Source: an uncultured Clostridia bacterium (GTDB lineage: Bacteria; Bacillota; Clostridia; Christensenellales; CAG-917). From it: DNA of 64,000 bases. This document shows positions 1-64,000 of this stretch, one piece after another. Under the pieces are notes generated by a model that was given only the letters and a program-made list of their open reading frames with translations, made no database searches and had not been told where the DNA came from. Each line of letters opens with the position of its first letter. Within the stretch, counting starts at the first letter, position 1. The stretch is from the NCBI GenBank assembly GCA_947625225.1, contig CANQNQ010000001.1, positions 161,900 to 225,899 of the forward strand, written 5' to 3'. A program made the position numbers and the translations under genes.

Positions 1-1111
1 CGCTTCCGACGGTCATGCCCGCCAGATCGGCAACTATAGTGAAGTTGGAAAGTGCGTCATTGATGATGTCGTAGTCAAAGCCGACGGACGCATAGTCATC
101 GAGCAAAGCGTCTTTGCCGAGAATGCCCTTGACGGAATCGCCAACGAAGCTGCCGACCAGTCCGAAAATGGTTGGGGTAACGCGGGTGCTGTAGTGATTG
201 CCCCCGTCAATTTTCGTCTTTGTGCTGGGAAACAGCTCGCCTACCGTTTCATTGCTGAGAACCTTATCGACGCTGAGGTTGTTATTGGCATCAAACAGAT
301 CATTCACGTCGCCGAAGAGCAATCCAAGAACACCGGAAACCGTTCCGTCACTTGTCATCAACGTCTTAAGATCCAAATTGAACAATGTTGTGACCTTTCC
401 GATAAGCGCATTGAGCGACCAATCCGGACCCATATCGCCGACAAACATATCTATTATCGCGGAAGGGGTCTTATCGTTGAGCGATTGGAAGTTTTTATCC
501 GTAGTTTTGATCGGGGTGTCTATCACGTAATGCTTGATGACGTCCTTGATCTGGCTGTTGACATCGTTGAGCTTGACGTCCGCCTTGATCTGCTGTCCGG
601 CAAAGTCAAGATACAGATAGTTGCAGTCATTCACAAAGTAGTACAGCGTGAGGATGTTGGCGTCGCCAAGGTGCAACGCAACTTTTGCCGCAGTGTTCCG
701 GGTGGTGCCGCTTGATCTGTCCAGCACCACGTCCAACGCGACGCCCAATTCAAGCGAGTTGACGGGCTTCTTGTTGCTTCTTGCCTTTACGCCCGCTTCC
801 ACGCCGAGGTCGACGCTGAGTTTGACGTCGTCCGTCTTGCCGATGGCAACGTCGCTGCCTATTGCGCTTGCGTTGTCCCAAAGAGTTGTGAAAAACTCTG
901 CCGCGCTGATATCAACAGGCTTGTTTGTGTCGCTCGGTTTGGTGGGATCGGTCGGGCCGGAGGGGCCGCTCGGATCGGTCGGGCCGGTGGGGTCTTTGGG
1001 ATTGTTGGGCTTGGTGGTATTGCCACCGCCGTCATTGCACGCAACCAGCGCGAACACCAATACCAACGCGAGCACGCAAATCAGTATGGTCTTGAAATTG
1101 AACTTTTTCAT
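1..1111 (-). CDS. Putative lipoprotein, C-terminus cut off by window start; Pro/Gly/Thr-rich linker after lipobox (absent from the ORF track because it has no stop in the window)
   Basis: Reverse-strand reading from ATG at 1111: MKKFNFKTILICVLALVLVFALVACNDGGGNTTKPNNPKDPTGPTDPSGPSGPTDPTKPSD..., open to position 1; LVAC lipobox. Confidence 0.85.
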   Translation of the reverse strand, partial: MKKFNFKTILICVLALVLVFALVACNDGGGNTTKPNNPKDPTGPTDPSGPSGPTDPTKPSDTNKPVDISAAEFFTTLWDNASAIGSDVAIGKTDDVKLSVDLGVEAGVKARSNKKPVNSLELGVALDVVLDRSSGTTRNTAAKVALHLGDANILTLYYFVNDCNYLYLDFAGQQIKADVKLNDVNSQIKDVIKHYVIDTPIKTTDKNFQSLNDKTPSAIIDMFVGDMGPDWSLNALIGKVTTLFNLDLKTLMTSDGTVSGVLGLLFGDVNDLFDANNNLSVDKVLSNETVGELFPSTKTKIDGGNHYSTRVTPTIFGLVGSFVGDSVKGILGKDALLDDYASVGFDYDIINDALSNFTIVADLAGMTVGS

Positions 1112-1223
1112 ATACTCCTCCAAATATTTTTGCGCGCATACGCCGTGGCGCACGCCCACAATATTGGTATACCTATTATAATATGCAATTTACAAAAAGT
1201 CAACAGGGCGGCGCAGTATGCGC

Positions 1224-1256
1224 AAATAAAAGGACGGGCAATTTGCCGTCCTTGTA
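1224..1256. terminator. Bidirectional rho-independent terminator between the lipoprotein and SDR genes
   Basis: AAGGACGGGCAATTTGCCGTCCTT stem with flanking A/T runs. Confidence 0.6.
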
Positions 1257-1272
1257 TATTTTTCAGACTTAT

Positions 1273-1998
1273 TTACTCAAACGCGCCGTTTATTGATATA
1301 TTACAGCCGCTTAAATATCCGTTTTGCGCAATATGCAAGATCAGCTGAGCAACCTCGGACGGGTCGCACAATCTGCCCAAAGGCAGGTGTTCCTTGACAA
1401 GTTCGTCCACCTCGGCGGGCGTATACGCGCTCATCATATCCGTTGCGACGGCGCCGGGAGACACCGCCGCCACCCTCACGCCGCCCTGCGCGACTTCGCG
1501 CGCCAGCGCCTTTGTGAAGCCTATGACCGCCGCCTTGGACGCGGAGTACGCCACCTCCATGGACGCGCCCACCTCGCCCCATATGGAAGCGACGTTGACA
1601 ATGCATCCGCTGTGACGGGACAGCATAGAGGGAAGCACCGCGGAAGTGACGTTGTACACGCCCTCCACGTTGACGGCAAACAGCTGACGCCAATCCTGCA
1701 AGGTGGTGTCGATAAACAGCTTGCTGAGCGCGACGCCCGCATTGTTGACAAGCACGTCTATGCGCCCGAAGCGCTTGTTGACGGCGGCTACCGCCTCCGC
1801 CACGGACGCCGGATCGCGCACGTCGCAGTGCACGGCGATCACTCCGCCGTACTGCGCGTCAAGCTCGCTTGCCAATTTCTCCGCGCGCTGTTTGGAGTTG
1901 TTGTAAGAAAACGCCACGTTGTAGCGCCCTGCCGCAAGACGCACCACCGCCTCGCCTATGCCTCGGCTTCCGCCGGTTACAAACAATGTCTGAGTCAT
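1273..1998 (-). CDS. SDR-family NAD(P)-dependent oxidoreductase (FabG-like)
   Basis: MTQTLFVTGGSRGIGEAVVRLA (TGxxxGIG), NNAG, YSASKAAV catalytic YxxxK; start chosen at 1998. Confidence 0.88.
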   Translation of the reverse strand: MTQTLFVTGGSRGIGEAVVRLAAGRYNVAFSYNNSKQRAEKLASELDAQYGGVIAVHCDVRDPASVAEAVAAVNKRFGRIDVLVNNAGVALSKLFIDTTLQDWRQLFAVNVEGVYNVTSAVLPSMLSRHSGCIVNVASIWGEVGASMEVAYSASKAAVIGFTKALAREVAQGGVRVAAVSPGAVATDMMSAYTPAEVDELVKEHLPLGRLCDPSEVAQLILHIAQNGYLSGCNISINGAFE

Positions 1999-2068
1999 AT
2001 CTCCCCGCCTTATACACAAAGTGCGGCCGCATATCGCCGCCGCACCTTTTTGCAAACAGTATAAAGAG

Positions 2069-3547
2069 TTACGCCGTGGCTTCCTCTTCTTCTTTCTCCT
2101 CGCGCGCAAAGCCGAGGTATGCGCTGCCCACTCTCTCGCCGTCCTCGCCGTCGGTGTTGTTGTCCTTGAAGGTCACAATATCGATGTTGTGCACGTAGTT
2201 TTCGTCATCGGTGGCAAAGAAGTAGAAGTCCAGCCTGGTCAGCTTGCCCTGTCCGTCGTAGGTGGGCACAAACTCCAATGCCAGCCAATCCACCTTGATG
2301 CCCTCGGTCATCACGACCGCCGCGGTGGACTTTTGGGTGTAGTCGATGCAAAGCAGAGTCGTCGCGGAAGAAGCCGCCGTGTAGTACGCCTTGTCGCCGT
2401 CCACAAACCATATCTTTTGCGAAGCCTCGGTGACCTTAAGCGCGCCCTCGGTAGCGTTCGCCTTGTAGTAACGATACATATTGTTGTTGTCGTACGCAAG
2501 CGCGCCCTTGTCCTTGCCAAGAGGATATATAAGCGCGGATGTGCTGCTTGCGTTCTCCAGCGTGTTGAGCTGCTGCTCGGTTACGCCCTTGAGAGAATTG
2601 TCCGCCGCTTTGACGTTTGCCATAAACAGACCCATCACCTTCGCCGCGGAATCGTAGTAGGACTTGGCGTAGTAGATGGTGACGGAGCCGTCCTGTTCCA
2701 CGTACATATCGCGCAGGGTGTAGGAATACACCTTCTGTATGGCGTTTTCGGGCTTTTCGCCCTCGTCAAGGAAAGTGTCCTCGGTGGCGAGAGTGCGCTG
2801 CGCGCTGCCGTCCACGTTGATGGCGCAAAGCTCGTTGTAGTGCTTATAGCTGTTTTCGCCCGTCAAAGTCCTGACATAGAAGATGGTGTCGCAGCCATAC
2901 TTCCACGCAAACGAAGCCACGTTTTCCACAAGCACGCCCTCCTTGGCGCCCTTGCCCTTGTCGGTGGACTTGCTGTTGCTCATGCCGGACACGTCGATGT
3001 AGCGAATGGTGTTGGCGTCGTAGTACAAAATGCGGTTTTTGGTGAACATGTACTGCGAACTACGGGTGCCTATCCTTGCGATCAGCTGCGTGACGGAGCC
3101 GTCGATGGTGGTGCGCATAAAGTCGGTGTCCGTGGTGGACGCCGTACCCGTGTTGCCCTTTCTGTAGTTGGGCGTGGCGTAATATATCCACTTGCCGTAA
3201 ATGGCGAAGCCGCCGTTTACGTTGGAGTTGTAAATAAACTTGGGCACAACCACCTTTACGGTGTCGTTTTTGACGTCGCCCTTGTCGTCAAGCTCTGCCC
3301 TGACGATGCTCTGCACGACGGCGTCGCCCCACTCGTTGCTGCCGTCCGCGTCCGTGCCGGCGTAGCCGTTGATGAAGTAAGCATATTTGCCCTGTCTGAC
3401 AAAATAGCCGCCGTTGGACTGCGCCTCGGCGTTGGCGTCGCCGCCGCCGATGGACTTCCATTTGTAGCTGTTGCACGCAACAAGGCAGGCCGCCAATATC
3501 GCGACCAATGCGATCAAAGCCACTGACCAAATAATACGTTTTTTCAT
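2069..3547 (-). CDS. Putative lipoprotein, possibly beta-propeller (DUF5050-like)
   Basis: Signal peptide and LVAC lipobox; repeated WIYY/YYA/FYVR-type segments. Confidence 0.7.
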   Translation of the reverse strand: MKKRIIWSVALIALVAILAACLVACNSYKWKSIGGGDANAEAQSNGGYFVRQGKYAYFINGYAGTDADGSNEWGDAVVQSIVRAELDDKGDVKNDTVKVVVPKFIYNSNVNGGFAIYGKWIYYATPNYRKGNTGTASTTDTDFMRTTIDGSVTQLIARIGTRSSQYMFTKNRILYYDANTIRYIDVSGMSNSKSTDKGKGAKEGVLVENVASFAWKYGCDTIFYVRTLTGENSYKHYNELCAINVDGSAQRTLATEDTFLDEGEKPENAIQKVYSYTLRDMYVEQDGSVTIYYAKSYYDSAAKVMGLFMANVKAADNSLKGVTEQQLNTLENASSTSALIYPLGKDKGALAYDNNNMYRYYKANATEGALKVTEASQKIWFVDGDKAYYTAASSATTLLCIDYTQKSTAAVVMTEGIKVDWLALEFVPTYDGQGKLTRLDFYFFATDDENYVHNIDIVTFKDNNTDGEDGERVGSAYLGFAREEKEEEEATA

Positions 3548-3670
3548 GCTCGTTACCTATATGCAAGCCCTGTGTGCGGACTTTGCGTTTTAATTGATAC
3601 TATATATTTATAACCTTTAATTTGCATTTTGTCAAATGCGACTTGCTCTATTTTTGCAATTAAAGGCATT

Positions 3671-5422
3671 TTATTTGCTTTCCTTTGGCAGATCCAGCTT
3701 GATGTGCACCTCTTTCAGCTGCTTTTCCGTGACGGAGGACGGCGCGCCCATCAGTATGTCGCGCGCGTTGCGATCCATCGGGAAGGTGATTATCTCGCGT
3801 ATGCTCTGCTCGCCCTGAAGCAGCATGACTATGCGGTCCACACCGGGCGCGATACCTGCGTGAGGCGGAGCGCCAAACTTGAACGCGTTGTAAAGCGCGG
3901 AAAATTTTTGCTCTATCACGTCCTTGCCGTAGCCGACGATCTCAAACGCCCTCTCCATTATGGCAGGCTCGTGATTTCTGACCGCGCCGCTGCTGAGCTC
4001 CACGCCGTTGACCACGCTGTCGTACTGGTACGCCAATATGTCAAGCGGATCCTGCGTGTTGAGCGCCTCGAGACCGCCCTGCGGCATGGAGAAGGGATTG
4101 TGGCAGAACGTAAGCTGCCCCTCGTCGTCGTACTCGTACATCGGGAAATCCACTATCCAGCAGAAGCGGAACGCGTCCTTTTCAAGCAGATCCAGCCCCG
4201 TGCCCAGCTCCGTGCGCACATAGCCCGCCTGCTTTTCCACGCCGCTCTCTTCCGCCAGCACCGCCACAAAGGAGTTGGCCTTAAGCCCCAACCTCTCCTC
4301 GAGCGCCGCCTTGTCCGCCGAGACAAACTTGGCTATGCCGCCGACAAGTTCCTCCTTTTCGTCCAGTCTGAACCAGTACATGTTGGAAGCGCCGTTCTGC
4401 TTGGATCTTTCGACAAGCGCCTCTATCCACTTGCGCGTCTCGTGGAAGTTGTCCACGGCGATCGCCTTTATCGTCTTGCCCTGCTCGAAGAAGGGCGCCT
4501 TGCCCGTAAGTATGTCCGTCACGTCCTTGACAAGCAGCGGGTTCCTCAGATCCGGCTTGTCCGTGCCGTAGTCGCGCATGGCGTCGCGGTAGGAAATGCG
4601 ACGGAAGGGTCCGTTGTCCACCTTGTAGCCCGCGGGCGAAAACTCCTTAAATACGCCGCTGAGCACTTCCTCCATGACGGCGAACACGTCCTCCTGCGTG
4701 GCAAAGCACATCTCGGTGTCCAACTGGTAGAACTCGCCGGGGCTTCTGTCCGCCCTTGCGTCCTCGTCGCGGAAGCAGGGAGCTATCTGGAAATATTTGT
4801 CAAATCCGCTTGCCATAAGCAGCTGCTTGTACTGCTGAGGGGCTTGCGGCAACGCGTAAAACTTGCCCGGGTACACGCGCGAAGGCACGATGTAGTCCCT
4901 TGCGCCCTCCGGCGAGCTGGACGTGAGGATGGGGGTGGTTATCTCCAAAAATCCCATCTGCGTCATCTTGTTGCGCAGCCAGCTGACTACCTTTGATCGG
5001 AAAACTATCTTGTCCTTGACCTGCGGATTTCTCAGATCCAAAAAACGATATTTGAGGCGCACGTCCTCGCGCGACTGCGTGGAGGTGGCGATCTCAAAGG
5101 GCAATTGCTCGTAGCACTTGCCCAACACCTCTATGCGGGACGGCTCTATCTCTATCATGCCGGTGGGCATATCTTTGTTGGGCGCGCTGCGCAGCACGAC
5201 CTTGCCCTGCACGGATATGGTGCTCTCGCGGGGGATGGAGCGCACCTGCTCCTTCATCGCCTCGTCGGACGCGACCGCCTGAGTGTAGCCGTAGTAGTCC
5301 CTGAGCACGAAAAATATCACCGCGCCCAGATCGCGCACGCTGCTCAGCCAGCCGCACAGTTTGACCTGTTTGCCTGCGTCGCTTTCGCGAAGTTCACCGC
5401 AATTGTGTGTCCTAAGTTCCAT
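3671..5422 (-). CDS. aspS: Aspartate--tRNA ligase, bacterial type
   Basis: 583 aa; N-terminal OB-fold (CGWLSSVRDLG), class II motifs (FRDEDARADRSPGEFYQLDTE, GIAPGVDRIVMLL). Confidence 0.95.
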   Translation of the reverse strand: MELRTHNCGELRESDAGKQVKLCGWLSSVRDLGAVIFFVLRDYYGYTQAVASDEAMKEQVRSIPRESTISVQGKVVLRSAPNKDMPTGMIEIEPSRIEVLGKCYEQLPFEIATSTQSREDVRLKYRFLDLRNPQVKDKIVFRSKVVSWLRNKMTQMGFLEITTPILTSSSPEGARDYIVPSRVYPGKFYALPQAPQQYKQLLMASGFDKYFQIAPCFRDEDARADRSPGEFYQLDTEMCFATQEDVFAVMEEVLSGVFKEFSPAGYKVDNGPFRRISYRDAMRDYGTDKPDLRNPLLVKDVTDILTGKAPFFEQGKTIKAIAVDNFHETRKWIEALVERSKQNGASNMYWFRLDEKEELVGGIAKFVSADKAALEERLGLKANSFVAVLAEESGVEKQAGYVRTELGTGLDLLEKDAFRFCWIVDFPMYEYDDEGQLTFCHNPFSMPQGGLEALNTQDPLDILAYQYDSVVNGVELSSGAVRNHEPAIMERAFEIVGYGKDVIEQKFSALYNAFKFGAPPHAGIAPGVDRIVMLLQGEQSIREIITFPMDRNARDILMGAPSSVTEKQLKEVHIKLDLPKESK

Positions 5423-5464
5423 TTTACAACCTCGTTTTGCTATGTTAAAGTGTCGTTTTTGTTG

Positions 5465-6469
5465 TCAGAGTAAATGTATCATTGCCTTGTCACACTCAAG
5501 GCGCATCTCGTCGGGCCACAGACTGACCTGCACCTCGCCTATGTGCGCTTTTTCAAGCAGCAGCATGCACAGCCTCGACTGTCCTATGCCGCCGCCGATC
5601 GTAAGCGGAAGCTCGTCATTGAGTATCGCCCGATGATATTCGTACTTCATCCTGTCATCGGCGCCCGCCGCCTTCAGCTGACGCGCAAGGCTCTCGGCGT
5701 CCACGCGTATGCCCATAGAGGATATCTCTATGCTGTCGTCAAGCACCTCGTCGTAAAACAGTATGTCGCCGTTGAGCTGCCAATCGTCGTAATCGGGCGC
5801 TCTGCCGTCGTGCGGCTTGCCGTCGGACAAGGGCCCGCCTATGTTCATCAAAAACACCGTGCCGTAGCGCTTGGTAAGCTCCCTCTCGCGCTCGTGCGGA
5901 GTCAGCGCGGGGTATGCGTCCAACGCCTCCTGCGAGGTGACAAACGCGACGTCACGCTTCAGTCTGAGGTCGATGGCGGGGAACACCTTGCGCGCGTCCT
6001 CAAGCGTGTCAACTATGGCGGCGACGATGCGCCTGACCACCATCTTGAGGAAGTCGACGTTGCGCTGTTCGCGGCCGATGACCATCTCCCAATCCCACTG
6101 GTCGACGTAGATGCTGTGCTGATTGTCGCATATATCGTCGCGTCGAATGGCGTTCATGTCGGTGTATATGCCCTCGCCGCTGCGGTAGCCGTAACGCTTA
6201 AGCGCCAGCCTCTTCCACTTGGCGAGCGATTGCACTATCTCCACCTGCGTTCCGCCCTGCTTGGACACGTCGAAACTTACGGGGCGCTCCACGCCGTTCA
6301 AGTCGTCGTTGATGCCCGTGCCCGCCTTGACAAACATGGGCGCCGAAACGCGCTCGAAGCCCAGCTTCATCTTGAGATGGCGCTGGAAAGCGTCTTTGAC
6401 AAATTTTATCGCGCGCTCCGTTTCGCGCAGATTGAGTTTGGGCATATAGCCCGACGGTATATAAAACAT
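5465..6469 (-). CDS. asnA: Aspartate--ammonia ligase (asparagine synthetase A)
   Basis: 334 aa; TGINDDLNGVERPVSFD, SIYVDQWDWE, GGGIGQSRLCMLLL. Confidence 0.95.
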   Translation of the reverse strand: MFYIPSGYMPKLNLRETERAIKFVKDAFQRHLKMKLGFERVSAPMFVKAGTGINDDLNGVERPVSFDVSKQGGTQVEIVQSLAKWKRLALKRYGYRSGEGIYTDMNAIRRDDICDNQHSIYVDQWDWEMVIGREQRNVDFLKMVVRRIVAAIVDTLEDARKVFPAIDLRLKRDVAFVTSQEALDAYPALTPHERERELTKRYGTVFLMNIGGPLSDGKPHDGRAPDYDDWQLNGDILFYDEVLDDSIEISSMGIRVDAESLARQLKAAGADDRMKYEYHRAILNDELPLTIGGGIGQSRLCMLLLEKAHIGEVQVSLWPDEMRLECDKAMIHLL

Positions 6470-6472
6470 ATT

Positions 6473-7858
6473 TTACATCAGGTCGCCTGCGGTGCGGGCG
6501 TAGAGTTGCACGTCCCTTATGTTGTTGATGCCCGTCACGTACATCAGTATGCGCTCAAGCCCAAGCCCGAAGCCGCTGTGCGGCACGCTGCCGTACTTGC
6601 GCAGATTGAGGTATCCGCGGTAGTCGTCAAGATTCATATGTCTGTCGTTCATGGCTTTGAGCAACTTGTCGTAGTCCGCCTCGCGCTCGCTGCAGCCTAT
6701 TATCTCGCCAACGCCGGGCACAAGCAGGTCGGTGGCGGCGACGGTGACTCCGTCGTCGTTTTGCTTCATATAGAAAGACTTTATCGCCTTGGGATAGTTG
6801 ACCACAAACACGGGCTTGTTGAACACCTGCTCCGTGATGTAACGCTCGTGTTCGGACTGCATATCCAGACCCCACTCCACGGGATATTGGAATTTGACGC
6901 CGCTCTTTTTGAGGATGTCTATCGCGTCGGAGTACTCCAGCACGACAAATTCGCTGTCCACGACGGATTGCAGCTTGGCGCGCAGGCCGCTCTCGAAGGA
7001 CTTTTCAAAAAACGCCAGCTCGTCGGGGCACTCGTCAAGCACCGCCTTGATGATGTATTTTATCATGCGCTCGGCTATCTTTATGATGTCGGGCAGCTTT
7101 GCAAACGCAACTTCCGGCTCCACTTGCCAGAACTCGGCGGCATGCCTGGGCGTATTGCTGTTTTCGGCGCGGAATGTGGGGCCGAAGGTGTATATCTTGC
7201 CCATCGCCATCGCCGCGACCTCGCCCTCGAGCTGTCCGCTGACGGTGAGTCCCGCCTTCCTGCCGAAAAAGTCGGAGGCGGTATATTTCTGCTCGTCACC
7301 CGCGGCAAGCGCGTCCTGATAAGTGTTGGTGGTCACGCGGAATATCTCGCCCGCGCCCTCGCAGTCGCTGCCCGTGATGATGGGAGTGTGCACGTACGTG
7401 AACCCCTCTCCCTGGAAAAAGCGATGTATGGCAAAGCTCAGTTTGGAGCGCACCCTCAGCATCGCGTTGAAAGTGTTGGTGCGGGGACGAAGTTCGGGAA
7501 TGGTGCGCAAAAACTCCATCGTGTGGTACTTCTTTTGCAGGGGGTAGTCCGTGGGACAATCGCCAAGCAGAGTCACGCTGTGCGCGTTGATCTCCACCTC
7601 GCCCTCCTTCATTGCGGGCACCGCCTCGCCGCTGACCGCGACGGAAGCGCCGTTTTTCATAAACGCGGCCGCGTCGCCCTCGAACTCCGCCTTGTTGATG
7701 ACTATCTGCAAGTGCTTCAACGAAGTGCCGTCGTTGATGTTGAGAAACGCCATATTTTTGCTGTCGCGCGCCGAACGCACCCAGCCCGCCACGTCGACCG
7801 TCTTGCCAACGTAGCTTTTGCCGTCGCTTAAAATTGCCGAAATGTCAGTGTACGTCAT
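6473..7858 (-). CDS. asnS: Asparagine--tRNA ligase
   Basis: 461 aa; VAGWVRSARDSKNMAFLNINDG, FGPTFRAENSNTPRHAAEFWQVEPE, GFGLGLERILMYVTG. Confidence 0.95.
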   Translation of the reverse strand: MTYTDISAILSDGKSYVGKTVDVAGWVRSARDSKNMAFLNINDGTSLKHLQIVINKAEFEGDAAAFMKNGASVAVSGEAVPAMKEGEVEINAHSVTLLGDCPTDYPLQKKYHTMEFLRTIPELRPRTNTFNAMLRVRSKLSFAIHRFFQGEGFTYVHTPIITGSDCEGAGEIFRVTTNTYQDALAAGDEQKYTASDFFGRKAGLTVSGQLEGEVAAMAMGKIYTFGPTFRAENSNTPRHAAEFWQVEPEVAFAKLPDIIKIAERMIKYIIKAVLDECPDELAFFEKSFESGLRAKLQSVVDSEFVVLEYSDAIDILKKSGVKFQYPVEWGLDMQSEHERYITEQVFNKPVFVVNYPKAIKSFYMKQNDDGVTVAATDLLVPGVGEIIGCSEREADYDKLLKAMNDRHMNLDDYRGYLNLRKYGSVPHSGFGLGLERILMYVTGINNIRDVQLYARTAGDLM

Positions 7859-7989
7859 AAATACCTCGTATTATATTTTTCAATTATAGATTGTCTTTTG
7901 GTGTTTGTAAAGCATTTTGCACAATTCCATGCGTGCGCGGGCGTACGATGACCTTGACTGACGGAGAAAAAGTGGGATATAATATAGGC

Positions 7990-8901
7990 ATGAAAAACTT
8001 TGACCTGGTAATTTTGGGCGCGGGACCCGCGGGACTCACCGCCGGCATATACGCCGCGCGCGGCGGGCTCAAGTGCGCCGTAATAGAGCAAAACACGGTG
8101 GGCGGACAGGCCTCTGCCGCAGCCGCCATCGAAAACTTCCCGGGCGTGGACGTCACGGACGGATTTGCGCTGTGCTACAACATGCAGCAACAATGCAAGG
8201 CGCTCGGCGTGGAATTTATATTTGACAGCGTAAGCTCCCTCGACATATCCTCCCCTCAAAAGACATTTGTGCTTGGGGACGGCGGCGAGGCGACTTCCCG
8301 CGCCGTGATAATCGCCACGGGCGCCGCGCACCGCAAGCTGGGACTAGAGGACGAGGACAGACTTTGCGGCAGAGGCGTGTCCTACTGCGCCACCTGCGAC
8401 GGCGCGCTGTACAGGGGCAAGACCGTGGCTGTTGTGGGCGGAGGCAACACCGCTGCGGAAGAGGCGCTGTACCTTTCAAACCTTGCGGCAAAGACATATC
8501 TTATACACCGCCGCGACGCCTTGCGCGCAGACGACATACTCGCGCGCAGAGTGCTGTCAAGCAACGTCGAGGTCGTCTGGGACAGCGTTGTCGCCGAACT
8601 TCACGGGCAGCAGAATTTGACGCAAATAACGCTTAAAAATGTAAAAACTGATGTATTAACTTCCGTTTTGGTCGATTGCGTGTTTGTGGCGATTGGGCAA
8701 GTCCCCAACTCGCAACTGTTTGACGTCGCCAAGGACGAGGCGGGATATATCCTTACGGACGAGCAAATGCAAACGTCCATAGATGGGGTGTACGCCGCGG
8801 GCGACGTGCGCAAAAAGAGCTTGCGACAGGTGGTGACCGCCTGCGCGGACGGCGCTATCGCCGCGGACAGCGCAATAAAAGCGCTTATGACAAAAGCATA
8901 A
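7990..8901 (+). CDS. trxB: Thioredoxin-disulfide reductase
   Basis: GAGPAGLTAGIYAAR, redox-active CATC, GGGNTAAEEALYL, YAAGDV; ATG at 7990. Confidence 0.92.
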   Translation: MKNFDLVILGAGPAGLTAGIYAARGGLKCAVIEQNTVGGQASAAAAIENFPGVDVTDGFALCYNMQQQCKALGVEFIFDSVSSLDISSPQKTFVLGDGGEATSRAVIIATGAAHRKLGLEDEDRLCGRGVSYCATCDGALYRGKTVAVVGGGNTAAEEALYLSNLAAKTYLIHRRDALRADDILARRVLSSNVEVVWDSVVAELHGQQNLTQITLKNVKTDVLTSVLVDCVFVAIGQVPNSQLFDVAKDEAGYILTDEQMQTSIDGVYAAGDVRKKSLRQVVTACADGAIAADSAIKALMTKA

Positions 8902-8957
8902 TTTTTCCGCCATTTTGCAACAAATTGCCCGCGCGCGTTCTATATAGAATGTAGCGT

Positions 8958-10328
8958 ATGCGATATTTTGGGACGGACGGTATTCGAGGGGACGCGGCGC
9001 GGCTGATGAGCGCCGGCATTCCCTTTTGTTTGGGTCGCGCCTTGGCAAAGCGGGGCGGCAAGATAGTTGTGGCAAGGGACGTGCGCCTGCACTCCCCCGA
9101 CATAGAACGGCAGTTGTGCGAGGGGCTGACTTCGGCAAACTGTTCGGTGTGGCTTGCAGGGGTGCTCCCCACGCCCGCGCTGGCGTATATAGCCTCCTGC
9201 GAGAGGGCAGACTACGCCGTGATGATCACCGCCTCGCACAATCCGCCAAGCTTCAACGGCCTTAAAGTTTTTGGCAAAAGCGGGGGCAAACTGTCCCCCG
9301 CTGACGAGGAAGCGCTGGACGGCGAAGTTTCCGCAATTTTGGAAGAATACGAAGTTGATTTGTCAAAATGTGCAGATAAAAGTCGTATTTGTGCAAATTC
9401 CGAATATTGCGCCGCGTCGGCTTTGAGCGAAGAGGAAGCCCGCAGCGCGCTTGGGCTTAAGGCAGTCAATCATCGCATACGCATTGCAAAAAACGCGGAG
9501 GAACTGTACGTAGGCCACATATTGCTGTCCGCTCCCAGGCTGGAGGGGATCAAGGTCAGGCTGGACTGCGCCTCGGGCTGTTTTGCTCAGCTGGCGGCGG
9601 GCGTGTTTGAAAAGCTGGGCGCAAGCGTGCGCGCCGAAAACGACGTCCGCGACGGCGCCTGCGTCAACGTGGGCAGCGGCAGTACAAACATAGAGCGCTT
9701 CGCTCCGCTGGTGGGCGAGGACGAGGTGGGCTTTGCCTTCGACGGCGACGGCGACCGCGTACTGGCTGTGGTGGACGGCAATGTGTACGACGGCGACGCC
9801 ATACTGCTTGCGCTGTCCGCTCTATATCGCATACAGGGCAAACTGCGCAAAAAATTTGTGGTGGGGACGCTGATGAGCAACTCCCGCCTGGAGCACGAGC
9901 TTGCCTCGAGCGGCATAGCCCTGTTGCGCACGGACGTCGGCGACAAAAACGTGCTCGCCGCGCTTCAAAAAGAGGGCTGCCCTCTCGGCGGCGAAAAGAG
10001 CGGGCATATCCTGATGACGGACAGGGGCACGACAGGCGACGGACTTGCCACCGCCCTCGCGCTGCTGGAAGTGAAAAAGACATTCGGCAAACTGCCCTCA
10101 TACACGCCATACCCCACGGAGGAGTTCAACATCTGCTGCGCAGACCCGCGCGCGGAGTTTGACAGCCCGCAATTTCAGGCAAAACTGCAAGCCGCCCAAC
10201 GCGTCGCCGCGGGCAAAGGCAGACTTGTGGTGCGCCCCAGCGGTACCGAACCGTATATCCGCGTGTATGCGGAGTGCTTTGCAAAGGCCGCTCTGTTTGA
10301 TACTATAAAGTCAATTCTGGAAGATTGA
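8958..10328 (+). CDS. glmM: Phosphoglucosamine mutase
   Basis: MRYFGTDGIRG, TASHNPPSFNGLK, FDGDGDRVLAVD, RPSGTEPYIRVY. Confidence 0.95.
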   Translation: MRYFGTDGIRGDAARLMSAGIPFCLGRALAKRGGKIVVARDVRLHSPDIERQLCEGLTSANCSVWLAGVLPTPALAYIASCERADYAVMITASHNPPSFNGLKVFGKSGGKLSPADEEALDGEVSAILEEYEVDLSKCADKSRICANSEYCAASALSEEEARSALGLKAVNHRIRIAKNAEELYVGHILLSAPRLEGIKVRLDCASGCFAQLAAGVFEKLGASVRAENDVRDGACVNVGSGSTNIERFAPLVGEDEVGFAFDGDGDRVLAVVDGNVYDGDAILLALSALYRIQGKLRKKFVVGTLMSNSRLEHELASSGIALLRTDVGDKNVLAALQKEGCPLGGEKSGHILMTDRGTTGDGLATALALLEVKKTFGKLPSYTPYPTEEFNICCADPRAEFDSPQFQAKLQAAQRVAAGKGRLVVRPSGTEPYIRVYAECFAKAALFDTIKSILED

Positions 10329-10340
10329 TTTTTCCGATTA

Positions 10341-10370
10341 AAAAAATGCAGTCCCCCGACTGCATTTTTA
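10341..10370. terminator. Bidirectional rho-independent terminator
   Basis: AAAAAATGCAGTC-CCCC-GACTGCATTTTTA between convergent genes. Confidence 0.85.
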
Positions 10371-10386
10371 TATTGCTCTTGCTCTC

Positions 10387-11277
10387 TTACAGATATTTGT
10401 CCATCTCGTCCTTCATTCTGACGTCGGAGGTGAGGTAGTCCACGCCGTACTCGTGTACAAAGAACATCGCGTTGCGCGAATCGTTGACCGTCCACACGCC
10501 TATCTTGCGGCCGTGATCGTGCATATAGTTTGCCATATCCTTTGACAAGAACAGGCTGTTTACGCTGAGGTCTATGTTTTGCGCGATGAGCGTATCCATG
10601 CGCGCGTGCTGGGTCTTGCCCGCGACGTCCTTGGGCACGGACAGGTTTATGAGCAACTGCAGCGGCACTTCAGCGTCGAGGGTGCGCACCAGCTTCAAAA
10701 ACTTGTAGTGGAAGGAGATTATCGTCACGTCGGCGCCCGACTCGTGTATGATGTCAAGCGCGCGCTTGATGTCGTCGTCCGTCATATTCTTGTCCTTAAG
10801 CTCCACCACGGCGGTCTTTCCGCCCTCGCGGCAGATCTCAAGGTACTCCTCAAAACCGCAGGCATATCTCTGCTCGTTGTGCCTCAGCGGCGTAGTGGTA
10901 GCGGTAGCGTAGTCCACATTGCGCACATTGGATATGCCCTTGATGGCGTTTGCGTCGTGCATGCACACAAACTTGCCGTCGCTTGTCGCCCATATATCCG
11001 TCTCGATGCCCCACGTGCCCTCGTATGACGCGGCGAGCCTGAACGCCTCGGCGGTGTTTTGATACTCCTCCACGCTCAGCCCCCTGTGCGCGATGAAATT
11101 GACGTCGCTTGTCCTATACGTCTCAACCGCCTTTTCAAAGCGAGCCTTGGTGTAGGTCATAAACTTGAAATCATTGAGCCAGCCGAACATCAGCGAAACC
11201 ACAATGATCGCGAGCGCCAGAATTATCGACGCAATAACAATAAGGGCGACGGCGCCCTTTGACAACTTTTTCTTCAT
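10387..11277 (-). CDS. Membrane-anchored glycerophosphodiester phosphodiesterase
   Basis: N-terminal TM; FIAHRGLSVEEYQNTAEAF, GIETDIWATSDGKFVCMHD, GVWTVND. Confidence 0.88.
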   Translation of the reverse strand: MKKKLSKGAVALIVIASIILALAIIVVSLMFGWLNDFKFMTYTKARFEKAVETYRTSDVNFIAHRGLSVEEYQNTAEAFRLAASYEGTWGIETDIWATSDGKFVCMHDANAIKGISNVRNVDYATATTTPLRHNEQRYACGFEEYLEICREGGKTAVVELKDKNMTDDDIKRALDIIHESGADVTIISFHYKFLKLVRTLDAEVPLQLLINLSVPKDVAGKTQHARMDTLIAQNIDLSVNSLFLSKDMANYMHDHGRKIGVWTVNDSRNAMFFVHEYGVDYLTSDVRMKDEMDKYL

Positions 11278-11562
11278 ACTCCCCCTCCTAAGCGGTGGCA
11301 AAGCGCTTGTACACTATATGCCCCGTACGGTATGACATCACACAAAGAATGATTATTAAGTCTACCACAAATATGCAATATGTCAATAGCAAACCCCAAA
11401 AAACTTCAAAAAATTTTGCGCCGCTTTTGCCGCCCTCAAAATACGGACGGCGGCAGAAAATATCCGACGCATGCAGCGTCACAATTTGTAATATTTTGCA
11501 GAAAATGATGTTTATCTTGCGATATGTGCTTATAAACATTTGCTACGGTCAATAATGTCCGC

Positions 11563-13002
11563 GTGGAACTTGAAAAGATAAAAGAGCAGATCATGACCAC
11601 GTTCTCATATAGCTCCGACTTAAAGTGGCGCGACATCAGAGTCGGCGGGCGCAAATGCGCGTTCTGTTTTATAGACGGCGGGCTGGACAGAGAACTGCTG
11701 GAGCTGAGTATAATCAAGCCGCTGAGGAGCGCGGAGCGCTTCGAGCCGCCCTTTGACGAGGCGCTCGAAGGGCTTGTCAACTTCTCCGAAAACGCGGTGA
11801 AGATACCCCTTGCCACCTCTCCCGGTCCCATATCCGAGGGGGACGCGGTGATGTTTGTGGACGGCGAGGAGGACGCGTTTGTGTTTGCCCTGCGCAAGCC
11901 CGAAAAGCGCTCTATCGGCGAGCCGCCCTCCTCCAGCGTGCTGAAAGGCCCGCGCGAGGGCTTTATAGAGGAGATAAAATCCAATCTGTCCCTCATGCGC
12001 CGCCGCATAAAGTCCCCCGACCTGGTGGTCAGGACGTATCAGGTGGGCAGATACTCCTCCACGTCCGTCGCGGTGCTGTACGTGCGCGGTGTGGCGGACG
12101 AGCTGGTGGTGAAGCAGATAACCGACCGCATCCAAAAGATAGACATAGACGGCGTGATAGACAGCGCCTACGTGCTGTCCTACGTGCAGGCGAGGCGGCA
12201 CTCCTTCTTTTTGCAGGCGGGCACCACGGAAAAACCCGACGTCGCGGGCGCCAAATTGCTTGAAGGGCGCGTGGTGATACTTGTGGACGGCTCGCCGATA
12301 GCCATATCCCTGCCCTATTTGGTGTTTGAGGACGTGCAGGACGGCTACGACTACTATTCCGGGGACTGGCGCGCGTCCATGATACGGCTATTCCGCGTGA
12401 TAGGCGCGCTGCTTACCATATTTTTGCCGGGCGCGTACATTGCACTGCAAACCTATCATTTTCAGCTGCTCCCTCTCAAATTTTTGATGACGCTGATGTC
12501 TGCGACGACGGGCATACCCTTCCCGCCGGCGATAGAGATGCTGGTGGTGTTGATGCTGTTTGAGGTGCTAAACCAAGCGTCCATACGCATGCCGCGCTAT
12601 CTTGGCATATCGCTGTCCGTGGTGGGCGCGATAGTGCTGGGCGACACGGCGGTAAAATCGGGACTGATATCCTCGCCGTCCGTGCTGGTGATCGCGCTGT
12701 CCGCAATCGGCATATTCTGCGTGCCCGACCAGGTGGGCACTATGTCAATACTCCGCCTGCTGTTTTTGTGCATAAGCGCGGTAACCGGCTTTGTGGGCAT
12801 GATAATCCTCGCAATTGTGATAATCGGCTATCTTGCGGGGCTTGACAACTTCGGCACGCCCTATCTTGCTCCATACGCGCCGCGCATTATCCCCGACCTG
12901 AAGGACGGAATGCTGAAGTCAAGCACCGCCAATATGGACAGGCGACCATACTCCATCCCCACCGCCAACCGCACGCGCTCAAAGCTGCATCTGCGCAAGT
13001 GA
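11563..13002 (+). CDS. gerAA: Spore germination protein, GerA/GerKA subunit family
   Basis: 479 aa, GTG start; VRTYQVGRYSSTSVAVLYVRGVAD, EGRVVILVDGSP, multi-TM C-terminal half. Confidence 0.9.
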   Translation: MELEKIKEQIMTTFSYSSDLKWRDIRVGGRKCAFCFIDGGLDRELLELSIIKPLRSAERFEPPFDEALEGLVNFSENAVKIPLATSPGPISEGDAVMFVDGEEDAFVFALRKPEKRSIGEPPSSSVLKGPREGFIEEIKSNLSLMRRRIKSPDLVVRTYQVGRYSSTSVAVLYVRGVADELVVKQITDRIQKIDIDGVIDSAYVLSYVQARRHSFFLQAGTTEKPDVAGAKLLEGRVVILVDGSPIAISLPYLVFEDVQDGYDYYSGDWRASMIRLFRVIGALLTIFLPGAYIALQTYHFQLLPLKFLMTLMSATTGIPFPPAIEMLVVLMLFEVLNQASIRMPRYLGISLSVVGAIVLGDTAVKSGLISSPSVLVIALSAIGIFCVPDQVGTMSILRLLFLCISAVTGFVGMIILAIVIIGYLAGLDNFGTPYLAPYAPRIIPDLKDGMLKSSTANMDRRPYSIPTANRTRSKLHLRK

Positions 13003-13009
13003 GGTATTT

Positions 13010-14263
13010 ATGAAAAACGTAAAGACTCAACACGGTTTATACAAAAACCTGCCCTCGGGCACAATATACAACTCGCAGGCGGCGTGCCTTGTTTTCACGA
13101 TGGGCGTCGCCTTCAAGCTGTCCGCCGCGCCGGGGATAGCGGCACAACACTACGGCTCCTCCACGCTGTGGTTGTACCTCGTCATGTCCGTGCTGGAGGT
13201 GGCGCTTACCGCCGTGATTTTTGCGTTTGTGCGCATGCGCGGAGACGACTTTTTGCGGAGCATAAACGACAGGACGTATCGCGCGCTGTGCGGCGTCGCC
13301 GCCGTGTGGCTGACGGCAAAGGGCACGTTCTATTTTTGCTACTGCGTTTCCTACCTCACTCACGAGCTGTTCGGCGGCGTGGAACCCGCCCTTATATACC
13401 TGCTTTTCCTATCACCCGTGGTGTACATGGGTATAAAGGGCGCGCGCTCCATATCGCGCACGGCGGAGATTCTTGTACCGCTGTTTTTTGCGCTGATAGT
13501 GGTAAACCTCATATTTCTGGAAGCGGACATGGACTTCGGGCGCAACCTGCCCATATTCGCGCTGTCTCCCGCGGAATTTTTCGCGCGCATGCCGCGCTAC
13601 GGGCTGTGGCTGGGCGACGCGCTGCCCTTTATATTTCTGCGCATAAAAAACAAGCGCCTGCCATATATAACCTGCTCGGTGGCGGTCACCGTGGCGCTGG
13701 TGGGAGTGGTGCTGCTGTTGGGAGTGGCGCTGTACGGCGACGCGCTGATGATGGTGTCCGACCTGCTTATACATCTTGCGGGTTTCAACCAGCTATCGCT
13801 GGAGATAGGCAGGATGGAGTGGACAAATCTGTTTGGCGTTGTGACGCTGTCCATAATGTCGCTGTCCTTTTTGTACTTCGGAGCGATCGCCGCAAGCGAG
13901 CGCGCTTTCCGCTCCACACTGCCCGGCAAGTTGCTGTACCCCGCGACCGTGGCGGCAGTGATACTTGCGGTGTCGTCCTCGGAGGAAGTTATACAATTTT
14001 CCATAGGCGCGATAGGCTACGGGCTGTTTGCAGTGGCGCTGGGGTTGCCCACGGCGATATTGGCGCTGGGACTGTACAAGCGCAGGCGTTACGCGGGCAT
14101 ATACGCGCGCTTTGACGAGGAGTATCTGCCCTATCCAGCGCCCACTCCCGAAAAGCCCAACAGCCTTGCCGACAACATAATGACGGACTTCAAACAGTCC
14201 ATGGCGCATAGCGCGCCCGCCAACGAAAACGGCGTGCTGCAGCCAAACGAGGAGGGAAACTGA
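13010..14263 (+). CDS. gerAB: Endospore germination permease, GerB family
   Basis: 417 aa, about 10 TM segments; position between GerA- and GerC-type genes. Confidence 0.85.
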   Translation: MKNVKTQHGLYKNLPSGTIYNSQAACLVFTMGVAFKLSAAPGIAAQHYGSSTLWLYLVMSVLEVALTAVIFAFVRMRGDDFLRSINDRTYRALCGVAAVWLTAKGTFYFCYCVSYLTHELFGGVEPALIYLLFLSPVVYMGIKGARSISRTAEILVPLFFALIVVNLIFLEADMDFGRNLPIFALSPAEFFARMPRYGLWLGDALPFIFLRIKNKRLPYITCSVAVTVALVGVVLLLGVALYGDALMMVSDLLIHLAGFNQLSLEIGRMEWTNLFGVVTLSIMSLSFLYFGAIAASERAFRSTLPGKLLYPATVAAVILAVSSSEEVIQFSIGAIGYGLFAVALGLPTAILALGLYKRRRYAGIYARFDEEYLPYPAPTPEKPNSLADNIMTDFKQSMAHSAPANENGVLQPNEEGN

Positions 14264-15417
14264 TGGCAAAGGCTTACTCCTACATCATGCGCACAAAGTG
14301 GGTGGCGCTGCTTGCCGCCGTGCTGTTGCTTATTGTTTTCGGGCGCACCGTGAACAGTCCCGCGCTTACAAAATCCGCGATAGTGCTGGGCGTGGGCATA
14401 GACTACGACGAGGACGCGCGGCAGTTTATCGTGACGGCGCAATCGGCGATAATGGCGACCTCTTCCTCAAGCGATTCGGGCGCGACAACTTCGTATGTGA
14501 CCTACACCTGCACGGGCAAAACGATATCCTCCGCATTGGACGATATTTCCACAAAAATGGGTCTTATCGTATCGCTTGCGCATTGTGAAGTGCTGTTTGT
14601 GTCAAAAAGCGTATTGAAACTTGACAGACTGCAACTTATATATCCGCTGACGGGGATGTACGCTCTGCGCGAGCAAGCCGTGGTGTTGACGGGTGATACC
14701 GCCCCGCGCGAAATGCTTGCCCTGAGGGTAGGCACGTCCATCAGCGCGCCCTTCTATTTGCAGACCGCGCTGACCAATATGGAGGGCACGGACGGCATGA
14801 TCCGCACCACCGTGAAGACCCTGCTTGCGCGCTCGCTATCCCGCAGTCGCGCCGCCGTCATCCCCTACCTATCCGCTAAAAAAATGCAGGACCAGCCCAT
14901 AGACCAAGAGGGGGAGCAAAAGGACAACTACGAATTCGATCTGTCCCGCACGCTGGCGTTCAATTACACTGACAGCTACGTGCTTGAAAAAGATCTGTCC
15001 GAAATTCTGGCGATATATCTGTCCACCACAACTTACGGCGCGCTGAACTACACCTCGGACAAGGGGGAATCCGTGGACTTCCGCCTTCTCAAAAAAAATG
15101 TCAAAACTTCCGCGAAGGGCAGGTCCGTCACTGTGGAGATAAAGCTGACTGCAGACCTTCTGGACGTGCAATTTGTGGATACGGACAAGGTGCTGACGGG
15201 CGCGGACAAGCCCATAAAGGACGCGGCGAAAGCGCTTGCAAAACAGCTGGAGGACAGGATGACAGCCCTGTACGAAAAGTCAAAACAGCTGAACATAGAC
15301 TTTCTCGGTTTGCAGGCAAAGGCGTATCAATCGGTGGGCCGCTCGCTTGAGGAGGACTGCCTTTCCACAATTTCTTTTACGCCCAAAATAACCATAGATG
15401 TGAAGGAAGCGGCGTGA
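14263..15417 (+). CDS. gerAC: Ger(x)C-family spore germination protein (no lipobox Cys)
   Basis: SAIVLGVGIDYDED, CEVLFVSKSVLK; third gene of the ger tricistron. Confidence 0.82.
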   Translation: MAKAYSYIMRTKWVALLAAVLLLIVFGRTVNSPALTKSAIVLGVGIDYDEDARQFIVTAQSAIMATSSSSDSGATTSYVTYTCTGKTISSALDDISTKMGLIVSLAHCEVLFVSKSVLKLDRLQLIYPLTGMYALREQAVVLTGDTAPREMLALRVGTSISAPFYLQTALTNMEGTDGMIRTTVKTLLARSLSRSRAAVIPYLSAKKMQDQPIDQEGEQKDNYEFDLSRTLAFNYTDSYVLEKDLSEILAIYLSTTTYGALNYTSDKGESVDFRLLKKNVKTSAKGRSVTVEIKLTADLLDVQFVDTDKVLTGADKPIKDAAKALAKQLEDRMTALYEKSKQLNIDFLGLQAKAYQSVGRSLEEDCLSTISFTPKITIDVKEAA

Positions 15418-15426
15418 TAAATATGC

Positions 15427-15454
15427 AAAAACCGCGCTTTATGCGCGGTTTTTA
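15427..15454. terminator. Bidirectional terminator between the ger operon and lacZ
   Basis: AAAAACCGCGC-TTTAT-GCGCGGTTTTTA. Confidence 0.85.
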
Positions 15455-15471
15455 TGTTGTAAACTGCTTTT

Positions 15472-18477
<3,006 letters not shown>

Positions 18478-18554
18478 CTATGTTTTATGCGGTGTATTTT
18501 GAGATTTTATCGGTCTTTTGTGAGATATAAGCACGGGAAGCCCACGCGTCTTGT

Positions 18555-19283
18555 CTACTTTTGAGGAACGTACAGTATCCTGTGGCAATCCGGGCATTCC
18601 GCGTAATCGCCGGGGTTGCGCAGCTTCGCCTTGGCGTCGTTGGGCAACTCCATGGCACAGCGCGTGCAGTATCCGTAGCGCGGATTTTTGGGATCGGGAT
18701 CGTACGCCACAAACGCGGGCGTCTTTTTCGCCTTGCGCAACGCCTCGTACGCCCTGAGCATCTGGGGCGGTATGTCGGGCTGCAACGCCCTCAATTTTGC
18801 CTGTATGCTCTCAACTGTCGGGCGAACGCCCGCCATCATCGCGTCGAAGTCCGCCTTTGCCTGTTTGTACGCCTCTGACGCCTTGACGCCGACGTTCCAG
18901 GTCTTTTTGTACGCCTCGCTGAGTTTGTCTATCCTGACCGCCGCCGAAGCCGCTTCCCTTTCGAGAGTGGCGATCTGCTCGGATATGGTGCCCACCAGCT
19001 TGAGGTAGTGTTCCGCCTCGGATACGTCCTGCACCTCCTCGAGGATGCCGTCGAAGCCGTCAAGTTCCTCATTGAGGTCCTCCAGCTTCTTTTTCATGCC
19101 GGTGTATGCCGCAAGCAACGCCTCCGCTTCAGACTTGAGTTTGCCTATCTCCTGCGTTGCCTCTTCCACCTTGTTTTTGGCAAGGATAAAGCGTTTGCGT
19201 TCCTCGCTTTTTGTGGCGCTTTCTTCAAGCTCGATGAGCTCCTTGTCTATCTGCTGATATTCCAGCATCTTGTCAAAATTCAT
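18555..19283 (-). CDS. Coiled-coil protein with C-terminal C4 zinc ribbon
   Basis: Long coiled coil; YCTRCAMEL...YAECPDCHRILY. Confidence 0.8.
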   Translation of the reverse strand: MNFDKMLEYQQIDKELIELEESATKSEERKRFILAKNKVEEATQEIGKLKSEAEALLAAYTGMKKKLEDLNEELDGFDGILEEVQDVSEAEHYLKLVGTISEQIATLEREAASAAVRIDKLSEAYKKTWNVGVKASEAYKQAKADFDAMMAGVRPTVESIQAKLRALQPDIPPQMLRAYEALRKAKKTPAFVAYDPDPKNPRYGYCTRCAMELPNDAKAKLRNPGDYAECPDCHRILYVPQK

Positions 19284-20035
19284 ACTTCTTCCAGCCTCCT
19301 GAACGGGCAGTCCGACGCCGCCCTTATTATATTCAACCCCGTAGAGGCAAGCGCCCCGTACAGGATATCTTGCATGATTATCTCGCTGTAGTAGTGCGAA
19401 AACTCTATCAGCCTGAAGCCGTCCCGCCTCGCCTCTATATAGCGATTGTGTCTCAGCTCGCCCGTGATGAGCACGTCCGCCAGCCCGCTTGCGCGCGTAT
19501 ATTCGCTGCCGCCGCTGCCCGTGACCAGATACGCCGTGCGCACCCTGTCGTCGGCGTCGCCCACAAAGGTGACCGTCCTGTCGCCAAGCACGTCCGCCGT
19601 GCGCGAAGCAAGCTCGCCAAGCGTAGTATCCACGTCAAACAGCGCGCCCGCGCCCTCGTCGTCAAGGCGTATGTTGCCTCCGCCCAGCATCGCGGCAAGC
19701 GTGACGTTGAGTCCCGTGGGCGCCATGTCCAGATTGGTGTGCGCGCTGTACACGCTGATGTCGTGCTTTATCAGCCTCTCTATCTGCTTGCCCTGCCCGC
19801 GGCTGACGTCTATGCGCGCAAGCGCGTCCCATATAAACGGATGGTGGGACACGATGAGGTTGGCGTCCTTTTCCACCGCCTCGTCTATGACCTTGTCGGT
19901 GACGTCAAGCGCAAGCACGACGCCGCTGCACTGCCTCTCCACATCGCCTACCATAAGACCTATCCTGTCCCATTCGGCGGCGCCTTGAGGAGGAGCAAAG
20001 TCCTCCAAAATTTTCACTATTTGCGCAATTTTCAT
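19280..20035 (-). CDS. Nif3-like dinuclear metal centre protein
   Basis: GLMVGD, ANLIVSHHPFIW, SAHTNLDMAPTGLN. Confidence 0.88.
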   Translation of the reverse strand: MKIAQIVKILEDFAPPQGAAEWDRIGLMVGDVERQCSGVVLALDVTDKVIDEAVEKDANLIVSHHPFIWDALARIDVSRGQGKQIERLIKHDISVYSAHTNLDMAPTGLNVTLAAMLGGGNIRLDDEGAGALFDVDTTLGELASRTADVLGDRTVTFVGDADDRVRTAYLVTGSGGSEYTRASGLADVLITGELRHNRYIEARRDGFRLIEFSHYYSEIIMQDILYGALASTGLNIIRAASDCPFRRLEEV

Positions 20036-20709
20036 AGTTTATCTTCCTGTTTTGACATTTCAAGCGCCGTTTCCAGCACTTTTATCCTGTCCTTCAATGC
20101 CTGCGAGTCGGGATTTTCCTCGCTGAGTTTCCGCCTCATTTCAAGCTCCTGCCTCAGCGCGTTCAACGTCTCGGCGTCGTCGAGGTAATCCGTCCCGAAC
20201 AGCAGTTGCGAGGGGGTGAGGCTCATCTGCCCGACTTCCGTTTTAAGCACCGTATAGCGCTTGCCGGCGCACATGACGCACTTGTCGACGATTATCCTGT
20301 TGCCGGTGGCGACAAGCTGCGCGCGCACCTTTTCGGGATGGGTGTTGGGAGACAGCACGTAGTGAGCGAACCTCTTGCCCTCCGCGTGCGCCGCGGCGAG
20401 CATCCTGCTCATGAGATCTCCGCCCAAGCCCGCGATGACAACGGTGTCCACCTCGCCGTCGGCAATGGGAGCAAGCCCATCGCCCAGACGGGTGATCATC
20501 CTGCCCTCAACGCCGTTGACAAGCGCAAGCTCCGCCGCCTTTTTGAGGCTGGGCGCGCTTATGTCCGTAGCGATGACCTTGCTTGCCCTGTCCGTGCCTA
20601 TCAGCCAATAGCTCAGCTTGCCGTGGTCGCAACCTATGTCCGCCACGCTGCCGTAGTCCACAAGACAGCCTATGGCGTAAAGCCTCTCGTCAAGTCGTAT
20701 GGGCATCAC
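20032..20709 (-). CDS. trmK: tRNA (adenine(22)-N(1))-methyltransferase
   Basis: [33 protein letters not shown]; next to rpoD. Confidence 0.88.
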
Positions 20710-21752
20710 TCAAAATCCCTCAGCTTCTTTATGCGGTTGGGATGGCGCAGCTTTCTGAGCGCCTTTGCCTCTATCTGACGTATGCGCTCACGCGTGACGT
20801 TGAACTCCTTGCCCACTTCCTCCAGCGTGCGGGGGTGGCTGTCGTCAAGGCCGTACCTCAAGCGCAACACCTTCTCCTCGCGGGGAGTGAGCGTGTTGAG
20901 CACCTGTATGAGCTGTTCCTTGAGCATATTGCCCTCTGTGACGTCGATTGGCGACTGCGCGGTGTTGTCCTCTATGAAATCGCCGAGATGACTGTCCTCC
21001 TCCTCGCCGATGGGCGTCTCAAGCGACACGGGATCCTGCGCTATCTTTTGTATCTCGCGCACGCGCTCCTCTGAGCAGCCCAAATATTGAGCGATCTCCT
21101 CGGGCGAGGGCTCTCTGCCCAGCTGTTGCAACAGATGACGCGTCGCGCGCACCTGTTTGTTGATGGTCTCCACCATATGCACGGGGATACGTATTGTCCT
21201 CGCCTGGTCGGCGATGGCGCGGGTGATCGCCTGCCTTATCCACCAGGTGGCGTAAGTGGAAAACTTGAAGCCCTTGGTGTAATCAAACTTCTCCACCGCT
21301 TTCATCAGTCCCAGATTGCCCTCCTGAATGAGGTCGAGGAACTGCATGCCTCGTCCCACATAGCGCTTGGCGATGGACACAACAAGCCTCAGGTTCGCCT
21401 CGCTGAGGATGTCCTTTGCGGCCTCGTCGCCCTCCTCCATGCGCTTTGCCAGCTCTATCTCCTGGTCGGCGCTCAAAAGCGGCACTTTGCCGATCTCCTT
21501 GAGATAGATCTTTACGGAGTCGTCGGCGGTGGTGTCTATCATCTTGTCAAGATCGGACACGTCCTCTTCGGGCGCCTCCTCCACGGCGATATTGTTGGCT
21601 TTGAGCGCCTCGAACACGACTTCCATATCCTCGGCGGTCGCCTCGAGATGCTCGAGTCTTGCCATTATATCCTCTTCGGATACGGAGCCTTTCTCCTTGC
21701 TTTGAGCGATGATCTTGTCAATTTCCTGTTTGAGCAACTGTTCTCTGTCCAT
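20706..21752 (-). CDS. rpoD: RNA polymerase primary sigma factor (SigA/RpoD)
   Basis: [69 protein letters not shown]; start chosen at ATGGACAG with AGGAGG upstream (track start is 21770). Confidence 0.95.
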
Positions 21753-21766
21753 AAGTTCCTCCTGCG

Positions 21767-23569
21767 TCACATTTTTTCGCCAATAACTTTGGCTTTAAGT
21801 TTTTTTTGCAGCGTGGCTATCTGTTCGACCAATGCGCGGCGCTCAGAGGCGTCCGCCGTTTTGCCGTACTGCTGTTTTATGCTGTCCAGCTGCGCCGAAA
21901 TATAGTTGTCCGCGAGGCTGAAAACGCAATCGTTGTAATATTTTTCCTCCCTGTCGAGGTCCGCAAAGCGCATATTTACGTCCATCAGTTTGCCTATCTC
22001 CTCGTCGTCATCGTCGGAGAGGTAGTTGTACATGTTTGACACGCTGAACTCCGACGGAGGCATTTTTCCTGCTATATCGAATATCTGCCTGTGGACGTCG
22101 CACACAAGCCAATCCTTTTTGAGCGCGGACAGATCAACATACGGCGCGTTTTCCATTATCCTGCTCACGACAAAGCGGGAGGCGCGCATCAGCGCGGAGC
22201 CCTTGTCGCCGACTGCGGGCGCAGATCCTGAGGCTTGCTTGTCCCTCCCTTGCGCTTTTTTGACCGCTCCGTCCGCCGCCCTCCTGAGGACGGTGTCTAT
22301 GGAAATGTTGCCGTCTTTTGCCACGATCGCCGCATAAACCTCGCGTTGCGCTGCGTCATCTATGCTTTTGAGCACATTGACCGCGGGGACAAGGTATCTC
22401 GCCCTGCCGTCAGAGGTGTTGAGATCGTAGGCGTCGCGGCACAGTTTCAGCTTGTAATCTATGACAGGCAACGCCTCGTCCAGCTTTTTGAGAAAGCCTT
22501 CCTTGCCGCTTGCGCGCGCGGTCTCGTCGGGGTCGAAGCCGTCGTCGAGGCATACCACTTTTACGTTGAGTCCCGCCGCCAGCAGAGGGTCTACGTTCTT
22601 TACGGTCGCCTTTCTGCCCGCGGAGTCGCCGTCGTAGCAGACGTAGATGTCCTGCGTCATGCGCCTCAGCTCCCTCGCCTGCCCGTCCGTAAGCGCGGTG
22701 CCCATACAGGCTACGGCGTTGTTTATGCCGTGCGCGCCCAGAGAGATGACGTCCATATACCCCTCGACGAGTATGAGCGCGCTGTAGCTGCCGCCGTTCT
22801 TTTTGTCCGCCTTGATGCGGTTGATGCCGTATATGGTGCGCCCCTTGTCAAACAGCGTGGTGTTGGTGGAGTTTTTGTACTTGGCGACGTCCTGCTCGCC
22901 GTGATATATCCTGCCGCCGAACGCGATGACCTCGTTCATGCTGTTGATGATGGGCACGATTATGCGATTTGCAAACGCGTCGGAGGGATGGTTTACGCTG
23001 CTTATAAGGCCGCACTCCGCAAGGTCCGCAAGCGAATGCCCCTTAAGCCTCAGATAGTCCGGCAAGCCGTCATAGCCCATGGACAAGCCCAACCCGTAGC
23101 GCTTGGATATCTCGTCGTCGACGCCTCTGCCCGCCAGATACGCCCGCGCGTCCTTGCCCTTGACCTCGTCGAGGAGGTTGTTGCGGTAGTAGCGCGCCGC
23201 CTCTCGCATGATCTGCTTGAGGACGTCCTTGTGCTCCTTTTTTTGCTCGTAGTGGGCGTCCAGCTTGAACTCGGGCATGGGGATGCCCACCTTTTCGGAG
23301 AGGTACTTCACGGCGTCGATAAAGCTCATGGATTCTATCTCCATGATAAACTTCACCACATCGCCGCTTGCCCCGCAGCCGAAGCAGTGGTAGTAGCCCG
23401 ATTGCTGGTTTACGCAGAAAGACGGGGTCTTTTCGTTGTGGAAAGGACAGCAACCGAAATAGCGCCCGCCCTTTTTTTGCAACGGGACGTACTGCGATAT
23501 CGTCTGCACGATGTCGCACTTGTACTTCAGCTCTTCCATAAATTCGGGAGTTATCCCTTGTCTGTCCAT
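21767..23569 (-). CDS. dnaG: DNA primase
   Basis: CHC2-type [46 protein letters not shown]. Confidence 0.95.
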
Positions 23570-23718
23570 AAAAACTCCGAAAAATTCGCCTGATTTGTAT
23601 AGACCTTGTTTTATACCCTTACATATTTATATACGTAAAAAAATCCCGAAATCCTAAAAATTTTTGCAAAAAAGTTAAAAAAATTTGTGAAACGCCCCGG
23701 TTTGGGCATTTTGCCGGC

Positions 23719-23746
23719 AAAAAAACAACCGACGCGAGGTCGGCTG
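23719..23746 (-). terminator. Terminator downstream of guaA
   Basis: Reverse strand GCCGAC-CTCGC-GTCGGTTGTTTTTTT. Confidence 0.7.
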
Positions 23747-23758
23747 TCGATGTGCTTA

Positions 23759-25291
23759 TCACTCCCACTCTATGGTCGCGGGCGGCTTGCCCGTCACGTC
23801 GTAGACCACGCGGGACACTCCCTTGACCTCGTTGACTATGCGCGAGGAGACCACGTCCAGCACGGAGTACGGTATGTGCGCGTACTCGCAGGTCATGAAG
23901 TCCGACGTGATGACGGCGCGCAAGCCCAGCACGTAGTTGTACGTGCGCCCGTCTCCCATCACGCCCACGGTGCGCATGTCGGTAAGCACGGCAAAATATT
24001 GGTCGTAATGCAAGCCCGCTTTTTCCAGCTCGCAGCGGTATATCCAATCCGCCTCCCTCAAAATGTCCAGCCTCTCGCGCGTGATCTCGCCTATGCAGCG
24101 CACCGCAAGACCCGGACCGGGGAAGGGTTGGCGGGACACCAGCTTCTCGTCAAGCCCCAGCTTCCTGCCCAACGCGCGCACTTCGTCCTTAAAGAGGGAG
24201 CGCAGCGGCTCCACAATGCCTATAAACTTGGTGTCCTTGGGCAGCCCGCCAACGTTGTGGTGGGATTTGATGACTGCGCCCGTGGTAAGTCCGCTTTCAA
24301 CGACGTCGGGATATATGGTGCCCTGCGCAAGAAAGCTGCCCTCGAATTTGGCGCTCTCCTGCTCGAACACTCTGACGAATTCCTCGCCTATTATCTTGCG
24401 CTTTCTTTCCGGCTCCGTGACGCCCTGAAGCTTGCTCAAAAACCGCTCGGACGCGTCCACGCGCACAAAGTTGAGGGATTTGCCGCTGAACGCCTGCTCT
24501 ATCTCGTCCCCCTCGTTTTTGCGCATCATGCCGTGGTCCACAAATATACAGGTGAGCTGATTGGGGATCGCCTTTTCAAGTATGGCGGCGCAGACGGAGC
24601 TGTCCACCCCTCCGCTGAGCCCCAATACGACCTGTTTGTCGCCGACCTGCTCGCGTATGCGCGCCACTTCGCGCTCGATGAAATCGTCGATGTTGTAGTC
24701 ACCCTTTGCCTTGCACACCTCGTAAAGGAAGTTGTGCAGCAGCTTTGTGCCCTCGCGCGTGCGCTCCACCTCGGGATGGAATTGCACCGCGTACAGTCCC
24801 TTTTGCTCGTCGCACATTGCCGCGATGGGACAATCCGCCGTGTGCGCCACCGCTCTGAAGCCTTGAGGCATGCGCGCGACGTAGTCGGTGTGGCTCATCA
24901 GCGTGACGGTGTTGAGTTCAAGGTCCTTGAACAGCGCGCAGGAGGGGTCGTCGTATACGGCGTCAATGGTGCCGTACTCGCTCACGCCGCACGCCTTCAC
25001 CTCTCCGCCGAGGGTGTACGCCATCAACTGCATGCCGTAGCAAATGCCCAGTATGGGGATGCCCAGCTCGAACAGTTCCCGTACGGTGTGCGGCGAACTT
25101 GCGTCGTACACGCTGTGCGGCCCGCCCGTGAGGATCATGCCTATGGGCGCTATCTCCTTAAGCCTCTCTATGGGCGTGCTGCCCGCAAGTATCTGCGAAT
25201 GCACTCCGCACTCCCTGACTCTGCGGGCGATAAGCTCCTTATACTGTCCGCCAAAGTCCAGCACTACCACAGTCTGATTTGCGTTTTTCAT
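23759..25291 (-). CDS. guaA: GMP synthase (glutamine-hydrolyzing)
   Basis: [50 protein letters not shown]. Confidence 0.95.
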
Positions 25292-25342
25292 TATAAAAGC
25301 CCCTTTATGCAACCGTTTTTGCGCAGTAAAACGCGTTTTTGG

Positions 25343-26614
25343 TCATTTTATGATTATCGCGTCGCGCTCCGCGCCGACGGATATGTACTTTATTTTTGCG
25401 CCCACTGCGCGCTCGATGTACTCGATATATTTGCGCGCGTTTAGAGGCAACTCCTCGTATTTGCGGCATTCCGCGGTTGACGTTTTCCAGCCGTCGAGGT
25501 ACTCTATCACGGGCTTTGCCGCGTTGAGCGCTTCGCCGGAGGGAAAGTCCGTCACCCTGACGCCGTTTACGTCGTACGCCACGCACACGGGTATTTTGTC
25601 CATATTGTCCAATATGTCCAGCTTGGTCAGCGCGATCTCGTCCGCCGCCTGCACCATGCAGCCGTAGCGGGACGCGACCACGTCGAAGCCGCCCACTCTG
25701 CGGGGACGCCCCGTTGCCGCGCCGTATTCGCCGCCCGCCTTGCGCAGGTTTTCCGCCTCGTCGCCGAACATCTCCGCCGTAAAGGGGCCCTCGCCCACGC
25801 AGGTGGAGTACGCCTTCATCACGCCGATCGCCACGTCCACCTTGCGGTTGGGCACGCCCGCGCCCACGGGTCCGTATGCGGTGATGGTGGATGAGGACGT
25901 GGTGTAGGGATATATGCCGTAGTCAATGTCTCTAAGCGCGCCCAGTTGCGCCTCCAGCATGACGCGCTTGCCCTCGTCGAGGGCGCGGTTGAGGTACACG
26001 CTGACGTCGCAGATGTAATCCTTAAGCGGCGCGCCGTAACGCTCGAACCACTCCAACATGCCGTCCACCGTGTACGCCTCGCCGCCGTACGCGTTGGCGA
26101 TGGTCAGATTTTTCCACTCCACGATGGTCTCCAGCCTGCTGCGCAGGTATTCGGGATGCAGCAGATCGCCCATGCGGATGGCCTTCTTCATATATTTGTC
26201 CGCGTATATGGGGGAGATGCCGCGACGCGTGGAGCCAAACTTCCTTGCGCCTAGCCTGTCCTCCTCAAGGCAGTCCTGCATGACGTCGAAGGGACAGCAC
26301 ACCACCGCCTTGTCGCTTATCTTGAGGTTGGCGGGCGAGATGCTTATGCCGCCCTCCCTCAGCCTTGCGATCTCCTTTGAGAGGTGCTCGATGTCGATGA
26401 CCATACCCACGCCCATCACGTTGACCTTGTCCTCGCGCAATATGGCGGAAGGCAGCAGATTGAGCACAAACTTGCCCTTGTCGTTGATGACGGTATGTCC
26501 GGCGTTGTTGCCGCCCTGATAGCGCACCACTATGTCCTGCGACTGAGCCAACAAGTCCACCATGCGGCCCTTGCCCTCGTCGCCCCAGTTGATACCCACA
26601 ATTGATGTAAGCAT
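25343..26614 (-). CDS. purA: Adenylosuccinate synthase
   Basis: GINWGDEGKGRMVDLLA, QGGNNAGHTV, GSTRRGISPIYADK. Confidence 0.95.
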   Translation of the reverse strand: MLTSIVGINWGDEGKGRMVDLLAQSQDIVVRYQGGNNAGHTVINDKGKFVLNLLPSAILREDKVNVMGVGMVIDIEHLSKEIARLREGGISISPANLKISDKAVVCCPFDVMQDCLEEDRLGARKFGSTRRGISPIYADKYMKKAIRMGDLLHPEYLRSRLETIVEWKNLTIANAYGGEAYTVDGMLEWFERYGAPLKDYICDVSVYLNRALDEGKRVMLEAQLGALRDIDYGIYPYTTSSSTITAYGPVGAGVPNRKVDVAIGVMKAYSTCVGEGPFTAEMFGDEAENLRKAGGEYGAATGRPRRVGGFDVVASRYGCMVQAADEIALTKLDILDNMDKIPVCVAYDVNGVRVTDFPSGEALNAAKPVIEYLDGWKTSTAECRKYEELPLNARKYIEYIERAVGAKIKYISVGAERDAIIIK

Positions 26615-26711
26615 AATGTACCTCTTTGATTTTATGTCAACGCGGAGCTATTCCGCGTTTGCGCCTTTTTTGCAAAATACGATGTTTATGTACCTGTTTT
26701 GCATGGATAAA

Positions 26712-28142
26712 CTACACTTTTATCTCTTCTCTCGCTCCAATCTGCGCGCGGTTTGCCTCCACGACGGGGTCGACGTATTGCGAGATATATTCCTCCACCT
26801 GCTGCTCCGCCCTGCCCGTAAACGCCTTGACATCCAGCAGTTTTTTAAGCTCCGCCTCGCAAAGCCCGAACGCGGGATCGGCAAGTATGCGCGCCAAAAG
26901 GTCATTGTCGCCGCCCTCCTCCTTGACCACCTTTGCGGCGGCTACGGAATGACGGCGTATCGCCTCGTGCAGCGCCTGTCTGTCGCCGCCCTTTTCGCTT
27001 ACGCAGTACATAAGTATGTTCTCCGTCGCCATAAACGGAAGCTCCCGGTCGAGGTCGCGCGCAATTATCTTGGGATATATCTTGAGCCCCTCTATGACGT
27101 TGCGGTAAAGCGCGAGTATCGCGTCCACGGCGAGGAACGCCTCCGGTATGGATATGCGGCGATTGGCGCTGTCGTCCAGCGTCCTTTCAAACCACTGCGT
27201 AGCGGCGGTTATGGCGGGGTTGAGGGAGTCGCACATGACGTATCGCGCAAGCGAGGCTATGCGTTCGCTGCGCATGGGATTGCGCTTGTACGCCATCGCG
27301 GAGGAGCCTATCTGCCCGTCCTCGAAGGGTTCCTCCACCTCTTTGAGATTGGAGAGCAAGCGTATGTCGTTGGAAAATTTCGCCGCGCTCTGCGCAATGC
27401 CGCACAGCGCCGTCAGCACGTTGTAGTCCACCTTGCGAGAATAGGTCTGCCCGCTCACGGCGTAGGTGCCCTCAAAACCCATCTTCTCGGCGATGAGCGC
27501 GTCAAGTTGCTTCACCTTGTCGTGGTCGCCGCCAAACAGTTCCAGAAAACTTGCCGCGGTGCCCGTGGTCCCCTTGCAACCCAGAAGGCGGAGCCTGCCA
27601 AGCTCGAAGTCCAGCCTTTCGAGATCGAACATGAGGTCCTGCAGCCACAGCGTGGCGCGCTTGCCCACGGTTGTGGGCTGGGCGGGCTGGAAATGCGTGT
27701 ATGCCAACGTCGCCAATCCCTTGTGCTTCATCGCGAAGTCCCTCACTGCGGCAATGACCGCAATCAATTCTCCGCGCAGGATATATAGCCCCTCGCGCAT
27801 GCAGATGATGTCCGTGTTGTCGCCCACAAAACAGCTGGTGGCGCCAAGATGTATGATGGGCTTCGCCTTCGGGCAAGCCGCGCCGAAGGTGAGCACGTGC
27901 GCCATCACGTCGTGGCGTACCTCGCGCTCCTTGGCGGCAGCCATGGCGTAATCGATGTCGTCAAGATGCGCCTTCATCTCGGCGATCTGCTCGTCGGTGA
28001 TGGCGATCCCCAACTGCTTTTCCGCCTCGGCAAGCGCGACCCACAGCCTGCGCCAGGTGCCGAATTTGAAGTCCGCCGACCACACTTTTTTCATGCGCTC
28101 GGACGCGTAGCGTTCGCTGAGCGGCGAAACGTAGCTGTTCAT
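26712..28142 (-). CDS. purB: Adenylosuccinate lyase
   Basis: TSCFVGDNTD, THFQPAQPTTVGKR, GSSAMAYKRNPMRSE. Confidence 0.95.
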   Translation of the reverse strand: MNSYVSPLSERYASERMKKVWSADFKFGTWRRLWVALAEAEKQLGIAITDEQIAEMKAHLDDIDYAMAAAKEREVRHDVMAHVLTFGAACPKAKPIIHLGATSCFVGDNTDIICMREGLYILRGELIAVIAAVRDFAMKHKGLATLAYTHFQPAQPTTVGKRATLWLQDLMFDLERLDFELGRLRLLGCKGTTGTAASFLELFGGDHDKVKQLDALIAEKMGFEGTYAVSGQTYSRKVDYNVLTALCGIAQSAAKFSNDIRLLSNLKEVEEPFEDGQIGSSAMAYKRNPMRSERIASLARYVMCDSLNPAITAATQWFERTLDDSANRRISIPEAFLAVDAILALYRNVIEGLKIYPKIIARDLDRELPFMATENILMYCVSEKGGDRQALHEAIRRHSVAAAKVVKEEGGDNDLLARILADPAFGLCEAELKKLLDVKAFTGRAEQQVEEYISQYVDPVVEANRAQIGAREEIKV

Positions 28143-28353
28143 TTCCCCTCCGTAAAAAAGGTGTGCGATTTTATATTAGACCCGCTAAAAAAATGTACAC
28201 CTCTTCCTTTATATTTAATACACTAACAATATAGCACTTAAGGCATGCTTTGTCAAACCCAAAGCCCCTCGCGCGCCCCTAAATTTTGTAATATTTCAAA
28301 TAAAGCAGATTTCGCCCACGCGCGTCGCACGCAGGACGGGCGGACGTCTCGCC

Positions 28354-29124
28354 TCAGATATTTACGCCAAACAGCGGAAAAACGGTGAGGGCAACGCCCA
28401 ACGTAAGCGTATACGCGGCAAAGGGCAACAAGCTGCGCCCCTTGACCAATTTCAAAAACAGCGTCACCGCCGCCAGCCCCGATATAAACGCGCTTGACAT
28501 GCCCACCGCAAGCGGCAGGGCGCCCACAATGGGCGCCGCGCCCGTATAAAGCTCTGCTCCCTCTACTGCCGCGGAACCTATTATTATGGGTATGGACAGC
28601 AAAAACGAGAAGTCCGCCGCGTCCTGTTTGGGCACGCCGCAAAGGGTCATCGCGGATATTGTGGCGCCGCTTCTGGACACGCCGGGTAAAACCGATATAC
28701 CCTGAAAAACGCCTGTTAATATGCTTATTTTGGCAGTTAAAAACCTTGTTTTGTCGCTTTTGAGCTTTTCGGAAGCAAACAGCAGGCATGCCGTCAGCAC
28801 AAATCCGAAGCCCAACAACTTGCCCTCAAGCAGCTGAGGAAACGCGAATTTGAACACCGCCGCAATTGCCACTGTGGGGACGCACGCCAAGACGATATAC
28901 AGCGTGGTCTTTTGAAAGGGCCGCCTGACGAGCGCCCATATCCGCTTGCGCATGACGATGACGACGGCGGCGAGAGTGGCTACGTGCACAGCGATGTTGA
29001 ACGCCATGTCCGGCACCCCCACGCCCAACTTTTCAAGCAGCAGCAGATGTCCCGACGACGATATGGGCAAAAACTCGCCCAAGCCCTGCGCCAAGCCCAA
29101 TATCAATGCTTCCCACCAACTCAC
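28354..29124 (-). CDS. uppP: Undecaprenyl-diphosphatase
   Basis: QGLGEFLPISSSGHLLLL, LPGVSRSGATISAM. Confidence 0.93.
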   Translation of the reverse strand: MSWWEALILGLAQGLGEFLPISSSGHLLLLEKLGVGVPDMAFNIAVHVATLAAVVIVMRKRIWALVRRPFQKTTLYIVLACVPTVAIAAVFKFAFPQLLEGKLLGFGFVLTACLLFASEKLKSDKTRFLTAKISILTGVFQGISVLPGVSRSGATISAMTLCGVPKQDAADFSFLLSIPIIIGSAAVEGAELYTGAAPIVGALPLAVGMSSAFISGLAAVTLFLKLVKGRSLLPFAAYTLTLGVALTVFPLFGVNI

Positions 29125-29241
29125 CTTGCGCTCTCCTCCCCCGCAAATTGCGCCTTTTTCCGCTTTACTAATGCGCCGATCGCGTTTATAATATAGTGTA
29201 TGAAAGGACGGGGAGGGTTAGAAGCCTTCCTCAGGAGGACT

Positions 29242-30324
29242 ATGAAGCTTGGTGTTGTGGGACTTCCCAATGTAGGCAAAAGCACGCTGTTCAACGCGAT
29301 AACCAACGCGGGCGCGCAGGCGGCGAACTATCCGTTTTGCACCATCGAGCCCAACGTGGGCGTGGTGGCGGTGCCCGACGAGAGGCTGGACAAGCTGGCG
29401 GCGCTGTACGACAGCCGCAAGATCACCCCTACTTCGCTGGAATTTGTGGACATCGCGGGACTTGTGAAGGGCGCAAGCCGCGGCGAAGGACTGGGCAACA
29501 AATTTTTGTCGCACATACGCGAGGTGGACGCCATCGTGCACGTGGTGCGCTGTTTTGACGACTCCAACATAACGCACGTGGACGGCTCGGTCAACCCCGC
29601 CCGCGACGTGGAGACCATCAATTACGAGCTTATATTTGCCGACCTCGAAACGCTGGAACGCCGCATGGCGAAGGCGCTGAGTATGGCAAAGGCGGACAAA
29701 AAATATCAGGAGGACGTGACGCGCATCACCGCTATGCAGGCGTGGCTGGAGGGCGGCAAGCCCCTGCGCAACATGCCCATGGACGAGGACTTCAAACGCT
29801 TTGCGGACGAGCAATTTCTGCTGACGATGAAGCCCGTCATATTTGTCGCCAACACCGACGAGGACGGCATCCACGGCAACGCCTACAGCGCCGAAGTGGA
29901 GCGCATCGCGGCAAACGAGCACAGCGAGGCGATAGTGTTGTGCGCAAAGCTCGAAGAGGACCTCGCCGCCCTGTCGCAGGACGAACGCGAGATATTTATG
30001 AGCGAATACGGCCTTGAGGAGAGCGGATTGGACAGGCTGGTCAAGGCGTCCTACAAATTGCTGGGACTTATAAGCTACCTCACCGCGGGCGAAAAGGAGA
30101 CGCGCGCCTGGACGATAAAAGCGGGCACCAAGGCCCCGCAAGCCGCGGGCAAAATACACAGCGATTTCGAGAGAGGATTTATCCGCGCGGAGATAGTGGA
30201 CTACGCCACCCTGCTTGAGTGCGGCAGTTGGGCAAACGCCAAGGAAAAAGGCAAGATCCGCAGCGAAGGGAAGGACTACGTGATGCAGGAAAACGACGTG
30301 GTCCTATTCCGTATAAACGTATAA
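29242..30324 (+). CDS. ychF: Redox-regulated ATPase YchF (Obg-family)
   Basis: GLPNVGKSTLFNAITNAGAQAANYPFCTIEPNVG; AGGAGG RBS before ATG at 29242. Confidence 0.95.
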   Translation: MKLGVVGLPNVGKSTLFNAITNAGAQAANYPFCTIEPNVGVVAVPDERLDKLAALYDSRKITPTSLEFVDIAGLVKGASRGEGLGNKFLSHIREVDAIVHVVRCFDDSNITHVDGSVNPARDVETINYELIFADLETLERRMAKALSMAKADKKYQEDVTRITAMQAWLEGGKPLRNMPMDEDFKRFADEQFLLTMKPVIFVANTDEDGIHGNAYSAEVERIAANEHSEAIVLCAKLEEDLAALSQDEREIFMSEYGLEESGLDRLVKASYKLLGLISYLTAGEKETRAWTIKAGTKAPQAAGKIHSDFERGFIRAEIVDYATLLECGSWANAKEKGKIRSEGKDYVMQENDVVLFRINV

Positions 30325-30515
30325 TCCTTTGGGCTTATAAACGTCGCATCTCTTTGTAGCGCTTTCGTTTTTTCTCAGTCATGTACGCAACTTCAGTTGC
30401 ATATAAACTATGGCCTTTGACCGGACGCCAAAAGCCACAAACAACAATTTATCAATACAAATTGAAAGGTTAAAATATACATTATGTCGCCTGAGGCAAA
30501 ACGCCGCGGGCGATT

Positions 30516-31544
30516 TTATTTTGCACAATGCTCCGCCAAAACAAGATTTGCGTCCGCGTCAAACACCAGCTTGTCGCCGTATATCCTGTCGTACACGGCG
30601 TATGTCCCCGCCGCCCCGTCCACGGCGAATGTCGCCACGGTGCACAGCTTGCCGGGGTACTTCAGCCTGTCCTCGTAGACGGAAGTATCGAAGCTGTCGC
30701 CCTCGTATTCCAGCGCGCGCACAAGGTCGTCTATGCTTGCGTCATCGCCGAGAGCGGAGATCGATTCGGCCGTTTTATCGCGCCTGAACACCGAGCTGAC
30801 GGGTACGTCCGCCGCGCAAAGCGGCTCGCGCGTGAGGAAGTGATTGCTGCGCGCGTATCTGTCGCGTATGGGCGTTTTGGTGAGTTCGACGATATCCTTT
30901 TCAAAATTGCACATCTCGGCTGTGCGCACGTCCAGCACGTTGAGGCTGAAGGGCGAGGCGACCTCGATGGAGCTAAGTTTGCGCTCGACTTCCTCGACGC
31001 TCTTTGAATTTATGATGTCTCTCAGCACAATAAAGCGGGATATATTTTCGCATTGCAATCTGCCGCCGAATATGTGGTTGCTTGAAAACGCCAGCCCGTA
31101 GCTGTTGAAAGCGAACGCGCTGCCAGCCATGCGGGACGCCATTGTGTAGGCAAACACAAATCCGTCCTCGTAGTTGTACTTTACAAGCGCGACGTCCTCG
31201 CCGACAAAGTCCACGTCGTCCTCGTTGTGCGCAAACAGGGCGCGGCCGCCCTTGTTGTACGCGACCGTGGTGCAGCCGTGTACGCCGCCGCAGATCTCGG
31301 GGAACATATACAGCAACATCGCCTCGCGCGAGGTCTCGGCTCCGTCCGCCCTGCCCAATATCTCGTCAAGGCAATTGGGCATGCTGCGCCTCAGCTGCTC
31401 CTGCAGCGCGCAAATGCGCTCGCGATATTTTGGCACGCGCGCGCAGACGATGGGCATTACGCCGTCGAGATAGTGCTTGAATTGTCTGCCTATCGCCAGC
31501 CCCATGTCGTAGTGGGAACCGCCGACCTCAAAAATTTTGATCAT
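30516..31544 (-). CDS. C45-family autoproteolytic acyltransferase/hydrolase (acyl-CoA:6-APA acyltransferase-like)
   Basis: HGCTTVAYNKGGRALFAHNEDD: candidate N-terminal nucleophile Cys after GGVHG; ATG at 31544. Confidence 0.75.
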   Translation of the reverse strand: MIKIFEVGGSHYDMGLAIGRQFKHYLDGVMPIVCARVPKYRERICALQEQLRRSMPNCLDEILGRADGAETSREAMLLYMFPEICGGVHGCTTVAYNKGGRALFAHNEDDVDFVGEDVALVKYNYEDGFVFAYTMASRMAGSAFAFNSYGLAFSSNHIFGGRLQCENISRFIVLRDIINSKSVEEVERKLSSIEVASPFSLNVLDVRTAEMCNFEKDIVELTKTPIRDRYARSNHFLTREPLCAADVPVSSVFRRDKTAESISALGDDASIDDLVRALEYEGDSFDTSVYEDRLKYPGKLCTVATFAVDGAAGTYAVYDRIYGDKLVFDADANLVLAEHCAK

Positions 31545-31692
31545 ATGTTTCTCCGCCGATAAGTGTAGCACATCTCGCGCCACAATAAAACCCTTTTGCC
31601 CTATTTTTCAAAAAAAGCAAATCTAGTTGCGCGATGGGGCACAATTGGGTTATTATATTGTTTGATATATGTATTTACGCGAGGTTTACACT

Positions 31693-33375
31693 ATGTTTGA
31701 AGACAAACTTGCCGCAGCACTTGCGCGCGACGGAATAAGCGAAGCCGACGCGCTTGGCGCGCTGGAAGTCCCAAAAGAGGCAAAATTGGGCGACATATGC
31801 CTGCCCTGCTTCAAGTTTTCGCGCGCGCTGAGACAGGCTCCCCCCGTCATCGCCGCGTCCCTTAAGGACAGCGTGGCCGCGCTCCCCTTTGTGGAAAAAG
31901 CGGAAGTCGTGGGCGGCTATCTCAACATATTCTTCGACCGCAGGACCGTCGCGGAGGGCATATCCCAAGCCGCGCAAAGCAAGGACGTGGGCAAAAGCGA
32001 CGAGGGCAACGGCAAGACCATTTGCATAGACTTCAGCTCCGTCAACATCGCCAAACCCTTCCACATCGGGCACCTCAGCACCACCGTGATAGGCGGCGCG
32101 CTGTACCGCATATTTGCCCACCTTGGCTACAAGGTGGTGGGCATCAACCATCTGGGCGATTGGGGCACGCAGTTTGGCAAGCTGATAGTCGCCACCCGCA
32201 AATGGTCCTCCCTTGAGGAAGTCGCCGCAAACGACGAGTATTTCCTCAACACCCTCTATGTCCGCTACCACCGCGAGGCGGAGGAGCACCCCGAGATGGA
32301 CGACGAAGCGCGCGCCTGGTTCAAGCGCATTGAGGACGGCGACAAGGAAGCCACCGCCTACTTCAACGTGTTCAAAGAGGTCACGATGCGCGCGGTCTCC
32401 AAGGTGTACGACAGGCTGAAGATACACTTTGACAGCTACGCGGGCGAGAGCTTCTACAACGACAAGATGGAGCCGTGCCTCGATATATTGCGCAAAAAGG
32501 GTTTGCTGAAGCAAAGCGACGGCGCGCAGATAGTGGACCTTGAGGCATACAACATGCCTCCCTGCCTGCTTGTAAAGGCGGACGGCGCCACGCTTTACGC
32601 CACCCGCGACATCGCCGCGGCGTACTACCGCAAGCAGACCTATGATTTTTACAAATGCCTCTATGTCGTAGCGTATCAACAGGACTTGCACTTTAAGCAG
32701 CTGTTTCAGGTGCTTAAACTTATGGATTTTGCGGGAGCGCAGGATATGGAGCATATCGCGTTCGGCATGGTGTCCATGGAGGACGGCGCAATGTCCACGC
32801 GCAACGGCCGCGTCATCTGGCTGAAGGAAGTGCTGGATAAGGCGGTGGAAAAGGCGCGCGGCATCATCGAGGAAAAAAATCCGAATATACAAAACAAGAC
32901 CGCCATCGCGGAGAGCGTGGGCGTGGGCGCGGTGGTGTTCTCGGCGCTGTGGAACAACCGCATAAAGGACATCGTGTTCTCCTACGACAAGGTGCTCAAC
33001 TTTGACGGCGAAACGGCGCCCTACGTGCAGTACACTCACGCGCGTTGCGCAAGCGCGCTGCGCAAGGGCGGGACATTCGATATTTCAAACGCCGACCTCG
33101 ACGCCATAACGGACGACGACGGCTACGACGTGATAAAGAGCGTGCTGGGCTTTGGCGACAGCGTGCGCACCGCCGCAAAATTGCGCGAGCCATGCATTGT
33201 GACAAGGCACATCGTGGACCTCGCGGGCAAGTTCAACAAGTTCTACATCGGTCACCGCATAGTGGTCGACGACGAGCGCGTAAAAAATGCCCGCCTTATG
33301 CTGACCGCCGCTGTAAAAAACACCATCTCCTGCGGTCTCTCCCTGCTTGGCATAGACGCCCCGGACGAGATGTAA
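31693..33375 (+). CDS. argS: Arginine--tRNA ligase
   Basis: FSSVNIAKPFHIGHLSTTVIG (HIGH), GDWGTQFGKLI, QYTHAR. Confidence 0.95.
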   Translation: MFEDKLAAALARDGISEADALGALEVPKEAKLGDICLPCFKFSRALRQAPPVIAASLKDSVAALPFVEKAEVVGGYLNIFFDRRTVAEGISQAAQSKDVGKSDEGNGKTICIDFSSVNIAKPFHIGHLSTTVIGGALYRIFAHLGYKVVGINHLGDWGTQFGKLIVATRKWSSLEEVAANDEYFLNTLYVRYHREAEEHPEMDDEARAWFKRIEDGDKEATAYFNVFKEVTMRAVSKVYDRLKIHFDSYAGESFYNDKMEPCLDILRKKGLLKQSDGAQIVDLEAYNMPPCLLVKADGATLYATRDIAAAYYRKQTYDFYKCLYVVAYQQDLHFKQLFQVLKLMDFAGAQDMEHIAFGMVSMEDGAMSTRNGRVIWLKEVLDKAVEKARGIIEEKNPNIQNKTAIAESVGVGAVVFSALWNNRIKDIVFSYDKVLNFDGETAPYVQYTHARCASALRKGGTFDISNADLDAITDDDGYDVIKSVLGFGDSVRTAAKLREPCIVTRHIVDLAGKFNKFYIGHRIVVDDERVKNARLMLTAAVKNTISCGLSLLGIDAPDEM

Positions 33376-33422
33376 AAGACAAAAACGACGCTTTATGTGT
33401 AGAATTTGATACTATAAACATC

Positions 33423-33452
33423 AAAAAAGCGAGAATTTATCTCGCTTTTTTT
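33423..33452. terminator. Bidirectional terminator between argS and glnN
   Basis: AAAAAAGCGAG-AATTTAT-CTCGCTTTTTTT. Confidence 0.85.
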
Positions 33453-33472
33453 GTATTGATTTTGTTTTGATT

Positions 33473-35569
33473 TTAATGCACGCTGAACAAGATGTCGCCG
33501 TAGCTGGGCATAGGCCAATATTCCTTTGCGGTGTTCAGCTCCATCTGGTCGCAGACGTTGCGCAGCTCCTGCATCTTTGGCAGCACGCTGTCGCGGTAGC
33601 TCCTGCCGCCCTCGATATTTTCGCCAAGCGCGTGCGTTTCGCCAAGCGCTTCCTCAAGGGACTGCACCGCTTCGCGCGCCTTGCTGATAAGCACGGACAG
33701 TTTGGAGGCGATCTCCACCTCGTCATGTGCGTCCACGCCCACAGCCGCGGCGTTCTTTGCGGCCTTGGTAAGCCTGCTCTTGAACTTGATGACGGCGGGG
33801 ATGATCTCCATCTTCGCCATGTCTATCATGGTCATCGCCTCTATGTTGATCAGGCGGCAGTAGTTTTCAATATATATCTCCTGGCGGGAGCGCAGTTCGC
33901 GCTCGGTGAACACGCCCTGCGACTCAAACAGCGCGATGTTCTTCTCCGAAGTGATGTACGGCAGCGCGTCTATTGTGCTTGGCAAATTAAGCAGGCCTCT
34001 GCGCTCTGCCTCGACCACCCACTCGTCCGAATAGTTGTTGCCGTTGAAGATTATCCTGCCGTGCTCGTTCATCACGCGGCGGATGATGGCGGTTATGCCC
34101 GCGTTGAAGTCCTCGGCGTTTTCAAGCTCGTCCGCAAACTTTTCAAACTGCTCCGCAATTATGGTGTTGATGACAAGATTTACGCTGGTGATGGACTGCG
34201 AGGAGCCGGGCATGCGGAACTCGAATTTGTTGCCCGTAAACGCAAAGGGCGATGTGCGGTTGCGATCCGCGCTGTCCATTGCAAATTTGGGCAGCACATG
34301 TACGCCGATCTTGACGTCGCACTTAGCGCGGCGGGAATATTCCCTGCCGTCCGCTATCGCCTGAAGTATGCCGGTTATCTCGTCGCCGAGGTACATGCTG
34401 ACTATCGCGGGGGGCGCCTCGTTTGCGCCAAGACGATGGTCGTTGGACGCCGAAGCCACCGCGATGCGCAGCAGATCCTGATGCTCGTCCACCGCCGCGA
34501 TGACCGCCGCCACTATCAGCAAAAATTGCGCGTTGTCCTGCGGGCTCTTGCCCGGCTCGAAAAGATTGTGTCCGAAGTTGGTGCAAAGCGACCAGTTGTT
34601 GTGCTTGCCGCTGCCGTTTACGCCGTCGAAGGGCTTTTCGTGCAGCAGGCAGGTCATACCGTATTTGGACGCGACCTTCTTCATTATCTCCATGGTCAGC
34701 TGGTTTTGATCGGAGGCGACGTTGACGGTGGTATATATGGGCGCAAACTCGTGCTGAGCGGGCGCCACTTCGTTGTGTTTGGTCTTGGCGAGGATGCCCA
34801 CTTTCCACAGCTCCTCGTCCAACTCCTTCATATATTTGACGATTATGGGCTTTATCGCGCCGAAGTAGTGGTCGTCAAGCTCCTGTCCCTTTGGCGGGCG
34901 CGCGCCGAACAGAGTCCTGCCCGTGTAGAACAAGTCCTTGCGCTTTTCGTACATATCGGTGCTGACAAGGAAGTACTCCTGCTCGGGTCCGACGGTCATG
35001 TTGAGTCGCTCCGTCTTACGGCCGAAGAGGTGCAACAGCCTCACGCCCTGCTTGTTGAGCGCTTCCATCGAGCGCAGCAGAGGCGTCTTTTTGTCAAGCG
35101 CGTCGCCGTTGTAGCTGCAAAACGCGGTGGGGATGCACAATATGCCGTCCTTTATAAACGCGTAAGACGTGGGGTCCCATGCGGTGTAGCCGCGCGCCTC
35201 AAACGTGCTGCGCAAGCCGCCGCTCGGAAAACTGCTGGCGTCGGGCTCGCCCTTGATGAGCTCCTTGCCGCTCAGCTCCATTATAACGCCACCGGACTTG
35301 GTGGGCGATATAAAACTGTCGTGCTTTTCCGCCGTGATGCCCGTCAACGGCTGGAACCAGTGCGTAAAGTGCGTAACACCCTTTTCCACCGCCCAATCCT
35401 TCATCGCGCTGGCAATGACGTTGGCGGTCTCAAGCGACAGGGGCAGGTCGAGCGCACAGCATCTTTTAAGTTCACGGTAGGTTTCCTTTGGCAGGCGCTT
35501 GCTCATAGCCCTGTCATCGAACACCATGCTTCCGTACAGATCCGACATTATCATAAAATGTTCCTCCAA
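33473..35569 (-). CDS. glnN: Glutamine synthetase type III
   Basis: 698 aa; FTHWFQPLTGITAEKHDSF, HEKPFDGVNGSGKHNNWSL, GSSQSITSVNLVINTIIAE. Confidence 0.95.
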   Translation of the reverse strand: MEEHFMIMSDLYGSMVFDDRAMSKRLPKETYRELKRCCALDLPLSLETANVIASAMKDWAVEKGVTHFTHWFQPLTGITAEKHDSFISPTKSGGVIMELSGKELIKGEPDASSFPSGGLRSTFEARGYTAWDPTSYAFIKDGILCIPTAFCSYNGDALDKKTPLLRSMEALNKQGVRLLHLFGRKTERLNMTVGPEQEYFLVSTDMYEKRKDLFYTGRTLFGARPPKGQELDDHYFGAIKPIIVKYMKELDEELWKVGILAKTKHNEVAPAQHEFAPIYTTVNVASDQNQLTMEIMKKVASKYGMTCLLHEKPFDGVNGSGKHNNWSLCTNFGHNLFEPGKSPQDNAQFLLIVAAVIAAVDEHQDLLRIAVASASNDHRLGANEAPPAIVSMYLGDEITGILQAIADGREYSRRAKCDVKIGVHVLPKFAMDSADRNRTSPFAFTGNKFEFRMPGSSQSITSVNLVINTIIAEQFEKFADELENAEDFNAGITAIIRRVMNEHGRIIFNGNNYSDEWVVEAERRGLLNLPSTIDALPYITSEKNIALFESQGVFTERELRSRQEIYIENYCRLINIEAMTMIDMAKMEIIPAVIKFKSRLTKAAKNAAAVGVDAHDEVEIASKLSVLISKAREAVQSLEEALGETHALGENIEGGRSYRDSVLPKMQELRNVCDQMELNTAKEYWPMPSYGDILFSVH

Positions 35570-35935
35570 AAGAAATCGTGTACATTATATGCTTTTTGAC
35601 GGCGATGTCAAAATGTTTTGGGGTACAATTTGACAGAAAAACAAAAAAGTTTCAAGACGGCTGTAAAAATAGCGGACACGATGTTACACTATCATACAAA
35701 ATGACCGCCAATTTTTGAGATTTTTGTATAATCGACAGAGTAAAAATCGCGTTTTGCGTATAATACGGCGGTTTATCTTCACAAAATTGCATAAAATGTG
35801 AATGCGAATGTATAGTTGCAATTGTCCGAAATATGTACTATAATATATAAAAAGCGGCAAAATTACCAAAAACATCGCGTTTTTAGGCTCAAAATCGCCG
35901 CATAAAACGCCGCATAAATATGCGGATCTCAGGAG

Positions 35936-36196
35936 GTGAAGCGTATGTCGTCAGGCAGCACCAACGTAATGTCCATCGTGGGGTTTGTCCTCTCGTTTTT
36001 TGTGCCCATCGCGGGGCTGGTCTGCTCCATCATAGGGCTGAAGCAATGCAAAGCTTCGGGAGACGGCGAGGGGCGCGGCTTCGCCATAGCAGGCATAGTG
36101 CTCAGTTCCATATCCGTCGCGGGGTACGTATTTGCCCTGCTCTGGTTGCTCGGCGTGTTTGCGATAGGCTTCTCTCTGATCCCGTTTGTGGCTTAA
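35936..36196 (+). CDS. Small two-TM membrane protein (DUF4190-like)
   Basis: GFVLSFFVPIAGLVCSIIGLKQCK...GRGFAIAGIVLSSISV; AGGAGG RBS. Confidence 0.7.
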   Translation: MKRMSSGSTNVMSIVGFVLSFFVPIAGLVCSIIGLKQCKASGDGEGRGFAIAGIVLSSISVAGYVFALLWLLGVFAIGFSLIPFVA

Positions 36197-36211
36197 ATTA
36201 TGCAAAAATGC

Positions 36212-36244
36212 AAACGGCTCGGCGCAAAAACCAAGCCGTTTTTT
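36212..36244. terminator. Terminator downstream of the DUF4190-like gene
   Basis: AACGGCT...AGCCGTTTTTT. Confidence 0.75.
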
Positions 36245-36322
36245 ATATTCGCTATTTTTACTTATTGGCACTTAACGCGCTTTATATATGCGTTTTGAAC
36301 ATATAAAACGCTTGTTGCGTCA

Positions 36323-37225
36323 TTACAGCAGGGATTTGAAAAAGTCGCACATGCCTTTGTTGGCTTGCTGCGCCTCCTCCCAATCCCATTGCAACACGTT
36401 GAACACGTGCTCCAGCTTATGCCCTTCCACAAGCGGTTTGTCAAAGTAGCACAGCTCCGCGCGGGTGCCCTGCGCCTTGAGGGTTTCGTAGGCACTCATC
36501 GTCGCCTTGCGCAAAAAGTCGCCGTAGGCGGAGATAAAGTACATCGGGCACACGTCCTTTGAGAGCGTGGTGGAAAAGCTGACCAGCTCCCTTATCCCGT
36601 TTTTGAGGTAGCCCTTGCCGAACATGGGGTTGAAGTAGATGGTCATCAAGCCGTTGGGCAACGGGAACATGTCCAGCGGATCCGCCGCGGGACAGATGAG
36701 GCACGCGCCCTTGATGTCAAGCGAACGCTCCACGCCGTATGGCAACCGAAGCTCCTCGTTGACGTTGATGTTTGCCACCAAGCCCGCAAGATGTCCGCCC
36801 GCGCTGTCCCCCGCAATGAAGAAGGCGTCCGTATCCAGCCCGTAGGATTCCGCATTGTCCGCAACAAACTTCATTGCGGCAAACACGTCCTGCACCTGTC
36901 CGAATATGTCCGTCTCGGGAATGAGGCGGTAGCTGATGTCCACCACCGCAAAGCCGTGCACCACCAACGAGCGGCAGTAGTAGGAATTCAGCTCCTTGTC
37001 GCCGTAGTACCAGCCGCCGCCGTGTATGTCCATGATGACGGGCAGCTTGCCCTCCGCTCCGCGCGGACGGTAGATGTTGAGCGTGTGCATGGGGTTGCCG
37101 TCCCCCACATAGTCCAGATCCAGCGTTGCGTCGTCAAAATCGGGCACCGCCTGCGTGGCAATGCGCTTGTCGTCGCGCTTCTTTGCGGACTCCCAAAACT
37201 TGAGCACAAGTTTGTTTGCTTTCAT
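36323..37225 (-). CDS. Alpha/beta hydrolase (HSL-like esterase/lipase)
   Basis: DIHGGGWYYGDKELNSYYCR, GDSAGGHLAGL. Confidence 0.88.
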   Translation of the reverse strand: MKANKLVLKFWESAKKRDDKRIATQAVPDFDDATLDLDYVGDGNPMHTLNIYRPRGAEGKLPVIMDIHGGGWYYGDKELNSYYCRSLVVHGFAVVDISYRLIPETDIFGQVQDVFAAMKFVADNAESYGLDTDAFFIAGDSAGGHLAGLVANINVNEELRLPYGVERSLDIKGACLICPAADPLDMFPLPNGLMTIYFNPMFGKGYLKNGIRELVSFSTTLSKDVCPMYFISAYGDFLRKATMSAYETLKAQGTRAELCYFDKPLVEGHKLEHVFNVLQWDWEEAQQANKGMCDFFKSLL

Positions 37226-37335
37226 AACATTCTCCCTTATGTCGCTCGCCGTGCGGCAAGCCAAATATGATATTGTATATATTATTTATACTATAAATTT
37301 ATAGATATATCAAGACGCAATTTTCAAAAACTCTG

Positions 37336-40230
37336 TTACGCGGGGATCATTGTCTGCACCAGATCCTCCGCGCCATCCTGCTTGAGGTGCACTTCCACGC
37401 TTGCCGCGCCCGTGAGGTTCACCATACTTTGCAACCAATCGGGGACGGCCTGCCTGTTGCCGTAAAAGATCATCTTGCCAAGCGAGGTCGCGTTGTAAAA
37501 CGCCGTTTTCTCAATCGTAACATTGGGGTTGTAGAACACCGCCTCCTCGACAGTACAACCCTCGAAGGCAAATTTTCCAACGCTGTCTCCGTATATCTCC
37601 ACCCTCTTCAATCGGATAGGATCGGCTTGGGCGTCCGAATCTGTACGAAAAGCAAACGGCATAACGTCGCCGTATATTATGACTGTTTCCAGGCTGGACG
37701 GTATATAAGCTTTTTGCTCGACGCCGGAATTTTGCTGTATGCCGCCGTTGGCATCTACGTATAAAGGCAAATATTGTACACAATAATATTCATCCATATA
37801 CTCGGACGAAAACAAATATGCGAAAGGTTGAAAAACCATGTTTTCCACTACATTTTCATACTTTTTGTCGCCGGCAAAGGGCAGGCTCAGCTCCCTTAGC
37901 TTGCCGCACTTGGCAAACACTCCGCTCCTCAACGCCGTCAAGGTGTCGGGCAACACCAGCCTTTGCAAGGAAGTACAGCCGTCAAAGACGCCCTCCGCCA
38001 GTTCGGTGAGCGGCGCCTCGATGACCAATTCCACTATACTGTCGTCAAACACGCCCGCGGCAATGCCCGTTATCTGTTGCCCGTCGTACTCGGCGGGGAC
38101 GGTGACGCTGCCGCCAAACTCGTCATCATACGCGGTCAGAATGCCGTTTTCCACCGCAAACATCTCCGCCTGCTTTTCCTCAAGCGCGGTGAGCACAAGG
38201 TCGCCGAGCAAATCCTCGGTTATGACGGTGATCTCCCTGCCGTTCAGCTGCCAGCACACAAACTTGTAGCCGTCGTGCACGCCCGGAGTGAGCGTCAGCG
38301 GGCATTGCTCTATGGTATATCCTGACGGATTGGTGTGCCTGCCCGCGTAGTTGTATGTGATCGAGTAAACGTGCGTGCGCCACTGCGCCGTCAGACGTAT
38401 ATCGCGCGCAATTGAGGTATCTAAACGGCTTATTTGGCTACCCTCCTCATCCTGCCAATACAGAAAATCGTATCCTCGGCGGATAGCGGGCTTGAGGTCG
38501 AAGGGTGCGTCGTCCACGGTGAATTGCGCGGGATTGCCGCCGTTGTTGTCCCCTCCGTTGAGCTCATAGGTTATGTCATATGTCTTTGCCTTCCATGCGG
38601 CGTAAAGCGTGACATTGGCGCACTCCCAATTGCCGTCGGCGGGATCTATCTGCGATATGGCGTCACCGTCCTCGGAGTTCAGTCTCCAACAATCGAAGCT
38701 GTAGTTCTCCCGCGTGGCGGGCAGCAGAGTAATGACGCCGCTTTCGATATTGTAATCGTGCGGATTTGCCTCATCATTGACTCCTCCCTCGCCCAACACG
38801 TAATCTATCGTGTACGTGGTGGGAGTCCACTTTGCATAAAGCGTCATCGTGCGCGGATGGGCGGTATCTATGCTCTCCACCTGCGATTGCTCGCACGCCT
38901 CGTCTTCAAACCAACCGCCGAAATCGTAGTGCGGCCTGGTCGCCTCCAGCAGCTTTTTGGGCGCGTCCTCCACGGTGTAGCGGAGGTAGCCCTCATCCCT
39001 GTCCGTGATGTTGCCCATGTTGTTTATGCCGCCACGCACTTCGTAATATACGTAAAAGACCGTCGCCGTCCACTTTGCGAACAACTCTTTGTCGCCCGTG
39101 CTGCCCTTGTCTATCTTTTCTATGGGCTGTCCCTCGAAATTTTCAGTGGCGAACCAGCCGTCGAACGTATAATAATCCCGCGTGGGCACGACAAGCGTTA
39201 TCTCGCTCTCTACTGTGTATACGGTGGGATAATCGTCCGACGCGCTTCCGCCCTTGAAATCGTAGTAAATATGGTATTCTATTGGGGTGCATTCCTCTTG
39301 CACGGTTATATCCTGCCGTATGTTGTCAAGCCGTACGTCCTGCCAGCGCACGTTGTAGCCCTCGCGCGGCTTGGGCGTGGGAATATGCGACAGCGTTTCG
39401 CCGTCCTGCACTACAAAGGACTCCTCCGTGCCGTCCCAATGCACAAATTTGACGGTGTGCTCAGTGGCAACAATGTGCAACGTAGCGGTCATATCGGGTA
39501 TGGGCTGATAGTTGTCGCCGACGTGAAAGTGCGCGGTGATGACGTGGTCGCCCACCTCCATTTGCCCGTTGCCCTCATAGGTGACGTACATGCCCTCCTC
39601 GAGGTCGCCATAGACATAGATGTTGTGCGCATAGCCGTCGTAATATACCGTTTCATCTTCAAACTTCAGCTTAGATACATCAAAAGTTGCCTTCAGAATG
39701 GTCAGGGTGGCTTCGCCGTGCCACGGCGCGTAATTGTCCGCCGTGACGTCCACGCTGACGGCGTACTCGCCCGCATCCGTAAAACTGTTTTCGGAATAGG
39801 TCGCCGTTGCGCCCTCGGGCAGATTTTGCACGGTAAGGCTGTGCGCCTCGCCGTCATATTCGCATGTCAGATCCTCAAAAATCAAATTTTCAAAACTCAG
39901 AAGAGGCGTCCATTTGGCGTATAAAGTCACTTTGCCGTCCACTTTGGAGCCCGTCAAATCGTCCACATCGGCGGGTTTTTCAAGGTCTCTGTCGTAAAAC
40001 CAGCCGTCAAAAACGTATCCGTCGCGCGTTGGATGCGGGATATCGTCTCCCGTTTGCCATTCTATATCTTTTTCACCGTTATTGAGCACAAAATTAATGT
40101 TGAAAACATTGGGTGCTGCCGAATTTTCACTTCCGTCGCAGCCGACTAACGCGCCCGCCAGCACCGTGATCATGATAAAAACGCACAATATCGTTAAAAT
40201 TTTTCCACCGAAAACACTCAGTCTGCTCAT
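37336..40230 (-). CDS. Large surface lipoprotein with multiple InlB B-type repeats and C-terminal BspA-like LRR
   Basis: LVGC lipobox; about six repeats of GWF/CW...TLYAKW type; GVFDGCTSLQRLVLPDTLTALRSGVFAKC LRR. Confidence 0.85.
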   Translation of the reverse strand: MSRLSVFGGKILTILCVFIMITVLAGALVGCDGSENSAAPNVFNINFVLNNGEKDIEWQTGDDIPHPTRDGYVFDGWFYDRDLEKPADVDDLTGSKVDGKVTLYAKWTPLLSFENLIFEDLTCEYDGEAHSLTVQNLPEGATATYSENSFTDAGEYAVSVDVTADNYAPWHGEATLTILKATFDVSKLKFEDETVYYDGYAHNIYVYGDLEEGMYVTYEGNGQMEVGDHVITAHFHVGDNYQPIPDMTATLHIVATEHTVKFVHWDGTEESFVVQDGETLSHIPTPKPREGYNVRWQDVRLDNIRQDITVQEECTPIEYHIYYDFKGGSASDDYPTVYTVESEITLVVPTRDYYTFDGWFATENFEGQPIEKIDKGSTGDKELFAKWTATVFYVYYEVRGGINNMGNITDRDEGYLRYTVEDAPKKLLEATRPHYDFGGWFEDEACEQSQVESIDTAHPRTMTLYAKWTPTTYTIDYVLGEGGVNDEANPHDYNIESGVITLLPATRENYSFDCWRLNSEDGDAISQIDPADGNWECANVTLYAAWKAKTYDITYELNGGDNNGGNPAQFTVDDAPFDLKPAIRRGYDFLYWQDEEGSQISRLDTSIARDIRLTAQWRTHVYSITYNYAGRHTNPSGYTIEQCPLTLTPGVHDGYKFVCWQLNGREITVITEDLLGDLVLTALEEKQAEMFAVENGILTAYDDEFGGSVTVPAEYDGQQITGIAAGVFDDSIVELVIEAPLTELAEGVFDGCTSLQRLVLPDTLTALRSGVFAKCGKLRELSLPFAGDKKYENVVENMVFQPFAYLFSSEYMDEYYCVQYLPLYVDANGGIQQNSGVEQKAYIPSSLETVIIYGDVMPFAFRTDSDAQADPIRLKRVEIYGDSVGKFAFEGCTVEEAVFYNPNVTIEKTAFYNATSLGKMIFYGNRQAVPDWLQSMVNLTGAASVEVHLKQDGAEDLVQTMIPA

Positions 40231-40632
40231 AAGCTCTCTCCGTTTGTTTTCAATAGTTATATCCAGATAAAATTTACCACCCTCGCGCGCGACGGTCAAC
40301 AAATTTTCGCTATTTTTCGACAACTTTTTTACGATCTGCGTCAATTTGCCGCCCTTTTGCCCAATCCGCGCGCTTAAAGCGGCGATATCAAAGGGATTTT
40401 TGCACGGCAATGACGGAGGACTTACAAGAAGCCGCCGCGGGATTCGCGCGATGGATATGACAAATGCTTGTCACAAGAAAGTCGCCGCATTTTTCAAAGC
40501 ATGTCAAAAGGATTATCAAAAAAGCCAAGGGGGTTGCGCCCGACGCCGCGCTCCCCCGCTTAATTTTTGCAAGATGTTTTGCAAGTTGCTTGTCAAACCC
40601 GCGTTTGTAATGTATAATCATACTCGAATCAA

Positions 40633-40709
40633 GTTTCCGTAGCTCAGCAGGATAGAGCGTCCGCCTCCTAAGCGGAAGGTCATGGGTTCGAATCCCGTCG
40701 GGAACGCCA
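40633..40709 (+). tRNA. tRNA-Arg (CCT anticodon), CCA encoded
   Basis: GTTTCCG-TA-GCTC-AGCAGGAT-AGAGC-G-TCCGC-CTCCTAA-GCGGA-AGGTC-ATGGG-TTCGAAT-CCCGT-CGGGAAC-G-CCA folds as a complete cloverleaf. Confidence 0.95.
40689..40709 (+). repeat. tRNA-3'-end repeat copy A (inside the tRNA)
   Basis: CGAATCCCGTCGGGAACGCCA. Confidence 0.95.
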
Positions 40710-40745
40710 AATGCAATCTAAGTCGAACCTTAGATTGCATTTTTC
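40709..40745 (+). terminator. Hairpin/terminator directly after the tRNA
   Basis: AAATGCAATCTAAG-TCGAAC-CTTAGATTGCATTTTT. Confidence 0.85.
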
Positions 40746-40872
40746 TTTCTTGGATGGGATTCGAACCTGTGCAATTTTTTCTTAAAATTGCACGCAAACT
40801 CCGTTTGCCATGCCCTCCGGTCATGCTGCACGCTCCGCTTCCGCAAACTAGTTTGCTCGCTTCGCTGTTGGG

Positions 40873-40893
40873 CGAATCCCGTCGGGAACGCCA
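40873..40893 (+). repeat. tRNA-3'-end repeat copy B
   Basis: Exact 21-bp CGAATCCCGTCGGGAACGCCA. Confidence 0.95.
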
Positions 40894-40929
40894 ATCCCTG
40901 TCTATCTTGAACCAAGACAGACAGGGATT
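40892..40929 (+). terminator. Hairpin following copy B
   Basis: AATCCCTGTCT-a-TCTTG-aac-CAAGA-c-AGACAGGGATT. Confidence 0.75.
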
Positions 40930-40946
40930 TATATTTTACTCGACGG
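40925..40946 (+). repeat. 22-bp direct repeat, copy 1
   Basis: GGATTTATATTTTACTCGACGG, identical to 41317-41338. Confidence 0.95.
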
Positions 40947-41076
40947 CATTCTCTTGAGAGGCAACGCCGTTGCTCCTCAAGGCTTTGCAAAGCAAAGCGA
41001 ACCCATTCCTTGGCTGACGCTTCGCTCCCGGATGCAAGCATCCCCGCTCCGCTATTACGGCGGCTCTTGCCGCCTA

Positions 41077-41097
41077 CGAATCCCGTCGGGAACGCCA
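41077..41097 (+). repeat. tRNA-3'-end repeat copy C
   Basis: Exact 21-bp CGAATCCCGTCGGGAACGCCA. Confidence 0.95.
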
Positions 41098-41101
41098 GCT
41101 T

Positions 41102-41133
41102 AAAAATGCGCATCTACATGATGTGCGTTTTTG
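41102..41133 (+). terminator. Hairpin following copy C
   Basis: AAAAATGCGCATC-TACAT-GATGTGCGTTTTT. Confidence 0.75.
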
Positions 41134-41316
41134 TTTTACAAAAAAGCACAAAGATGTAATACGCATTTTTGCGCCTCTACCGCGACTTTACCCCACAAAA
41201 TCATTTCATAATTTTGCGGGGACCCCGGGAAAATTTTAACGGCTCATAATATCTGTATCCACAGATATGACTCGCCTAATTTTTGTGCTTGGTGTTGCGC
41301 CTTTGGCGCAGAGGCA

Positions 41317-41338
41317 GGATTTATATTTTACTCGACGG
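41317..41338 (+). repeat. 22-bp direct repeat, copy 2
   Basis: GGATTTATATTTTACTCGACGG, identical to 40925-40946. Confidence 0.95.
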
Positions 41339-41353
41339 GATTATAACCTGTCC

Positions 41354-42214
41354 TCAATCGATTGGATCTTCACACATATGATTTATCGCTGTCGGGGTCA
41401 ATACTTTTGCGCCTGCTCGCATTTGCGCGCGGTTGAGGGCAAATATGGGCGCAAGCTCGTCCGTCGATGCGTTGTACATCACGTAGCGCGATACGTCATA
41501 TTCTGCCGCCTTGTGCATCGCGTGCCTGCTGCCGCTGTCCCCCTCGCCCTTGACGTGGCTGGCGATAAGCGCGACCGCGCGAGAGAACATAGCCTGCAGC
41601 CTGTCCCGCTCTATAAATCGCGCTATCTTTTCCTTGTAACTTTTCGGTTCAGTCGCATATTCGGTGACGACAAGCCCGCCGCTTTTCACGATCTCGTCCA
41701 AGAGCGCCGCGTTTTCGGGCGGATAGATGCTTTCAAATGTCGTTGGTAAAATTGCTATGGTTTTGCCGCCCGCGTCAAGGCAAGCTCTGTGAGCAACGGT
41801 ATCGCAGCCCCGCGCCATGCCGCTGACGATATTGAATTTTTCCTTTACAAGCGCCTCGACAACATTCCTTTCGCGCGCCGAAATGCGCTCGTCGGGAATG
41901 AGCGAGCCGACAACGGCGACATTATGTCCGATGTCGTTCAACATCTTTATATCGCCCTCGTATGCAAGCAAAAACGGCCTTTCGCTAGGTTTGATTTGCT
42001 CGTTGATGTGCGGAAAATCCTCATCAAAACAGCAGACGAGGTTTATCCCGCGCTTCTCAAGATCGGCGCTTGCAGCCTGCGGCATACTTGCGATTTTTTC
42101 AACGTCAAAATAGTTCCGCCAAAAGTCGGAACGCGATTTTATTTCCCCGCATGCCAGGGCGGCGTATAGCTTTTGCGCCAAACGACTGCTCATATATCCT
42201 CTTGCAACATACAT
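41354..42214 (-). CDS. Divergent DprA/Smf-like DNA-processing protein
   Basis: VAVVGSLIPDERISARERNVVEALVKEKFNIVSGMARGCDTVAHRACLDAGGKTIAILPTTFESIYPPENAALLDEIVKSGGLVVTEY. Confidence 0.8.
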   Translation of the reverse strand: MYVARGYMSSRLAQKLYAALACGEIKSRSDFWRNYFDVEKIASMPQAASADLEKRGINLVCCFDEDFPHINEQIKPSERPFLLAYEGDIKMLNDIGHNVAVVGSLIPDERISARERNVVEALVKEKFNIVSGMARGCDTVAHRACLDAGGKTIAILPTTFESIYPPENAALLDEIVKSGGLVVTEYATEPKSYKEKIARFIERDRLQAMFSRAVALIASHVKGEGDSGSRHAMHKAAEYDVSRYVMYNASTDELAPIFALNRAQMRAGAKVLTPTAINHMCEDPID

Positions 42215-42320
42215 TGTATCACCCTTTGTCCACATATTCAATGCGGATTCAAAACAACTTCCTCCACGATCGCTGTTGTATCGGTGGCGGAGGCGTGATA
42301 TAATCTTTGCGGAGGGGCAT

Positions 42321-42890
42321 ATGGAATCAAAACAAAGGTGCAATTTCGGCGAGGGCGCGCGGCAGGTTTCGCAAAAATCGCTGCTGTATCACGACTTGCG
42401 CTGGTGCAAGCCCGAACATCGCGACAACGAGCTGTTCGCCATGCTGGTGCTTGAGGGCATGCAGGCGGGTGTCAGCTGGGATCTGATCCTCAACAAAGAG
42501 GACAATTTCCGCGCGGCATTCGACGGTTTTGACCCGCATACAGTGGCTACTTACGACGCGCAAAAGGTAGAGGAGCTGATGGCAAACAAGGGCATCATCC
42601 GCAACCGCGCAAAGATAAACGCGGCAATAATCAACGCGCGCGCGTTTATCAATATACAGCGGGAGTTCGGCAGTTTCGACGCCTTCATCTGGAGTTTCAC
42701 GGACGGCAAAGTGATAGACCATCGTCTGCGCGACGCCAAGGATATGCCCGCCAAGGACGCGCTGTCCGAACGAGTGAGCGCCGAGCTGAAAAAGCGCGGC
42801 TTCAAATTTGTGGGCGCGACAATAATATATTCCTATCTGCAAGGCATAGGCGTGATCAACGACCATTGCGTATATTGCGATTTCAGATAG
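42321..42890 (+). CDS. tag: DNA-3-methyladenine glycosylase I
   Basis: YHDLRWCKPEHRDNELFAMLVLEGMQAGVSWDLIL; FVGATIIYSYLQGIGVINDHCVYC. Confidence 0.93.
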   Translation: MESKQRCNFGEGARQVSQKSLLYHDLRWCKPEHRDNELFAMLVLEGMQAGVSWDLILNKEDNFRAAFDGFDPHTVATYDAQKVEELMANKGIIRNRAKINAAIINARAFINIQREFGSFDAFIWSFTDGKVIDHRLRDAKDMPAKDALSERVSAELKKRGFKFVGATIIYSYLQGIGVINDHCVYCDFR

Positions 42891-43092
42891 CGCCGCTCGC
42901 CTGCCCTCTTATGCGGCGCGGCGTAATCTCTTTTGCAAATAGCATGCGGTTAGATAACCTGTTAACTATTTCACGGCAAAATAAAATTCTACAAAATTCA
43001 ACAAATTTGCGTGCGCAAACAATAGACAAACAAAATTTTTTTGCTTATAATAGATACGCTGCGCTCAAAAAAGAATAAAAACGGAGATTAAA

Positions 43093-43740
43093 ATGGATAA
43101 AACAGCCCTGCAGGCAAAGCTGGATCTGCAAAAATGGTACGACAGTGAGATAAACAAGTGCGATATGTGCGGCAAGTACGAGTACTGCCGCTTCTGCGAC
43201 AGGACGGACGCGCATCCCTGCGCCACGGCGTATGAGCAATTGCATTCCGTCAGCGCGCCCAAAATGCCCGTCCGCAAGCCCAAACAGATCGTCGCAAAGC
43301 CCTCCGCGAAGGAGCAGGAATCCTCGCTGGGCAAGCGCTTCAACTACGACAAGGTGATGGCAAAGAAGGCGGCGCGCAAGAGCCTGACCTTTGCCGAGAA
43401 GTACGCCTTGTCCTCCGACACGCTGAAGGAGAGATACGCCATATTGCAAAACGCGCTGACGACCACCGCAAAGGGCGCCAAACCCATAAAGAGCCGCGTG
43501 AGCAAGCAGTGCGACACCTACCGCCGCGACGGCGAGATAGTGGCGAAGATAACCATAATCGGCACGTCGCTGCGCATCAACCTGCCGCTGGACCCCAACG
43601 CGGAGGAATTCAACGACGGCAGAACGCCGCATGTGGACGAATCCAAAAAGAAAGTGTACGCCATGGTGCCCTTCCAGTTCAAGGTGAACAGCAAGCTTGG
43701 CTTAAAGCGCGCTTTGGATCTTATCGAACGCATAAAATGA
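43093..43740 (+). CDS. Uncharacterised protein with N-terminal Cys-rich (putative Zn-binding) motif
   Basis: KCDMCGKYEYCRFCDRTDAHPC (CxxC-x5-CxxC-x7-C); coding-like frame between terminators. Confidence 0.7.
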   Translation: MDKTALQAKLDLQKWYDSEINKCDMCGKYEYCRFCDRTDAHPCATAYEQLHSVSAPKMPVRKPKQIVAKPSAKEQESSLGKRFNYDKVMAKKAARKSLTFAEKYALSSDTLKERYAILQNALTTTAKGAKPIKSRVSKQCDTYRRDGEIVAKITIIGTSLRINLPLDPNAEEFNDGRTPHVDESKKKVYAMVPFQFKVNSKLGLKRALDLIERIK

Positions 43741-43762
43741 CGCGCATTTGCATTGGATATAC

Positions 43763-43788
43763 ACTCCCCGCACGGGGGAGTTTTTTTT
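43763..43788 (+). terminator. Rho-independent terminator
   Basis: ACTCCCCG-CAC-GGGGGAGTTTTTTTT. Confidence 0.85.
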
Positions 43789-43916
43789 ACGCTCTCCCCT
43801 CTTAAAAGTGGCGCAAAGAAGCAAAAATTCTCAATGAATAAGCTTAACTTGGCTAAATTTATGCGCAATTTGCGGACGGCGAAAAATTTTGCCGAAAAAA
43901 GATGAAATTTTTTTAT

Positions 43917-43950
43917 AAAACCCCTTGACAAACGGCGTTTGGGGGTATAC
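43917..43950 (+). promoter_or_regulatory. Possible CsoR-type operator/promoter: ACCCC...GGGGGT arms around TTGACA
   Basis: aaaACCCCTTGACAaacggcgtttGGGGGTatac upstream of the csoR-copA operon. Confidence 0.4.
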
Positions 43951-44022
43951 GTTACGAAAGGAAGGATATAATACCTTACACGCTTGCTTGTTTCACTACT
44001 ATATCTAATCAAGAGGGAGAGA

Positions 44023-44340
44023 ATGATGGACGAACACATCGATCAAAATCAACAGGAATACGTGCGCGCATATACCCATCGCAGCGATGAGGACAAACAT
44101 GTGCTTCAGGCAAGGATAAATCGCATAATCGGCCAGCTCAACGGCATAAAGAAGATGATAGACGACGACAGATCCAACGACGATGTTTTGGTTCAGTTCA
44201 GCGCGGTGGATCGCTCCATGCTGAGCACGGTCAACGCTATGCTGAAGATGTATATACGCTCGCAATTGGCGGACGATCTTAAAAACGGAAAGGAAGAGGC
44301 TATCGACGAGATAGTGGAGCTGTTCAGGAGATTTCAATAG
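44023..44340 (+). CDS. CsoR/RcnR-family (DUF156) transcriptional repressor lacking the metal-binding Cys
   Basis: QARINRIIGQLNGIKKMIDDDRSNDDVLVQFSAVDRSMLSTVNAMLKMYIRSQL; upstream of copA. Confidence 0.85.
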   Translation: MMDEHIDQNQQEYVRAYTHRSDEDKHVLQARINRIIGQLNGIKKMIDDDRSNDDVLVQFSAVDRSMLSTVNAMLKMYIRSQLADDLKNGKEEAIDEIVELFRRFQ

Positions 44341-44343
44341 AAG

Positions 44344-46641
44344 ATGAAAAAAACGTTTGCGGTCGAAGGCATGATGTGCGCCTCCTGTCAGGCGCACGTG
44401 CAGAAGGCCGTGGAAAAATTGAATGGGGTGAAGTCGGTCAACGTCAACCTGCTGACCAACTCCATGGACGTGGAATTTGACGATTCCCTGCCCGTTTCCG
44501 CCATACAAAAGGCGGTGGAAAAAGCGGGATACAAGGCGCGTCTCCCCAAGGAGAAGGCCGAAAAAACTCAAGACGACAAAAAGACGGACGGCGAGCTGAT
44601 AAAGCTGATTGTTTCCGCAGTCCTGTTGCTCATACTGATGTACTTTTCCATGGGCAACATGATGTGGGGCTTTCCCGCACCGTCTTTTTTGGACCATCAC
44701 GCCAACCCGATAGGCTTTGCGCTGTTGCAGCTTATACTTGTGCTGCCCATTCTTTTTATGTACAGGCGCTATTTCGAGAGCGGCTACAAAAAGTTGTTCC
44801 GCGGCAAGCCCAACATGGACAGTCTCATCGCCATAGGCGCGACCGCATCCGTGCTGTACGGATTGTTTGCCATGTTTATGCTGACCTACGCGCAGGCAAG
44901 GATCGCCGCCGGCGAGGACGTTTTGCATTGGCAAAGCGTGCTGACCGCCTATCACGACAGCTTGTATTTTGAGTCGGCGGGCATGATACTTACGCTGGTA
45001 AGCCTTGGCAAATATCTTGAAAATCTGTCCAAAAAGCGCACCACCGCCGCCGTCACCAAGCTGATGGATCTGGCTCCGAAGCGCGCGACCGTGCTCAGGG
45101 GGGACGTCGAAGAGGACATCGCCGCCGAGGACGTGCGCGTTGGCGACATTCTGGTGGTAAAAAGCGGCGCGAGCGTGCCCGTGGACGGCGTTATCGTAGA
45201 GGGCGGCGCGTCCATAGACCAAGCCAACATCACAGGCGAATCCATCCCCGTGTACAAAACCGTGGACGAGGAGGTCTACTCCTCCACCCTGCTCACGGCG
45301 GGCTACTTCAAGATGCGCGCCACAAAGGTGGGCGAGGACACATCTATCGCCAACATAATAAGGCTGGTGGGCGAGGCGAGCAATTCAAAAGCCCCCATTT
45401 CCAAGCTTGCGGACAAGATATCGGGCGTGTTTGTGCCCATCATCTTTGCAATTGCGTTGATAACTCTTGCGGCAAATCTGCTTGCCGGCTCCTCCTTCGA
45501 ACTGTCCCTCAATTTTGCAATAACCGTGGTGGTGATCGCGTGTCCCTGCGCGCTGGGGCTGGCGACTCCCGTTGCCATTATGGCGGGCACAGGCAAGGGC
45601 GCCGAAAACGGATTGCTTATAAAGAATGCGGAAATTCTTGAAAAAGCGCACCTCATCCGCACCGTAGTGCTGGACAAGACGGGCACCGTGACCGAGGGCA
45701 AGCCCCGCGTGACGGACGTCATAGAGATCGGCGACTGCGAGGGCTACGCGGACGCGATATATTCCATAGAAAACAGATCCGAACACCCGCTGGCGCTGTC
45801 TATTGTGGAGCGCTTTTCCTCATCCGCTCAACTTAAAGACGTGGCGGACTATTCCTCCACGGAGGGCAGAGGCATAGAGGGCACGGTGGACGGCGTGCGC
45901 TGGACGATAGGCAACTTCGGCTTTGCAAAGGACAGAGGCATTGACGCATCTGCGGCGCAAAAGATCGCGGACAGGCTTGCGGCGGAGGGCAAAACCCCTC
46001 TGCTTGCGCTGCGCAACGACTCCCCCGCCCTGCTGATGGCGGTAAAGGACGAGGTCAAAAAAGGCTCCGCAGAGGCGATCGGATTGCTTAAAGAGCGGGG
46101 CATAAAGGTGGTCATGCTGACCGGCGACAACCGCGCCACCGCGGAAGTCATTGCAAAGGAAGTGGGCGTGGACGAGGTGATAGCGGACGTGCATCCCGAG
46201 GACAAACAGCGCGTCATAAACGGACTGAAAACGGACGGCAAACACCTTGTGGCAATGGTGGGCGACGGCGTAAACGACGCTCCCGCGCTGGCGGCGGCGG
46301 ACCTGGGCATAGCCATCGGCGGCGGCAGCGACATCGCCATGGAGACCAGCGACATCGTGCTGCTGCGCAACGACCTTATGGACGTGCTGAACGTCATCGC
46401 GCTCAGCCGCCGCGTGCTGAACACCATAAAACTCGGGCTGTTCTGGGCGTTTTTCTACAACTTTGTGTGCGTGCTTATCGCGACGGGCGCGTTTTACTAT
46501 ATAGACCACTCCTTCAAGATCACGCCAATGATTGGCTCACTTGCAATGAGTCTGTCCAGCGTATCCGTGGTGCTCAACGCTCTTACGATCAACCTGTTCA
46601 AAGTGCGCCGCGCGGACAAAACAGGCGAACAAAAGGCGTAA
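44344..46641 (+). CDS. copA: Copper-translocating P-type ATPase
   Basis: N-terminal HMA (GMMCASCQAHV), CPCALGLATP, DKTGTVTEG, GDGVNDAPALAAADLGIAIG. Confidence 0.95.
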   Translation: MKKTFAVEGMMCASCQAHVQKAVEKLNGVKSVNVNLLTNSMDVEFDDSLPVSAIQKAVEKAGYKARLPKEKAEKTQDDKKTDGELIKLIVSAVLLLILMYFSMGNMMWGFPAPSFLDHHANPIGFALLQLILVLPILFMYRRYFESGYKKLFRGKPNMDSLIAIGATASVLYGLFAMFMLTYAQARIAAGEDVLHWQSVLTAYHDSLYFESAGMILTLVSLGKYLENLSKKRTTAAVTKLMDLAPKRATVLRGDVEEDIAAEDVRVGDILVVKSGASVPVDGVIVEGGASIDQANITGESIPVYKTVDEEVYSSTLLTAGYFKMRATKVGEDTSIANIIRLVGEASNSKAPISKLADKISGVFVPIIFAIALITLAANLLAGSSFELSLNFAITVVVIACPCALGLATPVAIMAGTGKGAENGLLIKNAEILEKAHLIRTVVLDKTGTVTEGKPRVTDVIEIGDCEGYADAIYSIENRSEHPLALSIVERFSSSAQLKDVADYSSTEGRGIEGTVDGVRWTIGNFGFAKDRGIDASAAQKIADRLAAEGKTPLLALRNDSPALLMAVKDEVKKGSAEAIGLLKERGIKVVMLTGDNRATAEVIAKEVGVDEVIADVHPEDKQRVINGLKTDGKHLVAMVGDGVNDAPALAAADLGIAIGGGSDIAMETSDIVLLRNDLMDVLNVIALSRRVLNTIKLGLFWAFFYNFVCVLIATGAFYYIDHSFKITPMIGSLAMSLSSVSVVLNALTINLFKVRRADKTGEQKA

Positions 46642-46734
46642 ATGGCAATTTGCAAACAAAATTTGAATATAATTTTCAAAAAAATCAATATCTTATCGCG
46701 CGTATGTGCTATAATGTAAATATGAGGTGAAAAT

Positions 46735-46995
46735 ATGAAAAAAGTTACTCTCAAAATAGACGGAATGATGTGCGGCATGTGCGAGGCGCACGTGTCCGAC
46801 GCGATACGCAAGGCTGCCGACGTGCAAAAGGTGACCGCCTCCCACACGGACGGAACTGCGGAAGTGATATGCGACGACAGCGTGGACGTCGAAGTCCTCA
46901 AGGCAGCCGTGGAAAAGGACGGCTACAAAGTGCTTGACGTCGCCCAAGAGGAATACGAAAAAAAGGGTTTGTTTGCCAAACTGTTCAAAAAGTGA
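46735..46995 (+). CDS. Heavy-metal-associated domain protein (CopZ-like chaperone)
   Basis: KIDGMMCGMCEAHVSDAIRK. Confidence 0.85.
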   Translation: MKKVTLKIDGMMCGMCEAHVSDAIRKAADVQKVTASHTDGTAEVICDDSVDVEVLKAAVEKDGYKVLDVAQEEYEKKGLFAKLFKK

Positions 46996-47044
46996 CATTC
47001 CAACCGCCCCTTTCATGCGGGCAGTAAAGCACATAAAAGGCAAT

Positions 47045-47482
47045 ATGACAACAGTAAAAGTCAAAAAACTGGATCCCAACGCAAAGCTTCCCACCTACGG
47101 CACGCAATTTTCCGCAGGCGCGGATCTGTATGCGCTGACGGACGCGCTTACCATCGCGCCCGGCGAAACGGCATTTGTGCACACGGGTCTCTCCCTTGAG
47201 ATCCCCGAAGGGCTTGTCGGCCTGGTCTATGCGCGCAGCGGACTGGCGTCCAAGCGCGGACTTGCCCCCGCAAATAAGGTGGGCGTTGTGGACAGCGACT
47301 ACCGCGGGGAGATAATCGTCGCGCTGCACAACCACTCCGCCCTGCCGCAGACCATAGAGCGCGGCGAACGCGTGGCGCAGATCGTGTTTGCGCCGTATGT
47401 GCCCGCCCGATTCGAGCTGAGCGAAACGCTGGAGGAGACCGCCCGCGGCACGGGTGGCTTCGGCTCCACTGGTTCAAACTGA
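47045..47482 (+). CDS. dut: dUTP diphosphatase
   Basis: YGTQFSAGADLYAL, ARSGLASKRGL, GVVDSDYRGEI, GERVAQIVF, GTGGFGSTG. Confidence 0.93.
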   Translation: MTTVKVKKLDPNAKLPTYGTQFSAGADLYALTDALTIAPGETAFVHTGLSLEIPEGLVGLVYARSGLASKRGLAPANKVGVVDSDYRGEIIVALHNHSALPQTIERGERVAQIVFAPYVPARFELSETLEETARGTGGFGSTGSN

Positions 47483-47511
47483 TTTACTCCAACAGATAGC
47501 CTGTTTTCAGT

Positions 47512-47541
47512 AAAAAAGCGAGGATCACCCTCGCTTTTCTT
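47512..47541. terminator. Terminator between dut and the convergent kinase gene
   Basis: AAAAAAGCGAGG-ATCA-CCCTCGCTTTTCTT. Confidence 0.8.
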
Positions 47542-47604
47542 ATGCCTATCATTCTATATTATGATTTGACATTCTAAACATATATTTTCGTTTTAGTTGC
47601 CCTT

Positions 47605-48417
47605 TTACAACAGCTTATTCGCTTGTATCGCAAGCTCCGCCAAAGACGGCTCGAAATGCAAGCCGTACCAATGCGCCTTGTCGTCCAACGTGTTCTCTAT
47701 TGCGGAGTGGGTGAAGTCAAGGGCAAGCCGCGCGCTTGTATTTATATCCGCGCCGCGAACGTACAGCCCAGTGAACGCGGAGGCAAACACGTCCCCTGCC
47801 CCATGGCAAACGCGCGCATACTCCCTGCGCGTATATAAACTTATGTTCTTACCGTTCGCCACCGCAACGCCTATATTGTCGCCGTCGCGTACCCCCGTGA
47901 TGACCGCCGCCCTCGCGCCCAAGGCGAAAAGCCCGCCAAACAGGCGTTCTATTGGGACATTTTTTTGTTTTGCTCCCACAAGCAAGCGTGCTTCGTCAAA
48001 ATTTGGCAACACGACGTCCGCCCTTCCCGTCAGAATGCGCATGGCGTTTACATACTCCTCATCCAGCCCGGGGTATAATTCCCCGTCCGCCATTGCGGGG
48101 TCCAATATAAATTTGCCGTCCGACAGCGCAAGCGCTTCCCTCAACAATTCAACCTGTCGCATGCCGCCCAGATAGCCGGCGTAGACGCCATCAAAGCGGA
48201 TATCCAACCGCTTGAAATGTTCAACTACACTGTCGCATTGTTCCGTCAGTCCCGCCTTGAAAAAGCCCTCGAATCCTACCGAGTGCGTGGACAGCAGCGT
48301 CGTGGGCAGAGGGCACGCCTCCACGCCCAGCGCGGATATGACGGGCAGCGCCACCGTAAGCGAGCACTGCCCAAGACAGGATAGGTCCTGTACGACGAGT
48401 ATGCGAGGTATTTTCAT
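47605..48417 (-). CDS. Pyridoxamine/pyridoxal kinase (PfkB-like)
   Basis: ILVVQDLSCLGQCSLTVALPVISALGVEACPLPTTLLSTHS; GYLGG; HGAGDVFASAFTG. Confidence 0.88.
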   Translation of the reverse strand: MKIPRILVVQDLSCLGQCSLTVALPVISALGVEACPLPTTLLSTHSVGFEGFFKAGLTEQCDSVVEHFKRLDIRFDGVYAGYLGGMRQVELLREALALSDGKFILDPAMADGELYPGLDEEYVNAMRILTGRADVVLPNFDEARLLVGAKQKNVPIERLFGGLFALGARAAVITGVRDGDNIGVAVANGKNISLYTRREYARVCHGAGDVFASAFTGLYVRGADINTSARLALDFTHSAIENTLDDKAHWYGLHFEPSLAELAIQANKLL

Positions 48418-48671
48418 GCCTATATGATACCCCAAACTTATAAAAAACGCCACTGTTTTTTTGCCTTAAAAGCGCGCGCTTTTTGTCTCCGCCGTCCGAA
48501 ATTGCACACAATAAGTAAAATGTAAGCATATTTTAAGGAATTATTATGGAAAAAAGCATTGCTAGAAACTTGTTTTTCGCTTATAATACCTTATATTGGT
48601 ATTATATATATTCCGAACGTGCGTCGGCTTGATTATAATGCAAATGCGACAATTCGAAGGCGGTAACTTGC

Positions 48672-49445
48672 GTGGCAAACGACAACGACCAACTTATTAT
48701 GCCTGCTTTGAGGATAGAAAACCTCGTAAAACAATATCCGCAGGCGACAAAACCTGCGGTGGACGACCTCTCCATGGTCTGCTATCCCGGAGAGATAGTG
48801 GGGCTTTTGGGGCACAACGGCGCGGGCAAATCCACAACTCTGAAGTGCATCACGGGCATGCTGCCCTTTTCCTCGGGCAAGATAACCATCAACGGCTTTG
48901 ACATACGGCAAAATCCCGTCAAAGCCAAGTATACCTTTGGTTTTGTGTCGGACAAGCACGACGTGTTTGTCAAGATGACGGGTATGCAGTACATCAACTT
49001 CATGGCAAACGCATACGGCGTCAGCGTGCAGGAGCGCAAGACTCGCCTGGAGGCGTTGGAGGAGGTGTTCTGCCTTGGCGACAGGCTGGCGGACCCCATA
49101 AGCAACTACTCCCACGGCATGCGTCAGAAGATATGCATGATGGGCAGCCTTATACATCTGCCCAAGCTGTGGATACTTGACGAGCCGATGATAGGCCTCG
49201 ACCCCGCGACCACGCAGCGCGTGTGCAAATTTATGACGGAGTACGCCGAGGGCGGCAACTGCATACTGTTTTCCTCCCACAACATAAGCTCCGTGCAAAA
49301 ACTGTGCAAGCGCGCGGTTATAATAAGCGGCGGCGTCAAGACGGACGACTTTTTGTTTGAGGATTTCTTGAAAGAGCACAAGGGCATCGACCTTGAGCAA
49401 TATTTCCTTTCGCGCACGACCAAGGACGGGACGGACAACAACTGA
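48672..49445 (+). CDS. ABC transporter ATP-binding protein
   Basis: GLLGHNGAGKSTT Walker A, YSHGMRQK signature, LWILDEP Walker B; GTG start. Confidence 0.92.
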   Translation: MANDNDQLIMPALRIENLVKQYPQATKPAVDDLSMVCYPGEIVGLLGHNGAGKSTTLKCITGMLPFSSGKITINGFDIRQNPVKAKYTFGFVSDKHDVFVKMTGMQYINFMANAYGVSVQERKTRLEALEEVFCLGDRLADPISNYSHGMRQKICMMGSLIHLPKLWILDEPMIGLDPATTQRVCKFMTEYAEGGNCILFSSHNISSVQKLCKRAVIISGGVKTDDFLFEDFLKEHKGIDLEQYFLSRTTKDGTDNN

Positions 49446-49446
49446 C

Positions 49447-51132
49447 ATGAATCACTATACGTTGCTACTCAAAAAACAGTTGATGGACTCGCTGCCCTCT
49501 CGTTCATCAAAAAAGCTGAGCCCGACAAACCTGATGGGCACAATTCTTACGGGCGTGCTGATCGCGGGCATTGTCGCGGCTTTTGTGTTTATATTTGCGC
49601 AATTTACAAAGACCTACACCGCCATCAAGATAAATCGCGTACCCGACATCGCCGCAAGGCAATACGAGCTGATGAGTCTGGCGTACTTTGTGCTGCTGGC
49701 AGTGTCGCTGATAAGCAGCCTCAACCGCCTGTGCTACACGCTGTTTGAAAACAGCGACATCAACGTGCTTATAACCATGCCCTTCTCCTCGCTGGAACTG
49801 TTTTTGGCAAAACTGACGGGCGTGTATATAAGGCAGCTGTTTATATCGGCGCTGTTTGTGCTGCCCGTCAATCTCACTTTTTTTGTGACGACGGACTCGG
49901 TGAGCGTATACAACGTGCTGATGACCTTTGTCGTGACGCTGATATTGCCCATCATTCCGCTGGGGGTGGCGTCCGTCATCGTGCTGCCGTACTACTATGT
50001 AAAACGCTTTATATCTTCCCACTATCTGCTGTCCTTTATGACGGTCACGCTGATAATGGTGGGGTTCTGCATGCTGTACGCGTCCGTGTTTGAGCTGGCG
50101 GGCAACCTGCTCAACGCGGGCAAGCTCGCCTCGCTGTTCAACGAGAGGTTGATGACGCGCATACAGCGCTTTGCCGCATACGACTATCCCGCCAACCTGT
50201 TGGCAAACGTGATGCTGGGCAGGAACCTTGGCAAGAGCATTGGCATACTCATAGCCATCCTTGTGGGCGCGGCGGCGCTGGGCGGATTTGTGATACACGC
50301 GATATTCATCCACGTCAGCCAGGTGGGATTGTCCTCACGCGTGCCGCAACTTGTGCGCCGCAAACCGCATTTTGTGCGCCTCAGCAGGACGGGCAACCTT
50401 ATATTCAAGGAATTCACCACCGTATTGCGCACGCCGGGGTACTCGTACATGTACTTCACAACGGCAATAATCATGCCGCTGATGGCGTACTACTCGGCAA
50501 AGCTGGGCAATCAGCTGGTGCTAAATCTGCTCAACATCAACGTCGGCTTCGAGCTGTGCACGTTTTTGGTGCTGCTGTACAGCACGCTGACCAACACGTT
50601 CTGTTCCACGGGCATCAGCCGCGACGGATATATGGCGATGATGCAAAAGACTCTGCCCTATTCCCCTTCGCAGGTGCTGTGGGCAAAGATGATATTCGGC
50701 GGGCTTGTGTCCGAGCTGAGCATAATCGCCGCATGCATCGCGCTGGCGGCAACGGGACTTGAACAGCCCGTAGACGCGCTTATAACCTTTATTTCTGCTA
50801 CATTGCTGTCCGTAGCGCAGTTGGCGCTGGGCACAAGGCTGGACCTCAACCGTCCCCACTTTTCAAAGACGGACGACGGCGAGATAAAGGAGGCGAACTC
50901 CACGGTGTCCATGCTTATCGTCATAGGCTTGGCGGCGGTGGTGCTGATCGGCGGACTGCTGCTTTCAAACACCGTGCGCTCGCTCATTGGCGGCGGCGCT
51001 GCGGCGGCAACGGACAAGGCGCTTAGCTACGTATACGCGCTGTGCCTGCCCGCCGCGCTGTTGGCAGGCGCGCTGACCTTCTTCTTTGTGGGATTGAAGA
51101 AGGTATATTCCAATCTGGACACGGAGGGCTGA
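49447..51132 (+). CDS. ABC transporter permease (ABC-2-like, large)
   Basis: 561 aa with about 12 hydrophobic segments, directly after the ATPase gene. Confidence 0.85.
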   Translation: MNHYTLLLKKQLMDSLPSRSSKKLSPTNLMGTILTGVLIAGIVAAFVFIFAQFTKTYTAIKINRVPDIAARQYELMSLAYFVLLAVSLISSLNRLCYTLFENSDINVLITMPFSSLELFLAKLTGVYIRQLFISALFVLPVNLTFFVTTDSVSVYNVLMTFVVTLILPIIPLGVASVIVLPYYYVKRFISSHYLLSFMTVTLIMVGFCMLYASVFELAGNLLNAGKLASLFNERLMTRIQRFAAYDYPANLLANVMLGRNLGKSIGILIAILVGAAALGGFVIHAIFIHVSQVGLSSRVPQLVRRKPHFVRLSRTGNLIFKEFTTVLRTPGYSYMYFTTAIIMPLMAYYSAKLGNQLVLNLLNINVGFELCTFLVLLYSTLTNTFCSTGISRDGYMAMMQKTLPYSPSQVLWAKMIFGGLVSELSIIAACIALAATGLEQPVDALITFISATLLSVAQLALGTRLDLNRPHFSKTDDGEIKEANSTVSMLIVIGLAAVVLIGGLLLSNTVRSLIGGGAAAATDKALSYVYALCLPAALLAGALTFFFVGLKKVYSNLDTEG

Positions 51133-51133
51133 T

Positions 51134-54100
51134 ATGAAAAAACTTGTCACGGCATTGTTTATCGTACTTCCCCTCATCTTCCTTGTGGCGATATTTGCCG
51201 TCACGTCGTTTGCGCGCATTGCCGCGCAGATCCCCGCCGCCGCTCTCACGATAAACAACAAGAGCAACGACGGCAGCGGCGTGTTCCACTTCGACATGGC
51301 GAAGGACGGCATCTCGCCCATCGACGAGAGCGAGCTGGGCATAGAGGTACTCCCGCTTGGCGCGACCAACCGCAAGTTCAGCCTGCGCTCCATCCTCACC
51401 CCCGGCACGGACGAACCCGCCGACTGCGTCACCCGCGAGGAGGACGGCTCCTTTGTGCTGCACGGCATAGGCGACGCGGTGCTGACCTACGCCAGCGATG
51501 ACGGCGGCTTTACGGACAGCGTTATATTCAGCGTGACCGCCTCTGACGTGACGGGCTTCACGCCCCACATATATGACGCCAACGAACAGGAACAACCGCT
51601 TGTCGAGCAGGAGGACGGCAACTACGCCGTCACCCTAAAGAGCGGCAACTACACCCTGTCCAACACCTATGTGCCCGAGGGCAGTCAGCCCTCCTTCACG
51701 CGCTTTGCGACAAGCTCGGTGGGCATAGAGGTCAACGAGGTGACGGGCGCGATGACGGCTCTGTTCAGCGGCGAAAGCTGGCTTTCCGTCTCCGCGGGCA
51801 GCATCGCCTCCCCAAAAAACATCCGCGTCAACGTGGAAAAAGCGGGCGAAGTGACAGTCAACGGCATAGACGCCGAGACCTCCCCGCGCTTTGGCAGCGG
51901 CATAAGCGACAATTTCTTCACCTTCTGCCTGGAGACGGGCGAGGGCGTCACCGCGGATATGATAGAGGTGTCCAACCAAAACGTGGACAGCGCGGGCGTC
52001 ACCGTTACCCCGGTCGCCGACAAGAGCAACTGCTTTATTGTCAAGTGCCCCCTCAAGACCAAGTACGAGGCGAGCGCCACCGAGCAGTACTCCCTGTCCG
52101 TCAACGGCGCCAACTACAGCTTCCGGGTGGATTTTGCGGAGTACGAATTTGAGGTCAGAAACGCCTACGCCGCGCTGGACAGCGGCGCGCTGATGCTGTT
52201 TGAAGGCGGCGACGCGATACAATTTGTCGTGTTCAACAAGCAGAACGTCAAGCTGCAATACAAGTGGGAAATCGTCGAAAACGGCGCTTCATTTGTACAA
52301 ATCGAAGAGCAAAACAACGAGTATTGCAAAATAAAGCCCCTCGCGGTAGGCGACGCCACGCTGAAGATAAGCTGGTGGGACGCCTCAAGCGACATCGGGA
52401 CTTCCGCGCCTGCAGGCGTGATAGAGCGCAGTGTGCGCGTGATAAAGGGATACTCCTCCCTCACCTTCACCGAAAACAGCGCTTCCTTCGGGCTGGGCAA
52501 GCAGGCGATAGCTCGCTATGAGTACAATGCTGAGGGCAACCTTATAGAGAAACGCTACTACCCCGGTCTCGTTGCGCGCGAGCTGTACTCCGCCGCCGCG
52601 ACGGATGTGCTCAGCGGAGGCGAATTTACCTCCTCAAACGACAGCGTCGTGCGCGTGGGTGAGGAGAACGGCAAGATGTGGCTGCAGGTGGTGGGAGACG
52701 GCTTCGCAACAGTCACCGCAAGCTGGAACTACGGCGGCAGGACGCTGTCCGCTTCCTTCGCATTCAACGCGGTGGACGGCGTGTGGGCAAACGACGACGC
52801 TTCCCTGCGCCGCGCAATGAGCGATCGTACGGCGGTGGTGCTTGAAAAGGACGTCTACCTTGGCGAACAGCTGTTCAACGTACAGAGGGACGAAAACGGA
52901 AACGTGTTGTCCCGCACGGCGAAATACCCCGACGCCGAGATGAAACGCCGCCTGCTGAGCTACGTGGACGAGATAGACAGCACGTGGGACTGCAAATATC
53001 TGGACAACGTGGGCGCGCCCCACAAGTTGAAATACGCGCTGGAACTGACCGCAAACGTGCACGGCAACGGCCACTTCATCAACGCGGAATATATCACAAA
53101 TATGCTGGACAGCACGGGTCAACTGCCCGACTACGCCGTGTTCAGAGGCCCGCTGGACTTTGTCGCAACAAGCACGCACGGCATCAGCGCGGCGGTCAAG
53201 GGACAGGACAACATCTGCTTCCTCGCGCGCACGGACGGCATAGCGATAGACAACGTCACCCTCAAGGGTTGCGACGACAGCTCCATATACGACTCGGAAG
53301 GCGTCGAGCTGTCCTACCTTAACTACGTCGGCACCGTACTGGAGCTTATGTGCGACGCCTCGCTTACCAACAGTCGAGTCAACAACGGCCGCACAGTGCT
53401 GAGGGCGTTTGGCAGGTACGGCATAGCGGAATCCTCCGCCGTAGACCCCGCGAGCGAGCGCATCCACGTGACGATAGACGGCTGCGTGCTGAGCTACGCG
53501 AGGGAGTTTATCCTCAAGATAGGCACCAACCGCGTCAAGCGCGGCTCCTATGCGGACAGCGCGTCCTCGCTGTTTGACGCAAGCGGCAGGGAGTACGCCC
53601 ACAACAGCGGCGACTGCGACGACCTCGTCAACGACAGCTACTTCATGGACAACTACGTGCTGACGGACGTCACGCTGAAGGACAGCGTGCTGAGCACCAG
53701 CGGCCTGTTCACGGTGGGCATAGAGAGCCACTTCTCGGGCACCGCGCTGCAAGACGGCGAGGTGTTAAATATGAAGCTGGACGGCTGGGAAAACGTCGCC
53801 GCCACAAGCTACCCCACAATTTTGCGCATGGTGGGCAATGTGGAATTGCGCGATTGGAAGGTGCTGGCAAACATAGACAGCTCCACGCTGATAGAGACCG
53901 ACCTGAGTAGCGACAAAGGAGGCTGGCTGTCCCTCAATATAGCGGCGATGCTGGACACCGTATGCAAAAACTATCCCGATGACTACGGCAACATCATCCT
54001 TGACAAGAGCGGCACAAAATACGTGCACGGCGGCATAGCGATGTACGGCGGCGGCAAAAACTACTCCATAGTGGACTTCTCAGGCTACACGGGCGCAATA

Positions 54101-54250
54101 ATGGATCAATACAATATCAACCTCGAAGTGTTGGCAATTCTGGGCGAAGGCGATCTTGCCATACAAGGCTCTACACTTCCGTTTGCGGCAGGCCAAGGAG
54201 ACTTCCGCTTCTTCATGTTCGGCGCAAACAGCGCGTATCTGCCCGAATGA
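51134..54250 (+). CDS. Giant membrane-anchored extracytoplasmic protein: Ig-like N-terminal region, probable beta-helix C-terminal region
   Basis: 1038 aa; N-terminal TM/signal; 1 nt after permease stop; IDNVTLKGC...NSRVNNG...VTIDGCVLSYA...TDVTLKDSVLS periodic pattern. Confidence 0.75.
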   Translation: MKKLVTALFIVLPLIFLVAIFAVTSFARIAAQIPAAALTINNKSNDGSGVFHFDMAKDGISPIDESELGIEVLPLGATNRKFSLRSILTPGTDEPADCVTREEDGSFVLHGIGDAVLTYASDDGGFTDSVIFSVTASDVTGFTPHIYDANEQEQPLVEQEDGNYAVTLKSGNYTLSNTYVPEGSQPSFTRFATSSVGIEVNEVTGAMTALFSGESWLSVSAGSIASPKNIRVNVEKAGEVTVNGIDAETSPRFGSGISDNFFTFCLETGEGVTADMIEVSNQNVDSAGVTVTPVADKSNCFIVKCPLKTKYEASATEQYSLSVNGANYSFRVDFAEYEFEVRNAYAALDSGALMLFEGGDAIQFVVFNKQNVKLQYKWEIVENGASFVQIEEQNNEYCKIKPLAVGDATLKISWWDASSDIGTSAPAGVIERSVRVIKGYSSLTFTENSASFGLGKQAIARYEYNAEGNLIEKRYYPGLVARELYSAAATDVLSGGEFTSSNDSVVRVGEENGKMWLQVVGDGFATVTASWNYGGRTLSASFAFNAVDGVWANDDASLRRAMSDRTAVVLEKDVYLGEQLFNVQRDENGNVLSRTAKYPDAEMKRRLLSYVDEIDSTWDCKYLDNVGAPHKLKYALELTANVHGNGHFINAEYITNMLDSTGQLPDYAVFRGPLDFVATSTHGISAAVKGQDNICFLARTDGIAIDNVTLKGCDDSSIYDSEGVELSYLNYVGTVLELMCDASLTNSRVNNGRTVLRAFGRYGIAESSAVDPASERIHVTIDGCVLSYAREFILKIGTNRVKRGSYADSASSLFDASGREYAHNSGDCDDLVNDSYFMDNYVLTDVTLKDSVLSTSGLFTVGIESHFSGTALQDGEVLNMKLDGWENVAATSYPTILRMVGNVELRDWKVLANIDSSTLIETDLSSDKGGWLSLNIAAMLDTVCKNYPDDYGNIILDKSGTKYVHGGIAMYGGGKNYSIVDFSGYTGAIMDQYNINLEVLAILGEGDLAIQGSTLPFAAGQGDFRFFMFGANSAYLPE

Positions 54251-54322
54251 GAAGGGGCTAAAGCAAAATAATAAGTACACGGGCGCGTATACTCCCGTAA
54301 AATAACAAAAGGTGGAGGCAAT

Positions 54323-56968
54323 ATGAAAAAATTTCAAAAACTTGCCATTGTAGCGGTTATCCTCGCCATCGTCGCGTGCGCGGCGCTGTTTGCTGCGTGC
54401 AACAACGACAAGAAGCAGGACACTAACAACGCCACGGTCACGCTTACGCTGTACGCAAACGACGGCACGGACGCGTTTACCACTGAGACCATAGCGCCCA
54501 ACGCGCTGAACTCCGTCAAAAAACCCACAAGGACGGGCTACGCCTTCGCCTGCTGGGCGTTCGACGCGCAAGGTACCCGCAAGGTGGAGGACGGCTACAC
54601 ATTCACAAAGGACGTAAAGCTGTATGCGCAGTGGACAAAGAATGTCTACAACGTCACATTCAAAGTGGACGGCACACAAATAGGCGAGGCGGAAAAGGTG
54701 CCATACGGCGAGGCGGCGACGGCGCCATCCCTCTCCGACTTCTGGCAGAACATCCCCGAAGGAAAGGCGTTTGACGGCTGGGACACGGACGAATTCGAAA
54801 GCGTGGAAAAGGACCTGACCGTAAACGCAAACTTGACAAACGCGGACTTTACTGTGCGATTTGAGGCGCATGATACGCTTGTTGCGCGCTTTGGCGGCAA
54901 GAGCGGCTCTGTGATCCCCACCCCCGCGGATCCCGAGATCGCGGGCTATGTCTTTGCAAACTGGCAGGGCTTCGAGGCGGGCAAAACCAAGTTCTCCGCA
55001 AACGCGACCTATGCCGCGCAATTCACTTTTGAGCCTCTTGGCGACATAGTGATCAAGACGGGCGGCATTGCAATAGAGGACGCGCTTGAGGCGCACGCGG
55101 GCGACGCGCCCACACTGAGCGCGGAGCTTACAAACGCGTATGACGGCATAACCTACAGCTACAGCTGGACGGTAGCTTCAAAGAGCTACAGCGGCGCGAC
55201 CGTCACTTTGGACGCGCTGACGGGCGGCGAGTTTGAGGCAAGCGTGACCTGCACCGCTTCGGACAGCTTCGACACAGCCGAGGCGACCGCGACGACAACA
55301 TTCGCCATAAATGTTTCAAGAGCGACTGTAGAGGTAAAGGCGGCAAGATCCGTGATCGAGTACGATTGGACGGGCGCCGAATTTGCAAACATCGTGACTG
55401 AAATAGGCGCTTCCGTTGATGATAACGACGGCGGCAGCTTCACTTACACGCTGGACGGCGAGGAGTTTACAGACGCGACCGCTCTGACAAAGGGCGGCGT
55501 GTACCTTGTCAACGTGCACTACGAGAGCGACAACCGCGAGGGCGACCTGGTGGTCACCGTCAAAATAAAGGCGGCGAAGATAGGCGACGTAAACTACACT
55601 CTGGAGGACGCGCTTGCGCAAGGCGGCGACATAGTGCTGTTTGGCGACGCCATACTCAGCGGAGACAACGAACTCAAAAACGGCAGCAAGCTGGTACTCC
55701 CCTACGACGGCAGCGATATTTTTGGAAACGAGATGGCAAAGGGCGGCGTTGAAAGGTTCTATATCGACAAAGAAAAGGAAGACACCTACCTCAAGCGCAC
55801 GCTGGAGGTCAAGGGCAACCTCTCCGTCAAAGGCACGCTGGTCGTGGGCGGCACGATAGGATTCAACGACACGAACGCCTTCCAGGGCGCAACGTCGGGA
55901 GATTATTCGCAGATTGACCTCGCAGAGGGCGCAAAACTTACCGTGGACGAGGGCGGCAATGTCGCCGTGCACGGATTTATAAAGGGCGAGGGCGAAACCA
56001 TTGTCAACGTGGGCGGGACGATGCTGATACACTTCGTTGTGCGCGACTTCCGCGGCGGCAGCTGCGCAGCGGGCGTATATCTTAGAACCACCGACAAAGT
56101 CTGTCCATTCAATCAATATGAGCTTCCCAGCGTGCAGACCTGGCTTACCGTATATGCGGGCGGAACGGTAAATGCGCATGCGCAACTTTACGCAAGCAGT
56201 CAATTCAATGACGCCGAATCCACGCTGATCTCATACGGCAAAGAAACGGGACTCATTCAGCTGCAAAACGGCTATATCAAGGCAAAGTACACCTCCCACT
56301 TTGACAGTACGAAGGGTAACGGCGCCATCACGGGCGGCGCGGACGTTGCGGCGCAACTTGCGGAACGCTTCCCCTGCACCACACAACTGGAGATACACGG
56401 AGATGTCAACATCGGATTCTTAAAACTGCAAGCATACGGCGTTACGATTTTTACATCTACCGTACATCTCTCCATCTCATATGCATACGACATCACTATC
56501 TCTTCGGGCAAGACTACCGTTCCCTACAAATTTAAGTTGCTGCCCGGCGCAAAGCTGACCGTCGCGCAGGGCGCAACGCTTGAAATGGGCGGCGGAACGG
56601 TAGCTTCGCTTATCGTTTATGAAGCTCAGGACTGGAAGGATACAACAAGCGCGGGTTACTTTGTGTATCCGCGCGGCAAAGCCCCCGCACAATTTGTGGT
56701 CAATGGCGCATTCGTCGTGGCAAGCGGCGCGGCGTTCGGCGGAAAGATCGCAAGCACAGTAAAAGGCGCAACGGTAACCATTGCAAACAACGCCACTTTG
56801 GCAGTCTCCTGCAGTGAAGGCTGGGCAAAAAGCGCAGGCACTCTGACCTTTGAGTCGACCATCACCTACACCGAAACCCGCGAGGCGGAGCTGGTGGGCG
56901 CAAACGGCAATGCAGCTAAGGCTGCTGCAAACACCACCTACACCTACAACGGCAGCGCGTGGGCATGA
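54323..56968 (+). CDS. Large lipoprotein with InlB B-type repeat(s) and probable beta-helix
   Basis: ALFAAC lipobox; GYAFACWAFDAQG...KLYAQW; LEVKGNLSVKGTLVVGGTIGF pattern. Confidence 0.78.
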   Translation: MKKFQKLAIVAVILAIVACAALFAACNNDKKQDTNNATVTLTLYANDGTDAFTTETIAPNALNSVKKPTRTGYAFACWAFDAQGTRKVEDGYTFTKDVKLYAQWTKNVYNVTFKVDGTQIGEAEKVPYGEAATAPSLSDFWQNIPEGKAFDGWDTDEFESVEKDLTVNANLTNADFTVRFEAHDTLVARFGGKSGSVIPTPADPEIAGYVFANWQGFEAGKTKFSANATYAAQFTFEPLGDIVIKTGGIAIEDALEAHAGDAPTLSAELTNAYDGITYSYSWTVASKSYSGATVTLDALTGGEFEASVTCTASDSFDTAEATATTTFAINVSRATVEVKAARSVIEYDWTGAEFANIVTEIGASVDDNDGGSFTYTLDGEEFTDATALTKGGVYLVNVHYESDNREGDLVVTVKIKAAKIGDVNYTLEDALAQGGDIVLFGDAILSGDNELKNGSKLVLPYDGSDIFGNEMAKGGVERFYIDKEKEDTYLKRTLEVKGNLSVKGTLVVGGTIGFNDTNAFQGATSGDYSQIDLAEGAKLTVDEGGNVAVHGFIKGEGETIVNVGGTMLIHFVVRDFRGGSCAAGVYLRTTDKVCPFNQYELPSVQTWLTVYAGGTVNAHAQLYASSQFNDAESTLISYGKETGLIQLQNGYIKAKYTSHFDSTKGNGAITGGADVAAQLAERFPCTTQLEIHGDVNIGFLKLQAYGVTIFTSTVHLSISYAYDITISSGKTTVPYKFKLLPGAKLTVAQGATLEMGGGTVASLIVYEAQDWKDTTSAGYFVYPRGKAPAQFVVNGAFVVASGAAFGGKIASTVKGATVTIANNATLAVSCSEGWAKSAGTLTFESTITYTETREAELVGANGNAAKAAANTTYTYNGSAWA

Positions 56969-56984
56969 TAAAATTTTGGCAAAG

Positions 56985-57013
56985 GGCGACGTCCGAAAGG
57001 GCGTCGCTTTTTT
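56985..57013 (+). terminator. Terminator downstream of the surface-protein cluster
   Basis: GCGACG-tccgaaaggg-CGTCGCTTTTTT. Confidence 0.75.
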
Positions 57014-57125
57014 ATATTCCGCACTTAAAATGCCAAATTTATATGCGTAAAACCGCGTATTTGAAAATATGAATACATACGCGCGCACTGCACATACTAG
57101 CTACAGCACAAAAAGGAGGTGCGGT

Positions 57126-57362
57126 ATGGACGACAGAAATATTGTGAGAAAGCTGGCTCAGCTGACCAATATGAATGTGATGATACTCTTCATCCTCATT
57201 GCGTTTTTGGCGCTGTCGATTGGTCTGGCATTCTACTTCCTCGTTCCGGGCAGCGTCGGCTACGGCGTGGGCATCACCATGTTTGTAGTGGCGTCGTTGC
57301 TGTTTGTAATTGGCGAAGTCAACTACTTCTCCAAATCCAAGCGTATCGAGATGCAGAACTGA
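57126..57362 (+). CDS. Small two-TM membrane protein
   Basis: MDDRNIVRKLAQLTNMNVMILFILIAFLALSIGLAFYFLV...; AAAGGAGGTG RBS. Confidence 0.7.
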   Translation: MDDRNIVRKLAQLTNMNVMILFILIAFLALSIGLAFYFLVPGSVGYGVGITMFVVASLLFVIGEVNYFSKSKRIEMQN

Positions 57363-57384
57363 CAAAGCAAGTTGTTTTCGAGCG

Positions 57385-57416
57385 CAAAAAATGCAGTCGT
57401 CTGACTGCATTTTTTT
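57385..57416. terminator. Terminator sharing its stem with the one at 10341
   Basis: AAAAAATGCAGTC-GTCT-GACTGCATTTTTTT. Confidence 0.85.
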
Positions 57417-57446
57417 GTTTAGAAAAACGCTAAAAAGCAAAATCTC

Positions 57447-57603
57447 TGTGGAGTGAAGGTGCCCTTCACTTCACAGCCCTTACGGGAGTGGTGGCGGCGT
57501 AGCCGACAGCGGGGCGCAACTCCCGCGGTGCAAGACTTCGCGTAAGCGAATCTGCACACGTTTGCGCAAAATTGAGCAAAGCGAAATTTTCATTCGGCGC
57601 AAA
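57447..57603. other. Palindrome-rich intergenic element: four consecutive stem-loops
   Basis: 57447-57475 TGTGGAGTGAAGG-TGC-CCTTCACTTCACA; 57483-57525 CGGGAGT/ACTCCCG; 57528-57557 GTGCA-agac-TTCGC-gtaa-GCGAA-tc-TGCAC; 57561-57603 TTTGCGC-AAAATT/AATTTT-GCGCAAA. Confidence 0.7.
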
Positions 57604-57642
57604 AGAGATGAGCTAAATGAAACAGCCTGAGGGGATTGTCAA

Positions 57643-59034
57643 TCAAATCTTGCTTATTTCAACTCCTTCCTTGGTGTCCTTCACGCTGTATCCCATCGCG
57701 GTTATCTGCGCGCGGATCGCGTCGGCGGTTGCCCAATCCTTTTCCCGTTTGGCTGCAGCGCGCTTTTCCACCAGCGCCATCACCTCGTCGGGGACTGCCT
57801 GGGCGGTCTTTGCCTCGTAGTACGCCACAAACTCGGCGGGCACGCGCCTGAAGAGGCCGAGCAAGCCGTAGGTCTTTTTCACGGCCTCCGCCTCCGCCGC
57901 CGCAGCGGGATCGCCTTCGCGCAGGCGTGCGCGTATATCCTTGAATACGCCAAACAGGTCGGCAAGCGCCTTGGCGGTGTTGAAGTCGTCGTCCATGGCG
58001 GCGTTGAACATCCTGTCCACCGCCTCAAACTCGCCCGCGGGCTTCAACCCCGACTTGTCCACCTCATCCAGCGTCTTGTAAAACAGATACATCTGCCTGT
58101 CCGCATCCTCAAAGAGGTTGTCCGTGATGTTGATGTCCGCGCGGTAGTTGGTCTGCAGCAGCGCAAACTTTATGCTTTCGGGGCTGTATTTGTCCAGCAG
58201 ATCCGCCAGCAGCAGGCTGTTGCCCAGCGACTTGCTCATCTTCTGGCCGTTGACCTTTATAAGCCCGTTGTGTATCCAATATTTGGCAAACTGCTTGCCC
58301 GTGAGCGCCTCCGTCTGCGCGATCTCGTTCTCGTGGTGGGGGAATATCAAGTCCCTGCCGCCGCCGTGGATGTCTATCTGCTCGCCGAACGCCGCCCTGT
58401 TCATGGCGGAGCACTCTATGTGCCAGCCCGGTCTGCCCTTGCCCCACGGGGACTCCCAATATATCTCGCCCTCTTTGGCGGATTTCCACAGCGCGAAGTC
58501 CAGCGGATTGCGCTTGTTCTCCTCGTTTTCTATGCGCACGCTCTCGTATGCGTCCTCTAGCCTCCTGCCGCTCAGCTTGCCGTACCCGGGGAAGCTTTCC
58601 ACTGCAAAGTACACGTCGCCGCGCTCGGTGGCGTAGGCGTGGCCGCTTGCGATAAGCCGGCTTACGAAGTCTATTATATTGTCTATGTTGCAGGTGGCTT
58701 TCAACCAAACAGTGGGTTCATCCACCTCAAAACGGCGCATTAAGTTGTCGATGCGCTCTATCATCATGCTCGCGTACTCCAGCGCCGGAATGCCCGTCTC
58801 CTTGGAGCGGGCGATTATTTTGTCGTCCACGTCGGTGTAGTTGCGCGCGTATTTCACCTCGTACCCCAGCTTCTCGAGGTATTTGCGGATTATATCGTAA
58901 ATGAGCGCCTGGTAGGCGTGACCGATGTGGGCGTCGCCCGACACCGTTATGCCGCAGGCGTACATGTTCACCTTGCCCTCGTTGATGGGCACAAACTGTT
59001 CCTTTTTGCGCGTAAGCGTGTTGTAAATTTTCAT
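57643..59034 (-). CDS. cysS: Cysteine--tRNA ligase
   Basis: MYACGITVSGDAHIGHAYQALIYD, YTDVDDKIIARS, WHIECSAM, KMSKSLGN. Confidence 0.95.
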   Translation of the reverse strand: MKIYNTLTRKKEQFVPINEGKVNMYACGITVSGDAHIGHAYQALIYDIIRKYLEKLGYEVKYARNYTDVDDKIIARSKETGIPALEYASMMIERIDNLMRRFEVDEPTVWLKATCNIDNIIDFVSRLIASGHAYATERGDVYFAVESFPGYGKLSGRRLEDAYESVRIENEENKRNPLDFALWKSAKEGEIYWESPWGKGRPGWHIECSAMNRAAFGEQIDIHGGGRDLIFPHHENEIAQTEALTGKQFAKYWIHNGLIKVNGQKMSKSLGNSLLLADLLDKYSPESIKFALLQTNYRADINITDNLFEDADRQMYLFYKTLDEVDKSGLKPAGEFEAVDRMFNAAMDDDFNTAKALADLFGVFKDIRARLREGDPAAAAEAEAVKKTYGLLGLFRRVPAEFVAYYEAKTAQAVPDEVMALVEKRAAAKREKDWATADAIRAQITAMGYSVKDTKEGVEISKI

Positions 59035-59074
59035 ATTCGTCCGTTTGAGCGGCGCCTCTGCGCCGTATTGTATA

Positions 59075-59761
59075 TCAATCGTTGCCGTCCTCGCCGTCCA
59101 TATTGTCCTCGTCGGTGGTAAGCGAATACCTGCAACTGTGTATGCCCGCCGCCTGCTCCAGCGCAAAGACGCGCTTGTTGATGCGAGCAAACTCCTCCAG
59201 CACGGGGTCGGGAAGACGCTGATCCATCTCAACGCGCTCGCCGTACTGTTTGACCACTCTGCCCGGCACGCCGACTACGGTGCTGTACGGGGGAACGTCC
59301 TTAAGCACCACGCTGCCCGCGCCTATCTTGCTGCCTTCGCCTATGCGCACAGGCCCCAATATGCTTGCGCCTGCGGACACCATAACGCCGTTTTCAAGCG
59401 TGGGATGGCGCTTGCCCGTATGCTTGCCCGTGCCGCCCAGCGTAACGCCTTGGTACAGCACGACGTCGTCGCCTATCTCGGCGGTCTCGCCTATCACAAC
59501 GCCCACGCCGTGGTCGATGAACACGCGCGTGCCTATCGTCGCCGCGGGATGGATGTCTATGCCCGTCTCTTTTTTAGCCTGCCAACTTAGCCACAACGCG
59601 TAGCGTTTGTGCCCCTTAAGCCAGCTTTTGTGCGCGCGACGGTATATCGAAAGCGCCTTGTATCCGGCATAGGTCATCGCCGCCGTGCGCCTGTCTATGG
59701 CGGCGGGGTCGGATTCCATTATCTTGTCAAGATCGCGCTTTTGCGCCTCTTTTATGGTCAT
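59075..59761 (-). CDS. cysE: Serine O-acetyltransferase
   Basis: GIDIHPAATIGTRVFIDHGVGVVIGETAEIGDDVVLYQGVTLGGTG. Confidence 0.93.
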   Translation of the reverse strand: MTIKEAQKRDLDKIMESDPAAIDRRTAAMTYAGYKALSIYRRAHKSWLKGHKRYALWLSWQAKKETGIDIHPAATIGTRVFIDHGVGVVIGETAEIGDDVVLYQGVTLGGTGKHTGKRHPTLENGVMVSAGASILGPVRIGEGSKIGAGSVVLKDVPPYSTVVGVPGRVVKQYGERVEMDQRLPDPVLEEFARINKRVFALEQAAGIHSCRYSLTTDEDNMDGEDGND

Positions 59762-59797
59762 ATAAACTCCCAAATCGGCAAAAACCGCTCTGCCGAC

Positions 59798-61825
59798 TCA
59801 CTTATCCTCGCCGTCCGCAGCGTCCTCGGCGGGCTTGGCCTCTTCCTCGGCCTCGTCGGAACTCTTTGCGGGAAGTTGCTTAACTGCCTCGGTCTTTGTC
59901 AGATCGGACTTTTCTCCGCGGTTGACCTTGGAAGAAAACAGTCCGTTATCATCCGAGCTGTCCTCGCCGAACAGCGCGTCGATCTCGTCCTCGTAGATGG
60001 TTTCCTTTTCGTACAGCAGCTTGACCATCGCGTCCATGATGTCGCGGTGCTCGCGCAGGATCTTAAGCGCAACGGCGTACTGTTGGTCAAGGATGCTCTT
60101 TATCTCGGCGTCTATCTTGGCTGCCACCTCGTCGCTGTAGTTCAGCTGAGTCTGGTAGTCCCTGCCCAAGAAAACTTCCTCGCTCGCGCCAAGGTACATA
60201 TTGCCAAGCGTGTCGGACATACCCCACTCCGTGACCATCTTGCGCGCAAGTTTGGACGCGCGTTGCAAGTCGTTTGACGCGCCCGTGGACACGTCCTGAA
60301 TGACTATCTCCTCCGCGGCTCTGCCCGCCAGCAGCATGGCGATGTTGTCAAGCAACTTGCCCTTGGTCTGGTGATTGTCGTCCGTCTCGGGCAGGGTGAT
60401 GGTGTAGCCCGCCGCCATGCCTCTGGGGATTATGCTGACCTCGTGCACGCAGTCACAGTGCTTCATCAGCTTTGCGACGATGGCGTGTCCGCTTTCATGA
60501 TATGCGGTGATGCGCTTATCTGTTTCGGTGACAAGCCTGCTCTTTTTGGCGGGGCCCGCCATGACCTTGTTGATGGCCTCGCTGATGTCTTTCATGGATA
60601 TCAGCTTGCGGTTGTCGCGCGCGGTGAGTATCGCCGCCTCGTTGAGGATGTTCTCTATATCCGCGCCCGTAAAGCCCGAAGTCAGCCTGGCAAGGCTCTT
60701 GAAATTGACCTCCGCCGCGAGCGGCTTGTTGCGCGCGTGCACTTTGAAGATCTCCTCCCTGCCCTTGACGTCGGGGATGTTGACGTATATCTGTCTGTCA
60801 AATCTGCCCGGCCTCATGAGAGCGGGGTCGAGGATGTCCGCGCGGTTGGTCGCCGCCATCACGATTATGGAGCTGCTCGCCTCGAAGCCGTCCATCTGCA
60901 CAAGCAGCTGGTTGAGCGTCTGCTCGCGCTCGTCGTTGCCGCCGCCGAGGCCCGCGCCTCTCTGTCTGCCGACGGCGTCTATCTCGTCTATAAAGATGAT
61001 GCAGGGCATGTTCTTTTTTGCCTGCTCAAACAGGTCTCTCACACGCGACGCGCCCACGCCCACGAACATCTCCACAAAGTCCGAACCGCTTATGGAGAAA
61101 AAGGGCACGTTCGCCTCGCCCGCGACCGCCTTTGCAAACAAAGTCTTGCCCGTTCCGGGAGGGCCGACAAGCAACACGCCGCGCGGGATACGCGCGCCTA
61201 TCTCGGTATACTTTTTGGGATATTTGAGGAAGTCCACGATCTCCTGCAGCTCCTGCTTTTCCTCCTCGGCGCCCGCGACGTCGCTGAAGCGCACCTTGAT
61301 GTCGCGCACCTGATTGGCGGAGGTCTTGCCGAAATTCATCGCCTGGTTGTTCATGCCCGCGGACTTGCGCAGGATTATAATAAACACAATGAACAGTATG
61401 GCGTACAATATGATGGGCACCAGCAAACTGCTCAGCAGCGAGCCCTTGGACGGGTCGTTGTAGGAGATGGGTATCGTGCGGATGGCGTTTGCGAGCTCGG
61501 CGCTGCCCTCGGTGCCGCTGCTCTCTACTTCCTCCGCCCACTTCTCGAGGTCCTCGGAAAGTACTGCCCTTGCGGGCACGTTGGCATAGTAGCCTTTGCC
61601 GTCTCCCTTGATCTTTATGTTGACGCTGTAAGTGCCGTCTACGCTTAGCGCCTCTACCCTGCCTTCCTTGACAAGCGATTCAAGAGACACGTCGCCCTTT
61701 TCCCCCGTATAGCCCGCATAGCGCAGCTCTTTGGGAGAGGTAAGCGTATATGCCAGAATGATGGCAACGATGACAAGCAATATCACAGCTACGATGATGA
61801 TAGTGCGTCTGGTGGATGGTTTCAT
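59798..61825 (-). CDS. ftsH: ATP-dependent zinc metalloprotease FtsH
   Basis: [26 protein letters not shown]-like region, HESGH zinc motif, two N-terminal TM. Confidence 0.96.
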
Positions 61826-62021
61826 CTGTCCTCCTTAATGGGCATAAGAACTTCTGGTGTTCTACCATTATAGAAATTAAATATAAAAAAGTCAATGCAA
61901 CGCGGCCATTTTTGCGCGCCTGCGCGACATTATACTTTCTTATTATTGCCAATAATAACCGAAAATTGTTAAATTCAAATTAAATATCGCTACGCAAGGA
62001 GGATTTTTTTCTTCCGTTGAT

Positions 62022-62096
62022 TTGGGGACGTGAGCAACACCGCTTGAAATGTTAGATTTGACGAAGACAAATGTAACATTTTTGCTCCGTCCCCAA
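62022..62096. repeat. Long imperfect palindrome with TTGGGGACG/CGTCCCCAA ends
   Basis: TTGGGGACG-t-GAGCA-[10 nt]-AAATGTTA-g-ATTTG-acgaaga-CAAAT-g-TAACATTT-TGCTC-CGTCCCCAA. Confidence 0.75.
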
Positions 62097-62162
62097 CTTT
62101 ATCGACCCGGCAGCATGTTTCAAACGAGAGCGCAAGCGATTTTGCTGTTTTTATAAAAATTT

Positions 62163-62738
62163 TTATAGAGCGGAATATATCATATCTGCCACTTTACCTG
62201 CGATTTCCGTTGCGTAAACATGCGGTACGGACATCAACTGCATAAGTGCGTCGCCGCTGTTTTCCGCGACCACCGCCAAAATCCCGACGTCGCCGAAGCG
62301 CGCTTTTTTGCCCTTTATCGCGGCGGGACACACTCCGTCGTCGCGCAGCACGATCTGCCCCACTCTGTCCGCCTGTCCAAGGCTTGCGTCCACGGCGATT
62401 ATGGGCGCGCCCTTGTGCGCGGCGACGATGAATTCCATCCAATCCTGCATGTTTTTGCCGTTGACGGGATGCTCCTCCGTGCCGTACACAAATGCTTCCA
62501 GCCCATACTTGCCGGTGAGCAAGGTGCCCACCATGGGGCCTACGGAGTCGCCGGAGATGGACATCGTGCCAAAGCACACCACCACGGGGCGGACGTCCTG
62601 CCCCGCGGGCGGCGTCTTGGGCGGCGTTTTGTCCGCTTCGTGGCGCTTGTTTTCTGCGGTCGCTGCCCTCAGTGCGTCTTTGATGAGGTTGTTTTCGAGG
62701 TTTTTTGTGACTTTGTTCATTGTGGGGATTGTTGTCAA
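62163..62738 (-). CDS. yyaC: Putative sporulation protein / spore protease YyaC
   Basis: VVVCFGTMSISGDSVGPMVGTLL, VDASLGQADRVGQI. Confidence 0.88.
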   Translation of the reverse strand: MTTIPTMNKVTKNLENNLIKDALRAATAENKRHEADKTPPKTPPAGQDVRPVVVCFGTMSISGDSVGPMVGTLLTGKYGLEAFVYGTEEHPVNGKNMQDWMEFIVAAHKGAPIIAVDASLGQADRVGQIVLRDDGVCPAAIKGKKARFGDVGILAVVAENSGDALMQLMSVPHVYATEIAGKVADMIYSAL

Positions 62739-62892
62739 ACCTCAAAAAAATATACCCTCCGCGTCAAATGTCGCAATATTTTTTTGTTATATCCTGCCAA
62801 TTTGCATTTTTAAGTTGCATAAAGCGTAATGATTGGTTATAATGATTCTAAGTATATGCACGCAGGCGCGTGTACATATAAAGGAGCCTCAT

Positions 62893-63699
62893 ATGACCTT
62901 TGCCATGCTTGGCGCCGTCAAGGCGGTGGACGTCGTATTTTATGCGCTGTTGGCGCTCGCATTTGCGGGCGGGCTTTTCGGCGGTCTCAAGAGGGCGTTC
63001 AAGGGCTTCTATATAGGCGTGATAACCGTGCTGGCGGCAATGCTGCTGACCAGCGCGACGATAGTGCCCGTGCGCAAGCTGGACGTATGCCAAGACCTTA
63101 CCTCCTCGCTGGAGTCCTCCACTTCCGATTGGGGGCAGGCGTTCACCACGCCCATCTACATTGCCCGCGACGACAACGGCGCGCCCGTGCGCAACGACAA
63201 GGGCGAGATAGAGGACTTCTATGTGGAGCTTGGCGACGGCGTGCGCGTCAGTCTTAAGGACGCGGCGGACGCGGGGCTTGCCAGCAAGACAAAGGCGAAG
63301 ACCGCGCTGAGGCTTGCGCGGCGCTTTGTAAACGAAGACAACGACGGCACTTCCCTCGCCCGATACGCGGCGGACGCGTTGGCGAATCTGATAATAGAGG
63401 TAGTGACGTTTGTCATATACAGCGTGGCGATAGCGGTGATATTGGTACTGCTGAGGGTGTTTGTGTTCAAGCGCATGCACGACTCGGACAGCCTTGCCAT
63501 CCAATTGACGGACAGGATATTGGGCGCGCTGGTGGCGGCAACGGTGGCGATGATAGTATTGTTGCTGGCGTTGGCGATAATAAGGGCGGCGCTTGGCACG
63601 ACTGCGGGCAGCGGCAAATACTTCGCGACGGCTCCGGGCACGGGATATCTGTATATGCACAATCCCATGTACCAGCTGCTCAACAAGATATTCGGTTGA
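62893..63699 (+). CDS. Multi-TM membrane protein, CvpA-like
   Basis: MTFAMLGAVKAVDVVFYALLALAFAGGLFGGLKRAFKGFYIG...; further TM segments. Confidence 0.6.
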   Translation: MTFAMLGAVKAVDVVFYALLALAFAGGLFGGLKRAFKGFYIGVITVLAAMLLTSATIVPVRKLDVCQDLTSSLESSTSDWGQAFTTPIYIARDDNGAPVRNDKGEIEDFYVELGDGVRVSLKDAADAGLASKTKAKTALRLARRFVNEDNDGTSLARYAADALANLIIEVVTFVIYSVAIAVILVLLRVFVFKRMHDSDSLAIQLTDRILGALVAATVAMIVLLLALAIIRAALGTTAGSGKYFATAPGTGYLYMHNPMYQLLNKIFG

Positions 63700-63757
63700 T
63701 CTTGCGGCGCAAGCCGCATAAAAAACATATGAAAATGCAATTTTCCAGGAGGGATCT

Positions 63758-64000
63758 ATGAAAGCATTGCGCAGCACTCTGACATTTGTTCTGGGACTGT
63801 TTTTGGGCATAATCATGCTCATCATCGCCATAGTCGGCGTGGTCCTGGGCATAGGCACAACCATGACCGTCAAGGACATCGGCGACAAGACCGGCATCGA
63901 CATCGTCGGCGAGGACAGCGCGCTGTATTCGCAGACGCTGCTTGACGCGATAAAGAGCGTGCTTGGCGACATACAAAACTTCGACACGCTGTCGCTGAAG
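63758..64000 (+). CDS. Hypothetical membrane protein, truncated by window end
   Basis: MKALRSTLTFVLGLFLGIIMLIIAIVGVVLG... open to 64000; AGGAGG RBS. Confidence 0.65.
   Translation, partial: MKALRSTLTFVLGLFLGIIMLIIAIVGVVLGIGTTMTVKDIGDKTGIDIVGEDSALYSQTLLDAIKSVLGDIQNFDTLSLK

Follow-up and report, generated by a model that had tools for sequence, protein, structure and literature searches.

Gene-free palindromic cassettes arrayed at the 3′ ends of tRNA and tmRNA genes in Christensenellales

Downstream of tRNA-Arg(CCT) in an uncultured Clostridia bacterium, and of many other tRNA and tmRNA genes in its genome and in related genomes of gut Clostridia, we found arrays of small cassettes. Each cassette consists of the 3′ end of the local tRNA or tmRNA (R57 through CCA), usually a terminator-like hairpin, and a complex palindrome. 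The two outer arms of the palindrome are antisense and sense copies of the T-arm and variable loop of the same tRNA, and the structured inserts at the T-loop position differ: the antisense side has an insert called X, the sense side one called Y. The cassettes found so far are about 80-530 bp long and structured throughout, and none of them contains a gene. No description of such units was found in open-access papers. Judging from this literature search and from their anatomy, the units look like mobile or recombining DNA of a kind not described before.

The array at tRNA-Arg(CCT)

The window, the whole stretch of 64,000 nucleotides analysed here, has tRNA-Arg(CCT) as its sole tRNA gene (40633-40709; all features of the array are on the plus strand). 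The last 21 nt of the gene, CGAATCCCGTCGGGAACGCCA, were found exactly at 40689, 40873 and 41077, with spacings of 184 and 204 bp, which confirmed the original prediction of two exact downstream copies (40873-40893, from C56 to CCA, and 41077-41097). No chance recurrence of a 21-mer is expected in 1.5 Mb. The junction point in the T-loop, C56|R57, lies at 40689|40690 in the gene.

Each 3′ end had also been predicted to lead into its own hairpin. This holds for the tRNA itself, which is immediately followed by a terminator-like hairpin (40709-40745), and for the first copy (40893-40929). In a terminator scan, the hairpin at 40709-40745 passed and that at 40893-40929 did not; a hairpin much like the latter lies behind tRNA-Arg(ACG) elsewhere in the genome. 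The third predicted hairpin (41102-41133) is not part of the repeated unit. It belongs to a separate terminal element of about 230 bp (41098-41330) that is common to other arrays and was also found behind the last copy at tRNA-Arg(ACG) and tRNA-Asn. The terminal element holds a palindrome of about 40 bp (about 41187-41227; ACCCCACAAAATCATTTCATAATTTTGCGGGGACCCC) that is dispersed over the genome. Used whole as a query, the element matched its own genome 26 times and each of three relatives more than 50 times, with most matches falling on this palindrome, and it had no match in several other members of the genus.

The short palindromes that had been noticed in the spacers are real, and they correspond to conserved hairpins of a unit that is present in many genomes. 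In unit 1, the first hairpin is followed by an antisense T-arm of the local tRNA (40753-40767; GATGGGATTCGAACC, with GAACC at its 3′ end), recognised as an inverted repeat. Next comes the X insert (40768-40808), consisting of two hairpins (40769-40793 and 40794-40808). Copies of the variable loop and the 5′ strand of the T-stem follow at 40809-40825, with antisense CATGCCC at 40809-40815 and sense GGTCATG at 40819-40825. The Y insert (CTGCACGCTCCGCT-hairpin-CGCTTCGCTGTTGGGC, 40826-40873) then leads to the next 3′ end, and both X and Y are supported by covariation. Unit 2 spans 40942-41076. It begins with an antisense T-arm with one mismatch (40942-40952; CGACGGCATTC), recognised by sequence and by a match of the covariance model (L199 1856-1970), and it ends with a Y of a second type, GCTGACGC...CGCTATTAC-hairpin-TAC (41013-41076). 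A further antisense T-arm copy, again an inverted repeat, lies at 41333-41348 and is probably the remnant of another, decayed unit. The antisense T-arm and the antisense and sense variable-loop copies in these spacers were absent from the original prediction.

In unit 1, the conserved stretch of Y is CTGCACGC-hairpin-CGCT(G), followed by the next 3′ end. Across the units, the antisense side closes almost invariably with GAAC, the complement of GTTC in the intact T-loop, and the stretch containing GAAC is mostly without a partner inside the unit. Read from the sequence, the unit can be described as an inverted dimer of tRNA positions ~44-66 with the T-loop inserts X on one side and Y on the other. 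If X and Y were taken out, a near-perfect palindrome of the local T-arm would remain.

In addition, GAACC or TTGAACC occurs in or near the loop of many hairpins behind the 3′ ends (40709-40745, 40893-40929 and related arrays), where it is antisense to GGTTC of the tRNA T-loop. The gene downstream of the array (41354-42343) encodes a DprA-family mediator of single-strand DNA recombination (PF02481), and its position next to the array is probably a coincidence.

Recurrence, gain and loss of the units

In the source genome (G000, 1.52 Mb), the following genes have their own 3′ end repeated exactly downstream: tRNA-Arg(ACG) (three copies), tmRNA, tRNA-Leu, Thr, Lys, Asn, Trp, Met (two copies) and Arg(CCT). 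In addition, tRNA-Ala is followed by an imperfect copy. In the de-duplicated set of this genome, 9 of 42 tRNA and tmRNA genes were followed within 700 bp by an exact 18-nt copy, whereas no gene had such a copy upstream. Similarly, 53 downstream copies and no upstream copy were found over 145 tRNA and tmRNA genes in loci longer than 3 kb, a set that is biased towards units; none of the copies in these scanned loci lay beyond about 650 bp. The junction C56|R57 is common to tRNA-Arg, Ala, Val, Leu, Lys, Asn, Thr, Ser, Met, Glu and tmRNA, and at every one of them the copied 3′ end is that of the gene concerned. The copies start at this point in all classes but one, tRNA-Trp, for which the shared stretch begins a few nucleotides later.

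Relatives of the unit were found with a DNA query in 8 of 20 genomes of the genus, and the exact motif was present in 8 of 43 genomes of the family. A covariance model built from 24 units added members of the genus that the DNA query had missed, other genera, and three genomes of another family of the order, in which the units lie at tRNA-Glu. Furthermore, two surveys of orthologous genes across the family revealed several further unit classes and a tmRNA 3′-end copy in 12 of 29 genomes, with none in the others. A class-wide search with a single exact pattern, which is an insensitive probe, yielded only the source genome and one chance match without a tRNA; thus the group may be confined to this order. 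The core motif had no match in the viral collection searched, and a scan of scattered exact-motif matches in named genera such as Oscillibacter, Lonsdalea, Barnesiella and Stenotrophomonas found no tRNA 3′-end copy. Most of the named records with units belong to rabbit-gut Clostridia MAGs and to Christensenellaceae bacterium Phil10. One contig filed under an Acetatifactor MAG (L124 2178-2420) carries the same tRNA-Leu(GAG) unit as another genome, G017 (L111); this contig is probably misbinned, and otherwise it would point to transfer between orders.

The other tRNA genes with the same unit that had been suggested as a check were therefore found at many loci, in the source genome and in its relatives. 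A one-off local duplication, for which no second locus and neutral spacers had been expected, does not agree with these loci, nor with the covariation of the spacers described below.

The tmRNA gene of G014 is without units, and the sequence directly behind it (GAGGGTAACCGGTTGAACCCC...) is the flank that lies behind the last 3′-end copy in G011 and G000. Thus, units appear or disappear exactly between 3′-end copies. As G000 has the same flank behind its tRNA-Ala array as well, the flank may itself have moved as a module, and the units of G014 may have been lost rather than never present. In some arrays the tandem units are exact; for instance, the tRNA-Lys array has two identical units and one nearly identical unit of 174 bp. 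In other arrays the terminator-like hairpins differ between successive units. Mismatches sit in the distal copy in all three informative arrays. This would fit an entry of new units beside the tRNA, but three arrays are few. The many loci, the fixed junction and the empty site support two earlier proposals, very small elements inserted sequentially at the tRNA and a modular array with the tRNA 3′ end and a swappable hairpin.

The units are rich in hairpins and always lie downstream of a tRNA or tmRNA gene. Both features would suit a role for the host behind its tRNA genes, for instance as hairpins in the DNA that halt transcription or replication forks, or as decoy attachment sites. However, the presence of units at the same gene is patchy between close relatives and their copy number varies, which is ill-suited to a needed function, and we regard such a role as very improbable.

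Several variants of the units were also seen. Some units have a longer X insert of about 200 nt (L042 870-1090, minus strand; L044 1240-1420; unit 2 of L099) with the conserved blocks GCGTTAA, GTAGCGATAAAATTGCGG and TTTTGAGCAGG, and this insert looks like a relative of the terminal element (41098-41330 of the window) in the opposite orientation. A second unit class (L053, L060, L213 and L232), at tRNA-Lys, Asn, Arg and tmRNA, has an antisense T-arm, GGGCGG...CCGCCCCGGC and GCGGAGC before the 3′ end, and is without the Y motif of the first class. The smallest units seen are 80-bp tandem repeats at tRNA-Met (L051 584-765), each closing with the exact 3′ end. A 138-bp tandem repeat without a tRNA 3′-end copy adjoins tRNA genes at the ends of two contigs (L042 1-314 and L051 951-1212).

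The fold and its match to the host tRNA

In an alignment of 31 units, which was fitted to the model and leans towards structure, 90.6% of the cells were paired, compared with only 33-46% in slid controls of the same alignment. There were 190 cells with double changes, against 55 in shuffles and at most 36 with the partner slid, and compensated pairs were found in all five helices. The covariance model proposed as a check on the unit has thus shown that its helices covary and that the spacers are not neutral.

The departures from Watson-Crick pairing in the units comprised 24 G·T and 32 A·C. As a control, 109 tRNAs from these loci had 122 G·T and 8 A·C in their acceptor and T stems. Because G·T is not above A·C on either strand of the units, unlike in the tRNA stems, the fold is kept as DNA and not as RNA. 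The free-energy z-score was -4.9 with RNA and DNA parameters alike and does not discriminate between the two.

These results bear on whether the unit acts at the RNA level, as a structured or guide RNA that resembles bridge RNAs or retro-elements and finds the tRNA gene through its antisense segments. Such an RNA would fit these segments, which extend over the intact target with its GTTC at the junction and almost always keep GAAC, as well as an RNA fold far better than shuffled (z = -4.9), although the DNA fold is equally good. However, G·U is no commoner than A·C on either strand, a terminator-like hairpin stands ahead of unit 1, and a search of Rfam with the region and related loci matched only tRNA, tmRNA and a SAM riboswitch. 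We therefore consider an RNA-level element improbable, and the same three observations speak against the earlier suggestion that the array is a source of tRNA-like or small RNAs.

The arms of the units match their local tRNA. The six nucleotides preceding Y equal the variable-loop sequence of the host tRNA in 38 of 55 units, whereas units permuted among tRNAs gave 4.4 such cases on average and never more than 11 in 1000 trials. Similarly, the antisense T-arm agreed with its own tRNA at 8.98 of 12 positions, against 7.97 in permutations (maximum 8.25). The X inserts of different species are alike when they lie at the same tRNA (1 of 300 permutations was as high), which suggests long residence and rare movement between tRNAs. 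In clustering, the likeness of Y follows neither tRNA nor genome, and an effect of genome on the clustering was tested for X and Y and found for neither.

Possible mechanisms and comparison with known systems

In integrons, attC sites have two inverted pairs of boxes and non-complementary central spacers, and they recombine as folded single strands (PMC2727003). From the anatomy of the units, we tentatively favour, at somewhat less than an even chance, an array of gene-free cassettes in the tRNA T-loop, belonging to a recurrent family and recombining through a folded attC-like single-strand site. A single strand of the palindrome would fold into a double-stranded likeness of the T-arm site of the tRNA, with X and Y bulging out at the crossover point. 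A recombinase would then join the folded site to the real T-loop, as integron integrases do with folded attC and attI. Insertion would install a new tRNA 3′ end and hairpin and shift the old ones downstream, so that the tRNA would stay intact and copies would accumulate. The attC-like model explains the fixed junction, the restored 3′ end, the tandem arrays and the covariation at the DNA level; it also explains the doubled local arms, which are needed to make a double-stranded site from one strand.

The likeness of X between species at the same tRNA counts against this attC-like model. So does the re-matching of the arms at a new tRNA, which is accounted for neither by the model nor by ordinary site-specific recombination. 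It is conceivable, though rather doubtful, that the units represent a new class of site-specific recombination, in which cassettes dock at tRNA and tmRNA T-loops through folded single-stranded DNA and can be re-addressed by copying the T-arm of the target, that is, by taking up inverted and direct copies of the T-arm of another tRNA. To our knowledge, such a target-copying step is found in no described system.

Template switching and correction of palindromes, the main alternative, would account for the local matching more simply than the attC-like model. In this case no dedicated enzyme would be involved: replication accidents at the palindromic T-arm, with snap-back and template switching, would give an inverted T-arm copy. 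Slippage or unequal crossing-over would then multiply the units, and quasi-palindrome correction would maintain perfect hairpins and the match of the arms to the local tRNA. Several observations agree with such an origin, namely that the unit can be read as a fold-back of tRNA positions 44-76, that the pairing departures have no RNA signature, that tandem units are identical in some arrays, that X is inherited with the tRNA, and that the units have no linked recombinase. However, different tRNAs and species have the module order and the Y motif CTGCACGC...CGCTG in common, so homologous X and Y modules had to reach many tRNAs. Furthermore, the same junction nucleotide is used in many tRNAs and tmRNA, and terminator-like hairpins vary within one array, which slippage does not produce. 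On balance, we think it unlikely that replication accidents gave rise to the units.

The candidate recombinase in the attC-like model would be a resident Xer-type tyrosine recombinase or an enzyme supplied in trans. The source genome has two tyrosine recombinases, a Xer-type gene and one further integrase. No integron integrase IntI was found in it, as the scores against TIGR02249 were 63.7 and 54.5 and the cut-off is 265 bits (NCBIfam). One conserved Xer-type gene is common to most members of the genus, and no recombinase linked to the units was found, which also counts against the attC-like model. For instance, in G018, which has units and is 85% complete, the Phage_integrase matches were the near-universal Xer-type gene only. 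A dedicated tyrosine integrase of the unit-bearing genomes was thus not seen. A RAYT or IS200 transposase as the mover was also rejected: the source genome has one RAYT-like gene (NF047646, just below the cut-off; L168 160-921, minus strand), the GGGGACGGGGC palindromes on its flanks differ from the units, and the Y1 transposase is absent from most positive genomes.

That the units work like attC cassettes is a proposal, and we do not claim that they are integrons. Like integron cassettes, they stand in tandem and are inserted next to a fixed site. As in attC, there is a long imperfect palindrome with paired R and L boxes and a non-complementary spacer, here helices 1 and 4 with X and Y between them. 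However, the units have neither genes nor the consensus boxes of attC, their fixed site is any of many tRNA T-loops, and their boxes copy the local tRNA. The consensus of the attC R box at the cut site is GTTRRRY, and it is not kept across the units, some of which end with GTTGGGC or GTTAGGC and others with GTAAGGC, CCTTAC or CGGAGC.

Islands and prophages that target tRNA or tmRNA genes likewise lie inside the gene, supply a new 3′ end and leave the old one downstream, and the units share with them the tRNA 3′-end copy at the far boundary. The units could accordingly be ordinary scars of such islands or phages, defective leftovers that keep an attR copy of the tRNA 3′ end. Such copies are the hallmark of these islands (Islander, PMC4383910), and the source genome does have its one integrase besides the Xer-type gene. 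However, the islands measure kilobases, whereas the units found so far measure about 80-530 bp and hold no integrase or other gene. In addition, units of one family use many tRNAs and show the same covarying structure with inverted local arms at each, which att scars do not have. Already weakened by the covariation and the local matching, an origin as scars has a low probability.

REP/BIME palindromes mobilised by RAYT transposases are also short, gene-free DNA hairpins spread in the genome, but the units are confined to tRNA 3′ ends and the RAYT-like gene of the source genome is flanked by unrelated palindromes. MITEs and short palindromic insertion elements (such as the Rickettsia palindromic elements) are small, structured and non-coding and can sit at RNA genes. 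The units are like them in all these respects; unlike them, the arms of the units copy the target and not the element, and the 3′ end of the target is restored. Structured or guide RNAs differ from the units in the pairing preference of their helices, G·U over A·C, and in belonging to an Rfam family. For integrons, tRNA islands, REP/RAYT and structured RNAs, at least one defining feature of each was tested and found absent from the units.

If the units are mobile, they would be among the smallest site-specific elements known, with little beyond a rebuilt tRNA end, a hairpin and a recombination site, and they would represent integron-like recombination of folded strands outside integrons. If they are not mobile, they clearly record how template switching has acted at tRNA genes in nature. 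In both cases, annotation is affected, since the tRNA 3′-end copies of these genomes are not island boundaries, and several contigs start within such arrays.
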